Shown here: one piece after another, positions 1 through 42,184 of the stretch
Layout: the number at the start of each line of letters is the position of its first letter
Position numbering within the stretch: position 1 is the stretch's first letter
Source of the DNA: Alphaproteobacteria bacterium
GTDB taxonomy: Bacteria; Pseudomonadota; Alphaproteobacteria; Caulobacterales; Aquidulcibacteraceae
DNA length: 42,184 nt
Assembly (NCBI GenBank): GCA_026400735.1
Contig: JAPLOL010000149.1
Span: 1-42,184 of the forward strand
Reading direction: 5' to 3'
Made by a program: the position numbers and the translations under genes
Notes under the pieces: model-generated
The model's database searches: none
The model's input: only the letters and a program-made list of their open reading frames with translations
What the model was told of the DNA's origin: nothing

Positions 1-49
1 ACTAGGTTGGGGTTCGTTCCGATACCTTTTGACCCTGAGGAAGCACGCC

Positions 50-400
50 TTGGCTCGCGTAACCGTCGAAGATTGCGTAGAAAAAATCCCAAACCGGTTC
101 TCGCTGGTGCTCCTGGCCGCGCACCGCGCGCGCAACATTTCCTCGGGTGCGGAACCTCTGGTCGACCGCGACCGCGATAAAGACCCGGTCGTCTCGCTCC
201 GCGAAATCGGCGACGGCGCTATCACCCCGGAAGAGCTCCGCGACAGCTACGTGATGCTCTACCAGGACGTGCAGCCGGCTGCCGCCGCCGAAGAAGAGTC
301 GGATCGCCTGGCTATCGCCGCGCCGGTCGACACCAGCGAAGACGACGTTCTGCGCGCGCTTCAGCAAGAGGCTGAGGCTCAGCGCGACGAGCGGTACTGA
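50..400 (+). CDS. rpoZ: DNA-directed RNA polymerase subunit omega
   Basis: Small RNA polymerase subunit that helps beta' fold and joins core enzyme. The product of 116 residues begins [17 protein letters not shown], the family's usual N-terminus, followed by [15 protein letters not shown], the conserved helix. The start is a TTG at 50, with a GAGGAAG ribosome site at 37-43. An upstream TTG at 29 would add seven residues not seen in the family and lie before the ribosome site. The acidic, Ala/Glu-rich C-terminal half is variable in alphaproteobacteria. Only four bases separate it from the (p)ppGpp synthetase gene, the standard rpoZ-spoT pairing, so the two are probably co-transcribed. Identification is secure; the rare start codon is the only oddity. 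Confidence 0.95.
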
Positions 401-404
401 GATC

Positions 405-2642
405 ATGTCAGGCGGTGACGGAGTCGCCGCCAAAGACCCGGCCAGCCAAACAGCGGCAGGCACGGGCGCGGCCTCACGCAAAAACTATCTCCGCCAGTTC
501 GAACTGGTGGAGCGCGTGCGTGGGTATGATCCATCGGTCGATGAAAGTCTGATCAACCGCGCGTACGTGTACGCGACGGCGAAGCACGGTGGGCAGAAGC
601 GCCACTCGGGCGACCCGTATTTCGCGCACCCGATTCAGGTCGCCGGCATTCTGACTGAATACAAACTCGATGCCGCGACGATCGTCGCGGGGCTGTTGCA
701 CGACACGATCGAAGACACGGACGCCACGCCTGAAGAGATCACGAAGCTGTTCGGCGCGCAGGTTGCGGAGTTGGTTGAAGGCGTCACCAAGCTTTCCAAG
801 CTCGAAATCCAAAGTGAAGAGAACAAGCAGGCGCAAAACCTGCAGAAGTTCATTCTCGCGATGTCGAAGGACGTGCGTGTGCTGATCGTGAAGCTGGCGG
901 ACCGGCTGCACAACATGCGCACGCTGAGTCACATCCCGAAGCCGGAGAAGCGTCGACGCATCGCGCTTGAGACTTTGGAAATCTACGGCCCGCTCGCGCG
1001 TCGCATCGGTATGGAGAAGATGGCGCGTGAATTGGAAGGCCTCGCCTTCCATGAAGCGTTTGGCGAGATGGAAGCCACCATCAACGCCCGCCTCGCGACT
1101 TTGCGCGTCGAAAAAGGCGCGAACGTCGCGATCATTGTCCAAACCATTATGGAAGTGTTCGAGTTCGCGGGCATTGATGCGCGCGTTTATGGCCGCGAAA
1201 AACAGGCCTACTCGATCTGGCGCAAACTGCAGCGCAAGAGCATCGAATTCTCGGACCTGGCTGACGTCTATGCGTTCCGGGTCATCGTGAACAATCCGGA
1301 CGATTGTTATCGCGCGCTGGGGCTCATCCACCAGACATGGCGCTGTGTGCCGGATCAACTCGAAGATTTCATCTCTAACCCGAAGCCCAACGGCTATCGG
1401 TCGATTCACACCACGGTGATCGGGCCGGGCAACGTGCGCGTCGAGATTCAGATCCGCACAGAGGAAATGGATCAAATCGCCGAAAACGGCGTCGCCGCGC
1501 ATTGGCGCTACAAAAACGAGTCTTATGGCTTTGATGAAGAGACGGCGGCGAACGCTGGCTTGGACGCACGTGAGGCCACGCGCTCATTGCTTGAGATTGC
1601 AGAGCACGGCGGTGAAGCGGGGGAATTCCTCGAGCACGCGAAGCTCGAAATGTATTCCGACCACGTGTTCGCGTTCACACCGAAGGGAGCGCTGATCCCT
1701 CTGCCGCAAGGCGCGACGCCGTTGGACTTTGCGTACGCTGTTCACTCCGGTGTCGGCGACCGCTGCACGGGTGCGAAAATCAATGGCGCGGAGAAGCCGC
1801 TACGCACGATCCTGCGCAATGGCGACGTCGTTGAAATTCTGACGGGCGATAAGATCGCGCCAGTGCCAGGCTATGAGGCGCTGACCAAGACTGGTCGAGC
1901 GAAGGCGGCGCAGCGCCGTCTGGAGAAGCATGCGAAGCGTGAAGAATTCGAGCGCCTTGGCCGTGATCTTGTCGCCCACGCGCTGCATCGGTACGGGCAT
2001 GAGCTGGCCGACACGGCGTTGAAGCAAGCCGCGGAAACGCTTGGCAAGCATGACGAAGAAGAATTGTTTGTCGCGGTCGGCGAAGGCTCGATCAAGGCGA
2101 GCGCCGTCGCCGTCGCCGCCTTCCCGGGTCTCAAAGAGAAGGTGCGGAAGGATGAGGGCCGCCGGCCGATGGAGCTCGAAAAAGCGAAGCTCTACGTGCG
2201 TGGCAGTGATCTGACGCCGGGTGTGGCGTTGCATTTTGCCGAATGTTGCACGCCAATTCCTGGTGACCGCATCGTTGGCGTGCACACGCCAGGCAAAGGC
2301 ATTGTCGTTCACACAATTGATTGCGAGACGCTTGCTTCGCTGGAAGATAGCGGCGGCGAATGGATCGATTTGGCTTGGACGCCGACGGCGCTCAACAAAA
2401 CGCTGGCGGTTGGCCGCATCGTAGCGACCGTTGAGAATAAGCGCGGCGTGCTGGCCGAGCTTTGCAGCATCATCGCCGAAAATCAGGGCGATATTCTAAA
2501 TTTGCGCTTGGCGACGCGTACAGTCGATTTCTTCGACATGATCTTCGATATCGAAGTGGCGGACGCGCGCCACCTCGTGAACATTCTCGCCGCAATGCGC
2601 GCGAGTAAGTCGGTGAAGGAAGCTGAGCGCGTCAAAGGGTAG
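405..2642 (+). CDS. spoT: Bifunctional (p)ppGpp synthetase/hydrolase (RSH family)
   Basis: Makes and degrades the stringent-response alarmone (p)ppGpp. At 745 residues it has the full long-RSH layout: an HD hydrolase domain with an intact HD pair at residues 99-100 (LLHDTIEDT) and HSGDPYFAHP before it; a synthetase domain with YSIWRKLQRKS, PKPNGYRSIHT and EIQIRTEEMD; a TGS domain starting near MYSDHVFAFTPKGA; and a C-terminal ACT domain (AVGRIVATVENKRGVLAEL). Because the hydrolase centre is intact this is the single bifunctional RSH typical of alphaproteobacteria rather than a synthesis-only RelA. It starts four bases after rpoZ. The gene could equally be named rsh or rel. Confidence 0.96.
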   Translation: MSGGDGVAAKDPASQTAAGTGAASRKNYLRQFELVERVRGYDPSVDESLINRAYVYATAKHGGQKRHSGDPYFAHPIQVAGILTEYKLDAATIVAGLLHDTIEDTDATPEEITKLFGAQVAELVEGVTKLSKLEIQSEENKQAQNLQKFILAMSKDVRVLIVKLADRLHNMRTLSHIPKPEKRRRIALETLEIYGPLARRIGMEKMARELEGLAFHEAFGEMEATINARLATLRVEKGANVAIIVQTIMEVFEFAGIDARVYGREKQAYSIWRKLQRKSIEFSDLADVYAFRVIVNNPDDCYRALGLIHQTWRCVPDQLEDFISNPKPNGYRSIHTTVIGPGNVRVEIQIRTEEMDQIAENGVAAHWRYKNESYGFDEETAANAGLDAREATRSLLEIAEHGGEAGEFLEHAKLEMYSDHVFAFTPKGALIPLPQGATPLDFAYAVHSGVGDRCTGAKINGAEKPLRTILRNGDVVEILTGDKIAPVPGYEALTKTGRAKAAQRRLEKHAKREEFERLGRDLVAHALHRYGHELADTALKQAAETLGKHDEEELFVAVGEGSIKASAVAVAAFPGLKEKVRKDEGRRPMELEKAKLYVRGSDLTPGVALHFAECCTPIPGDRIVGVHTPGKGIVVHTIDCETLASLEDSGGEWIDLAWTPTALNKTLAVGRIVATVENKRGVLAELCSIIAENQGDILNLRLATRTVDFFDMIFDIEVADARHLVNILAAMRASKSVKEAERVKG

Positions 2643-2664
2643 TCAGCCAATCGGGGGAAACGGC

Positions 2665-4290
2665 ATGACGACGACGGCAACGAGCACAACGCCTGAAAAA
2701 GAAACGTTGGCGCCTTGGGTAGGCTGGGCGCGGCTCGCGATTGGGCTGGCGCAAGGTTTTGCGCTCTATTTGGTCACCTACCATCAAGGCGCGTTTGGTG
2801 AGGCCCTTCAGGCGGCGCTCCTGACTGCCGTTGTCTTTGTGCCTGTGCTCGTCATTGGCGGCCTCGGCGCGTTTCGGTGGACGACGCTTGGCCTCTGGTC
2901 GTTGGTTGCAACGCTGATGGCGGCGGGATTGAGTTGGTACGAAGTCTCGCGCCTGGATGGGGAGCAAGGCTCCCTGGGTCGACCCCAGGCCATCTTCTTC
3001 GTCGTGCCGGTGCTTTTGTTCGTCGGCCACCACTTGGTGCAAGCGGCGGACGAGGCGCGACGTTGGTTCGCGCCATACGAACGCTATTTCGATCTCGGTT
3101 GGCGGCACGGCGCGCAATTGTTGCTCGCCATTCTGTTCACCGGTGCGTTCTGGGCGGTGCTGGTCCTTGGCTCAGCGCTATTCAACCTGATCGGCATCAC
3201 CTTCTTGATGAAGTTGATCCAAAATACTTGGTTCGCGATGCCTGCGACGTGCGGCGTGTTTGCTGCCGCGATCCACCTGACCGATTTGCGTTCCGGCCTC
3301 GTGCGCGGTGCACGGGCGTTGGGTTTAGTGTTGCTCTCGTGGTTGTTGCCGGCGATGGCGGGGCTGGCGGCGGCGTTCTTCGTTGCGTTGCCGTTTACTG
3401 GCCTCGAGCCGCTTTGGGCGACGCGCGCGGCGACGACGATTTTGCTCAGCGCTGCCGGCGTCCTCGTTGTGCTGGTCAATGCCGCGTATCAGGACGGCGT
3501 GCACACGCCCGGTGCGATCTTGCGTTGGTCGGCGCGCGTTGCGTCAGTACTGATGACGCCGCTCGCTGCGCTTGCGGCTTACGCGCTCTATCTGCGGATT
3601 GCGCAGTATGGGCTAACGCCGGATCGCATTTATGCGCTTGCGGTGCTGACCATCGGCATTTGCTACGCCATCTCGTACGCTATCGGCGCGTTCTCGCCGC
3701 GCTGGATGAAGCCGCTTGAGGCCGGCAACATTGCGTCTGCGATCGCGGTGATCCTCGTTTCGCTCGCTCTGTTTTCACCAATCGCCGATCCTGCGCGCTT
3801 GTCGGTGAGCGATCAGATGCGCCGGTTCCGTGCGGGCATCACGCCGGTGGATCAGTTGGACTTGTCGTTTCTGAGATTTGAAGGTGCGAGCTATGGGCGT
3901 GCGGCGCTGCAAAGCTTGGCGCAAGATCGCTCGACCGATGAGGCGCGGACGTTGAGCGATCGTGTGGCGACCGTGCTGGCGGCGCACTCACCCTATGAAC
4001 TCGGGCCGCAAATGAATGGTCAGCCGGTGCAAGCCGCACTGATTATGCGTCCCGAAACCGCAACATTGCCGGAGGATCTCACGGCGTTTCTCAATCAGGT
4101 GGCGGTCAGCATGTGTGTCGAGGAACGGCCATGCAGTGTTCTGCTGCGCGATCTCAATGGGGATGGCGTGGATGAGGCGCTGGTCGGCACTGCCTCCGTG
4201 CTTTGGGTCTATGCGCGAAATGCGAACGGCTGGGTGCAGATTGGCTCTGTGAACTTCCGTGGGGCGCCGCCTCACGTCGAGGAAGCGTAG
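2665..4290 (+). CDS. Polytopic membrane protein, DUF4153-like, ending at an in-frame amber codon
   Basis: An inner-membrane protein of unknown function. After a short polar N-terminus (residues 1-18) there are about ten to eleven hydrophobic segments up to residue about 375, then a soluble tail with a Ser-Phe-Leu-Arg-Phe-Glu region and LRDLNGDGVDEALVG, an FG-GAP-like DxDGxxD turn. The layout resembles DUF4153 proteins, which in caulobacters often sit beside spoT and pyrE. The frame stops at TAG 4288-4290, but the same frame continues with protein-like sequence to a TAA at 4434, so the annotated product is probably shortened by 47 residues. The start ATG at 2665 follows GGGGGAAACGG. The family call is moderate; the membrane nature is clear. 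Confidence 0.75.
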   Translation: MTTTATSTTPEKETLAPWVGWARLAIGLAQGFALYLVTYHQGAFGEALQAALLTAVVFVPVLVIGGLGAFRWTTLGLWSLVATLMAAGLSWYEVSRLDGEQGSLGRPQAIFFVVPVLLFVGHHLVQAADEARRWFAPYERYFDLGWRHGAQLLLAILFTGAFWAVLVLGSALFNLIGITFLMKLIQNTWFAMPATCGVFAAAIHLTDLRSGLVRGARALGLVLLSWLLPAMAGLAAAFFVALPFTGLEPLWATRAATTILLSAAGVLVVLVNAAYQDGVHTPGAILRWSARVASVLMTPLAALAAYALYLRIAQYGLTPDRIYALAVLTIGICYAISYAIGAFSPRWMKPLEAGNIASAIAVILVSLALFSPIADPARLSVSDQMRRFRAGITPVDQLDLSFLRFEGASYGRAALQSLAQDRSTDEARTLSDRVATVLAAHSPYELGPQMNGQPVQAALIMRPETATLPEDLTAFLNQVAVSMCVEERPCSVLLRDLNGDGVDEALVGTASVLWVYARNANGWVQIGSVNFRGAPPHVEEA

Positions 4291-4434
4291 CGGACGGGCG
4301 ACATTCGGGTCGTGCCGGCTCAAGTGGGCGATCTGATGATCGGCGGTCAGCGCGCCATCGTCCGCCAAGAATATGGTGAGGATTGGCCTGCGGCCGCGCC
4401 AGCTACGGATGACGCGCCGGCTTCGCCGCGCTAA
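4291..4434 (+). other. In-frame coding continuation beyond the amber codon of the DUF4153-like gene
   Basis: Read in the same frame as the preceding gene, these 144 bases give 47 sense codons then TAA. They include RTGDIRVVPAQVGDLMIGG and a run ending in an acidic, Ala/Pro-rich tail. The segment fits between the upstream product and the pyrE start nine bases later, leaving no normal spacer otherwise. It is best read as the original C-terminus cut off by a TAG mutation or a base-calling error. Functional readthrough is possible but unsupported. Confidence 0.6.
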
Positions 4435-4443
4435 GAAGCGCGC

Positions 4444-5028
4444 ATGAATCAGGATCAAGTTCTCGACGAATTCCGCGCTGCCGGCGCTTTGCTGGAGGGG
4501 CATTTCATCCTCTCTTCCGGACTGCATTCGCCCGTCTTCTTTCAGAAGAACGCGGTGTTCATGGATCCGGCGCGAACGGAGCGTTTATGCAAGGCGTTGG
4601 CTGAGAAGGCGCAAGCCGCGTTTGGGAAGATCGACGCGGTGGTTTCACCTGCGGTCGGCGCGATTATTCCTGGCTACGAAACGGCGCGGCATCTTGGAGC
4701 GCGTGCGATGTTCGTTGAACGTGAAGCCGGCGCGTTCCATTTGCGTCGCGGCTTTCAGATCAAGCCGGGCGAGCGCGTGTTGATGGTCGAGGATGTTGTC
4801 ACCACCGGTTTGTCGTCGCGCGAGTGTCTCGACGCTATTCGAGGGCATCCGGGTGAGCTTGTTGGCGCGGCGTGCTTGATTGATCGCTCGGGCGGTAAGG
4901 CGGACATTGGCGCCAAGCTTGTGTCGCTCGCCAGTGTGAGTGCGCCAGCGTATCCGGCGGATCAATTGCCGCCGGAATTGGCAGCGTTGCCGGCGATTAG
5001 GCCGGGCAGCCGTGGCCTTGCCGCATGA
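4444..5028 (+). CDS. pyrE: Orotate phosphoribosyltransferase
   Basis: Joins orotate to PRPP to give orotidine 5'-monophosphate, the fifth step of pyrimidine synthesis, in the cytoplasm. The 194-residue product has the type I PRTase fold, with the PRPP-binding signature [14 protein letters not shown] near residues 113-126, preceded by [16 protein letters not shown] and [13 protein letters not shown]. Length is that of the shorter PyrE class common in alphaproteobacteria. Its stop overlaps the pdxJ start by ATGA (5025-5028), so translation is probably coupled. No oddity was seen. Confidence 0.95.
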
Positions 5029-5783
5029 CAACGCGTGTGCGGCTTGGCGTGAACATCGATCACGTCGCCACAATCCGGAACGCGCGCGGCGTCGCTTATC
5101 CTGATCCGGCGCGTGCGGCTGTTGTTGCGCTGGAAGCGGGCGCTGATGGCATCACGGCGCATTTGCGCGAAGACCGCCGGCATATCTCAGATGCCGACAT
5201 TGATCATCTTGCCGCCATGTTGCGCGAGCGTGGACGGCCCCTGAACCTTGAGATGGCTGTGACGAGTGAGATGCTGGCGATTGCTCTGCATCATCGACCA
5301 CATGCTGTGTGTCTGGTGCCGGAGCGGCGCGAAGAGCGCACGACGGAGGGCGGGCTCGATGTTGCTGGCGGGCATAATTGGATAACGCCGTTCGTGGAGA
5401 AGCTCACCGCAAACGGAAGCCGCGTTTCACTTTTTATTGGCGCCGATCCATTGCAGATCGAAGCGGCGAGCCGCACCGGCGCTGCGGTCGTCGAACTGCA
5501 CACCGGCGCTTATTGCGATGCTGCGCGGGATGGCGAGGCTGAAGAAGCTGCAAAGCTTCTCGTCGCGCTGAAAGCGGCGGCGACGCAGGCGGCATCGCTT
5601 GGACTCGAAGTGCATGCTGGCCACGGCATCGATTACGAGACGGTAGCGCCGATTGCCGCCATTCCCGAAGTCGCCGAGCTAAATATTGGTCACTTCTTGG
5701 TCGGCGAGGCGATCTTCATTGGACTCGGCCCAGCCGTCGTTGAAATGCGCGTCCGCATCGACGCGGCTCGTGCAGGCGCCTAG
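5025..5783 (+). CDS. pdxJ: Pyridoxine 5'-phosphate synthase
   Basis: Condenses 3-amino-2-oxopropyl phosphate with 1-deoxyxylulose 5-phosphate to form pyridoxine 5'-phosphate, the last ring-closing step of DXP-dependent vitamin B6 synthesis. The 252-residue TIM-barrel protein starts with [16 protein letters not shown] and carries [14 protein letters not shown] (His46 in the active-site loop), [12 protein letters not shown], and VHAGHGIDY. It is translationally coupled to pyrE and followed nine bases later by acpS, the classical pdxJ-acpS neighbour pair. Confidence 0.96.
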
Positions 5784-5792
5784 AACCGACCC

Positions 5793-6209
5793 ATGATTAT
5801 CGGCATCGGCTCGGACATTATCGATATCCGCCGCATCGAGCAGACGCTCGCCAAGTTCGGGGACCGCTTCACCAATCGCATTTACACCGAGAAAGAGCGC
5901 GCCCGCGCTGAGAGGCGCCCGGAGCAGCGAGCGGCCACCTACGCCAAGCGCTTTGCGGCTAAGGAGGCGACCTCGAAGGCGCTGGGTACAGGCCTGAAAC
6001 AAGGGGTGTTTTGGCGCGACATGGGGGTCGCCAACCTACCCAGCGGTCAGCCTACCATGGTGCTAACCGGGGGTGCGGCGCGACGCTTGGAACAATTGAC
6101 CCCGCCGGGTCATGTCGCCCACATCCATGTAAGCCTTACGGACGACTACCCGCTGGCTGTCGGTTTCGTCATTATTTCGGCGGAGTTGGCGCCGATTCAG
6201 CCCAAATGA
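5793..6209 (+). CDS. acpS: Holo-[acyl-carrier-protein] synthase
   Basis: Transfers the 4'-phosphopantetheine arm of coenzyme A to acyl carrier protein, activating it for fatty acid synthesis. The 138-residue length is normal. The two magnesium-binding residues of the family are present as Asp8 ([10 protein letters not shown]) and Glu58 ([15 protein letters not shown]). The C-terminus shows [17 protein letters not shown], the usual final strand. It sits between pdxJ and lepB; the 89-base gap to lepB has no clear gene. Confidence 0.96.
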
Positions 6210-6298
6210 GCCGCTTCGGTGGGGAAAAGCGTGGCCGCGCCGGGGGCGGTCCAGCCAGTACAGACACAGCGGCCGCAGGGTCATAAATCGAGAAACGT

Positions 6299-7057
6299 AT
6301 GAGCATGACGACGACGAGTTCTTCGACGCCTGCGATGGACGTCTTTTGGGACAATGTGAAGACGATCCTCTACGCGCTGGCGCTTGCCATGGTGTTGCGT
6401 TTCACGATCGCGCAGCCGTTCCGCATTCCGTCAGGCTCGATGCAGCCGACGCTTGCGGTTGGTGACTACATCGTCGTGACCAAGTGGTCGTACGGCTATG
6501 GCCGCTACTCGTTTGCGCCGCTTGAGGGTTTGCTTCCGCGCGGACGCTTGTTCGGCAGTCAGCCGCAACGCGGCGATGTGATCGTGTTCCGCCCGGCGCC
6601 GGAGCCGTATCGTGACTTCATCAAGCGCCTCATTGGTTTGCCGGGTGATCGCATTCAGATGATCGACGGCGTGCTGCACATCAACGGTGTTGCGGTTCCG
6701 CGCGAGCGGATCGGCACGACGACGGACTGCCCTGATAGCGCTGGCTACGTCACTGAGGCGACGCTCTATCGCGAGACGCTGCCAAACGGCGTGAGCTACG
6801 TGACGTGCGACAAAGGCATGACCGAGCTCGACAACACGCGCGAAGTGACGGTGCCCGCTGGCAATTACTTCATGATGGGTGATGATCGCGACAATTCCGA
6901 CGACAGCCGCCGCATGGTTGGCATGGTGCCGTTCGACAATCTGGTCGGCCCGGCGCAGTTCGTCGCCGTCTCGTTCGACAACACGACATCGATCGTGCGC
7001 CCGTGGACGCTATTCACTGGCTTCCGCGGCGAGCGTTTCTTGAAGTCAGTCAATTGA
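6299..7057 (+). CDS. lepB: Signal peptidase I
   Basis: Membrane-bound serine protease that removes signal peptides from exported proteins. The 252-residue protein has one N-terminal membrane segment (about 21-36), then the Ser/Lys dyad: Ser47 in IPSGSMQPTL and Lys109 in RDFIKRLIGLPGDRI. The third conserved box, YFMMGDDRDNSDDSR, is intact. The ATG at 6299 is used here; a second ATG two codons later is also possible. It leads the lepB-rnc-era-recO set, a conserved order in alphaproteobacteria. Confidence 0.96.
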   Translation: MSMTTTSSSTPAMDVFWDNVKTILYALALAMVLRFTIAQPFRIPSGSMQPTLAVGDYIVVTKWSYGYGRYSFAPLEGLLPRGRLFGSQPQRGDVIVFRPAPEPYRDFIKRLIGLPGDRIQMIDGVLHINGVAVPRERIGTTTDCPDSAGYVTEATLYRETLPNGVSYVTCDKGMTELDNTREVTVPAGNYFMMGDDRDNSDDSRRMVGMVPFDNLVGPAQFVAVSFDNTTSIVRPWTLFTGFRGERFLKSVN

Positions 7058-7067
7058 GGCGCGGCCC

Positions 7068-7772
7068 ATGAAAGGGCCGGCCGCAGACCACGACGCCAAG
7101 CTGGCCGCGCTGGAGAAGCGCATCGGCTATGTCTTTAAAAATCGCGCGCTGCTGCGTGAAGCGCTGACGCATGGCAGCGTACACGAAGGCCAGAAGCGCA
7201 GCCGGGACTATGATCGGCTGGAGTTTCTCGGTGATCGCGTTCTCGGGCTGTGCGTCGCGGAACGTTTGCTCGCCGAGCACCAAACCGAGCAGGAAGGCGA
7301 ACTTGCGCCGCGTTATAACGCGCTGGTGAATAAGCACGCATGCGCTGCTGCGGCGCGCGCCGCTGGGCTCGGTGAAGCGCTTGTGCTTTCCCCGGCGGAG
7401 GAAGCTCACGGCGGACGCCAGAAGGAAGCCATTCTTGGCGACATCTGCGAGTCCGTGATCGCCGCGCTCTACCTGGACGCTGATCTGGAAACCGCGCGCG
7501 CGTTCATCACGCGCTTCTGGGGAACCGCGTTCGATGACGCCAAGGGCGTGCTGCAGGACGCGAAGACGGCTTTGCAGGAATGGGCGGCGGCGAGGAAGAA
7601 GCATTTGCGCTATGTTGAGATCGGTCAATCTGGGCCGGAACACGCACCGCATTTTATTATCGAGGCACACGTGGAAGGTTTTGAGCCGGTTCGCGGCGAA
7701 GGTAGCTCCAAGCGCGACGCGCAACGGACAGCGGCCGAGGCATTTTTGAAAGCACGAGGCGAACGTGGCTGA
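7068..7772 (+). CDS. rnc: Ribonuclease III
   Basis: Cleaves double-stranded RNA, including rRNA precursors and structured mRNAs. The 234-residue product has the RNase III signature DRLEFLGDRVL at about 49-59 and the second acidic box GDICESVIAALYLD, then a C-terminal double-stranded RNA-binding domain ending in GEGSSKRDAQRTAAEAFL. Ten bases follow lepB, and its end overlaps era by eight bases in another frame, so the genes are almost certainly one transcript. Confidence 0.96.
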   Translation: MKGPAADHDAKLAALEKRIGYVFKNRALLREALTHGSVHEGQKRSRDYDRLEFLGDRVLGLCVAERLLAEHQTEQEGELAPRYNALVNKHACAAAARAAGLGEALVLSPAEEAHGGRQKEAILGDICESVIAALYLDADLETARAFITRFWGTAFDDAKGVLQDAKTALQEWAAARKKHLRYVEIGQSGPEHAPHFIIEAHVEGFEPVRGEGSSKRDAQRTAAEAFLKARGERG

Positions 7773-8691
7773 GCAACGTTGCGCTGTCGTTGCGGTGCTT
7801 GGTGCGCCGAACGCGGGCAAGTCCACGCTGGTGAATACGCTCGTCGGCTCGAAGGTCGCGGCGGTGACGCAGAAGGTGCAGACGACGCGCGCTTTGGTGC
7901 GCGGCATCGCCATGCGCGATGAGGTGCAGCTGATTTTGATCGATACGCCGGGCGTGTTCACACCGAAGCGGCGTTTGGATCGCGCGATGGTGTCGGCTGC
8001 GTGGAGTGCGCTCGAGGGTGCGGACGCGATTGTTCATGTCGTTGACGCGGCTGCTCATGTGTCCGGTGAAAGAGGCGCGGATGCTCATGCTGTCTCGGAT
8101 ACGACTGCGATCGCTGCGAAGCTGAAGCAGATGGAGCTGGCGTCGATCCTGGTGCTGAACAAAGTCGACGCCGTGCCGCGTCCGGCTTTGCTGGAGGTTA
8201 CGACCAAGCTGGTCGAAGAAGGGCTTTACACCGACGTCTTCATGATCGCCGCCCGTAGAGGTGAAGGCGTCGAAGACGTGAAGCGCACTTTGGCTGAGCG
8301 CGCGCCGGAGGGCCCTTGGCTCTTCCCGGAAGATCAGACGATGGATGCGCCAGCTCGAGTGCTGGCCGCCGAAATTACGCGCGAGAAGGCGTTCCTGCGT
8401 TTGCACGAAGAGCTGCCGTATGAGCTGATCGTCGAGACCGATACTTGGGAAGAGCGCAAGGATGGCTCGGCCAAGATTGATCAGACGATTTTCGTGGCGC
8501 GTGAGAGCCAACGCAAAATTGCGATCGGCGCCAAGGGTCAGACGATCAAGGTCATCGGCGAGTTGGCGCGCAAGGAAATGGAAGAGGCGTTCGGGCGCCG
8601 CATCCACCTCTTCGTGCATGTGAAGCTCGACGAGAATTGGACCGAGCATCGCGGCGTCTTCAAACGGCTCGGGCTGGATTACGAAGCCTGA
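7765..8691 (+). CDS. era: GTPase Era
   Basis: GTP-binding protein that binds 16S rRNA and acts in 30S subunit assembly and cell-cycle control. The 308 residues show the P-loop GAPNAGKS (13-20), switch motif DTPG, NKVD for guanine recognition, and a C-terminal KH domain (KIAIGAKGQTIKVIGELA). Translation begins at GTG 7765 inside the end of rnc. The stop TGA shares its last base with the recO start ATG (TGATG at 8689-8693). Confidence 0.96.
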   Translation: MAEQRCAVVAVLGAPNAGKSTLVNTLVGSKVAAVTQKVQTTRALVRGIAMRDEVQLILIDTPGVFTPKRRLDRAMVSAAWSALEGADAIVHVVDAAAHVSGERGADAHAVSDTTAIAAKLKQMELASILVLNKVDAVPRPALLEVTTKLVEEGLYTDVFMIAARRGEGVEDVKRTLAERAPEGPWLFPEDQTMDAPARVLAAEITREKAFLRLHEELPYELIVETDTWEERKDGSAKIDQTIFVARESQRKIAIGAKGQTIKVIGELARKEMEEAFGRRIHLFVHVKLDENWTEHRGVFKRLGLDYEA

Positions 8692-9419
8692 TGGAATGGG
8701 TTGATGACGCGATCGTCTTAGGCGCGCGTCCGTTCGGCGAAGGCAAGCTGGTCGCGGAAGTGTTTTCACGTGAGCACGGGCGCTACGGCGGCGTTGTGCA
8801 TGCGGGGCGGAAATCGCAGCCGATCCTGCAAGCTGGCAATTTGGTTCATGTTGGTTGGAAGGCGCGGCTTTCTGAGCAACTCGGGTTCTACTCGCCGCTC
8901 GAACTCGCAGAGCCGCATGCGACGCGCTTGCTGGATGATCCGATCGCGCTTGCGGGTTTATCTTCAGCCGTGACCTTGATCCGCGCTGCGACGCCGGAGC
9001 GGCAGGCGTATCCGCAACTCTATGACGCGATGATCGTGCTGATCGAAGCGATGCCGCACACGGATGTTTGGCCGGCGCTCTACACGCGCTTCGAGTTGGG
9101 TTTGCTGTCGGCTATGGGCTACGGGCTCGATCTGACGCGCTGTGCGGTGACGGGTGAAACTGAGGGGCTGGCGTGGGTCAGCCCGCGCACTGGGCGGGCG
9201 GCGACGGCGGAGGCTGGCGCGCCGCACGCGGACGTTCTCCTCAGATTGCCGCCGTTCCTGGTTGATCCGGAGGCGGAACTAAGCTCTGGAGATGTCGCCG
9301 ATGCGTTTGCGCTGGCCGGATATTTCCTTGAACGGCGTGTCTTTGACCAGCGCGGCGAAGGTATGCCCGAACAACGGCGCAGACTGATCGAGCGTTTAGG
9401 ATTTGCGGGACGACTCTGA
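8691..9419 (+). CDS. recO: DNA repair protein RecO
   Basis: Recombination mediator of the RecFOR path that loads RecA on gapped DNA. The 242-residue protein begins MEWVDDAIVLGARPFGEGK, the N-terminal OB-fold of the family, followed by AEVFSREHGRYGGVVHAGRKS and a helical C-terminal part. The start at ATG 8691 overlaps the era stop; a longer frame beginning at 8637 would run inside era and is not preferred. Sequence is diverse across the family, but position directly after era supports the call. Confidence 0.9.
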   Translation: MEWVDDAIVLGARPFGEGKLVAEVFSREHGRYGGVVHAGRKSQPILQAGNLVHVGWKARLSEQLGFYSPLELAEPHATRLLDDPIALAGLSSAVTLIRAATPERQAYPQLYDAMIVLIEAMPHTDVWPALYTRFELGLLSAMGYGLDLTRCAVTGETEGLAWVSPRTGRAATAEAGAPHADVLLRLPPFLVDPEAELSSGDVADAFALAGYFLERRVFDQRGEGMPEQRRRLIERLGFAGRL

Positions 9420-9424
9420 TTTAA

Positions 9425-9442
9425 GCGTACGGGAAAGTACGC
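9425..9442 (+). terminator. Small hairpin between recO and parC
   Basis: Perfect six-base inverted repeat GCGTAC/GTACGC around a GGGAAA loop, six bases after the recO stop and before the parC ribosome site. No T-run follows it on the plus strand, so it may be only a weak terminator or an RNA-stability element. Confidence 0.3.
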
Positions 9443-9466
9443 GGTCGTTTCGGAGTGGAGCCAAGA

Positions 9467-10960
9467 ATGGCTGACGACATTACCCGCTCGCCGGAAGAAG
9501 GCGGGCGCATTGTAGATGAGCCGATCGGCGAAGCGCTGTCTAAGCGCTATCTCGCCTATGCGCTTTCTACGATCACGAGCCGCGCGCTGCCGGATGTGCG
9601 TGATGGTTTGAAGCCGGTGCACCGGCGTGTGCTTTACGCGATGAAGCGCCTCAACCTCACGGCCGACGCTGCGTTCCGCAAGAGCGCGAAAGTCGTCGGC
9701 GATGTGATGGGCGACTATCACCCGCACGGCGACCAATCGATTTACGACGCGCTCGTGCGCCTCGCGCAAGATTTCAACTCGCGTTACCCGCTAATCGACG
9801 GCCAAGGCAATTTCGGTAACATCGACGGCGATAGCCCGGCGGCGATGCGCTACACCGAAAGCCGCATGACCAAAGCCGCTGAGGCTTTGCTTGAGGGCAT
9901 CGACGAAGACTCCGTCGATTTCCGCGCCAGCTATGACGGCTCGAAGGAAGAGCCAGTCGTGTTGCCGGCGGCGTTTCCGAATCTGCTCGCTAACGGCTCG
10001 TCCGGCATTGCTGTCGGCATGGCGACCAGCATTCCGCCGCACAATCTGGCTGAGCTGATCGATGGATGCTTGCTGCTGATCGAGAATTCGAAGGCCACGA
10101 CTGAGGACTTGCTCAAGGTTATCCCAGGTCCTGACTTTCCGACGGGTGGCATTGTCGTTGAAGCGCCAGAGACGATCCGCGACGCTTACGAAACAGGGCG
10201 CGGTGGTTTCCGTGTCCGTGCGCGTTGGCACACCGAGGATCTCGGTCGTGGCATGTGGCGCATCGTCGTCACTGAAATTCCGCACTTGGTGCAGAAGTCG
10301 AAGCTTGTCGAAGCACTAGCTGCAGTCATCGAGAACAAGAAGGCGCCGTTGCTAGGCGATGTGCGCGATGAAAGCGCGGAGGACTTGCGCCTTGTGCTTG
10401 AGCCTAAGGCGCGCACGGTTGAGCCGGAGATCCTAATGGAGAGCTTGTTCAAGCTCACCGCACTCGAGAGCCGTATTCCGCTCAACATGAACGTGCTGGA
10501 CGCGACAGGGGCGCCGCGCGTTATGAGCTTGAAGGAAGTCCTGCGCGCGTTCCTCGATCATCGCCGCGATGTGCTGCAAAGGCGCACGGCGTTCCGGCTG
10601 GATAAGATCGCGCAGCGTTTGGACGTTTTGGCCGGCCTGTTGATCGTCTTCCTCAACCTGGACGAAGTGATCCGTATCATCCGCAACGAGGACGATCCGA
10701 AGGCAAAGCTCATCCAGCGCTTCAAGCTGAACGAGACGCAAGCGGAAGCCATCCTCAACACGCGCCTGCGCCAGTTGCGTAAGCTCGAGGAAATGGAAAT
10801 CCGTCGCGAGGATGCGGCGTTGCGCGCTGAACAGGCGGAACTACAAGGCTTACTCGAAGACACGCGCAAGCAGTGGCGCAAGGTTGGCGCCGAGCTGAAG
10901 GAAACGCGCAAGCTCTTTGGTCCTGGATCCGCGCGCTCAGAGGCCACGTCGCTGATATGA
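9467..10960 (+). CDS. parC: DNA topoisomerase IV subunit A, catalytic part (gene broken)
   Basis: Topoisomerase IV unlinks daughter chromosomes. This 497-residue frame holds the winged-helix, tower and coiled-coil regions of Par[22 protein letters not shown], the [15 protein letters not shown] helix, catalytic Tyr129 in AAMRYTE, and a coiled coil ending [10 protein letters not shown]. It then leaves the ParC frame at about 10925 and stops after [10 protein letters not shown]. The C-terminal domain resumes in the next frame. Start ATG 9467 follows GGAG at 9457-9460; the upstream GTG at 9455 overlaps that site. Compared with other alphaproteobacterial ParC proteins about 40 residues are absent at the break. 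The enzyme is normally essential, so this is either a sequence error, a recent mutation, or a functional two-piece subunit. Confidence 0.9.
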
Positions 10961-11589
10961 GCGAGATCAAATACAAGGACGGCGACGGGCCAGAGCACAT
11001 CATTCAGTGCCAGACGACCGACAAGTTGCTGCTGTTCTCATCGGACGGGCGCGCGTTCACGCTGGACGCGCACAAGCTTCCGGGTGGCCGTGGGCACGGC
11101 GAGCCGGTGCGTTTGAGCGTCGACATGGCCGACATCGATCAGGCGGTTGCGCTCTTCGTTTATGAAGAGGGATCGAAGCGTTTGGTGGCGAGCCAAGAAG
11201 GGTACGGCTTTGTCGTGCCGGAGAGCGAGATGCTGGCGACGAAGCGGTCGGGCAAGCAGGTGCTCAACGGGCGCGCAATGCAGGCGGCAAAGGTTGTCGG
11301 CGATCAGGTGGCGGTGATTGGCGAGCGGAAGAAGCTGCTGATCTTCCCGCTGGCCGAGATGCCGGAGATGAACCGCGGCAAAGGCGTGAAGCTGCAGAGC
11401 TATCACGATCGCGGCCTCGCCGACGTGAAGGTGTTCGACAAGGTCGAAGGGCTCACCTGGGAGGATGGCGCCGGGCGCGTGCGTCAGGTGGCCGAGTGGA
11501 AGGAGTTCCGCGGCAAGCGCGGCGGCGCCGGCAAGGTGGCGCCGAAGGGCTTCTCGCGCTCAGGCCGCTTCAGCGACGTGATTGGATAG
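10957..11589 (+). CDS. parC: Topoisomerase IV subunit A, C-terminal domain, separate frame
   Basis: Carries the beta-pinwheel DNA-wrapping domain of Par[53 protein letters not shown] and [13 protein letters not shown]. ParC-like sequence in this frame already starts at about 10924 ([11 protein letters not shown]), 33 bases before the ATG at 10957, inside the upstream frame. The ATG overlaps the stop of the N-terminal part as ATGA, so coupled translation of a 210-residue domain is plausible. The first strand of the pinwheel would then be missing. The alternative is a frameshifted pseudogene of one ~750-residue protein. Confidence 0.85.
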
Positions 11590-11643
11590 CGAAACTCACA
11601 AGGACCCGCTACATAGAGCGTGTTCGTCCGGGAAAGGGTCTCC

Positions 11644-12219
11644 ATGACTTTGATTATCGTCCTCATCGTCATCGTCGTTTTGGCGGTGCTGCTGATCGGC
11701 ATCTACAACCGCCTCGTCGCACTTCGTCAGAACGCCAACCAAGCGTTCGCCGATATCGACGTGCAGCTGAAGCAACGTCACGACCTCATCCCGAACCTGG
11801 TCGAGACCGTGAAGGGCTACGCCGCGCATGAAAAGGGCACGCTCGAAGCGGTGATCCAGGCGCGCAACGCGGCTGTGAGCGCCGAGCGTACGGGTGATCC
11901 GAAGGCCATGGGCCAAGCCGAAGGCGTGCTGGGCGCAGCGCTCGGCCGCTTGATAGCTTTGTCGGAAGCCTATCCGGACCTGAAGGCCAACACGAACTTC
12001 CAACAGCTACAAGCTGAGCTGACGGACATCGAGAACAAGCTCGCCGCGGCGCGCAGGTTCTTCAACAATGCCGTTGGCGAATACAACACGGCGCGAGAGC
12101 AATTCCCGGCGGTCATGTTCGCCGGCATGTTCGGCTTCGGCCCACGCGTCTTCTTTGATGTCGGTGAAGATAGCCGCGCCTCGATGGATGCGGCGCCTCC
12201 GCAGGTTAAGTTCAACTAG
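11644..12219 (+). CDS. lemA: LemA family membrane protein
   Basis: LemA proteins have one N-terminal membrane helix and a long four-helix periplasmic bundle; their role is unclear but they often pair with M48 metalloproteases. This 191-residue product has a hydrophobic segment at residues 3-21, then IYNRLVALRQNANQAFADID and QLKQRHDLIPNLVETVKGYA, the hallmark LemA helix, and FFNNAVGEYNTAREQFPAVM near the end. ATG 11644 follows GGGAAAGGG. It is eleven bases upstream of the M48 gene, matching the common lemA-protease pairing. Confidence 0.94.
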   Translation: MTLIIVLIVIVVLAVLLIGIYNRLVALRQNANQAFADIDVQLKQRHDLIPNLVETVKGYAAHEKGTLEAVIQARNAAVSAERTGDPKAMGQAEGVLGAALGRLIALSEAYPDLKANTNFQQLQAELTDIENKLAAARRFFNNAVGEYNTAREQFPAVMFAGMFGFGPRVFFDVGEDSRASMDAAPPQVKFN

Positions 12220-12230
12220 GCGGCGCTCGC

Positions 12231-13292
12231 GTGGGCGGCGCCTACGGACTCCAGACACATATCTGGAACAACAACTGGAAGACCGTGCTGCTTATGGCCG
12301 GTTTTCCAGTTCTGTTGTTGTTGCTGACGTACGCGCTCTTCCTGCTCTACGCGGGGCTGACCGGCACGTATTACGGCAACCAACCGACGATCGGGTATTT
12401 CATCTGGGCCGGTGATGCGCTTGCAAAAGCCTGGCCGTTCGCGATTGCGGGCGCGCTCTTGTGGTTCGGCATCGCTTACGTTTTCTACCAAGGCATCATC
12501 GATGCGGCGACCGGCGCTCACAAGGTTGAGCGCATGGCCGAGCCAAAGCTCTACAATCTCTTGGAGAACCTTTGCATCTCACGGGGCATCACCATGCCGG
12601 CGCTGCGGATCATGGAGACGGATGCGCTGAACGCGTTCGCGACTGGTCTGCATAAGGGCAATTACTCGGTCACCGTGACGCGCGGGTTGATGAACACGCT
12701 GAACGATGACGAGTTGGAAGCGGTGCTCGCGCATGAGCTGACGCATATTCGAAATGCCGATGTGCGGTTGCTGATCATTGCGGTGATCTTCGTTGGCATC
12801 TTCTCGTTCGTCGGTGAGATGACGTTCCGGAGCCTGCGGTTCGGCGGCATGGGCGGCGGCTCGTCGCGGCGTTCGTCTGGCGGCAGTCGCGATAGCGGTG
12901 GCGGCGCGGCGATCGCGATTATTGTGGCGCTGGTGATCATCGGCATCGCCTATGCGCTGGCTATCGTGATCCGGTTCGCGCTGTCTCGACGGCGCGAATA
13001 TTTGGCTGATGCCGGCGCGGTCGAACTGACGAAGAACCCTGACGCGATGATCACGGCGTTGCAGAAGATTTCCGGCAATCCGGTCGTCGCGAGTGCGCCG
13101 TCCGAGGTGCGCGAGATGTTCATTGAGAACCCGCACTCGGATTTTGCCGGCATCTTTGCGACGCACCCGCCGATCGCAAAGCGGATTGAGGCGCTGGCGA
13201 GGTTCGCGGGCGGACGTGTGCCGATGCCGCAAGCGACACCGCCTGCGTCAGCCCAGCCGCCGTCGCCAGGCAAGCGCGGGCCCTGGGGGTGA
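12231..13292 (+). CDS. M48 family membrane zinc metalloprotease (HtpX-like)
   Basis: Membrane protease, 353 residues, probably involved in envelope protein quality control. Two hydrophobic segments (about 20-42 and 68-88) precede the catalytic region. The zinc site is HELTH at 168-172, and the third ligand is Glu256 in SRRREYLADAGA. Between them are membrane segments (about 178-195 and 224-248) separated by a Gly/Ser/Arg-rich loop at about 204-226. The C-terminus has THPPIAKRIEAL, a typical HtpX box, then a Pro-rich tail. Start is GTG 12231. It lies in an operon with lemA and overlaps the next gene by GTGA. It is longer than E. coli HtpX and is not certain to be its orthologue. Confidence 0.92.
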   Translation: MGGAYGLQTHIWNNNWKTVLLMAGFPVLLLLLTYALFLLYAGLTGTYYGNQPTIGYFIWAGDALAKAWPFAIAGALLWFGIAYVFYQGIIDAATGAHKVERMAEPKLYNLLENLCISRGITMPALRIMETDALNAFATGLHKGNYSVTVTRGLMNTLNDDELEAVLAHELTHIRNADVRLLIIAVIFVGIFSFVGEMTFRSLRFGGMGGGSSRRSSGGSRDSGGGAAIAIIVALVIIGIAYALAIVIRFALSRRREYLADAGAVELTKNPDAMITALQKISGNPVVASAPSEVREMFIENPHSDFAGIFATHPPIAKRIEALARFAGGRVPMPQATPPASAQPPSPGKRGPWG

Positions 13293-13711
13293 GAGCCGTT
13301 CTGCGGAATTTCGTGATTGGCGTCGCTGTTGTGAGTGCCATCGGCGTCATTTTCGTGGGCTGGACAATATTGGCGCTGGGCGCTTGCGATTATCGCATCA
13401 TGTCCGAGCGCGTTTCACCGAGCGGGCGATACGTCGCCGAACTCTACGGCGTTGATTGCGGCATAGGCTCTTACTTTGATGTCGTTATGTTGCGCGATGT
13501 GTCTGCATTCGAGTTGCCGAAGTTAGACGGAATGCCTCCTGGGACAATGATCACGGGCAACTTCGACACCATGGACGATGGCAACGACATGTTCTGGGAT
13601 GGCGAGACGACATTTGTGATTGAGTACGTCAACGGCGACGGCCCAGACTTGGACCGCACCGAATGGGGCGGCGTCCGAATCGAGACGCGGCGAGCGGCGC
13701 CGGTGGAATAA
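13289..13711 (+). CDS. Small membrane-anchored protein of unknown function
   Basis: I do not recognise this 140-residue protein. It has one N-terminal hydrophobic segment (about residues 8-30), a Cys at 33 (GACDYRIMSERVSPSGRYVA), and a soluble domain with acidic strands (FDTMDDGNDMFWDGETTFVI) and VNGDGPDLDRTEWGGVRIET. The N-in, periplasm-facing layout is inferred from the single helix. The GTG start overlaps the protease stop (GTGA at 13289-13292), so it is probably translated with lemA and the M48 protease and may serve the same envelope process. Confidence 0.7.
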   Translation: MRAVLRNFVIGVAVVSAIGVIFVGWTILALGACDYRIMSERVSPSGRYVAELYGVDCGIGSYFDVVMLRDVSAFELPKLDGMPPGTMITGNFDTMDDGNDMFWDGETTFVIEYVNGDGPDLDRTEWGGVRIETRRAAPVE

Positions 13712-13776
13712 GACGCGGCTTCTCTGCAGAAATTTTATGGGATGGCGAGGCGGCTTTAGGGCTGCGATCGCGAGCC

Positions 13777-14370
13777 ATGACCGAAGAAGACCTCGCTGGC
13801 GAGATCGAAGCCCACATCCGCAAGGCGATCAGATTGTGGGTCTGGTCCGGCTATTACGATGATGCCGCCGTCGAGGAGATGCTTCTGGACGTGCTGGAAG
13901 ACGGTGTCGATGTTGACGCCATGTATGCGCTGATACCGGAGGCATTCGCGGCGAAGGCTGACGCGGAGAATGAATGGCCGGAGGTGACGGATTGCGACCG
14001 TTTGAACGCGACCTTCGAAGCGCTTGACGCGCGCGGCGTGTGTGCTCTTCAGAATGCGGGCCTCACACAATCGGATGGTCTCAGCGATGTTCGCGATGCG
14101 GCGCATGCTCGTGGCATGAAGCGTTACCAGGGTTATTGCTTCTTTCACGCGCAGGACATCGAAAGTGCTTTGGATGGGCGCGGGATGTACCTTGCCTTCG
14201 GTGTGTTCGATCGGAACGGCGCGAAAATCGCCGAGATCGGTCAGCGTGTGGTCGCTGCGCTGAGAGAAGCTGGGCTCGCGGTCGATTGGGACGGCGACGA
14301 GAAGAAACGCGTTTCTATTTCGATGATCGAATGGCGCCGCCGGCTCCAAAAAAAGAGGGCGCGACCCTAA
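13777..14370 (+). CDS. DUF6891-like cytoplasmic protein
   Basis: Soluble 197-residue protein without signal or membrane segment. An N-terminal helical, acidic part (EDLAGEIEAHIRKAIRLWVW) is followed by a mixed domain containing LDARGVCALQNAGLTQSDGL, RYQGYCFFHAQDIESAL, MYLAFGVFD and a last strand ISMIEWRRRL. The pattern resembles DUF6891, from memory and not checked; its function is unknown to me. The ATG at 13777 is preferred because the longer frame starting at 13663 would overlap the upstream gene. The stop codon falls in the loop of a hairpin that terminates the opposite-strand pspC transcript. Confidence 0.72.
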   Translation: MTEEDLAGEIEAHIRKAIRLWVWSGYYDDAAVEEMLLDVLEDGVDVDAMYALIPEAFAAKADAENEWPEVTDCDRLNATFEALDARGVCALQNAGLTQSDGLSDVRDAAHARGMKRYQGYCFFHAQDIESALDGRGMYLAFGVFDRNGAKIAEIGQRVVAALREAGLAVDWDGDEKKRVSISMIEWRRRLQKKRARP

Positions 14371-14380
14371 AGTCGCGCCC
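14348..14380 (-). terminator. Intrinsic terminator of the padR-pspC operon
   Basis: Perfect nine-base stem GGGCGCGAC/GTCGCGCCC (14357-14365 with 14372-14380) and loop CCTAAA. On the minus strand it is followed by CTC and seven T residues (A-run at 14348-14354 on the plus strand), a textbook rho-independent terminator 26 bases beyond the pspC stop. It overlaps the last codons of the convergent plus-strand gene. Confidence 0.85.
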
Positions 14381-14405
14381 AGGCTATGGAGCTTGATGCT
14401 GGAGC

Positions 14406-15530
14406 TTAGCCTTGGCTGCTCCAGTAAGTGACGAAGTCGCGGACCACGACGTAACCTTGTTCGATGAAGGCGCGCGCTTCCTCCGAGTAGGTCCACGCGA
14501 AGGCGCCGACGATCACCACGATCGCGAGTGTTGCGAGCCCATCGGTGGCGCCACCGGTGCGGCGGCCGCTGAGCGTTGCATACGAGGTGCGTTGCAGTGC
14601 GCTGAAGGGCGAGGAGATCGCGGCGTAGGCTATGGCGAGCACGACCAGCACGAGCCAAGTCGGCACATCGCCAGGCGGCGTCCAGCCCATGACCGAGCCG
14701 TTGCTCAAGATGGAGAAGAACGCGATCAGGAAGGCGATCAGCAAAGCTGCAGTGATGATTGAGAACACGAAGGCAAAGAGACCGGCGAACATGCGTTCGA
14801 CGTAGCCGACAGGGTAAGCGGGCGCCGCCGCGGCTTGAGCCGCGCCCGCAGCCCAATCGGCGTCCGCTGCACGTTGTTGCTTGCGCCACGATCGGCGCCA
14901 GCGGCGTTCTTCGCGCCGCCAACTGGCGCTGCTGGTTTCGGCGAAACGGCCAGCCTCGCGGCGAGCGCGATCGATGACTTCTTGCGCGTTGAACGGCGCG
15001 CCGTGTGCGGCGGCGATTTCTTCGCTGGTCGATGCGACTGGGACAGCGAAGATCATCACGAGGTAGGCCAAGCAGGTGAAGCCGCCCGTGAAGAGACCGC
15101 TGACGATCCAGAAGACGCGCACCCACGCGACATCAACACCAGCGTACGCGGCCATGCCGGCGCTGACGCCAGTCCAGGCGCCGTTGTCGTAGATACGATA
15201 GAGGCGGCGCGCGGGGCGCCATGGCTCGTGTTGAGGCGCAGCGCCGCTTTGTTGTTGTTGCGCGCCGGATTCAGCTTCGCCCTCGACCGGGCCCATCTCT
15301 TCCAAGATGCGCGTCATCTCTGATGCGGAGACGACCGATTTTCCTGGCGACAGACGTGCGGAGCATTTTTCAGCGATCGCCTGCTCAAGATCGCGGACGA
15401 TCTCGGCTTTGTCAGGGTTGGCGCCAAGGGCCGCCTCCGCGCGGCTCATGTAGGAGCGCAGTGCGTCGTAGGCTGGTTCTTCCAGCTGATACGAGTTGCC
15501 GTTCAGATTGATCGTGACGACGCGTTCCAT
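14406..15530 (-). CDS. PspC-domain membrane protein
   Basis: A 374-residue inner-membrane protein. An N-terminal soluble segment (1-80: MERVVTINLNGNSYQL...ILEEMGPVEG) is followed by a Gln/Ala linker, a PspC domain at about 108-165 (RLYRIYDNGAWTGVSAGMAA with its hydrophobic helix), a strongly charged Arg/Glu/Trp-rich linker (about 185-220), and three further membrane segments. PspC in enterobacteria senses envelope stress; this multi-segment form is found with PadR regulators in many bacteria. It is encoded six bases downstream of padR and shares its promoter. A stress-sensing or membrane-protecting role is inferred from family only. Confidence 0.9.
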   Translation of the reverse strand: MERVVTINLNGNSYQLEEPAYDALRSYMSRAEAALGANPDKAEIVRDLEQAIAEKCSARLSPGKSVVSASEMTRILEEMGPVEGEAESGAQQQQSGAAPQHEPWRPARRLYRIYDNGAWTGVSAGMAAYAGVDVAWVRVFWIVSGLFTGGFTCLAYLVMIFAVPVASTSEEIAAAHGAPFNAQEVIDRARREAGRFAETSSASWRREERRWRRSWRKQQRAADADWAAGAAQAAAAPAYPVGYVERMFAGLFAFVFSIITAALLIAFLIAFFSILSNGSVMGWTPPGDVPTWLVLVVLAIAYAAISSPFSALQRTSYATLSGRRTGGATDGLATLAIVVIVGAFAWTYSEEARAFIEQGYVVVRDFVTYWSSQG

Positions 15531-15536
15531 GAGCTT

Positions 15537-15866
15537 CTATCGCCCCAGGGTTTCGAGTGTTGAAGTGAGGTGACGCCAATAGGCGACGAGTTCGCCTAGT
15601 CGGCCGGAGCCTTTGTCTGTGAGCTGGTAGTATTTGCGCGGTGGACCCTGTCCGCTCTCGACCCATTGGTAGTCGACTAACTCTTCGCGCCGGAGCTTGG
15701 AGAGGAGCGGGTAGAGCGTGCCTTCCTGTGTGGCGAATGGAGTCGGCGCCAAGGCTTCCAGGATGTCGCCCACGTAGGCGGTGCTGCGGCCCGACACGAA
15801 CGTCAGGATCGCGAACTCCAGAAGACCTTTCCGTAGGCCGGCGAATTGTTCGTCTGCGACTGGCAT
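15537..15866 (-). CDS. PadR family transcriptional regulator
   Basis: A 109-residue winged-helix repressor of the short PadR-s2 type. Residues 10-85 form the DNA-binding domain: LRKGLLEFAILTFVS, GTLYPLLSKLRREELVDYQW, and RKYYQLTDKG. The ATG at 15866 is chosen because the product matches family length and AAGGTAG lies just upstream as a ribosome site; the longer frame to 16079 runs through the promoter. It heads a padR-pspC operon. A palindrome overlapping its own promoter suggests autoregulation. The ligand or stress signal is unknown. Confidence 0.93.
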   Translation of the reverse strand: MPVADEQFAGLRKGLLEFAILTFVSGRSTAYVGDILEALAPTPFATQEGTLYPLLSKLRREELVDYQWVESGQGPPRKYYQLTDKGSGRLGELVAYWRHLTSTLETLGR

Positions 15867-15871
15867 AAAGC

Positions 15872-15891
15872 TACCTTGTGATAAAAAGGTA
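15872..15891. promoter_or_regulatory. Candidate PadR operator
   Basis: Perfect inverted repeat TACCTT-N8-AAGGTA, six bases upstream of the padR start codon. It overlaps the -10 element, so bound repressor would block RNA polymerase. PadR dimers bind such spaced palindromes; that this protein binds here is inference from position. Confidence 0.5.
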
Positions 15892-15914
15892 TAGGCGCAT
15901 GCCAAGGTTGTCAA
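15888..15914 (-). promoter_or_regulatory. Promoter of padR-pspC
   Basis: On the minus strand TTGACA (15909-15914) is followed after 13 bases by CCTATACC (15888-15895). This fits the caulobacter housekeeping pattern TTGACGS-N10-14-GCTANAWC with few mismatches. It lies in the short gap between the VOC gene's stop and padR. Confidence 0.6.
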
Positions 15915-15943
15915 GGGTGGAAAGGGCTTCTGAGCCTGGAGTG

Positions 15944-16354
15944 CTATTTCTTGACGGGCGCGCCGATCGACCAGGAATGGCCGAAGGGGTCTTTGAGCTG
16001 GCCGTAGCGGTCGCCCCAGAATTGATCGGCGAGAGGCATTTTGACCTCCGCGCCTGCGGCTACGGCGCGCTCCCACCATGTGTCGGCATTGTCGACTTCG
16101 AGATGGATAGTGATGCCAGTCGGCGGCGGAGCGTCGGCGCCGCGGTGAAACTCCGGGAAGTCGTCGGAGAGCAGGATCGCCGCGCCGTTGACGCGAAAGC
16201 GGGCGTGCATGATGCGCTCGCCGTCCTGGCCGTAATTTCGGAACTCCTCAGTGGCGCCGAATGCACGCGTGTAAAATTCGAGCGCAGCTTTGCCGCCTTT
16301 GACGGTGAGGTACGGATAGACGCCGACGGGAATTGTGGATGTTGCTTCGGCCAT
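15944..16354 (-). CDS. VOC (glyoxalase/bleomycin resistance) family protein, PhnB-like
   Basis: A 136-residue protein with the paired beta-alpha-beta modules of the vicinal-oxygen-chelate fold: YPYLTVKGGKAALEFYTRAF, MHARFRVNGAAILLSDDFPE, ITIHLEVDNADTWWERAVAAG and GDRYGQLKDPFGHSWSIG. The last motif is characteristic of the PhnB/3-demethylubiquinone-like subgroup. ATG 16354 has GGAGAG upstream. It is divergent from rarA and upstream of padR on the same strand. Substrate cannot be told from sequence. Confidence 0.88.
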   Translation of the reverse strand: MAEATSTIPVGVYPYLTVKGGKAALEFYTRAFGATEEFRNYGQDGERIMHARFRVNGAAILLSDDFPEFHRGADAPPPTGITIHLEVDNADTWWERAVAAGAEVKMPLADQFWGDRYGQLKDPFGHSWSIGAPVKK

Positions 16355-16388
16355 CGTTTCTCTCCGTTGAAAGCCGTATGTTCGGGCC

Positions 16389-17699
16389 ATGAGTGATTTG
16401 TTCGAAGCTGCTGGCCTCGACCAGGGCGCGCCGACGCCACTGGCAGAGCGTTTGCGCCCGCGCAAGCTCGATGAGGTGGTTGGCCAGGATCACCTGCTGA
16501 AACCAGAGGGCCCTATCGGGCGGATGGTGGCGCAGAAGCGGTTGGCGTCGATGGTGCTGTGGGGGCCGCCAGGCGTTGGCAAGACCACGATCGCGCGTTT
16601 GTTGGCGGAAGAAACGGGGCTGGAGTTTCAGCAAATCAGTGCGGTGTTCTCGGGCGTCGCAGATTTGAAGAAGGCGTTCGAAACAGCGAAGGGCCGCCGC
16701 GCTTCCGGAAAATCCACGTTGCTGTTCGTGGACGAAATCCATCGTTTCAATCGTGCGCAGCAGGACGGGTTTTTGCCGTACGTGGAGCAAGGCGTCGTTA
16801 CCCTCGTCGGCGCGACGACTGAAAATCCGAGCTTCGAGATCAACGCGGCGTTGCTCTCTCGCGCGCAGGTGTTCGTGCTTAAACGCTTGGATGAGCCAGC
16901 GTTGGAGCTGTTGTTGGCGCGTGCGGAGACTCTGCTCGGCAAGAAGCTGCCGCTGACAGACGATGCGCGGATCGCGTTCACGAATTTGGCGGATGGTGAC
17001 GGACGTTATTTGCTGACGCTGAGCGAAGAGTTATTTGCGTTGCGCGCTGCAGCGCCGCTCGATCCGAAAGCGCTCGGCGAGATGCTGCAGAAGCGCGCGC
17101 CAGCGTACGACAAGGATCGCGAAGAGCATTACAATCTCATCTCGGCGCTACATAAGAGCATTCGCGGCTCTGATCCTGATGCGGCTTTGTACTGGCTCGC
17201 ACGCATGGTAACGGGCGGCGAGGACTTGTTGTTCATCGCGCGGCGCTTGGTGCGTGCGGCGGCGGAAGATGTCGGGCTCGCCGATCCGACCGCGCTGCTG
17301 ATTGCGAACGCGGCGAAGGATGCGGTGCATTTTATCGGTCCGCCGGAGGCGGAACTGCATTTGGCGCAGGCGGTGATCCATTTGGCGACGGCGCCTAAAT
17401 CGAACGCGGCCTACGTCGCTTGGAAGCAAGCCAAGCAAGCCGCGCACGATACCGGCACGCTCGGGCCGCCGATGCACATCCGCAATGCGCCGACGAAGCT
17501 CATGAAGGAGCTGGGATATGGCTCCGGCTATTCGTACGACCACGACGCTGCAGGCGGCTTCTCGGGTCAAAATTACTTTCCCGACGAGATGAAGCGCCGC
17601 CAATTTTACGCGCCCGAAGGCCGGGGCCGCGAAGGCGCGATCAAAGAGCGCCTTGAGCATTGGGCCAAAGTGCGGGCGGAGCGCGCTGAAGAAGAGTGA
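16389..17699 (+). CDS. rarA: Replication-associated recombination protein RarA (MgsA/WRNIP1 family AAA+ ATPase)
   Basis: AAA+ ATPase related to clamp loaders that acts at stalled replication forks. The 436-residue product has an N-terminal PLAERLRPRKLDEVVGQDHL, Walker A GPPGVGKT (59-66), Walker B LLFVDEIHRF (Asp115-Glu116), sensor 1 GATTENPSFE, and the family's C-terminal tetramerisation region (LYWLARMVTGGEDLLFIARR, QAKQAAHD, PDEMKRRQFY). No defect was seen. It is divergent from the VOC gene with 34 bases between the start codons. Confidence 0.95.
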   Translation: MSDLFEAAGLDQGAPTPLAERLRPRKLDEVVGQDHLLKPEGPIGRMVAQKRLASMVLWGPPGVGKTTIARLLAEETGLEFQQISAVFSGVADLKKAFETAKGRRASGKSTLLFVDEIHRFNRAQQDGFLPYVEQGVVTLVGATTENPSFEINAALLSRAQVFVLKRLDEPALELLLARAETLLGKKLPLTDDARIAFTNLADGDGRYLLTLSEELFALRAAAPLDPKALGEMLQKRAPAYDKDREEHYNLISALHKSIRGSDPDAALYWLARMVTGGEDLLFIARRLVRAAAEDVGLADPTALLIANAAKDAVHFIGPPEAELHLAQAVIHLATAPKSNAAYVAWKQAKQAAHDTGTLGPPMHIRNAPTKLMKELGYGSGYSYDHDAAGGFSGQNYFPDEMKRRQFYAPEGRGREGAIKERLEHWAKVRAERAEEE

Positions 17700-17702
17700 T
17701 CG

Positions 17703-17723
17703 CACTCGCCAATCCGGCGAGTG
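17703..17723 (+). terminator. Hairpin after rarA
   Basis: Perfect eight-base stem CACTCGCC/GGCGAGTG with AATCC loop, three bases past the rarA stop. No U-tract follows, so termination strength is uncertain, but the position fits. Confidence 0.45.
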
Positions 17724-17783
17724 ATGCTTCCGAGCGTCGTCGCTGAGCGCTAGGCTGAAGCCTAAGTGTAAGGGGCGCGCTCA

Positions 17784-19877
17784 ATGTTCATTCGATTTGC
17801 CGCGATTGCAGCCACGTTGGCTTTTGCTTCGGCCGCGTTTGCGCAGAGCGAGCCGCCGCGCGAGCGTCCGCGCAATTTCGTGGCCGCTGACGTGTTTGAT
17901 CTCGAATATGCTGACAATCCGCAAATTTCGCCGGATGGTCGCTGGGTCGCTTATGTGCGCGTGACTGCAGACGTGATGACGGATCGCTTCCGTCGCTCGA
18001 TCTGGCTCGTGGACTCGAACGGCGCCAACCATCGTCCGCTGGTGCAAGGCGCCGGTGGTTACGGCTCGCCAGTTTGGGCGCCGAACGGACGCGCGATTGC
18101 GTATGTCGCGAACGAAGAAACCGGCGCCGAGGTCCGCATCTTCTATCTCGATACGCAGCGCTCGGCGACGATCGCGCGCGTTCCAGCTGGCGCAGGCAAT
18201 CTCACTTGGTCGCCGGACGGACGCACGCTTGCGTTCCAGAGCTTTGTTGCCGAAAGCAGCGACGATCCGGCGGCGTTGCCGCCGCAGCCTGAGGGTGCGC
18301 AATGGGCTGAGCCTGCGCGTGTCATCAATGGCGTCGTCTATCGTGCAGACGGCGAAGGCTATTTGCCGAACGGCTACGCGCAGATCTTTGTTGTGCCTGC
18401 CGATGGCGGCACGCCGCGTCAGTTGACGTATCAAGCACGCAACCATGATGGCCGGCTCTCGTGGAGCCCGAACGGGCGCACGCTCTATTTTTCCGCCAAC
18501 GCTGAAGATGGCTGGGAATACGATCCGGTTGAGGCCGATATCTATTCGCTCGACATCACGTCAGGCGCCGTGACGCGGCTGACGACGCGCGACGGGCCGG
18601 AGAATAGCCCGGTGGTTTCGCCGGATGGGCGCCGCATTGCGTATGTCGGCTTCGACGATCGCCGTCAGGGTTATCAGGTCAGCGAGCTTTACGTTGCCAA
18701 CGCTGATGGCTCGAACCCGCGTTCGATCACGGCTTCGCTCGACCGCGATGTCGTTGATCCGCAATGGGCAGGCAACGGCGCGATCTACTTCTTGTTCGAC
18801 GATCAAGGCATGACGAAGCTTGGCCGCGTCGGTCCAAATGGCGGACGCGTTGCGACCGTGCTGAGCAACATTGGCGGCACCGATCTCGGGCGACCGTATA
18901 CGAGCGGCTCTTATTCGGTGAACGCCAGCGGACGCTATGTCGCCACCGTTACTTCGCCAACGCGGCCGAGTGATCTCATCAATTCGAGCGGTCGCCATCT
19001 CACCGCACTCAATGAAGATCTGTTCACCGGCAAGAGCATCGCGACGGCCGAACACATCCGCGTTCCATCAACGGTGGATCAGCGTCCTGTCGACGCGTGG
19101 ATCGTGCGGCCGCCGGATTTTGATCCGTCGCGTCAGTATCCGATGCTGCTGGAAATTCACGGCGGGCCGTTCACCGCATATGGGCCTGTGTTCTCGGCCG
19201 AGGTGCAGATGTACGCGGCTGCTGGATACATCGTTGTTTACTCGAACCCGCGTGGCTCAACGTCTTACGGCGGTGAGTTCGGCAATCTCATCCACCACAA
19301 TTACCCAAGCCAGGACTATGACGACCTGATGAGCGTCGTCGATGCAGCGATTGCGCGCGGCAACATCGATCCAGCACGCTTGTTCGTGACTGGCGGTTCG
19401 GGCGGCGGCGTGCTGACGGCGTGGATCGTCGGCACCACCAATCGCTTCGCAGCAGCTATGGTGCAGAAGCCGGTGATTAACTGGACAAGCTTCGTGCTCA
19501 CGTCCGATGCGACGAATTTCTTCGCGCCATACTGGTTCGGCGAGATGCCCTGGGAAGAAGGCGCGCAGGCGCGGTATTGGTCGCGCTCGCCATTGTCGCG
19601 TGTGGGCAATGTCTCGACGCCGACCGCCGTGATGGTGGGTGATGAAGATCACCGGACCCCAGCGAGCGAAGCGGAGCAATACTACATGGCGCTCCGCCTG
19701 CGGCATGTGCCGACGCGGCTCATTCGCATTCCCGGCGCGCCGCACGACATTGCATTCCGCCCAACAGGCATGATTGCCAAGGTGCGCAACACCTTGGCCT
19801 GGTTTGCCGAGCATGGTGGTGCGCCGCTGCCGGACGCGCGGACTGGCGTCGTCACGCCGCCTGCCGAAGCGCACTGA
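17784..19877 (+). CDS. Exported S9 family prolyl oligopeptidase-type serine peptidase
   Basis: Secreted or periplasmic peptidase of 697 residues. A signal peptide (residues 1-20, cut after AFA) precedes a beta-propeller with WD40/TolB-like repeats (ISPDGRWVAYVRV, WSPDGRTLAFQS, WSPNGRTLYFSA, VSPDGRRIAYVG). The catalytic alpha/beta-hydrolase domain begins near residue 450. Its triad is visible: Ser539 in TGGSGGG, Asp622 in VGDEDHRTP and His654 in GAPHDIAF. It resembles acylaminoacyl-peptidase or dipeptidyl-peptidase-like S9C members that degrade peptides. It appears to be a stand-alone gene; hairpins flank it upstream. Confidence 0.93.
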   Translation: MFIRFAAIAATLAFASAAFAQSEPPRERPRNFVAADVFDLEYADNPQISPDGRWVAYVRVTADVMTDRFRRSIWLVDSNGANHRPLVQGAGGYGSPVWAPNGRAIAYVANEETGAEVRIFYLDTQRSATIARVPAGAGNLTWSPDGRTLAFQSFVAESSDDPAALPPQPEGAQWAEPARVINGVVYRADGEGYLPNGYAQIFVVPADGGTPRQLTYQARNHDGRLSWSPNGRTLYFSANAEDGWEYDPVEADIYSLDITSGAVTRLTTRDGPENSPVVSPDGRRIAYVGFDDRRQGYQVSELYVANADGSNPRSITASLDRDVVDPQWAGNGAIYFLFDDQGMTKLGRVGPNGGRVATVLSNIGGTDLGRPYTSGSYSVNASGRYVATVTSPTRPSDLINSSGRHLTALNEDLFTGKSIATAEHIRVPSTVDQRPVDAWIVRPPDFDPSRQYPMLLEIHGGPFTAYGPVFSAEVQMYAAAGYIVVYSNPRGSTSYGGEFGNLIHHNYPSQDYDDLMSVVDAAIARGNIDPARLFVTGGSGGGVLTAWIVGTTNRFAAAMVQKPVINWTSFVLTSDATNFFAPYWFGEMPWEEGAQARYWSRSPLSRVGNVSTPTAVMVGDEDHRTPASEAEQYYMALRLRHVPTRLIRIPGAPHDIAFRPTGMIAKVRNTLAWFAEHGGAPLPDARTGVVTPPAEAH

Positions 19878-19925
19878 GCAATCTTTTGCTTGAACCGGGC
19901 CTCAAGGCCGCGTTGAAGCAGAACG

Positions 19926-20645
19926 ATGACGCGACCGCTTTCACCGGAAGACGCAACGTTTGCGCGTTCGCTTGTCCTTAGCGAAGACGCTGCGCTGATC
20001 GCGTTCAACAAGCCGTCGGGCCTTGCGGTGCAAGGTGGGTCCGGTGTGACGCGCAGCCTGGAGGATTTGCTGGCGGCGTTTGCGAAGTCGAACGGCAAGC
20101 AACCGCGGCTTGTGCATCGGCTAGATCGCGACACGTCCGGTGTCATCATTGCCGCGCGAACCAAACCGGCGGCAGCGTTCTTCTCCGAGGCGTTCGCTGG
20201 GCGTGAGGTGAAGAAGACGTATCTCGCCGTGGTGTGCGGCGGTGCGCCGTTGCCTGAAGTGGGTGAGATCGCTCTGGCGCTGAAGAAGTCCTCTCGCAAA
20301 GGCCTCGATATCATGGAGATCGCCAAGGACGGGCAGGCGGCGCTGACACGGTATCGGACGTTGGCGTCCACGCCGGAGGCCGCGCTCGTGGAACTTCAGC
20401 CAGGGACGGGCCGCATGCACCAGCTCAGGGCGCATATGGCCGCCATCGGCCGGCCCATCGCCGGTGATGGCAAGTATGGCGGCCTCTATCGCATTGGCGG
20501 GACTGATATTCCCCGCCTGCTGCTGCATGCGGCAGCGCTCGACGTGCCCCATATGGATGGCGGGCGCCGGACGTTCGTTGCGCCTCCGCCTCCCGAATTT
20601 GCGGGAGTCGTCCGATCACTCGGCCTTGAGACGCCCACTAGCTAA
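19926..20645 (+). CDS. RluA family pseudouridine synthase without S4 domain
   Basis: RNA-modifying enzyme converting uridine to pseudouridine. The 239-residue product is the catalytic domain only: FNKPSGLAVQGG, catalytic Asp67 in LVHRLDRDTSG, KKTYLAVVCG, and TGRMHQLRAHMAAIGRPI. There is no S4 RNA-binding domain, as in RluA itself. A related, longer enzyme with S4 lies 0.9 kb downstream (about 21.6-22.6 kb), so the two probably modify different positions. The target RNA is not identifiable from sequence. Confidence 0.92.
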   Translation: MTRPLSPEDATFARSLVLSEDAALIAFNKPSGLAVQGGSGVTRSLEDLLAAFAKSNGKQPRLVHRLDRDTSGVIIAARTKPAAAFFSEAFAGREVKKTYLAVVCGGAPLPEVGEIALALKKSSRKGLDIMEIAKDGQAALTRYRTLASTPEAALVELQPGTGRMHQLRAHMAAIGRPIAGDGKYGGLYRIGGTDIPRLLLHAAALDVPHMDGGRRTFVAPPPPEFAGVVRSLGLETPTS

Positions 20646-20688
20646 GATACCTGCTAGAGTGGCGGCGAGGGATTCCAGAGGAACGAGC

Positions 20689-21216
20689 ATGATGAGAGTT
20701 CTGACCTTCGCAGCGGCAGCTTTCGCGCTGGCCGCGTGCGCCACCGCCGCGCCGCCGCCGTACGGCGCAGCAAGCTCCGCCACCAGCGCGGGCTATTCGG
20801 AAACGCAGATCGAATCGACGCGCTATTTCGTGACCTTCCGCGCGCCTGCCGGGGCCGATGCGGCGCGGCTCGAAGATTATGCGCTGCTGCGTGCAGCTGA
20901 ACTTACGTTGGCGAGCGGGCGTGAGTGGTTCTGGGTCGATCGCCGAACGCTGGACGGTCAAAACGAAGGGCGTCGTAGCGGACCGAGCTTGGGCATCGGT
21001 GTCGGCGGCGGCAGCGGCAGCTACGGTCGTCACAGCGGCGCGAGCGTCGGTGTCGGCATGACATTCCCGCTTGGCCAGAACAACCAAGGCGTGCAAGCGC
21101 GCGGCGCGACGTATGAGATCCGCTTCGGTGAAGGCGTGAAGCCAGACGACGCGAACGCATACGATGCGCGTTCGACCCAACAAGCCATTCGTTCAAGGAT
21201 ATCTTCCGGCGGATGA
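20689..21216 (+). CDS. Lipoprotein resembling the CC0125/CC1285 family
   Basis: A 175-residue predicted lipoprotein: signal MMRVLTFAAAAFALAAC with lipobox LAAC at 14-17. The mature domain has GYSETQIESTRYFVTFRAP and LEDYALLRAAELTLASGREW, the pattern I recall for the caulobacter CC0125/CC1285 lipoproteins, then a Gly/Ser-rich strand region (IGVGGGSGSYGRHSGASVGV) and a final YEIRFGEG strand. AGAGGAAC gives a good ribosome site. Its stop overlaps crcB by ATGA. Function is unknown. Confidence 0.82.
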   Translation: MMRVLTFAAAAFALAACATAAPPPYGAASSATSAGYSETQIESTRYFVTFRAPAGADAARLEDYALLRAAELTLASGREWFWVDRRTLDGQNEGRRSGPSLGIGVGGGSGSYGRHSGASVGVGMTFPLGQNNQGVQARGATYEIRFGEGVKPDDANAYDARSTQQAIRSRISSGG

Positions 21217-21572
21217 TGAACCTGCTGTTGGTGGCGGTTGGGGGCGCAGTGGGCGCGGTCGCGCGCTATGGCGTTGGCCTTGGCGCTGCGCGCTTCTTCG
21301 GCCTAGCGTTTCCTTGGGGCACGCTCTTTGTGAACGTGCTTGGTGGCCTCGCGATGGGGCTATTGGCGGCCAAGGCCGGGCCTGAGCAAGAAGCGCTGCG
21401 GCTTGCGCTTGGGGTGGGTGTTCTGGGTGGCTTCACCACGTTTTCGGCGTTTTCGCTGGAGACGGTACGCCTCATGGAGCATCAACCCGGCCTCGCCATG
21501 CTCTATGCCGCCGCTTCGGTGGTGCTCAGCGTCGGCGCTTGTTGGGTGGGTTTTAGTTTGGGACGCGCATGA
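21213..21572 (+). CDS. crcB: Fluoride channel CrcB/Fluc
   Basis: Small membrane protein exporting fluoride as a dual-topology dimer. The 119 residues form four hydrophobic helices and contain GGAVGAVARYGVG, PWGTLFVNVLGGLAMG, and GVLGGFTTFSAFSLETVRLM, the Asn and Phe/Thr-rich segments lining the fluoride pore. It is translationally coupled on both sides (ATGA overlaps with the lipoprotein and the next synthase). I see no fluoride riboswitch directly upstream, since the preceding gene abuts it; expression probably follows the operon. Confidence 0.94.
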   Translation: MMNLLLVAVGGAVGAVARYGVGLGAARFFGLAFPWGTLFVNVLGGLAMGLLAAKAGPEQEALRLALGVGVLGGFTTFSAFSLETVRLMEHQPGLAMLYAAASVVLSVGACWVGFSLGRA

Positions 21573-22564
21573 AGACGGTCGAGACCGTCGAGGTCGGTTA
21601 TGACGATGGTGAGCCGCGGGTCGACCGCTGGCTGCGCCGCCGTTTTCCGCAACTGACACAGGGGCAGGTCGAAAAGCTCCTGCGCACCGGCCAGGTGCGT
21701 GTCGATGGCGCGCGCGTGAAAGCATCAGATCGCTTGGCGCCTGGGCAAACCGTGCGCATTCCGCCGCTGCCGGATGCGCCAGCGCGCCGCGATCCAAACG
21801 CGCTTTCCGAGAAGGACGAAGAGTACGTCCGCTCACTCGTGATCCATCGCGACAACGACGTAATCGTCTTGAACAAACCTCACGGCCTCGCCGTGCAAGG
21901 CGGTGCCAAGACGCCGCGCCATCTCGATCTCTTGATGGAAGGCCTGAAGTTCGACGCCGACAAGAAACCAAAGCTGGTGCACCGGTTGGACCGCGATACG
22001 TCCGGCTGCCTCGTGCTCGCGCGCCATCCTCGCGCGGCGGCGTTTCTGGCAGAGGCGTTCCGAGACCGCGACACGGATAAGATCTATTGGGCCATCGTCG
22101 TCGGCTCGCCGCGCCCCAAGGTAGGTGAGTTGCGCTCGTGGATTCGCAAAGCGCCAGGCCCGCGTGACGCGGACCGCGAGATGATGGTGCGTGCGGTGCA
22201 AACTGAAGATGGCGCAGTGCATGCGATCACGCAGTACTCGGTCGTTTCTGAGGCTGCACAAAGCGCGGCCTGGGTCGCGCTGCGGCCGGTGACAGGCAGA
22301 ACGCACCAACTACGCTTCCACATGGCAGAGATGGGTTACGCCATCGCCGGCGATCCAAAATACAAGTGCGATCGTCCGACCCCGAACGATCTGGGCGGTT
22401 CGTTGCTCTTACACGCTCGCGCCATCCGCATGCCGCATCCCTCAGGCGGCGAACTCAAAGTCGTCGCGAAGCTAACCGGCCATTTCAAGACCGCGTTCAA
22501 GACGCTGGGCTTTGAAGAGAGTGACATGAAAGATCCCTTCGCACCGTTCGAGGGGACGCGATGA
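21569..22564 (+). CDS. RluA family pseudouridine synthase with S4 domain (RluC/RluD-like)
   Basis: A 331-residue RNA pseudouridine synthase. An S4 RNA-binding domain at 16-62 (RVDRWLRRRFPQLTQGQVEK...VRVDGARVKASDRLAPGQ) precedes the catalytic domain with LNKPHGLAVQGG and catalytic Asp141 in LVHRLDRDTSGC, then TGRTHQLRFHMAEMG. The architecture is that of RluC, which modifies 23S rRNA. It overlaps crcB at its start and the TPR-oxygenase gene at its end (ATGA 22561-22564). The catalytic domain is a clear paralogue of the shorter synthase at 19.9 kb. Confidence 0.92.
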   Translation: MKTVETVEVGYDDGEPRVDRWLRRRFPQLTQGQVEKLLRTGQVRVDGARVKASDRLAPGQTVRIPPLPDAPARRDPNALSEKDEEYVRSLVIHRDNDVIVLNKPHGLAVQGGAKTPRHLDLLMEGLKFDADKKPKLVHRLDRDTSGCLVLARHPRAAAFLAEAFRDRDTDKIYWAIVVGSPRPKVGELRSWIRKAPGPRDADREMMVRAVQTEDGAVHAITQYSVVSEAAQSAAWVALRPVTGRTHQLRFHMAEMGYAIAGDPKYKCDRPTPNDLGGSLLLHARAIRMPHPSGGELKVVAKLTGHFKTAFKTLGFEESDMKDPFAPFEGTR

Positions 22565-24360
22565 AGGGTGCGTTGGAAGCTGATGCTTTCGTCAACGCCG
22601 CGCGAGAGCTTCTGAACACGAACGATCCCGTCGGGGCCGAGCGCATCCTTGTGCCGGTGATCTACCAGTTCAAAGCAGATGCGCCGGTGCAGCATCTGAT
22701 GGGGCAGATCAAGAAGGCGCAAGGGCAGCTTGCCGAGGCTGAACGCTACTTCCGCGCGGCAATCGCACACGACTTGAAATCCGGCCAATACTACAACGAG
22801 CTTGGATTGATCCTGCAGGCGCGCGGCGCCTACCAGGACGCGATCAAGATCTTTCGAGCCGCCGCCGCGCTCGTGCCGAGCTTTCTCATGGTGCGAGTCA
22901 ACATCGTGCGCTGCTTTATGGCGCTTGGCGATTTCGGGGAGGCAGAGCGCGAGGCGCGCGAGTACATCGCAATCGCGCCGGGCGCCGATAGCCTCACACT
23001 GCTTGGTACAGTCCAGCAGGCGCAGGAACGTCACCAAGAAGCGTTGGTCACGGCGGAGACGGCGCTGAAATACGGACCGAACCTGCGGGGCTTGCGGTAC
23101 AACTACGCGACGGCGCTGGAAAAGGTAGGGCGCGGCTCTGAAGCACTCGGCGTGTTTGAAAAACTTGCGCGTCAGGATCTTGATACGCCGGACCTAGCGC
23201 TGCACTTCTCGCGCGCGCTCTATGCGGAAGGCCGCAAGACTGACGCCGAAGCTATGGCCGCAAAATCAGTCGAGCTTTGGCCGCATGTTGCGGCGTTGCA
23301 CAGTTCACTCTCCCGCATTCGCCAACTGGCAGGCGCAGGCGAGAATAGTGTTGCGGAAAATGAAGCGGCGATTCAGGCCTCTCCGAAGGACCTGTCTTTG
23401 CGCCTCGCTTGCGCGGACTCGTTGCACCGCGGCGGATACAACGCAAAGGCGTTCAACGTGCTGGAAGAGGCGCTGCGCCTCGCGCCAGAATCGCCGGTTT
23501 TGCTAAACGCCCTCGGTGTGGTTCTCGACGAGCTAGATCGTCCCCTTGATGGTTTGAGGGTGCTGCGCAGGGCAGCCGAGATCGCACCATCGCGGACGGC
23601 GCAGCGTAACCTGCTCTCGACGCTGTTGCGAGCCGGTCAACCGGAAGAGGTGCTCCGGATCGTCAACCAACTCCGCGCCGAACAGCCGGACGAGCAATAT
23701 CTGATTGCGTGCGCGACGACCGCGATGCGGATGCTGGATCATCCGGAGTATCGGCTGTGGTGCGATTATGATCGCTTCGTCCGCACTTATGAGATCGCGC
23801 CGCCGCATGGCTTCTTTACCACTGAGGCGTTCAACGCGGGGCTCGCGGTCTTCTTGCGGGGTCAGCACAAGACCAACGCGCATCCGCTGGATCAATATCT
23901 GCCGCACGGCACCCAAACGGGGCGGAGTTTACTCGGCGTCGACGAGCCAGTGATCAAGCATTTTATCGCCGCGATGGATGTGGCCATACGTGACTATATC
24001 GGGCGTTTGCGCGATGCCGACCCGATGGGTGCGCGGCGATCGAAGCATTCACGCTACAGCGCCTTGTGGTCGGTGCGCCTTACTGACGGCGGATACCAGC
24101 CAAACCACGTCCACGATCGCGGTTGGATTAGCTCGGCGTATTTCGTGTCGATCATGGCCGGTGAACGCCCGAAAGATCCGCGGGCGGGATGGTTGAAGTT
24201 TGGCGAGGCCAATCGTGCGCCGGCCGGATGCGGCCCGGAGAAGCTTATCGAGCCGCATCCAGGCATGCTGGTGCTCTTCCCCTCGTACATGTGGCACGGC
24301 ACGGTGCCGTTTGAGGGCGCTGAGCGTCTCAGCATGGCGTTTGACATGGTTCCAAACTGA
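22561..24360 (+). CDS. TPR protein with C-terminal 2OG-Fe(II) oxygenase-like domain (first of two)
   Basis: A 599-residue cytoplasmic protein. Residues 1 to about 400 are helical tetratricopeptide repeats (RYFRAAIAHDLKSGQYYNEL, PVLLNALGVVLDELDRPLDG). The C-terminal ~190 residues resemble PF13759-type putative 2OG-Fe(II) oxygenases: HPLDQYLPHGTQTGRSLL, ALWSVRL, NHVHDRGWISSAYFVS, LVLFPSYMWHGTVPF and ERLSMAFD. His516, His518 (and Asp519) and His579 are candidate iron ligands, and Arg589 could bind 2-oxoglutarate. The repeats probably dock a protein substrate. It overlaps the pseudouridine synthase gene upstream. A second copy of the architecture lies at 25.1-26.6 kb. Substrate unknown; activity inferred from motifs. 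Confidence 0.85.
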   Translation: MKGALEADAFVNAARELLNTNDPVGAERILVPVIYQFKADAPVQHLMGQIKKAQGQLAEAERYFRAAIAHDLKSGQYYNELGLILQARGAYQDAIKIFRAAAALVPSFLMVRVNIVRCFMALGDFGEAEREAREYIAIAPGADSLTLLGTVQQAQERHQEALVTAETALKYGPNLRGLRYNYATALEKVGRGSEALGVFEKLARQDLDTPDLALHFSRALYAEGRKTDAEAMAAKSVELWPHVAALHSSLSRIRQLAGAGENSVAENEAAIQASPKDLSLRLACADSLHRGGYNAKAFNVLEEALRLAPESPVLLNALGVVLDELDRPLDGLRVLRRAAEIAPSRTAQRNLLSTLLRAGQPEEVLRIVNQLRAEQPDEQYLIACATTAMRMLDHPEYRLWCDYDRFVRTYEIAPPHGFFTTEAFNAGLAVFLRGQHKTNAHPLDQYLPHGTQTGRSLLGVDEPVIKHFIAAMDVAIRDYIGRLRDADPMGARRSKHSRYSALWSVRLTDGGYQPNHVHDRGWISSAYFVSIMAGERPKDPRAGWLKFGEANRAPAGCGPEKLIEPHPGMLVLFPSYMWHGTVPFEGAERLSMAFDMVPN

Positions 24361-24413
24361 ATGCGGCGGCGGGTCCCGCTGTGCGACGGACGCTGTTGGG
24401 CTAGAACGGCGCC

Positions 24414-25130
24414 GTGACTGACGACGCGCCCGCACTGCCAAGACGCTTTTACAAGACCGCTAGCCTGTCCGAGCGCGACGGCGGCTCTGGCGTTGCGTTG
24501 GATTCGCGGACGCTGCGGACGCCGGGCGGGGCTGTGTTTGTCGCGCCAACGCGGGCCTTAGCGGAACTGTGCGCCGCCGAGTGGGAAGCGCAGGGTGATT
24601 TCATTGTCCCGGCTTCGATGCCGATTAGTCAGCTTGCATTCGCGACGTTGGATTGGACCGCGAAGAACCGCGATCAACTTGCCGACTACGTGAAGGGCTT
24701 CGGTGAGACAGATTTGTGTTGCCATCGGGCCGACTTCCCCGTGGATCTCGTAGCGGCGCAAGCTGCTGTTTGGGACCCGGTCGTTCGGTGGGCGGCTGAG
24801 GAGTTGAATGTCAGTTTGCCGGTGGTCACAGGCATTGTGGCCGCGCGTGTCGATGAAGAGACGATCGCAAGGTTGCGTGCGCATGCGTCGGCTCTAGATG
24901 ATTTTCATCTAACGGCGCTCTCGCAAGCTACAGGCTTGGCCGGCTCGGCGTTGATCGGGTTCGCGTTCGTGAGGCGCGCGCTTAGCCCTGAAGCCGCTTT
25001 TGAGGCGGCGGCGTTCGACAATCTCTGGAGTTTGAAGCGCTGGGGTGAGGACGAGGAGGCGCGCGTGCGGCTCGATCGCCAGCGCGCGGAGTTCGAAGCG
25101 ATTGCGCGCTATCTGGGAGCGCTTCAATGA
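24414..25130 (+). CDS. ATP12 family F1-ATPase assembly chaperone
   Basis: A 238-residue protein of the ATP12 family, which in mitochondria binds the F1 alpha subunit before assembly; alphaproteobacteria keep a homologue. Visible features are RRFYKTASLSERDGG and VALDSRTLRTPGG at the N-terminus, ALAELCAAEWEAQGDFI, PISQLAFATLDW, and the late WSLKRWGEDEEARVR helix. Start is GTG 24414. The stop overlaps the second TPR-oxygenase gene as ATGA. Its position between two TPR-oxygenase genes is unusual and may be coincidental operon order. Confidence 0.92.
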   Translation: MTDDAPALPRRFYKTASLSERDGGSGVALDSRTLRTPGGAVFVAPTRALAELCAAEWEAQGDFIVPASMPISQLAFATLDWTAKNRDQLADYVKGFGETDLCCHRADFPVDLVAAQAAVWDPVVRWAAEELNVSLPVVTGIVAARVDEETIARLRAHASALDDFHLTALSQATGLAGSALIGFAFVRRALSPEAAFEAAAFDNLWSLKRWGEDEEARVRLDRQRAEFEAIARYLGALQ

Positions 25131-26611
25131 ACCCGGCCGCCTTGCAGCAGCTGCGCGCGGCGATGGCGGCGCAGAACTTTGTCGAGGCTGAGAGGATTGC
25201 GCGCGCGTCGATTGCGGAAGCGCCGGATGCACAGGCGTATGAGGTATTGGCCAACGCGCTGCGCGCACAAGAGCGGTTAGAGGAGGCGCTGGCCGCGGCG
25301 GATAAGGCTGTACGTCTTGATGCGGGGAACCACGGGGCCCAACATGGCCGGGCGTTTATCCTCGCGCGTCTGGGGCGGTTCGCCGAGGCGCTGGAGATCT
25401 ACGACCGATTGATCGCGCGTGGGGTCGCGCATGCTTCGGTGTGGCTCAATCGCAGTGTGGCGCTGCTTGGGTTGACCCGAGACGCGGACGCCGAGGCGGC
25501 GCTCGTGGATGGCGTAAGGCGCTGGCCGCAGGACCAGGGGCTTCAGAATATGCTCGCAAGCTTGCGCTGGATGCGTGGCGGCGGGGACGCGTTCGCGCGC
25601 GACTACGAGGCGGCGGTGCGTCGCGAGCCTGACTCTCTGTGGCTTCGAATTGGCTGCGCCGATCTTTTGCGTCGCGCCGATCTGCACGCACGCGCGGAAG
25701 ATGTGCTGCGTGAAGGTTTGCAACGCATGCCTGGAAGTGGCCCCCTGCAGGGTGCGTTGGGCGTGCTTCTAGATGAAATGGATCGCACCGGAGAAGGGTT
25801 GCCGCTGTTGCAGGCAGCTGTAGCCGATGCGCCAAACGTTCCATCCGTACGAGGCAATCTCATCAATGGTTTGTTGCGGCTCGGACGGGGTGACGAGGCG
25901 CTGCGCGAAATTATGCCTTTGCGCGCGGCGCAGCCGCTGAATGGCGACTGGGTTTGCTACGAAGCGATGGCCTACCGGCAGATGGGCGACGCGCGCTATC
26001 ATGAACTCTGCAACTACGAGTTCATGGTCCAAGCGTTTGATCTCGACGCGCCGCCGGGGTTTGGATCCATCGCCGACTTCAACGCGGCGCTGCGCGACAG
26101 CCTAAATCGGTTGCACGTGCTTGAGACGCATCCTCTGGATCAATCGCTGCGGCATGGATCGCAGACGACGCGAAGCCTTCTCACCATCAAAGATCCGACT
26201 ATCGAAGGCTATCTGCGCGCGTTGGAGGAGCCGATCCGCGCGTACATCGCGACGATGCAGAGGCCTGATCATCCGTGGAGCGGACGCAAGAGCGACAGGT
26301 TCAAATTGTCGGGTTGCTGGTCGGTGAAGCTGAAGGCCAACGGTTATCATGTGAACCACATCCATCCGGAAGGTTGGATCAGTTCGGCTTATTATGTGAG
26401 CCTGCCTGCTGTCGCTGTAAGCGGCGACACGCAGGAAGGTTGGATCAAGTTCGGCGAACCGCGCTGGCCGTTGCCGCATTGCACCGTCGAGAAGGTGGTT
26501 CAACCGAAGGAGGGGCGATTGGTGCTTTTCCCCTCCTACATGTGGCACGGGACCATCCCGTTCTCAGCGGGCGAGCGACTGACCGCGCCATTCGACGTTG
26601 TCCCAGCGTGA
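25127..26611 (+). CDS. TPR protein with C-terminal 2OG-Fe(II) oxygenase-like domain (second of two)
   Basis: A 494-residue paralogue of the TPR-oxygenase at 22.6-24.4 kb, with about three fewer repeats. TPR units include LEEALAAADKAVRLDAG and LGRFAEALEIYDRLIARG. The C-terminal domain has HPLDQSLRHGSQTTRSLL, CWSVKLKANGYHVNHIHP, EGWISSAYYVSL, LVLFPSYMWHGTIPF and ERLTAPFD. Candidate iron ligands are His411/His413 and His474; Arg484 may contact 2-oxoglutarate. The acidic residue after the His pair differs between the paralogues (Asp versus Pro-Glu), so metal coordination needs structural comparison. Translation is coupled to the ATP12 gene. Confidence 0.85.
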   Translation: MNPAALQQLRAAMAAQNFVEAERIARASIAEAPDAQAYEVLANALRAQERLEEALAAADKAVRLDAGNHGAQHGRAFILARLGRFAEALEIYDRLIARGVAHASVWLNRSVALLGLTRDADAEAALVDGVRRWPQDQGLQNMLASLRWMRGGGDAFARDYEAAVRREPDSLWLRIGCADLLRRADLHARAEDVLREGLQRMPGSGPLQGALGVLLDEMDRTGEGLPLLQAAVADAPNVPSVRGNLINGLLRLGRGDEALREIMPLRAAQPLNGDWVCYEAMAYRQMGDARYHELCNYEFMVQAFDLDAPPGFGSIADFNAALRDSLNRLHVLETHPLDQSLRHGSQTTRSLLTIKDPTIEGYLRALEEPIRAYIATMQRPDHPWSGRKSDRFKLSGCWSVKLKANGYHVNHIHPEGWISSAYYVSLPAVAVSGDTQEGWIKFGEPRWPLPHCTVEKVVQPKEGRLVLFPSYMWHGTIPFSAGERLTAPFDVVPA

Positions 26612-26666
26612 TCTGCCTGCTTGTTTTCACACCCGCCATCCGCATAACGGGGACCTGGAGATTTCG

Positions 26667-27428
26667 ATGACCAACGACGACGCTTTGGACAGTGCAGAAC
26701 TCGCGCTTAGGAATGGCGATGTGGAGGGCGCTGAGCGTCAGATCGCACAGCAATGGCCCGACATGACGCGCGCGCCAGCAGACGCTCATCACATAATGGC
26801 AGTGGTGCGGACAGCGCAGAACAGACGGGATGATGCCGTCGGCCACATGCGCAACGCCGTCAGCGCGGCTCCCGAGTTGCGTCATTACATTCGCCTAGGT
26901 CACATCCTGCTTGAACTTGGCCGTCACGGGGAAGCGGCTGACGCGTACACCAACGCGCTGCGTCTCGATTCAAACTGGCCTGGTCTGAATGACGTGCTCT
27001 CGCAGGCATTGTATGGCGCTGGAAAGTACCCCGAAGCTGAGGCTGCTGCGCGTCAGGGCGTCAAAGTTGCGCCGTCGGCTGGCGCGTGGGAAGCGCTCTC
27101 CAACGCATTGCGGGTGCAAGGCAAGACCAAGGAAGCGCTTTCGGCGGCCGAGGAAGCGGTGCGTCTTGGACCGCACGATCACAACGCCAAGCACGCAAAG
27201 GGCGCGGCGCTGTTGCTGCTCAACCGGCCACAAGAAGCCTTGGCGATGTTCGACGAACTGGTCATCGACGGTTTGGATTTGCCGATCTTGCAAATGAACC
27301 GCGGGGCCGCGCTCGAAGCGCTTGGCCGCAAGGGCGATGCGCTGATGATTTACGAGGACGCGGCGCGTCGCTGGCCCGATTTGCCCAATCTGCAGGATCG
27401 CGTCACCGAAGCGCGCAAGCGGCTTTAG
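26667..27428 (+). CDS. TPR protein lacking an oxygenase domain
   Basis: A 253-residue protein made of tetratricopeptide repeats only (YIRLGHILLELGRHGEAADA, VQGKTKEALSAAEEAVRLGP, NRGAALEALGRKGDALMIYE). The repeats align with the N-terminal half of the TPR-oxygenase just upstream, including AAEEAVRLGPHDHNAKHAKG against its AADKAVRLDAGNHGAQHGRA. ATG 26667 follows CTGGAG; a longer frame from 26598 begins inside the previous gene. It may be a scaffold or adaptor derived from the same family by loss of the catalytic domain. Confidence 0.85.
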   Translation: MTNDDALDSAELALRNGDVEGAERQIAQQWPDMTRAPADAHHIMAVVRTAQNRRDDAVGHMRNAVSAAPELRHYIRLGHILLELGRHGEAADAYTNALRLDSNWPGLNDVLSQALYGAGKYPEAEAAARQGVKVAPSAGAWEALSNALRVQGKTKEALSAAEEAVRLGPHDHNAKHAKGAALLLLNRPQEALAMFDELVIDGLDLPILQMNRGAALEALGRKGDALMIYEDAARRWPDLPNLQDRVTEARKRL

Positions 27429-27451
27429 GCGCGGGCCGAGCGGGCTTGCTT

Positions 27452-27466
27452 GGCGGCGGTCCCGCC
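27452..27466 (+). terminator. Possible weak terminator after the TPR cluster
   Basis: Five-base GC stem GGCGG/CCGCC with a CGGTC loop followed by TTTA, 23 bases past the last TPR gene and just before a monocistronic-looking secreted protein gene. Short stem and T-run make this tentative. Confidence 0.3.
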
Positions 27467-27480
27467 TTTAACCCGGACTC

Positions 27481-28056
27481 ATGAGATTGCCTCTATTGGC
27501 TGCGGCATTGGCAGCCACATTCGCTTGGATGACTGGGCCCGCCTTCGGCCAGGATGAGCCGCCACGGTGGACCGCGCCCAATGGCGCGTTCTCTTTGACC
27601 GTACCTGACATGTGGAATCCGCAGCAACGAAGCGAGCCTGAAGTGCTGCTGTTCCTGCGCGCAATGGGGTTCGGACCGTCAGGGCCGTCTGCAATAACGT
27701 GCACTATAGAACAACGCTTAACGCCCGCCGACGTGGCGTTCACGCGTGGGCAGCTCGACGCTTTGAACAACATGACCTTTCAGCAGTTGCTGCGCGAAGA
27801 AGGCGAGTCGAGTGTTTCGACTGAGATCGTCGATGGCGTGCAGGTGGAGTCCTACCGGGCAGATCGGCCGCTGCCACGAGAGTTGACTAGCCACCATTTC
27901 GGACGCGTGTTTCTTCTTCAAGACGACGACCGCAATCTCGAACGTTACATCATTCTTTGCGATGTCATGACCGCGTCGCCGGGCGTCGAAGGAGACTTTG
28001 CATTAATGCGAGAGTTTCTTTCATCGTTGCGGATCAATACCCAGACCGCTCCGTGA
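27481..28056 (+). CDS. Secreted protein of unknown function
   Basis: I do not recognise the family. The 191-residue product has a signal peptide (1-23, likely cut at AFG/QDEPP), then [20 protein letters not shown], a start reminiscent of small lipid-binding or PsbP/DUF1795-like beta-sheet domains, and a C-terminal [14 protein letters not shown] helix. It has a Cys pair (TCTIEQ and LCDVMT) that might form a disulfide in the periplasm. It lies upstream of pccB with a 28-base gap and could be co-transcribed. Confidence 0.75.
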
Positions 28057-28084
28057 ATCGCTCCTTCAGTTCGGATACAAAGCT

Positions 28085-29617
28085 ATGAAAGACATCATCG
28101 CCGCACTCGAAGCCAAGCGCGCCGCCGCGCGTGCCGGCGGAGGCGAGAAGCGCCACGCGGCTCAGCATGCCAAAGGCAAGCTCACCGCGCGCGAGCGGAT
28201 TGAGCTTTTGCTGGATGAAGGGTCGTTCGAGGAGTTCGACATGTTCGTCGAACACCGCAGCCACGAGTTCGGCATGGAGAAGACGAAAATCCCCGGCGAC
28301 GGCGTCGTCACCGGCTACGGCACCATCAACGGCCGCCTGGTCTACGTCTTCTCCAAGGACTTCACCGTGTTCGGCGGCTCGCTCTCGGGCGCGCACGCAG
28401 CCAAGATCTGCAAAGTGCAGGACATGGCGATGAAGAACGGCGCGCCGATCGTCGGTATTTTCGACGCCGGCGGCGCGCGCATTCAGGAAGGCGTGGAATC
28501 GCTCGCCGGTTACGCCGACATTTTCCAGCGCAACATTCTGGCCTCGGGCGTCATTCCGCAGATCAGCGTCATCATGGGTCCGTGCGCGGGCGGCGATGTG
28601 TACTCGCCGGCGATGACCGACTTCATCTTCATGGTGAAGGATACGAGCTACATGTTCGTGACCGGGCCAGACGTCGTGAAGACCGTGACCAACGAAGTAG
28701 TCACCGCGGAAGAACTCGGCGGTGCACGCGTGCATGCGTCGAAGTCCGGCGTCGTCGATGGCGCATACGAGAATGATTTCGAGACGCTGACACAGATGCG
28801 GCGCCTCATCGATTTCCTGCCGCTCTCGAACCGCGAGAAGCCGCCAACGCGTCCGCACTTTGATGACGTCACGCGCGAAGAGACCTCGCTTGATCGCCTA
28901 ATCCCCGACAATCCGAACAAGCCCTACGACATGAAGGAGCTGGTCGAGAAGGTCGCGGACGAGGGCGACTTCTTCGAGATCGGCAGCGAGTTCGGAAAAA
29001 ACATCCTGACTGGCTTCGTGCGCCTCGACGGCTCAACCGTCGGCATCGTCGCCAACCAGCCGATGGTGCTCGCCGGCGTGCTCGATATCGACGCCAGCCG
29101 CAAAGCCGCGCGCTTCGTGCGCTTCTGTGACGCCTTCAACATTCCGATTGTCACGTTTGTCGACGTGCCGGGCTTCCTGCCAGGCACCAAGCAAGAGCTG
29201 GGCGGCCTCATCAAGCACGGCGCCAAGCTCCTGTTCGCCTACGGCGAAGCGACGGTGCCGAAAGTCACGGTGATCACGCGCAAAGCCTATGGCGGCGCCT
29301 ATGACGTCATGAGTTCAAAGCACCTGCGCGGCGACGTGAACTACGCGTGGCCAAGCGCCGAGATCGCGGTGATGGGCGCGAAGGGCGCGGTCGAGATCAT
29401 CTTCCGCGCCGACATCGGCGATCCGGAAAAGATCGCGGCGCGCACGCAGGAATATTCCGATCGCTTCGCCAATCCGTTCGTGGCCGCGAGCCTCGGCTAC
29501 GTCGACGACGTGATCATGCCGCGCGACACCCGCAAACGTATCATCCGCGCCCTCGGCACGCTGAAGAACAAAAAGCTAGAGAACCCCTGGAAGAAGCACG
29601 ACAATATTCCGTTGTGA
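28085..29617 (+). CDS. pccB: Propionyl-CoA carboxylase beta subunit
   Basis: Carboxyltransferase subunit making methylmalonyl-CoA from propionyl-CoA. The 510-residue product has both crotonase-like halves: [18 protein letters not shown] and [17 protein letters not shown] in the N half; [33 protein letters not shown] and [17 protein letters not shown] in the C half. Asp407 in GGAYDVM aligns with the residue that favours propionyl-CoA over acetyl-CoA in Streptomyces PccB. The biotinylated alpha subunit is not in this window. A hypothetical gene follows one base later. Confidence 0.95.
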
Positions 29618-29618
29618 C

Positions 29619-30395
29619 ATGGGCAGTTACCTAAGCTTCATTGCCTTTCGCGCGCGCCCACAGTTGGGCGCCGTACGAGGCATCTTGGACTATCGCATAT
29701 ACCGACGCGGGGATTGCGAAGAATGGTATCTAGACGGTCCGAGCCAGCGATTTCCTGGCATCGCGTTCGTTGAACCGCCATCCATCGATCGCGCGAAATT
29801 CGGAGAGGTCTGGGCAAACGCTGCGCGCGAATACGATGCGCTTGTCGCCGAGACAAAGCGGCAGGGGCGCGACACGTTTGGTCTAGACTACCAACTGATC
29901 CCGCTTGCACTGGCGCTCAGCTCAATTCTGCAGACGCGCCTGCTCGTTGTCAGCGGCAACGACGAAGACCTTGATTGCGGATTCATATGCGCTCGCGGGC
30001 GCGTCGTGCGCGGGCGGTTCCTGACCGGCCAAGACGAAGCCATGGTGTTCGATTTGGAGCACGGGTCTCGACTGGAGAAGCTCGATTGGAGCGAGGGGCA
30101 TCTGCTTTATGAGGAGGCGGCAACAATCGCCGCTGACTATTTCGAGACGTCGGACGCGAAACGCTACGCTCAGAGCTGGGACAGCGGGCGCGAAGTCGAA
30201 TATCAAGTTCTCGAAGAGAGGCGCGGTTTGGCGATCGAACAGCGCGGGAATAGGCGACTCGGGTGCGCGCTTCTGGCCCTTGTATTTGTCGCGCTTTTGA
30301 TCGGATTTCAGGTGGCCCCCTCAGTCGCTAATCCGATCAGCGGTGTGCTGCTTGGTCTCGCACTTCTGTGGTTCCTTTTGCCGGTGCGCAAATGA
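29619..30395 (+). CDS. Hypothetical protein with C-terminal membrane anchor
   Basis: I do not recognise this 258-residue protein. Residues 1-200 are soluble and mixed alpha/beta, with EEWYLDGPSQRFPGIAFVEP, LLVVSGNDEDLDCGFICARG and HGSRLEKLDWSEGHLLYEEA. Two hydrophobic helices at about 210-255 are separated by a short loop and end in LLPVRK, so the protein should be tail-anchored with its bulk in the cytoplasm. It starts one base after pccB stops, suggesting coupled expression. Codon usage is somewhat less GC-biased than pccB. Confidence 0.7.
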   Translation: MGSYLSFIAFRARPQLGAVRGILDYRIYRRGDCEEWYLDGPSQRFPGIAFVEPPSIDRAKFGEVWANAAREYDALVAETKRQGRDTFGLDYQLIPLALALSSILQTRLLVVSGNDEDLDCGFICARGRVVRGRFLTGQDEAMVFDLEHGSRLEKLDWSEGHLLYEEAATIAADYFETSDAKRYAQSWDSGREVEYQVLEERRGLAIEQRGNRRLGCALLALVFVALLIGFQVAPSVANPISGVLLGLALLWFLLPVRK

Positions 30396-30913
30396 CCCGC
30401 CCCGCTCAGCGCGCGCAATCTATCCCACAGCAAACCGCGCAAAATCCGATATCCATCAATGCCCGCGCGAAAGTCTATCCTACACCTCAGAACCCGCGCG
30501 ATACTCACGCCGTCCCGCGCACGGGAGGTTCGTAAGCTAGCCGAGCCACACGAAGTGCGGGATGCGATCGAGCGTGATCTGCTGCGTGCGTCCTCGGCGT
30601 TGCGCAGCGGAGAAGCCCGCGGGTTAGCAGCAACTTTATGCGCCAACCGTGGGAGCGCACCGGGACTTCGTCGGCACGAAGCCTGCACGCCGCTGGGGAC
30701 CGTTCCAAGGGAGTGAAAGACCTCCTGGTGCGGCCTGGCGAGCACAGATCGCAACGGGGCGCGTGCGACGCGCGGCGCCGGTCAGCGATGATCGGCGCTT
30801 CTAGGACCTAAACCCTGGCGTATCCCACGCGCCCCGGCCTCCCCTATTTCCGCACGCGCCGCGCGCGTGACGGCGACGCTTCGCGTGCTACATGAGGAGC
30901 ACAGGAGGAGTGC
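30396..30913. other. 518-base stretch without a convincing gene
   Basis: Frames here on either strand are Arg/Ser/Ala-rich with no family motif and no ribosome site, as expected of chance frames in GC-rich DNA. The left end has two copies of an 11-base motif (30419-30429 and 30474-30484). The centre contains several GC-rich complementary segments, and GCACGCGCC...GCGCGTG stands at about 30850-30868. I see no tRNA, SRP RNA, RNase P or tmRNA hallmark. It may be a decayed gene, an untranslated leader for the lipoprotein gene, or a structured RNA I cannot name. Confidence 0.5.
30419..30484. repeat. Two copies of TCTATCCYACA, 55 bases apart
   Basis: TCTATCCCACA at 30419-30429 and TCTATCCTACA at 30474-30484. 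Both are flanked by GCGCG-rich arms (GCGCGC before, CCGCGC after). On the minus strand each reads TGTRGGATAGA, which looks like a -10 element. A third copy is at 33402-33412. Confidence 0.5.
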
Positions 30914-31435
30914 ATGCGGTTCGCGTCGATACTATTGGCCCTCGCTCTGGCCGCTTGCGGGCAAACGACCGCGCCGCCAGCAGAAGCGCCCGAAGCCGAA
31001 GCGCCCGCGCCGCCGGCGCTCACGGGTGCGTTTGCCGCAATGTCGAACACCGCCATGGCGATCACAGGCGACATCGACATTCAGCCGGATGTGTTGAGCT
31101 TCTCGAAAGGCTTCCGCGTTGAGGGCGGCCGCATCGACACAGCGTTAGAACCGCACACCGACTATTCAGCCGGCGGCGGCACGATCGCCGACGTCACCGG
31201 GAACGGCGGCATCGAGACGATCGAGTTGCGACAGGTGACGAACGTACGCATCGCGGCGGATGCGGCAGTGCAACCGCTCTGTGGCCCCGGTGAGACGGCA
31301 AGCTACGTCGTGCTCGCGAAGAGCCCAGAGGTATTGTCGATGCTGGTGTTCTCGGGCGCCGATGCGCCGGGGCCGAACGCTCATAGCTCGCAGCTCTGCG
31401 GCACATTCAACTACATGCCGACCGACGCGCAATGA
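30914..31435 (+). CDS. Lipoprotein of unknown function (paralogue A)
   Basis: A 173-residue predicted lipoprotein: signal MRFASILLALALAAC with lipobox LAAC at 12-15, then a Pro/Ala/Glu-rich tether (TAPPAEAPEAEAPAPP) and a domain of about 135 residues. Key segments are LTGAFAAMSNTAMAITGDI, LCGPGETASYVVLAKSP and MLVFSGADAPGPNAHSSQLC. Two Cys residues (in LCGPG and QLCGTF) may pair. AGGAGGAG at about 30903-30910 is a strong ribosome site. It overlaps the hydrolase gene (ATGA), and a paralogue follows that gene. Confidence 0.85.
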   Translation: MRFASILLALALAACGQTTAPPAEAPEAEAPAPPALTGAFAAMSNTAMAITGDIDIQPDVLSFSKGFRVEGGRIDTALEPHTDYSAGGGTIADVTGNGGIETIELRQVTNVRIAADAAVQPLCGPGETASYVVLAKSPEVLSMLVFSGADAPGPNAHSSQLCGTFNYMPTDAQ

Positions 31436-32241
31436 TGCGTTTGCTGTTCGTCTGTCTGTTCTGGTTCTTTGCGCCGAGCGCCTTCGCACAGACAGAACTT
31501 GCGCCGCGTATTGAGCAATTGACGAGCGAGGATGGCGCCGCGTTCGCGGCGCATGTGTTCGACGCTGGCCCGCGTGCGCGACCACGCGGCGCTGTCGTGT
31601 TGTTGCACGGAGGCGGTTGGGTCGCGGGCGATGCGACTTGGGTATATCCGCGCGCACGCCAGTTTGCGGCGCAGGGCATGGTCACCGTCGCGGTCGACTA
31701 TCGGCTCGGCAATCCGGGCAACGCGACGGCGGATGCGCGGAGTGTGATCCGTTGGCTGCGCGCCAACGCAGCATCACTAAATATCGATCCGACCCGCATC
31801 GCTGCGTACGGTGTTTCGGCTGGCGGGCAGATCTCGGTGTCGACGGCGCAAGGCGCCGATGAAAGCGCGCGGCCGAATGCGTTGGTGTTGCTGTCGCCGG
31901 CGCTTGATCTGGAAGAGGATGGCTGGTTCCGGCGGTTGGCTGGCGAGGATACGGCGCGCGAATTGTCGCCGTTGCGCAATTTGCGTGCGGGGCTGCCGCC
32001 GACTTTGGTTCTGCAAGGCGATGTCGATACCGAGACGCCGCTCCTGGGCGCGCGGCGCTTGTGCGACGGCATGCGCGCGAACGGCGATCGCTGCGTACTG
32101 AAGGTTTATGCGGGCTACGGTCATCTCTTCACGCCGCTGGGGATCAATGATCGCGATACGCCGCAGCCTGATCCGGCAATCTCAGCGCAAGCGGGCGCAT
32201 TGGCTGAGGCGTTTCTTTTGAGCTTGGGGTACGCGCCATGA
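31432..32241 (+). CDS. Secreted alpha/beta hydrolase (esterase/lipase-like)
   Basis: A 269-residue exported hydrolase. Signal peptide 1-19 ends at AFA/QTE. The HSL/BD-FAE-type oxyanion motif LLHGGGWVAGDA is followed by nucleophile Ser129 in YGVSAGGQ; QGDVDTETP provides the acid and YAGYGHLFTP the His. This is the fold of small carboxylesterases. Start overlaps paralogue A by ATGA. The flanking paralogous lipoproteins suggest a joint envelope role, for example on lipids or acylated glycans, but the substrate is unknown. Confidence 0.9.
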   Translation: MMRLLFVCLFWFFAPSAFAQTELAPRIEQLTSEDGAAFAAHVFDAGPRARPRGAVVLLHGGGWVAGDATWVYPRARQFAAQGMVTVAVDYRLGNPGNATADARSVIRWLRANAASLNIDPTRIAAYGVSAGGQISVSTAQGADESARPNALVLLSPALDLEEDGWFRRLAGEDTARELSPLRNLRAGLPPTLVLQGDVDTETPLLGARRLCDGMRANGDRCVLKVYAGYGHLFTPLGINDRDTPQPDPAISAQAGALAEAFLLSLGYAP

Positions 32242-32363
32242 TTGCGACGAACGACAGCATGCGTGCGGTCTTTTGCGCAGTCGTTCGGCGCCAGCGACCA
32301 AGCCGGGCGCTTTTGCGATGGAGGGCTGTCGCGGCAGTGTGCGGACGGAGATAGATACCCCGC

Positions 32364-32897
32364 ATGCGAACTCTCCTCGCCGCCGCGCTTTTGGCCGTGC
32401 TCGCCGCGTGCGAGGACGCTGCCCCGTCTGCGCCTGGCGCACCGGTGCAGGATGGCGCGGTGCTCTCGGGTGAGTTCAAGCCTTCATCAAACACCGCGCG
32501 CGGCATCACTGGCGGCATGGTCATCCAACGCGCGGGCATAACGTTTGAGAATGGCGTCGCGCTCTACACGCGCACACTCAACCCCAGACGCGGTGGCGAT
32601 CTCATCGCGAAGAACGGCGATAGCTTCGCTGCGGCGATTGTTGGTCCCGGCAATGTGAATGTCGAATTGCGGCGGGTGACCGAGCAAGTGTTGCCTGCGG
32701 GGATAGTTGGTCTCTGTGGCCCGGAGCGGCCGCAGTACGTTGCGTTGGCCTATGATGCGCGTGCGACGATCGTAACGATGCTGGTCTTTGCGGGGAACGA
32801 GCCGCCTGGACCTAATGCAGAGAACAGCCGTGTTTGCGCGCGGTTTGGCTACGCGGCGCCGGACGGCGCCAGAACGCGTGAAGGTGTGGTGCTTTAG
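32364..32897 (+). CDS. Lipoprotein of unknown function (paralogue B)
   Basis: A 177-residue lipoprotein with signal MRTLLAAALLAVLAAC and lipobox LAAC at 13-16. The domain is a clear paralogue of the lipoprotein at 30.9 kb: LSGEFKPSSNTARGITGGM against LTGAFAAMSNTAMAITGDI, LCGPERPQYVALAYD against LCGPGETASYVVLAK, and MLVFAGNEPPGPNAENSRVC against its MLVFSGADAPGPNAHSSQLC. Both Cys residues are kept. GGAG about 15 bases upstream is a somewhat distant ribosome site. The gene overlaps the convergent cupin gene by four bases. Confidence 0.84.
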   Translation: MRTLLAAALLAVLAACEDAAPSAPGAPVQDGAVLSGEFKPSSNTARGITGGMVIQRAGITFENGVALYTRTLNPRRGGDLIAKNGDSFAAAIVGPGNVNVELRRVTEQVLPAGIVGLCGPERPQYVALAYDARATIVTMLVFAGNEPPGPNAENSRVCARFGYAAPDGARTREGVVL

Positions 32898-33382
32898 TCG
32901 GGCTTGGCGAGCGGTTTCGTTGGCTCGCCGAGTTCGTAAAATTCGGTGCCCTTGTCGGTCTGCATCAGCAGGTAGCGCTTATCGAGGTCGGGGTACGAGA
33001 CAACGTCGATCGGTTTGTCTTCACCGCCCATGAGATAGACGCACTCTTCGTCGAACGTATTGCGCAAGAGGTGCGGCACGCTTGGCGTCGCAAAACCCAT
33101 GAAGTCTCCGGGGCCGACTTCAGCTGTCTTGCCATCGATGTCCGCCATCGCCCGGCCGGAGATGATGTAGATCCATTCCTCTTCGAGCATGTGGGCGTGA
33201 TAGGCGAAGCTATCCTTGCCGGGCGGCAGCTTCACCAAGCTCACATGCGCGCGGTTCATGCCGGCGAGGCGCGAGAGGCCGGCGGCGCGAAAGAGCGAGT
33301 TTGGATTGAGCTTCTGGCTGAACGGCCGCATCGCGGCTGGAATTTCGCTGGAGCGCCACAGCGCCTTCTTCGACTCAGCCAT
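32894..33382 (-). CDS. Cupin domain protein
   Basis: A 162-residue single-cupin protein. The metal-binding cupin motif 1 is HAHMLEEEWIYIISG with His62, His64 and Glu68; motif 2 is PGDFMGFATPSVPHLLRN with His104. These four ligands would hold a metal ion. The C-terminal part (MGGEDKPIDVVSYPDLDKRY) resembles cupins that act on small carboxylates or sugars, but the reaction cannot be told. It is downstream of bpt on the same strand, 63 bases apart, with a TGTAGGATAGA element between. Confidence 0.88.
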   Translation of the reverse strand: MAESKKALWRSSEIPAAMRPFSQKLNPNSLFRAAGLSRLAGMNRAHVSLVKLPPGKDSFAYHAHMLEEEWIYIISGRAMADIDGKTAEVGPGDFMGFATPSVPHLLRNTFDEECVYLMGGEDKPIDVVSYPDLDKRYLLMQTDKGTEFYELGEPTKPLAKPD

Positions 33383-33401
33383 GCTTCACCTCGTGCAGAA
33401 A

Positions 33402-33412
33402 TCTATCCTACA
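33402..33412. repeat. Third copy of TCTATCCTACA
   Basis: Identical to the copy at 30474-30484. On the minus strand it reads TGTAGGATAGA, 20 bases upstream of the cupin start, where a promoter or regulator site would be expected. Confidence 0.4.
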
Positions 33413-33445
33413 GCGAGACGGCGGGGCGATAATGCGCTGATGAAC

Positions 33446-34189
33446 TTAGAACTGCACCGGCTCGTAAGGGCGCCACTCACCCCCCAGCAACAGCTCAAGC
33501 GGCCGGAACTCGGCCTTGTAGTGCATCTTGTCGGAGCCGGGGATCCAGTAGCCGAGATAGAGATAGCCAAAGCCTGCGGCGCGGGCCTGCTGGATGTGGT
33601 CGAGGATGATGTAAATCCCGGGGCTGCGGCGCGCATCTTCCGGTTCGAAGAACGAGTAGACCATGGAGAGGCCGTCGCCGAGCGCATCGACCAAAGCAGC
33701 GGCGGCAAGTTCACCTTTGTTGGGACCGCCGCTGTAGCGATACTCGACGATGTGGGTGTGGACCGCGGATTCCTCCACCATTGCGGCGAAATCGGTGAAA
33801 CTCATTTCGGCCATGCCGCCGTCAGCGTGGCGCGAGGCGAGATAACGGCGGAGCAGGGCGAATTGTTCTTCGGTAGCTTGGGCCGGGCGAAGCGCGCGCG
33901 TCAGATCAGCGTTGCGCAGCATGATCTTGCGCCAGCGGCGGGTGAACTCGAATTTCTCAACCGGGACGCGCGCTGAGATGCAGGCATCACACGCGTCGCA
34001 TGAAGGCCGGTACGCGATATTTTGAGAACGCCGGAATCCGGCGCCAGTCAGCACGTCATGCAGCTCACTCGCGTCGAGGCCATCAAGTGCGGTGAAAACC
34101 TTGCGTTCTTTCCGGCCCGGCAAATACGGACACGGAGACGGCGCTGTCAGAAAGAAGCGCAGATTCTTGGTTGGAAATGGCTTCGTCAC
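33446..34189 (-). CDS. bpt: Aspartate/glutamate leucyltransferase (Bpt)
   Basis: N-end-rule enzyme that adds leucine from Leu-tRNA to proteins with N-terminal Asp or Glu, marking them for ClpS/ClpAP. The 247-residue product begins MTKPFPTKNLRFFLTAPSP, with the family's CPYLPGRKERKVFT, Cys-rich YRPSCDACDACISARVPV, and GYLYLGYWIPGSDKMHYKAE. Start is GTG 34189, supported by alignment to the usual N-terminus; no clear Shine-Dalgarno sequence lies upstream. TTGACGC at 34220-34226 (minus strand) may be its -35. Confidence 0.95.
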   Translation of the reverse strand: MTKPFPTKNLRFFLTAPSPCPYLPGRKERKVFTALDGLDASELHDVLTGAGFRRSQNIAYRPSCDACDACISARVPVEKFEFTRRWRKIMLRNADLTRALRPAQATEEQFALLRRYLASRHADGGMAEMSFTDFAAMVEESAVHTHIVEYRYSGGPNKGELAAAALVDALGDGLSMVYSFFEPEDARRSPGIYIILDHIQQARAAGFGYLYLGYWIPGSDKMHYKAEFRPLELLLGGEWRPYEPVQF

Positions 34190-34266
34190 GTCACGAACAT
34201 GGTCGCCGAACCTTTCACGGCGTCAAGACAGCTCACGCATTGCACGCTGTTAGACTTAACGGAGCG

Positions 34267-34293
34267 TTGTCAGTTCCGAGCCCCGGCTAAAAA
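34267..34293 (+). promoter_or_regulatory. Candidate promoter for the 73-residue protein gene
   Basis: TTGTCAG (34267-34273), twelve bases, then GCTAAAAA (34286-34293) fits the caulobacter sigma73 pattern TTGACGS-N10-14-GCTANAWC with three mismatches. It would leave a leader of about 105 bases before the gene at 34405. Confidence 0.4.
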
Positions 34294-34404
34294 ACTTTCC
34301 ACACACCAAGATTACCTCTCTGAATTGGGGAAATCTCTGTTATCGTCTTCGCATCTGCCGCGCGGACTGGGGGAGCTGTTCGGCCTAAGCAGACGGAGGC
34401 GCTC

Positions 34405-34626
34405 ATGGCGCAGCCTGTGACGGCCATTCTTTCACGCCAGGGCGAGCTTGCCGCCAAGGCGCGCCAATTCACGAATGATACGAACGAGGCGAGCCTTCTA
34501 GTTGGCCGCGTGGTTTCCCGTGCGTTGAGCACGTTCAAAGGCACTGAAGCCCAAGACATCATCACCCACGCGATGAGCCGTGATCTTGATCGCCTGATCG
34601 AGCAATTGAAGAAAGCTCGGCACTAA
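34405..34626 (+). CDS. Small helical protein (73 residues), sigma region 2-like
   Basis: No recognised family. The protein is all-helical and basic. Residues about 13-42 (ELAAKARQFTNDTNEASLLV then GRVVSRALSTF) resemble helix 1-2 of ECF sigma factor region 2 (A.R.LT.d..dA.dLvq..l.rAl), but the core-binding and -10 recognition helices are absent. GGAGG at 34395-34399 is a good ribosome site, and a candidate promoter lies upstream, so it is likely real. It overlaps the convergent msrB stop by four bases. Confidence 0.72.
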   Translation: MAQPVTAILSRQGELAAKARQFTNDTNEASLLVGRVVSRALSTFKGTEAQDIITHAMSRDLDRLIEQLKKARH

Positions 34627-35096
34627 GCGGCGAGGCGTTCCTCGCGGCCGAGTGGGTCTGGCAGGGCTTCACCGTCCGCCACAAATTGCAGCGACACTGA
34701 ATTGATGCAGTAGCGCAGGCCGCCAGCTGAACGCGGGCCGTCTGGGAAGACGTGACCTTGGTGGCTGTCGCAGCGTGCGCAGCGTGTCTCGATGCGGCGC
34801 ATGCCGTAGGAATTATCTTCGATACCGACGACGTGCTTGGGATCGATGGGGCCCGTAAAGCTTGGCCAGCCGGTGCCGCTTTCGAACTTTGTGTCCTGAC
34901 GAAAGAGGGGCAGGCCGCAGAGGCGGCAACAATAAGCGCCTGAACTTTTCTGGTTGAGCAAGCCGCCACAGAACGGGGCTTCGGTGCCGTGGTGTAGCAG
35001 CACGCGGCGTTCTTCGTCAGTAAGGCTAGCTTCAAGGCGCAAACGCTCTTGTGCGCTGGGAGGTGTGAGATCGAAGCCGGAGGCTGAAATTGTCAT
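34623..35096 (-). CDS. msrB: Peptide-methionine (R)-S-oxide reductase
   Basis: Repairs oxidised methionine in proteins (R epimer). The 157-residue product has the zinc Cys pairs (Cys57/Cys60 and Cys106/Cys109), GTGWPSFTGPI, and the catalytic selenocysteine-equivalent Cys130 in RYCINSVSLQF. ATG 35096 is used, with AGGGA just upstream; a longer frame to 35123 is possible. It lies 50 bases downstream of the small protein in the TIR-ParA operon on the same strand and may be co-transcribed. Confidence 0.93.
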   Translation of the reverse strand: MTISASGFDLTPPSAQERLRLEASLTDEERRVLLHHGTEAPFCGGLLNQKSSGAYCCRLCGLPLFRQDTKFESGTGWPSFTGPIDPKHVVGIEDNSYGMRRIETRCARCDSHQGHVFPDGPRSAGGLRYCINSVSLQFVADGEALPDPLGREERLAA

Positions 35097-35146
35097 CGTC
35101 CCTAACTTGGTGAACGCCGCCAAGTTCGTCCAGGGCTTCGGAAGGG

Positions 35147-35557
35147 TTACACCACGCCGTCACTGCCGCCGTAGAGCTTACTCAGATGCGTGACCAAGCT
35201 TTTGGCGCCGGCGCTGATTTGGTCGTCGCTAAATTTGGTGCGCAGTTGGCGCGCGGCGTCCGCTAGGCCCTTAGGCTCGTAAGCGAACTTGCGTTTGTAC
35301 TTCTTGGCGATGTGCTCGATCAGTAGGTCGGCCTTCTCCTGGGACGGACCCATGATTGGCTTTAGCGTCTGTTCCAGTTCGCGCACCAGCGGATCGCCCT
35401 TGGGCTTGGCGGCCTTCTTTGGCGCGGGTAGCGCGGCGGCCAGCAAAGCTTTGTCGGAATTGTCGCGGGCGAGCTTGAAGATCCGCCGCACTTCGGGGCG
35501 CGAGCGGCGCCCAAGCGCGGCGCGCAGCAATTTAGCGTCGGCCGGTTTTAAAGTCAT
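35147..35557 (-). CDS. Small Lys-rich helical protein coupled to TIR-ParA
   Basis: I do not recognise this 136-residue protein. The N-terminus (MTLKPADAKLLRAALGRRSR) is helical and basic, followed by a Lys/Ala/Pro linker (APKKAAKPKGD) and helical segments LVRELEQTLKPIMG, KADLLIEHIAKKYKRKFAY and ISAGAKSLVTHLSKLYGG. No signal or membrane segment. Its ATG overlaps the TIR-ParA stop (35554-35557), so the two are made together; a nucleic-acid-binding or adaptor partner role for the ATPase is a guess from charge and linkage. Confidence 0.75.
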   Translation of the reverse strand: MTLKPADAKLLRAALGRRSRPEVRRIFKLARDNSDKALLAAALPAPKKAAKPKGDPLVRELEQTLKPIMGPSQEKADLLIEHIAKKYKRKFAYEPKGLADAARQLRTKFSDDQISAGAKSLVTHLSKLYGGSDGVV

Positions 35558-36828
35558 GGCGCCGCCCGGCGGAGAATGGCTGCGGCGGCGCGGGCAAGCG
35601 ATTCCTTGGCTGGCCGGCCCCCGACGCGCATCATCGCTGTGACATTGATCGGGTTGGTGGCGAAGCGCTCAGTCGGCGTTGAGCGCAGGACCGCCGAATA
35701 TGGCACTTCGTCAGGCAGCAGCGCGCCGCCGAAGAAGGGCGCGTTCTGGATCTCCGACCGCGTCAGCGCGTCGGCGTCGCCAGTCTCTCCAGAGCGCGTG
35801 CGGTCGTTCACACCGTTCAGGAGCACCGAGAACTCCTCGGGCCGCAATGGCCTTCCCCTGACCTCACGCACGACATGCTCAAGCATGTTCAAACCGGTGA
35901 GCGAATAGCGCTCGGGGCGAACCGGGGCGACGATGTGGTCAGCGGTGGTGATCGCCAAGCGGGTGAGAAACGTCGCACAGGGGTTGGAGTCGATAATCAC
36001 TGCGTCAGAGCGGGCGCGGAGTGCGGCCACAAGAGCGCGGAAACGCGTGAACGCTTCGGCTTTGTCTCGATCTGGGCGGGTGTCGAGGGTGAATTCGAAG
36101 AGACGCTCGTCGCCGGCGACAAGTTCAAAGTTCGGCCCTTTGCTGCCGCGTCTGACGCGATTCAACGGGATGGAAATCGCGCCGAAATCGCTAAGCGGTG
36201 TCGCGTGGTCGCCGCGCGCATTGAGGATGCCATAGAGCGTGTGGTTCCGGTCGCGGATGCGGTTCCTCTCGCCGGGCGAGAGAAAATACTGTGTGAGATT
36301 GTGTTGCGGATCGAGGTCGATAAACGAGATCGCGCGCTTGTCTGCCAGGTGCGCAGCCGCGAAGAGATTGGCTGCGAGTACTGTCTTGCCGACGCCGCCC
36401 TTGATGTTGAGCATGGCGATGACACGGCCGCGCCCGTTTGCGGCGCGTGCCCGTTCAACGATTTGGGCAAGTGTCTCTGATCGCGCGCCACGCCGTAGGT
36501 CGATGAAGTTGGACGTGTCGAGCGTTTGGCTGAACCATGAATCGCCGGCGAGATCGGCAGTCTGCACCACGACGATCGCTCGGCCATTGTTGAGCGCGGC
36601 CGCCACCTCGCGGCGCACCCAAGCGCTCTCCTGAGCCGCAGGTGACGCGAGGACGATGACCACCGCGCACTGGCCAACCGCCTGGACGAGCGTGCCAAGC
36701 TTGTCTTGAACGCGATACTCGGGGCCGGAGCGGAGCACGGTCCATCCGTGCTGTTCGAGCTCGGCTGCGATGGATCGTGCGGCGTCTCCGTCGTCCGGTT
36801 CGAAGGCGAGATACGCCGCTGTTGCCAT
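35554..36828 (-). CDS. TIR domain fused to a ParA/Soj-type ATPase
   Basis: A 424-residue two-domain protein. Residues 3-125 are a bacterial TIR_2 domain: TAAYLAFEPDDGDAARSIAA, LEQHGWTVL, AVVIVLASPAAQESAWVRRE; Glu74 in WVRRE sits where TIR NADases have their catalytic Glu. Residues 135-424 are a ParA-family ATPase with deviant Walker A KGGVGKT (143-149, with signature Lys143), Walker A' ISFIDLDPQHNLTQYF, Walker B AVIIDSNP and an intact C-terminal fold. TIR domains of this type cleave NAD+ in defence systems, whereas ParA proteins position DNA or complexes. No ParB is nearby. The fusion and its coupling to a small basic protein are unusual. Domain calls are strong; the biological role is inference. 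Confidence 0.9.
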   Translation of the reverse strand: MATAAYLAFEPDDGDAARSIAAELEQHGWTVLRSGPEYRVQDKLGTLVQAVGQCAVVIVLASPAAQESAWVRREVAAALNNGRAIVVVQTADLAGDSWFSQTLDTSNFIDLRRGARSETLAQIVERARAANGRGRVIAMLNIKGGVGKTVLAANLFAAAHLADKRAISFIDLDPQHNLTQYFLSPGERNRIRDRNHTLYGILNARGDHATPLSDFGAISIPLNRVRRGSKGPNFELVAGDERLFEFTLDTRPDRDKAEAFTRFRALVAALRARSDAVIIDSNPCATFLTRLAITTADHIVAPVRPERYSLTGLNMLEHVVREVRGRPLRPEEFSVLLNGVNDRTRSGETGDADALTRSEIQNAPFFGGALLPDEVPYSAVLRSTPTERFATNPINVTAMMRVGGRPAKESLARAAAAILRRAAP

Positions 36829-36960
36829 AAAATCGTTCCACCCCGCCCTATGTGGTAAACCCTAGTCGGGGGCATTACGCCTTGGCAATGCGGCGTGGCC
36901 TCCCCCAAATGGGGCGGCGCGTGGCAGGAACCCAGGCGCAACACCAAGACTTCGCCGGTT

Positions 36961-38298
36961 ATGCCCGATCCCGCCCTTCTTGAGCTTTTTCAGCGCCTCG
37001 CAATGGCGCTTGGGATTGGCTTTTTGGTCGGTGTTGAGCGTGGTTGGAAGCACCGGGATGCGCCCGATGGGACGCGTGCCGCCGGCCTTCGAACTCATTC
37101 CGTTATCGGATTGATGGGCGGCGTTACGGGCGCATTGCTCCCGACGGTCGGCCAAGTTGGATTCGCGGCTTTGGCACTGGTGTTCGGCGCGGCGTTTGTG
37201 ACGTTCAAGGTACGCGAGAGTCAGCGCGACAACGATCTTTCGGCGACAGGAACGATTGCCGGGCTGCTGGTCTTTGCGCTCGGTGTTTATGCAATGTGGG
37301 GCGATCTGCGTATCGCGGCGGCAGTGGGCGTGACGCTCGTTGGTTTGCTTGCGTTCAAGAACGCGCTGCACGATTGGCTCGATAAAGTGACGTGGAAGGA
37401 GCTGCGGTCGGCGCTGCTCATTCTTGGCGCGACATTCATCGCGCTGCCGCTCCTGCCGGATCGCGCCGTCGATGTGTGGGGCGCGATCAACCCGCGTGAA
37501 TTGTGGTTGTTGACCATCCTCGTCGCGGGCGCGTCGTTTGCGGGTTACGTCGCGGTGCGGGTGCTGGGCAATGATGTCGGCGTTCTCGCAGGCGCTGCGG
37601 CCGGCTCGGTTGTCTCTTCAACAGTGGTGACTGCGGAGCTGGGCCGGCGTGTGAAGAGCGGCGAAACGCACGCGATGGTGGGCGGTGCGGCGGCAGCGAT
37701 CGCGGCGGCGATTAGCATTGGGCGCGTGATCGCACTGCTGGCTGTCACAGCGATGCCGATCGTGCCTGAGGCGGCGCCGGCGCTGGTGACGGCGCTTATT
37801 GTGTTTGCGGGCGCGGCGTTCGCGCTGCGCTATTTCGACAGAGAGGGCGATGGCGCGGATTCATCGCAGAAGCTGCGCAGTCCTCTCGATCTGGTTTCAG
37901 TGTTTCAATTCGCGGCGTTTCTGGGCGCCGTGATTGTCGTTGGTCGCATCGTGGCCGACGCGTTCGGCCAAGCAGGGTTGCTGCCATTCGCTGCGACGGC
38001 CGGGTTGGCCGATGTTGATGCGGTCACGCTCGCTGCTGGAAGTCTGGTGCGCGGTGGGTTGGAGCCTGCGGTCGGCGCACATGCGGTGATGATCGCGGTG
38101 CTGATGAACACGCTGGCTAAGGGTGTGATCGCCTTTGTAACGGGCGGATGGCGCTACGCGGCGCTCTATTTCGCAGCTGCTGTGGCGGCGACAATTGCCG
38201 CAGCGGCGGTTTGGTTCTTGGTCACACCGCTTATTGCGCCCATGTTTGGTGTGCAGGTGCAGCAACAGGCCTCGCTTGGAGCCGCAATGTTCGGCTAG
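36961..38298 (+). CDS. DUF4010/MgtC-like inner-membrane protein
   Basis: A 445-residue membrane protein with an MgtC/SapB-like N-terminal part ([48 protein letters not shown]) and a DUF4010 C-terminal part ([20 protein letters not shown]). About a dozen hydrophobic segments are visible. Role is uncertain; relatives are thought to affect ion or stress homeostasis. ATG 36961 starts the family-like sequence; the GTG at 36895 would add 22 non-conserved residues. It is divergent from TIR-ParA across a short leader. Confidence 0.85.
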
Positions 38299-38309
38299 GG
38301 TTCGGAACG

Positions 38310-39689
38310 ATGAAGGAAAAATGGACCCCCGCAGGCTGGCGTTCGCTGCCGGCCAAGCACATTCCGACGGATTATCCCGATCCGGCGGCGCTGACGCGCG
38401 TCGAGCAGCAGCTCCGCTCGTATCCGCCGCTCGTGTTTGCGGGCGAAGCGCGCAATCTGAAGGCGCGTCTGGCCGAGGTCGCCGCCGGGAAAGCTTTCCT
38501 GTTGCAAGGCGGTGATTGCGCCGAGAGCTTCAAGGAATTTCATCCCGACAACATCCGCGACACCTTCCGCACGCTGATGGCGATGAGCGTCGTGCTGACG
38601 TTCGCGGGCTCCAAGCCGGTGGTGAAGCTCGGGCGCATTGCCGGCCAGTTCGGTAAGCCGCGCTCGGAGCAGATCGAGACTCAGAATGGGGTCACGCTAC
38701 CTTCTTACCGAGGCGACAACATCAACGGCATGGATTTCACGCCGGAATCGCGGACGCCCGATCCGGAGCGTTTGTTGAAGGCGTATTCGCAGTCGGCGGC
38801 GACGCTGAACCTCATCCGTGCGTTCGCGAACGGTGGCTACGCCGATCTGCATAATGTCCATCGCTGGATGGTTGGCTTCGTTGCCGATAGTCCGCAGGGC
38901 AAACGCTATCAAGAAATCGCGGACCGCATTTCTGAAGCCATCGACTTCATGGAAGCGTGCGGAATCACGCCGCAGAGCGTGCCGCAAGTCCGCCAGGTGG
39001 ACGTCTACACCAGCCATGAAGCGCTGTTGCTTGGCTACGAAGAGGCGATGACGCGCGTCGATTCCACCAGCGGCGATTATTACGACACCAGCGCACACTT
39101 TGTGTGGATTGGCGATCGCACGCGTCAGCCTGATGGCGCGCACATCGAGTTTGTCCGCGGAATCAAGAACCCGCTTGGCATCAAGTGCGGGCCTTCGCTT
39201 GATCCCGACGAGTTGCTGAAGCTGATCGATATTCTGAACCCGGCGGATGAGGCGGGACGCATCACGCTCATCGCGCGCTTTGGCGTCGACAAGGTTCAGG
39301 CGGGTTTGCCGAAATTGGTGCGCGCGGTCCAAAAATCGGGGCGCACGGTGATCTGGTCGTGTGATCCAATGCACGGCAACACGTTGAAGACGGCGTCAGG
39401 CTACAAGACGCGGCCGTTTGATCGAATCCTCGGAGAGGTTTCGAGCTTCATGGATATTGTGACGTCGGAAGGCGCCTATCCGGGCGGCGTGCACGTCGAG
39501 ATGACGGGACAGCAGGTCACGGAATGCTTGGGCGGCGCGTCGGCGGTGACGGAAGAGGATCTCTCCAGCCGCTATCATACGCACTGCGACCCGCGGCTCA
39601 ACGGCACGCAGGCGCTGGATCTGGCGTTTCTGATCGCGGAAAAGCTCCGCAGCGCGCGCGTGAATGGTCGCAAGGCGCAGGCGAGTTAG
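38310..39689 (+). CDS. 3-deoxy-7-phosphoheptulonate synthase, class II
   Basis: First enzyme of the shikimate path, joining phosphoenolpyruvate and erythrose 4-phosphate. The 459-residue class II (plant/Mycobacterium-like) protein has [73 protein letters not shown] and [10 protein letters not shown], the metal- and substrate-binding boxes of the family. ATG 38310 starts eleven bases after the preceding stop; a longer frame begins inside the membrane-protein gene. It is followed by gshB. Confidence 0.96.
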
Positions 39690-39733
39690 TCCGGCTCTTG
39701 ACTGCGTACATGGCCAAGCGCGAGTAGGTTCGA

Positions 39734-40675
39734 ATGAAATCACTTCGTATCGCCGTGCAGATGGATCCGATCGAGAAGATGATCGTGAACCATGACACGT
39801 CGCTTGCGCTCATGGTCGAGGCGCAGTCTCGCGGGCATGAGATTTGGTGGTGGACGCCGGATGATCTCTACTACGAACTCGGTGTTGTGAAGGCGAAGGC
39901 GCAGCGCGTTTCGGTAAGTTTGCAGGAAGGCGCGCACTACAAGACGCTTGAGGAAGCGGCGCGCGCGGTCGACGATTTTGATGTCGTGCTGGTGCGCCAG
40001 GATCCGCCGTTCGACATGGGCTACGTGACCAACACGTATCTGTTGGAGTTGGCGAAGAAGGCGCGGGTGATCAATCCGCCGCAGGGCATTCGGAACATCT
40101 CTGAGAAGTGCTCGATCCTGCAGTTTCCCGAACTGACGCCAAACACGTGGGTTGGACGCGATCTCGATGCGCTGGAAACCTTCGCCAAGCGCTACGAGCA
40201 GGTGGTGCTCAAGATCCTTTTCATGATGGGCGGCGAGGGCGTGATTAAGCTCTCCGCCAGCGCTCCGGATTTTCGTGAAAAGGCCAGTGCGTTTCTTGCG
40301 GCAACTGGGCGTGAGCCAATTCTGGCGCAGGAGTTTTTGCCGGCGGTTTCCGGCGGCGATAAGCGCGTGTTCGTGTTGAATGGCGAGCCATTCGCGGCGC
40401 TGAAACGCATCCCGAAGGCGGGCGATTTCCGTGCGAACTTGGCGGTCGGTGGCCAAGCCGCGCCGGGTGAGTTGGATGATGACGACTGCGCCATCGCGGC
40501 GGCCGTGGCGCCGTTGTTGAGGCGCGAAGGCATTGTGTTCGCCGGCCTCGACGTGATCGCCGGCAAGCTGATCGAGATCAACGTGACCTCGCCAACGCTC
40601 GCGCAAGAGCTGAAGCGGTTCTCGGGGCTCGATCTCCCAAAGGCTTTCTGGGATCGCGTCGAAACGCTGTTCTAA
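39734..40675 (+). CDS. gshB: Glutathione synthetase
   Basis: Adds glycine to gamma-glutamylcysteine using ATP. The 313-residue ATP-grasp protein shows MDPIEKMIVNHDTSLALMVE, VLVRQDPPFDMGYVTNTYLL, INPPQGIRNISEKC, DKRVFVLNGEPFAALKRIP, GLDVIAGKLIEINVTSPT. ATP-binding Lys160 is present, but the glycine loop reads KILFMMGGEG where KPLxGxGGxG is usual, losing the Pro and the first Gly. The rest is intact, so it is probably active. It overlaps the convergent transporter gene by four bases. Confidence 0.94.
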   Translation: MKSLRIAVQMDPIEKMIVNHDTSLALMVEAQSRGHEIWWWTPDDLYYELGVVKAKAQRVSVSLQEGAHYKTLEEAARAVDDFDVVLVRQDPPFDMGYVTNTYLLELAKKARVINPPQGIRNISEKCSILQFPELTPNTWVGRDLDALETFAKRYEQVVLKILFMMGGEGVIKLSASAPDFREKASAFLAATGREPILAQEFLPAVSGGDKRVFVLNGEPFAALKRIPKAGDFRANLAVGGQAAPGELDDDDCAIAAAVAPLLRREGIVFAGLDVIAGKLIEINVTSPTLAQELKRFSGLDLPKAFWDRVETLF

Positions 40676-42111
40676 GTCGCGAACGTCATGATCAGGACGA
40701 TCGCTGCGATGTTGAGGCCGAAGCCGACAGCGAGCATGCGCTTCAGCGTGAGCAATCCCGAAGAATAGGCGATGGCGTTGGGTGCTGTCGCGACTGGCAG
40801 CATGAACGCAAAACTCGCCGCGAGCGCGACGGGAAATCCGAGCTGCTGAAGCGGCGTTCCGGTCGCTGTGGCGACTGCGGCGACGACCGGCAGCATCGAA
40901 GTCAGCGTCGCGACGTTGCTGGCGAGTTCGGAGACGAGGATCGTCGTCACCACCAGAAGCGCAACGAGCGCGAAGGCCGAGAGCCCGTCGAGGCTCGCGA
41001 TCCATTCCCCGATCCAGGCCGCAAGGCCGGTGGCTTCCATGCCGGCGGCGAGTGAGAGTCCGCCGCCGAAGAGAATGGCGATGCCCCACGGAATCCGCTC
41101 GGCGGTTTTCCAATCGATGAGCTTCTCGCCGCGATCGCGTCCCGACGGGATGAAGAAGAGAAGCAGTGCGCCAGCGATGGCGACGCCCGTGTCGGTTAGC
41201 GCGGTGAGACCAGGAATTTCGGCGATCTGAACGCGGAACATCCATGCGAACGCTGTGAGCGCAAAGACGATGCCAATGCGGACTTCCGGCTTCGTGATTG
41301 GGCCGAGAGCGTGCAGCGCATCCTTCACGACTGAGCCGATCGCTTCGAAGCGTGAGTGGCCCTTGCCGAAGAGCGGCCAGCACAGCAGCAGCCACGCGAT
41401 AGGCATCATCAGCAACATGATTGGAATGGCGCGGCTCATCCAATCGATGAAGGCGATTGGTTCGCCGGCGCGTTCGAAGAAGGCGATGCCGATGAGGTTT
41501 GTCGGCGTGCCGACGGGCGTGCCGATGCCGCCAATGGTGGCGGCATGTGCGACGCCGAGTGTGAGCGCGCCACCGAGCGCGAGATCAGGTTTGCCGCCGC
41601 CGGACATAGCGCGCGCGGCGCCGATGGCGATGGGGGCGAGCATGAGCGTGGTCGCCGTGTTGGAGATCCACATCGAGATTAGCATCGAGGCGAGCATAAA
41701 CGCACCGACGAGCGCGATCGGGCGCCCGCCTGCAACTGAGGCGATCGAGAGCGCGATGCGCTCGTGCAAACGCCAGCGCTCAACACAGGCTGCGAGGATG
41801 AAGCCACCGATGAAGAGGAAGACGATCGGATCCGCGTAGGGTGAGGCCGCCTCTTTCATGCTGGCGGCGCCGATCAGTGGAAGCGCGGCAAGCGGGATGA
41901 GCGCTGTGGCGGCGATCGGGATCGCTTCGGTGACCCACCAGACGACCATCAGAGCCGCAAGCGAGACGACGCGCCATGCTTCTGGGGATAGGCCCTCGGG
42001 CGGCGGCATGAGTTGGATGCCAATTGCCAGGGCTGGCCCAAGGACAAGGCCGATCCAGCGGCCCACGCGGCCAAAACCGGTCTCCTCGCCGGCGATATCC
42101 TCGTCGGTCAT
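40672..42111 (-). CDS. SLC13/DASS family sodium-coupled anion transporter
   Basis: A 479-residue polytopic transporter of the divalent anion:sodium symporter family. The two substrate/sodium signature motifs are SNTATTLMLAPI (Ser150-Asn151-Thr152) in the first repeat and ASNVATLTSMLPVV in the second. Additional matches are WWVTEAIPIAATALIP and GTPVGTPTNLIGIAFF. Likely substrates are dicarboxylates such as succinate, or sulfate; which cannot be told. ATG 42111 has GGGGGA upstream. It converges with gshB, overlapping it by four bases. Confidence 0.93.
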   Translation of the reverse strand: MTDEDIAGEETGFGRVGRWIGLVLGPALAIGIQLMPPPEGLSPEAWRVVSLAALMVVWWVTEAIPIAATALIPLAALPLIGAASMKEAASPYADPIVFLFIGGFILAACVERWRLHERIALSIASVAGGRPIALVGAFMLASMLISMWISNTATTLMLAPIAIGAARAMSGGGKPDLALGGALTLGVAHAATIGGIGTPVGTPTNLIGIAFFERAGEPIAFIDWMSRAIPIMLLMMPIAWLLLCWPLFGKGHSRFEAIGSVVKDALHALGPITKPEVRIGIVFALTAFAWMFRVQIAEIPGLTALTDTGVAIAGALLLFFIPSGRDRGEKLIDWKTAERIPWGIAILFGGGLSLAAGMEATGLAAWIGEWIASLDGLSAFALVALLVVTTILVSELASNVATLTSMLPVVAAVATATGTPLQQLGFPVALAASFAFMLPVATAPNAIAYSSGLLTLKRMLAVGFGLNIAAIVLIMTFAT

Positions 42112-42184
42112 GGCATTCCCCCGCACGCCGGATTTGACACCGGCTTTATCGCCTCATACCTCAGCGCCTCTCCTTTGGAAGCCC

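Follow-up and report, generated by a model that had tools for sequence, protein, structure and literature searches.

ParA-type ATPases and TIR domains have each been well studied. ParA/MinD ATPases reach their cargo by way of dedicated partners with charged N-termini (PMC10241942) and bind DNA through basic patches, which vary between families (PMC7229837). Roles in conflict systems have also been proposed: a ParA/Soj ATPase has been postulated to regulate a HEPN toxin (PMC3710099), and other conflict systems contain MinD/ParA-like domains that are inactive (PMC7159879; all four sources were available as partial text). In the literature searched, where subscription papers and preprints are thinly covered, no title or abstract describes a fusion of TIR and ParA domains, and the available text of a jumbo-phage paper (PMC7824862) contains nothing on one. 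The original prediction, which was made from sequence alone and knew of no described system with the exact layout of the present locus, stands within those texts.

The locus lies in a window, that is, the whole stretch of DNA analysed, of 42,184 nt from an Alphaproteobacteria bacterium (Caulobacterales; Aquidulcibacteraceae; GCA_026400735.1, contig JAPLOL010000149.1; genome G000). L- and G-numbers designate the loci and genomes compared; f1 is the family of the window genome and f2 is a second Caulobacterales family, probably Caulobacteraceae. The features are as follows.

35554..36828, minus strand: TIR-ParA fusion protein of 424 aa (ORF, Pfam and orthologues)
36454..36828, minus strand: TIR domain, residues 1-125 (Pfam TIR_2 at 7-123; AlphaFold2 model)
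36607..36609, minus strand: Glu74 codon (residue alignment of orthologues)
35557..36429, minus strand: ParA-type ATPase domain, residues 134-424 (AAA_31 and CbiA of Pfam; Foldseek)
36385..36405, minus strand: deviant Walker A, residues 142-148, IKGGVGK (alignment)
35147..35557, minus strand: small basic partner of 136 aa, predicted all-helical with a basic linker (ORF; translationally coupled)
34623..35123, minus strand: MsrB (SelR), directly downstream in the window's own genus; it stays where the pair is missing
38292..39689, plus strand: aroG (class-II DAHP synthase), neighbour of TIR-ParA and positional anchor

As predicted, a single protein joins a TIR domain to a ParA ATPase with a deviant Walker A (Pfam TIR_2 and AAA_31), and its stop overlaps a small basic gene (29 K+R versus 15 D+E) by 4 bases, ATGA. 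The absence of ParB, also predicted, holds at the locus; the sole ParB_N match of the genome is on contig C150, and the ParB gene that would adjoin ParA in a ParABS system is missing here. The genes around the pair encode housekeeping functions: MsrB, arginyl-tRNA-protein transferase, MgtC/DUF4010, class-II DAHP synthase, and glutathione synthetase. When used as a query against its own genome at E<=0.001, TIR-ParA finds only itself. This genome also contains 15 TIR_2 matches at E<=0.01, 12 of them over the cut-off, with two close pairs on contigs C151 and C41. A TIR_2 control search also gave a match in Caulobacter vibrioides.

Multiple features identify the ATPase portion as ParA-type. Pfam AAA_31 covers residues 135-325 (82 bits), while the MipZ match is weak (31 bits). 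The top Foldseek matches are ParA/Soj structures (best ParA, 8ray_A, E 3.7e-9), as expected of a ParA fold; in the predicted model, residues 189-233 have low confidence. The deviant Walker A, KGGVGKT, contains K143 and K148, and these two lysines and T149 are invariant in 47 of 47 aligned proteins, in keeping with the KGGxGK[ST] signature and its signature lysine. A profile alignment places R345 on the Arg of the Soj DGRT motif, suggesting that it may be the equivalent of the known DNA-binding Arg. R345 is invariant in 16 rows from the genus and is Gln in the f2 members shown. (Alignments and residue counts leave out L022, at a contig edge, and L029/L048, which are broken; L011, which is close to L012, is left out of the tree and of dN/dS; and most of L031-L048 overlap genomes of L002-L020 and are counted once in the residue counts.)

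Among the genomes sampled at class and phylum level (385, 337, and 398 in overlapping samples, with only 3-5 candidates scored per genome), full-length TIR-ParA was seen in Caulobacterales alone; all other matches start at residue 110 or beyond. Within the order, 73 of 299 sampled genomes match at E<=1e-15; 41 of the 73 are from f2, in which some genomes (e.g. G068 and G072) have no match. Within f1, 31 of 60 genomes match at E<=1e-25. Among 30 genomes of the window's genus, the aroG-type copy is present in 23: it is intact in 21, truncated at the end of a contig in G045, and broken in G054. Another six show no match, and in G048 there is a distant copy only. In G054 (L029/L048), TIR-ParA is broken into three pieces by frame changes and a stop, and the partner is open; either a dispensable gene or assembly errors could account for this. 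The partner is present in 28 of the 60 f1 genomes, each time directly downstream of TIR-ParA. Homologues with the same two-gene order, a search for which had been suggested at the outset, do recur: in the window's own genus (22 of 30 genomes), in four aroG-linked other genera (one with a 79-aa partner), and in five copies elsewhere.

The chromosomal place of the gene is fixed. aroG adjoins TIR-ParA or is one gene away, in divergent orientation, in 18 of 18 named loci of the genus, 6 of 6 loci of other f1 genera, and 15 of 15 f2 loci, the last being those examined among 41 f2 carriers. In the genus, an MgtC/DUF4010 gene lies between the two in 16 of 18 loci, and MsrB is directly 3' of the pair on the same strand. 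The f2 order is aroG, TIR-ParA, and then gor-, rpiA-, and glmU-like genes, and the f1 locus L079, from another genus, has this same order with the partner after TIR-ParA (all names by eye). This common order supports positional orthology despite an identity of only about 25-31% between f1 and f2 TIR-ParA. Grouping of the aroG-linked copies of f1 with those of f2 is weakly supported (86/70) in a tree that warns of long branches, and orthology is suggested mainly by position. The seven non-carriers in the genus (L085-L091) lack both genes of the pair and retain MsrB, arginyl-transferase, and aroG in their places. Mapped onto a 50-row aroG tree, carrier status requires no fewer than 5 changes, and six of these seven non-carriers group together (100/97). 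The GC3 of the window gene is 0.75, compared with 0.76 for aroG and 0.58-0.65 for the five copies away from aroG.

Several loci depart from this arrangement. The aroG region of G016 (L095:8200-11067) has no TIR-ParA and contains two ParA genes that lack a TIR; a small protein gene comes after each of them. In another alphaproteobacterial genome (L192:1067-2433), the gene for a ParA relative without TIR overlaps (-4) the downstream gene for a 140-aa protein, indicating that the arrangement of ParA plus small partner is wider than the TIR fusion. At the f2 locus L061, a 523-aa ORF resembling a caspase-type peptidase (by eye) lies ~60 bases downstream of TIR-ParA.

The TIR domain is the more variable part of the protein. 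Pfam TIR_2 matches residues 7-123 with 44.9 bits (cut-off 28), and the TIR block of the AlphaFold2 model, residues 1-130, has a pLDDT of 79-94; both point to a TIR fold. ThsB_TIR of Pfam also matches. Among the described and candidate systems of PADLOC 2023, there are only weak ThsB/PDC-M50B-type matches (best E 0.0015). Used by itself as a phmmer query, the window TIR retrieves no TIR from the PDB; with the family profile A1, SARM1 and AbTIR chains are matched in that database. Glu74 aligns with the Glu of other TIR-ParA proteins, and in a phmmer alignment of the relative L066 with the Paracoccus TIR structure 3h16, this position coincides with the Glu of WPQKE, a residue that we take to be the catalytic Glu of TIR NADases.

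The original prediction put Glu74 forward as a candidate NADase residue and held that its absence from homologues would argue against the proposal. Position 74 is Glu in 21 of 21 same-genus rows, where its codon is GAG in 14 and GAA in 6 of 20 rows; because it is invariant despite this synonymous change, Glu74 is under selection in the genus. W70 is kept in 19 of the 21 rows. Both observations speak against simple decay of the TIR. However, Glu is found in only 1 of 6 orthologues from other f1 genera (the rest have Ala, His, and, in three cases, Asp) and in none of 15 from f2 (Gln in 6, Asp in 9), so that 20 of the 21 aroG-linked orthologues from other genera and f2 have lost it, with at least 3 changes on the tree. 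All five copies away from aroG have it. Four of these, excluding L065, have TIR_2 scores of 73.0, 69.7, 68.7, and 52.4 bits (L068 being the last, at 52), whereas aroG-linked members other than the window protein score 42.7 and 28.4 (other f1 genera) and 40.7 and 27.1 (f2). In alignments, the window protein shows degraded forms of the beta-A ISY and BB-loop W-D..GD motifs, presumably hallmarks of NADase TIRs.

Within the genus, mean identity is 61% for the TIR versus 85% for the ParA part, and the TIR diverges faster; mean dN and dS are 0.31 and 1.44 for the TIR and 0.11 and 1.13 for ParA (20 sequences, with dS near saturation). Among the six closest sequences, dN/dS is 0.12 for the TIR and 0.045 for ParA, indicating that both segments are under purifying selection. 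The window TIR domain looks partly worn. A residual NAD-directed activity is possible in the window's genus, since Glu74 is kept there, yet NADase activity would not be a family-wide property.

The partner has no clear relative in the collections searched: Pfam has nothing at E<=1, NCBIfam gives a single match at E 0.2, PADLOC a single weak one to typeIV_Cas6 (E 0.0056), and a fold search yields no PDB match (best E 1.6). It is 128-141 aa long, except for 79 aa in L025. N-terminal and C-terminal helical regions are predicted, joined by a basic linker, and most f1 partners end alike, with a tail such as RETVV. In the genus its mean net charge is +15.5, and the first 30 residues have a net charge of +4 to +8 in 21 of 21 members; outside the genus this N-terminal charge is lower, -1 to +7. 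The N-terminus is predicted to be folded and helical (pLDDT 85-90). An hhalign comparison shows homology across 112 columns between the partners of aroG-linked copies and of those away from aroG (E 2.9e-5, probability 74%). Spacing to TIR-ParA is -4 in 21 of 21 intact same-genus loci and in 4 of 6 from other genera, the other two having +4. In f2, no partner gene lies directly downstream of TIR-ParA in 15 of 15 loci; thus, the partner is either not needed there or located elsewhere. In L025 (2739-2975), the N-terminal part and the linker are gone from the 79-aa partner, and the same genome has a shortened TIR with His at the Glu position.

Given the layout of ATPase and partner and the ParA precedents cited above, the pair can be taken as a ParA-type switch, derived from a conflict module and domesticated at aroG. 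We tentatively favor this reading of the sequences, in which TIR-ParA and a dedicated partner would form a two-gene switch whose TIR mainly assembles rather than destroying NAD+. It draws on the fusion, the coupled partner, the intact Walker A, the fixed place, purifying selection, the joint absence of both genes, the repeated loss of Glu, and the island relatives, all of which are seen in the sequences. An ancestral TIR-ParA/partner conflict module was probably domesticated at the aroG locus, and the pair would then have been inherited vertically beside aroG in part of Caulobacterales. By analogy, ATP would cause the ParA domain to dimerize and to attach to the nucleoid or to some other surface; the partner would bind TIR-ParA, stimulate ATP hydrolysis, and provide the link to a cargo, as ParB, McdB, and MinE do with their own ATPases; and the TIR domain would supply self-assembly or protein contacts.

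The main competitor, a rather unlikely one for the window copy, is active NADase defense: ParA would sense or assemble on a phage trigger, TIR filaments would form, and Glu74 would deplete NAD+, the partner being a sensor or an inhibitor. The conservation of Glu74 and W70 in the genus, the faster evolution of the TIR, and the dispensability of the pair, which is absent from 7 of 30 same-genus genomes and broken in G054, speak for it, as do the copies away from aroG. These keep Glu, and two of the five, those whose neighbors were scanned with Pfam, have a conflict-gene setting: L067 has AbiTii (E 9e-38), a second TIR protein, and an integrase of phage type as neighbors, and L064 is 3.4 kb from a pP_pnuc_1 protein, a predicted conflict nuclease. 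The other three look chromosomal. L068 is among general metabolism genes, and in two same-genus genomes (L065 and L066) TIR-ParA and the partner lie between dxs-like and flagellar fliE/flgC-like genes (all by eye). Thus, the defense-island context that the original prediction suggested looking for exists for L064 and L067, but the window copy sits among housekeeping genes in a place kept across two families and has a native-like GC3. Such housekeeping synteny had been named beforehand as evidence against a defense module, and for the window copy it counts against the defense reading. Loss of Glu from nearly all aroG-linked orthologues outside the genus, the degraded ISY and W-D..GD motifs, the low dN/dS of the TIR, and the failure of this TIR alone to find a PDB TIR by phmmer argue in the same direction.

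Spread on plasmids or phages was considered and rejected, as the fusion is covered by none of the plasmid records (119 and 596; the sole one covering at least 80% of the query starts at residue 81) or phage records (14, one of which, H73, matches the TIR part alone). Of 152 relatives on viral contigs, 80 were kept; they yielded 69 ParA ORFs of 200 aa or more, none of which matches the A1-derived TIR profile at E<=1. Three of these have long N-termini, and TIR_2 is in neither of the two scanned by Pfam; a scan of viral contigs with L067 also found nothing. By its sequence context, the window locus does not look like a mobile defense locus. With its long-fixed place and partly worn TIR, a tamed cell-organization switch is likelier than active phage defense. 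The other function originally suggested, a polarity or partition factor that uses TIR for assembly, fits better than defense does, although the function itself is inferred.

Distinctly less likely is a dyad of the toxin-antitoxin kind, in which one partner restrains the other, the TIR being fused to the ATPase and the small protein acting as antitoxin or activator. The tight translational coupling and the joint absence of both genes are what such a dyad would show, and in the available text of PMC3710099 a ParA/Soj-HEPN (MAE_18760) dyad is postulated as a toxin-antitoxin system. However, inheritance appears native and vertical, and TIR-ParA persists without an adjacent partner at all 15 f2 loci and with a shortened one in L025, indicating that it is not obviously toxic alone. 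A regulator of oxidative stress or of the shikimate pathway, tied to MsrB, glutathione reductase, and aroG, is very improbable; the position of MsrB just after the pair in the genus, in the same orientation, the ever-present aroG, and the gor-like gene after TIR-ParA in f2 (by eye) suggest it, but the neighbors differ between clades and stay where the pair is missing, aroG is transcribed divergently, and linkage to neighbors can be explained by a position long kept. An ordinary plasmid or chromosome partition ParA with a chance N-terminal extension is scarcely credible despite the ParA family features, because TIR_2 is over its cut-off in a confident, separate fold kept across two families, no ParB is at the locus, and NCBIfam partition models match far below their cut-offs.

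Returning to the domesticated ParA-type switch, several findings weigh against it: Glu74 is kept in the genus, f2 has no adjacent partner, the partner N-terminus is predicted to be folded, and N-terminal charge is lower outside the genus. A bolder form of the proposal, and a more doubtful one, is that an immune-type module was captured in the ancestor of two Caulobacterales families and became a cell-organization ATPase, the catalytic Glu of the TIR being dispensable and the domain a scaffold in positioning. Since the family spans island copies with intact-looking TIRs and fixed copies with several Glu losses, it offers a route to study the taming of an immune effector and to ask whether a ParA switch can be served by TIR assembly alone. 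If the f2 copies are those of Caulobacteraceae, the question is approachable in a genetically tractable group.

Like AbTIR, the Paracoccus TIR, and ThsB, the window protein has TIR_2 and ThsB_TIR matches and a Glu at the equivalent place; unlike them, it has a weak TIR score, has lost the Glu in most aroG-linked orthologues outside the genus, and carries its TIR fused to a ParA ATPase outside a defense island. The HEPN (MAE_18760)-ParA/Soj dyad (PMC3710099, partial text) also couples a ParA/Soj ATPase to a conflict-type effector domain, but there the HEPN RNase and the ATPase are separate, whereas here TIR and ATPase form one protein with a small third component. The PADLOC candidate PDC-M28B is similar in length (438) and has a ParA-like domain at the same place, and around the Walker A it weakly matches two of the copies that lie away from aroG; it was rejected as a known name for the family, as the members at the 4 loci read by eye have KGGVGR, a non-TIR N-terminus, and other neighbors. 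MipZ is likewise a Caulobacterales ParA-type ATPase without an adjacent ParB gene, and its Pfam model matches weakly, but the window protein is closer to ParA/AAA_31 and has the TIR fusion and the coupled small partner. Unlike the ParA/MinD partner systems, the present one has an N-terminal TIR fusion, a partner unrelated to theirs in Pfam, NCBIfam, PADLOC, and PDB fold searches, and a partner N-terminus predicted to be folded where theirs is disordered. The positively charged partner N-terminus seen in the window's own genus resembles that described for ParA/MinD partners (PMC10241942, partial text), and as in the ParAB, McdAB, MinDE, and PpfA-type systems, the gene for a deviant Walker A ATPase lies directly upstream of that for a small partner.
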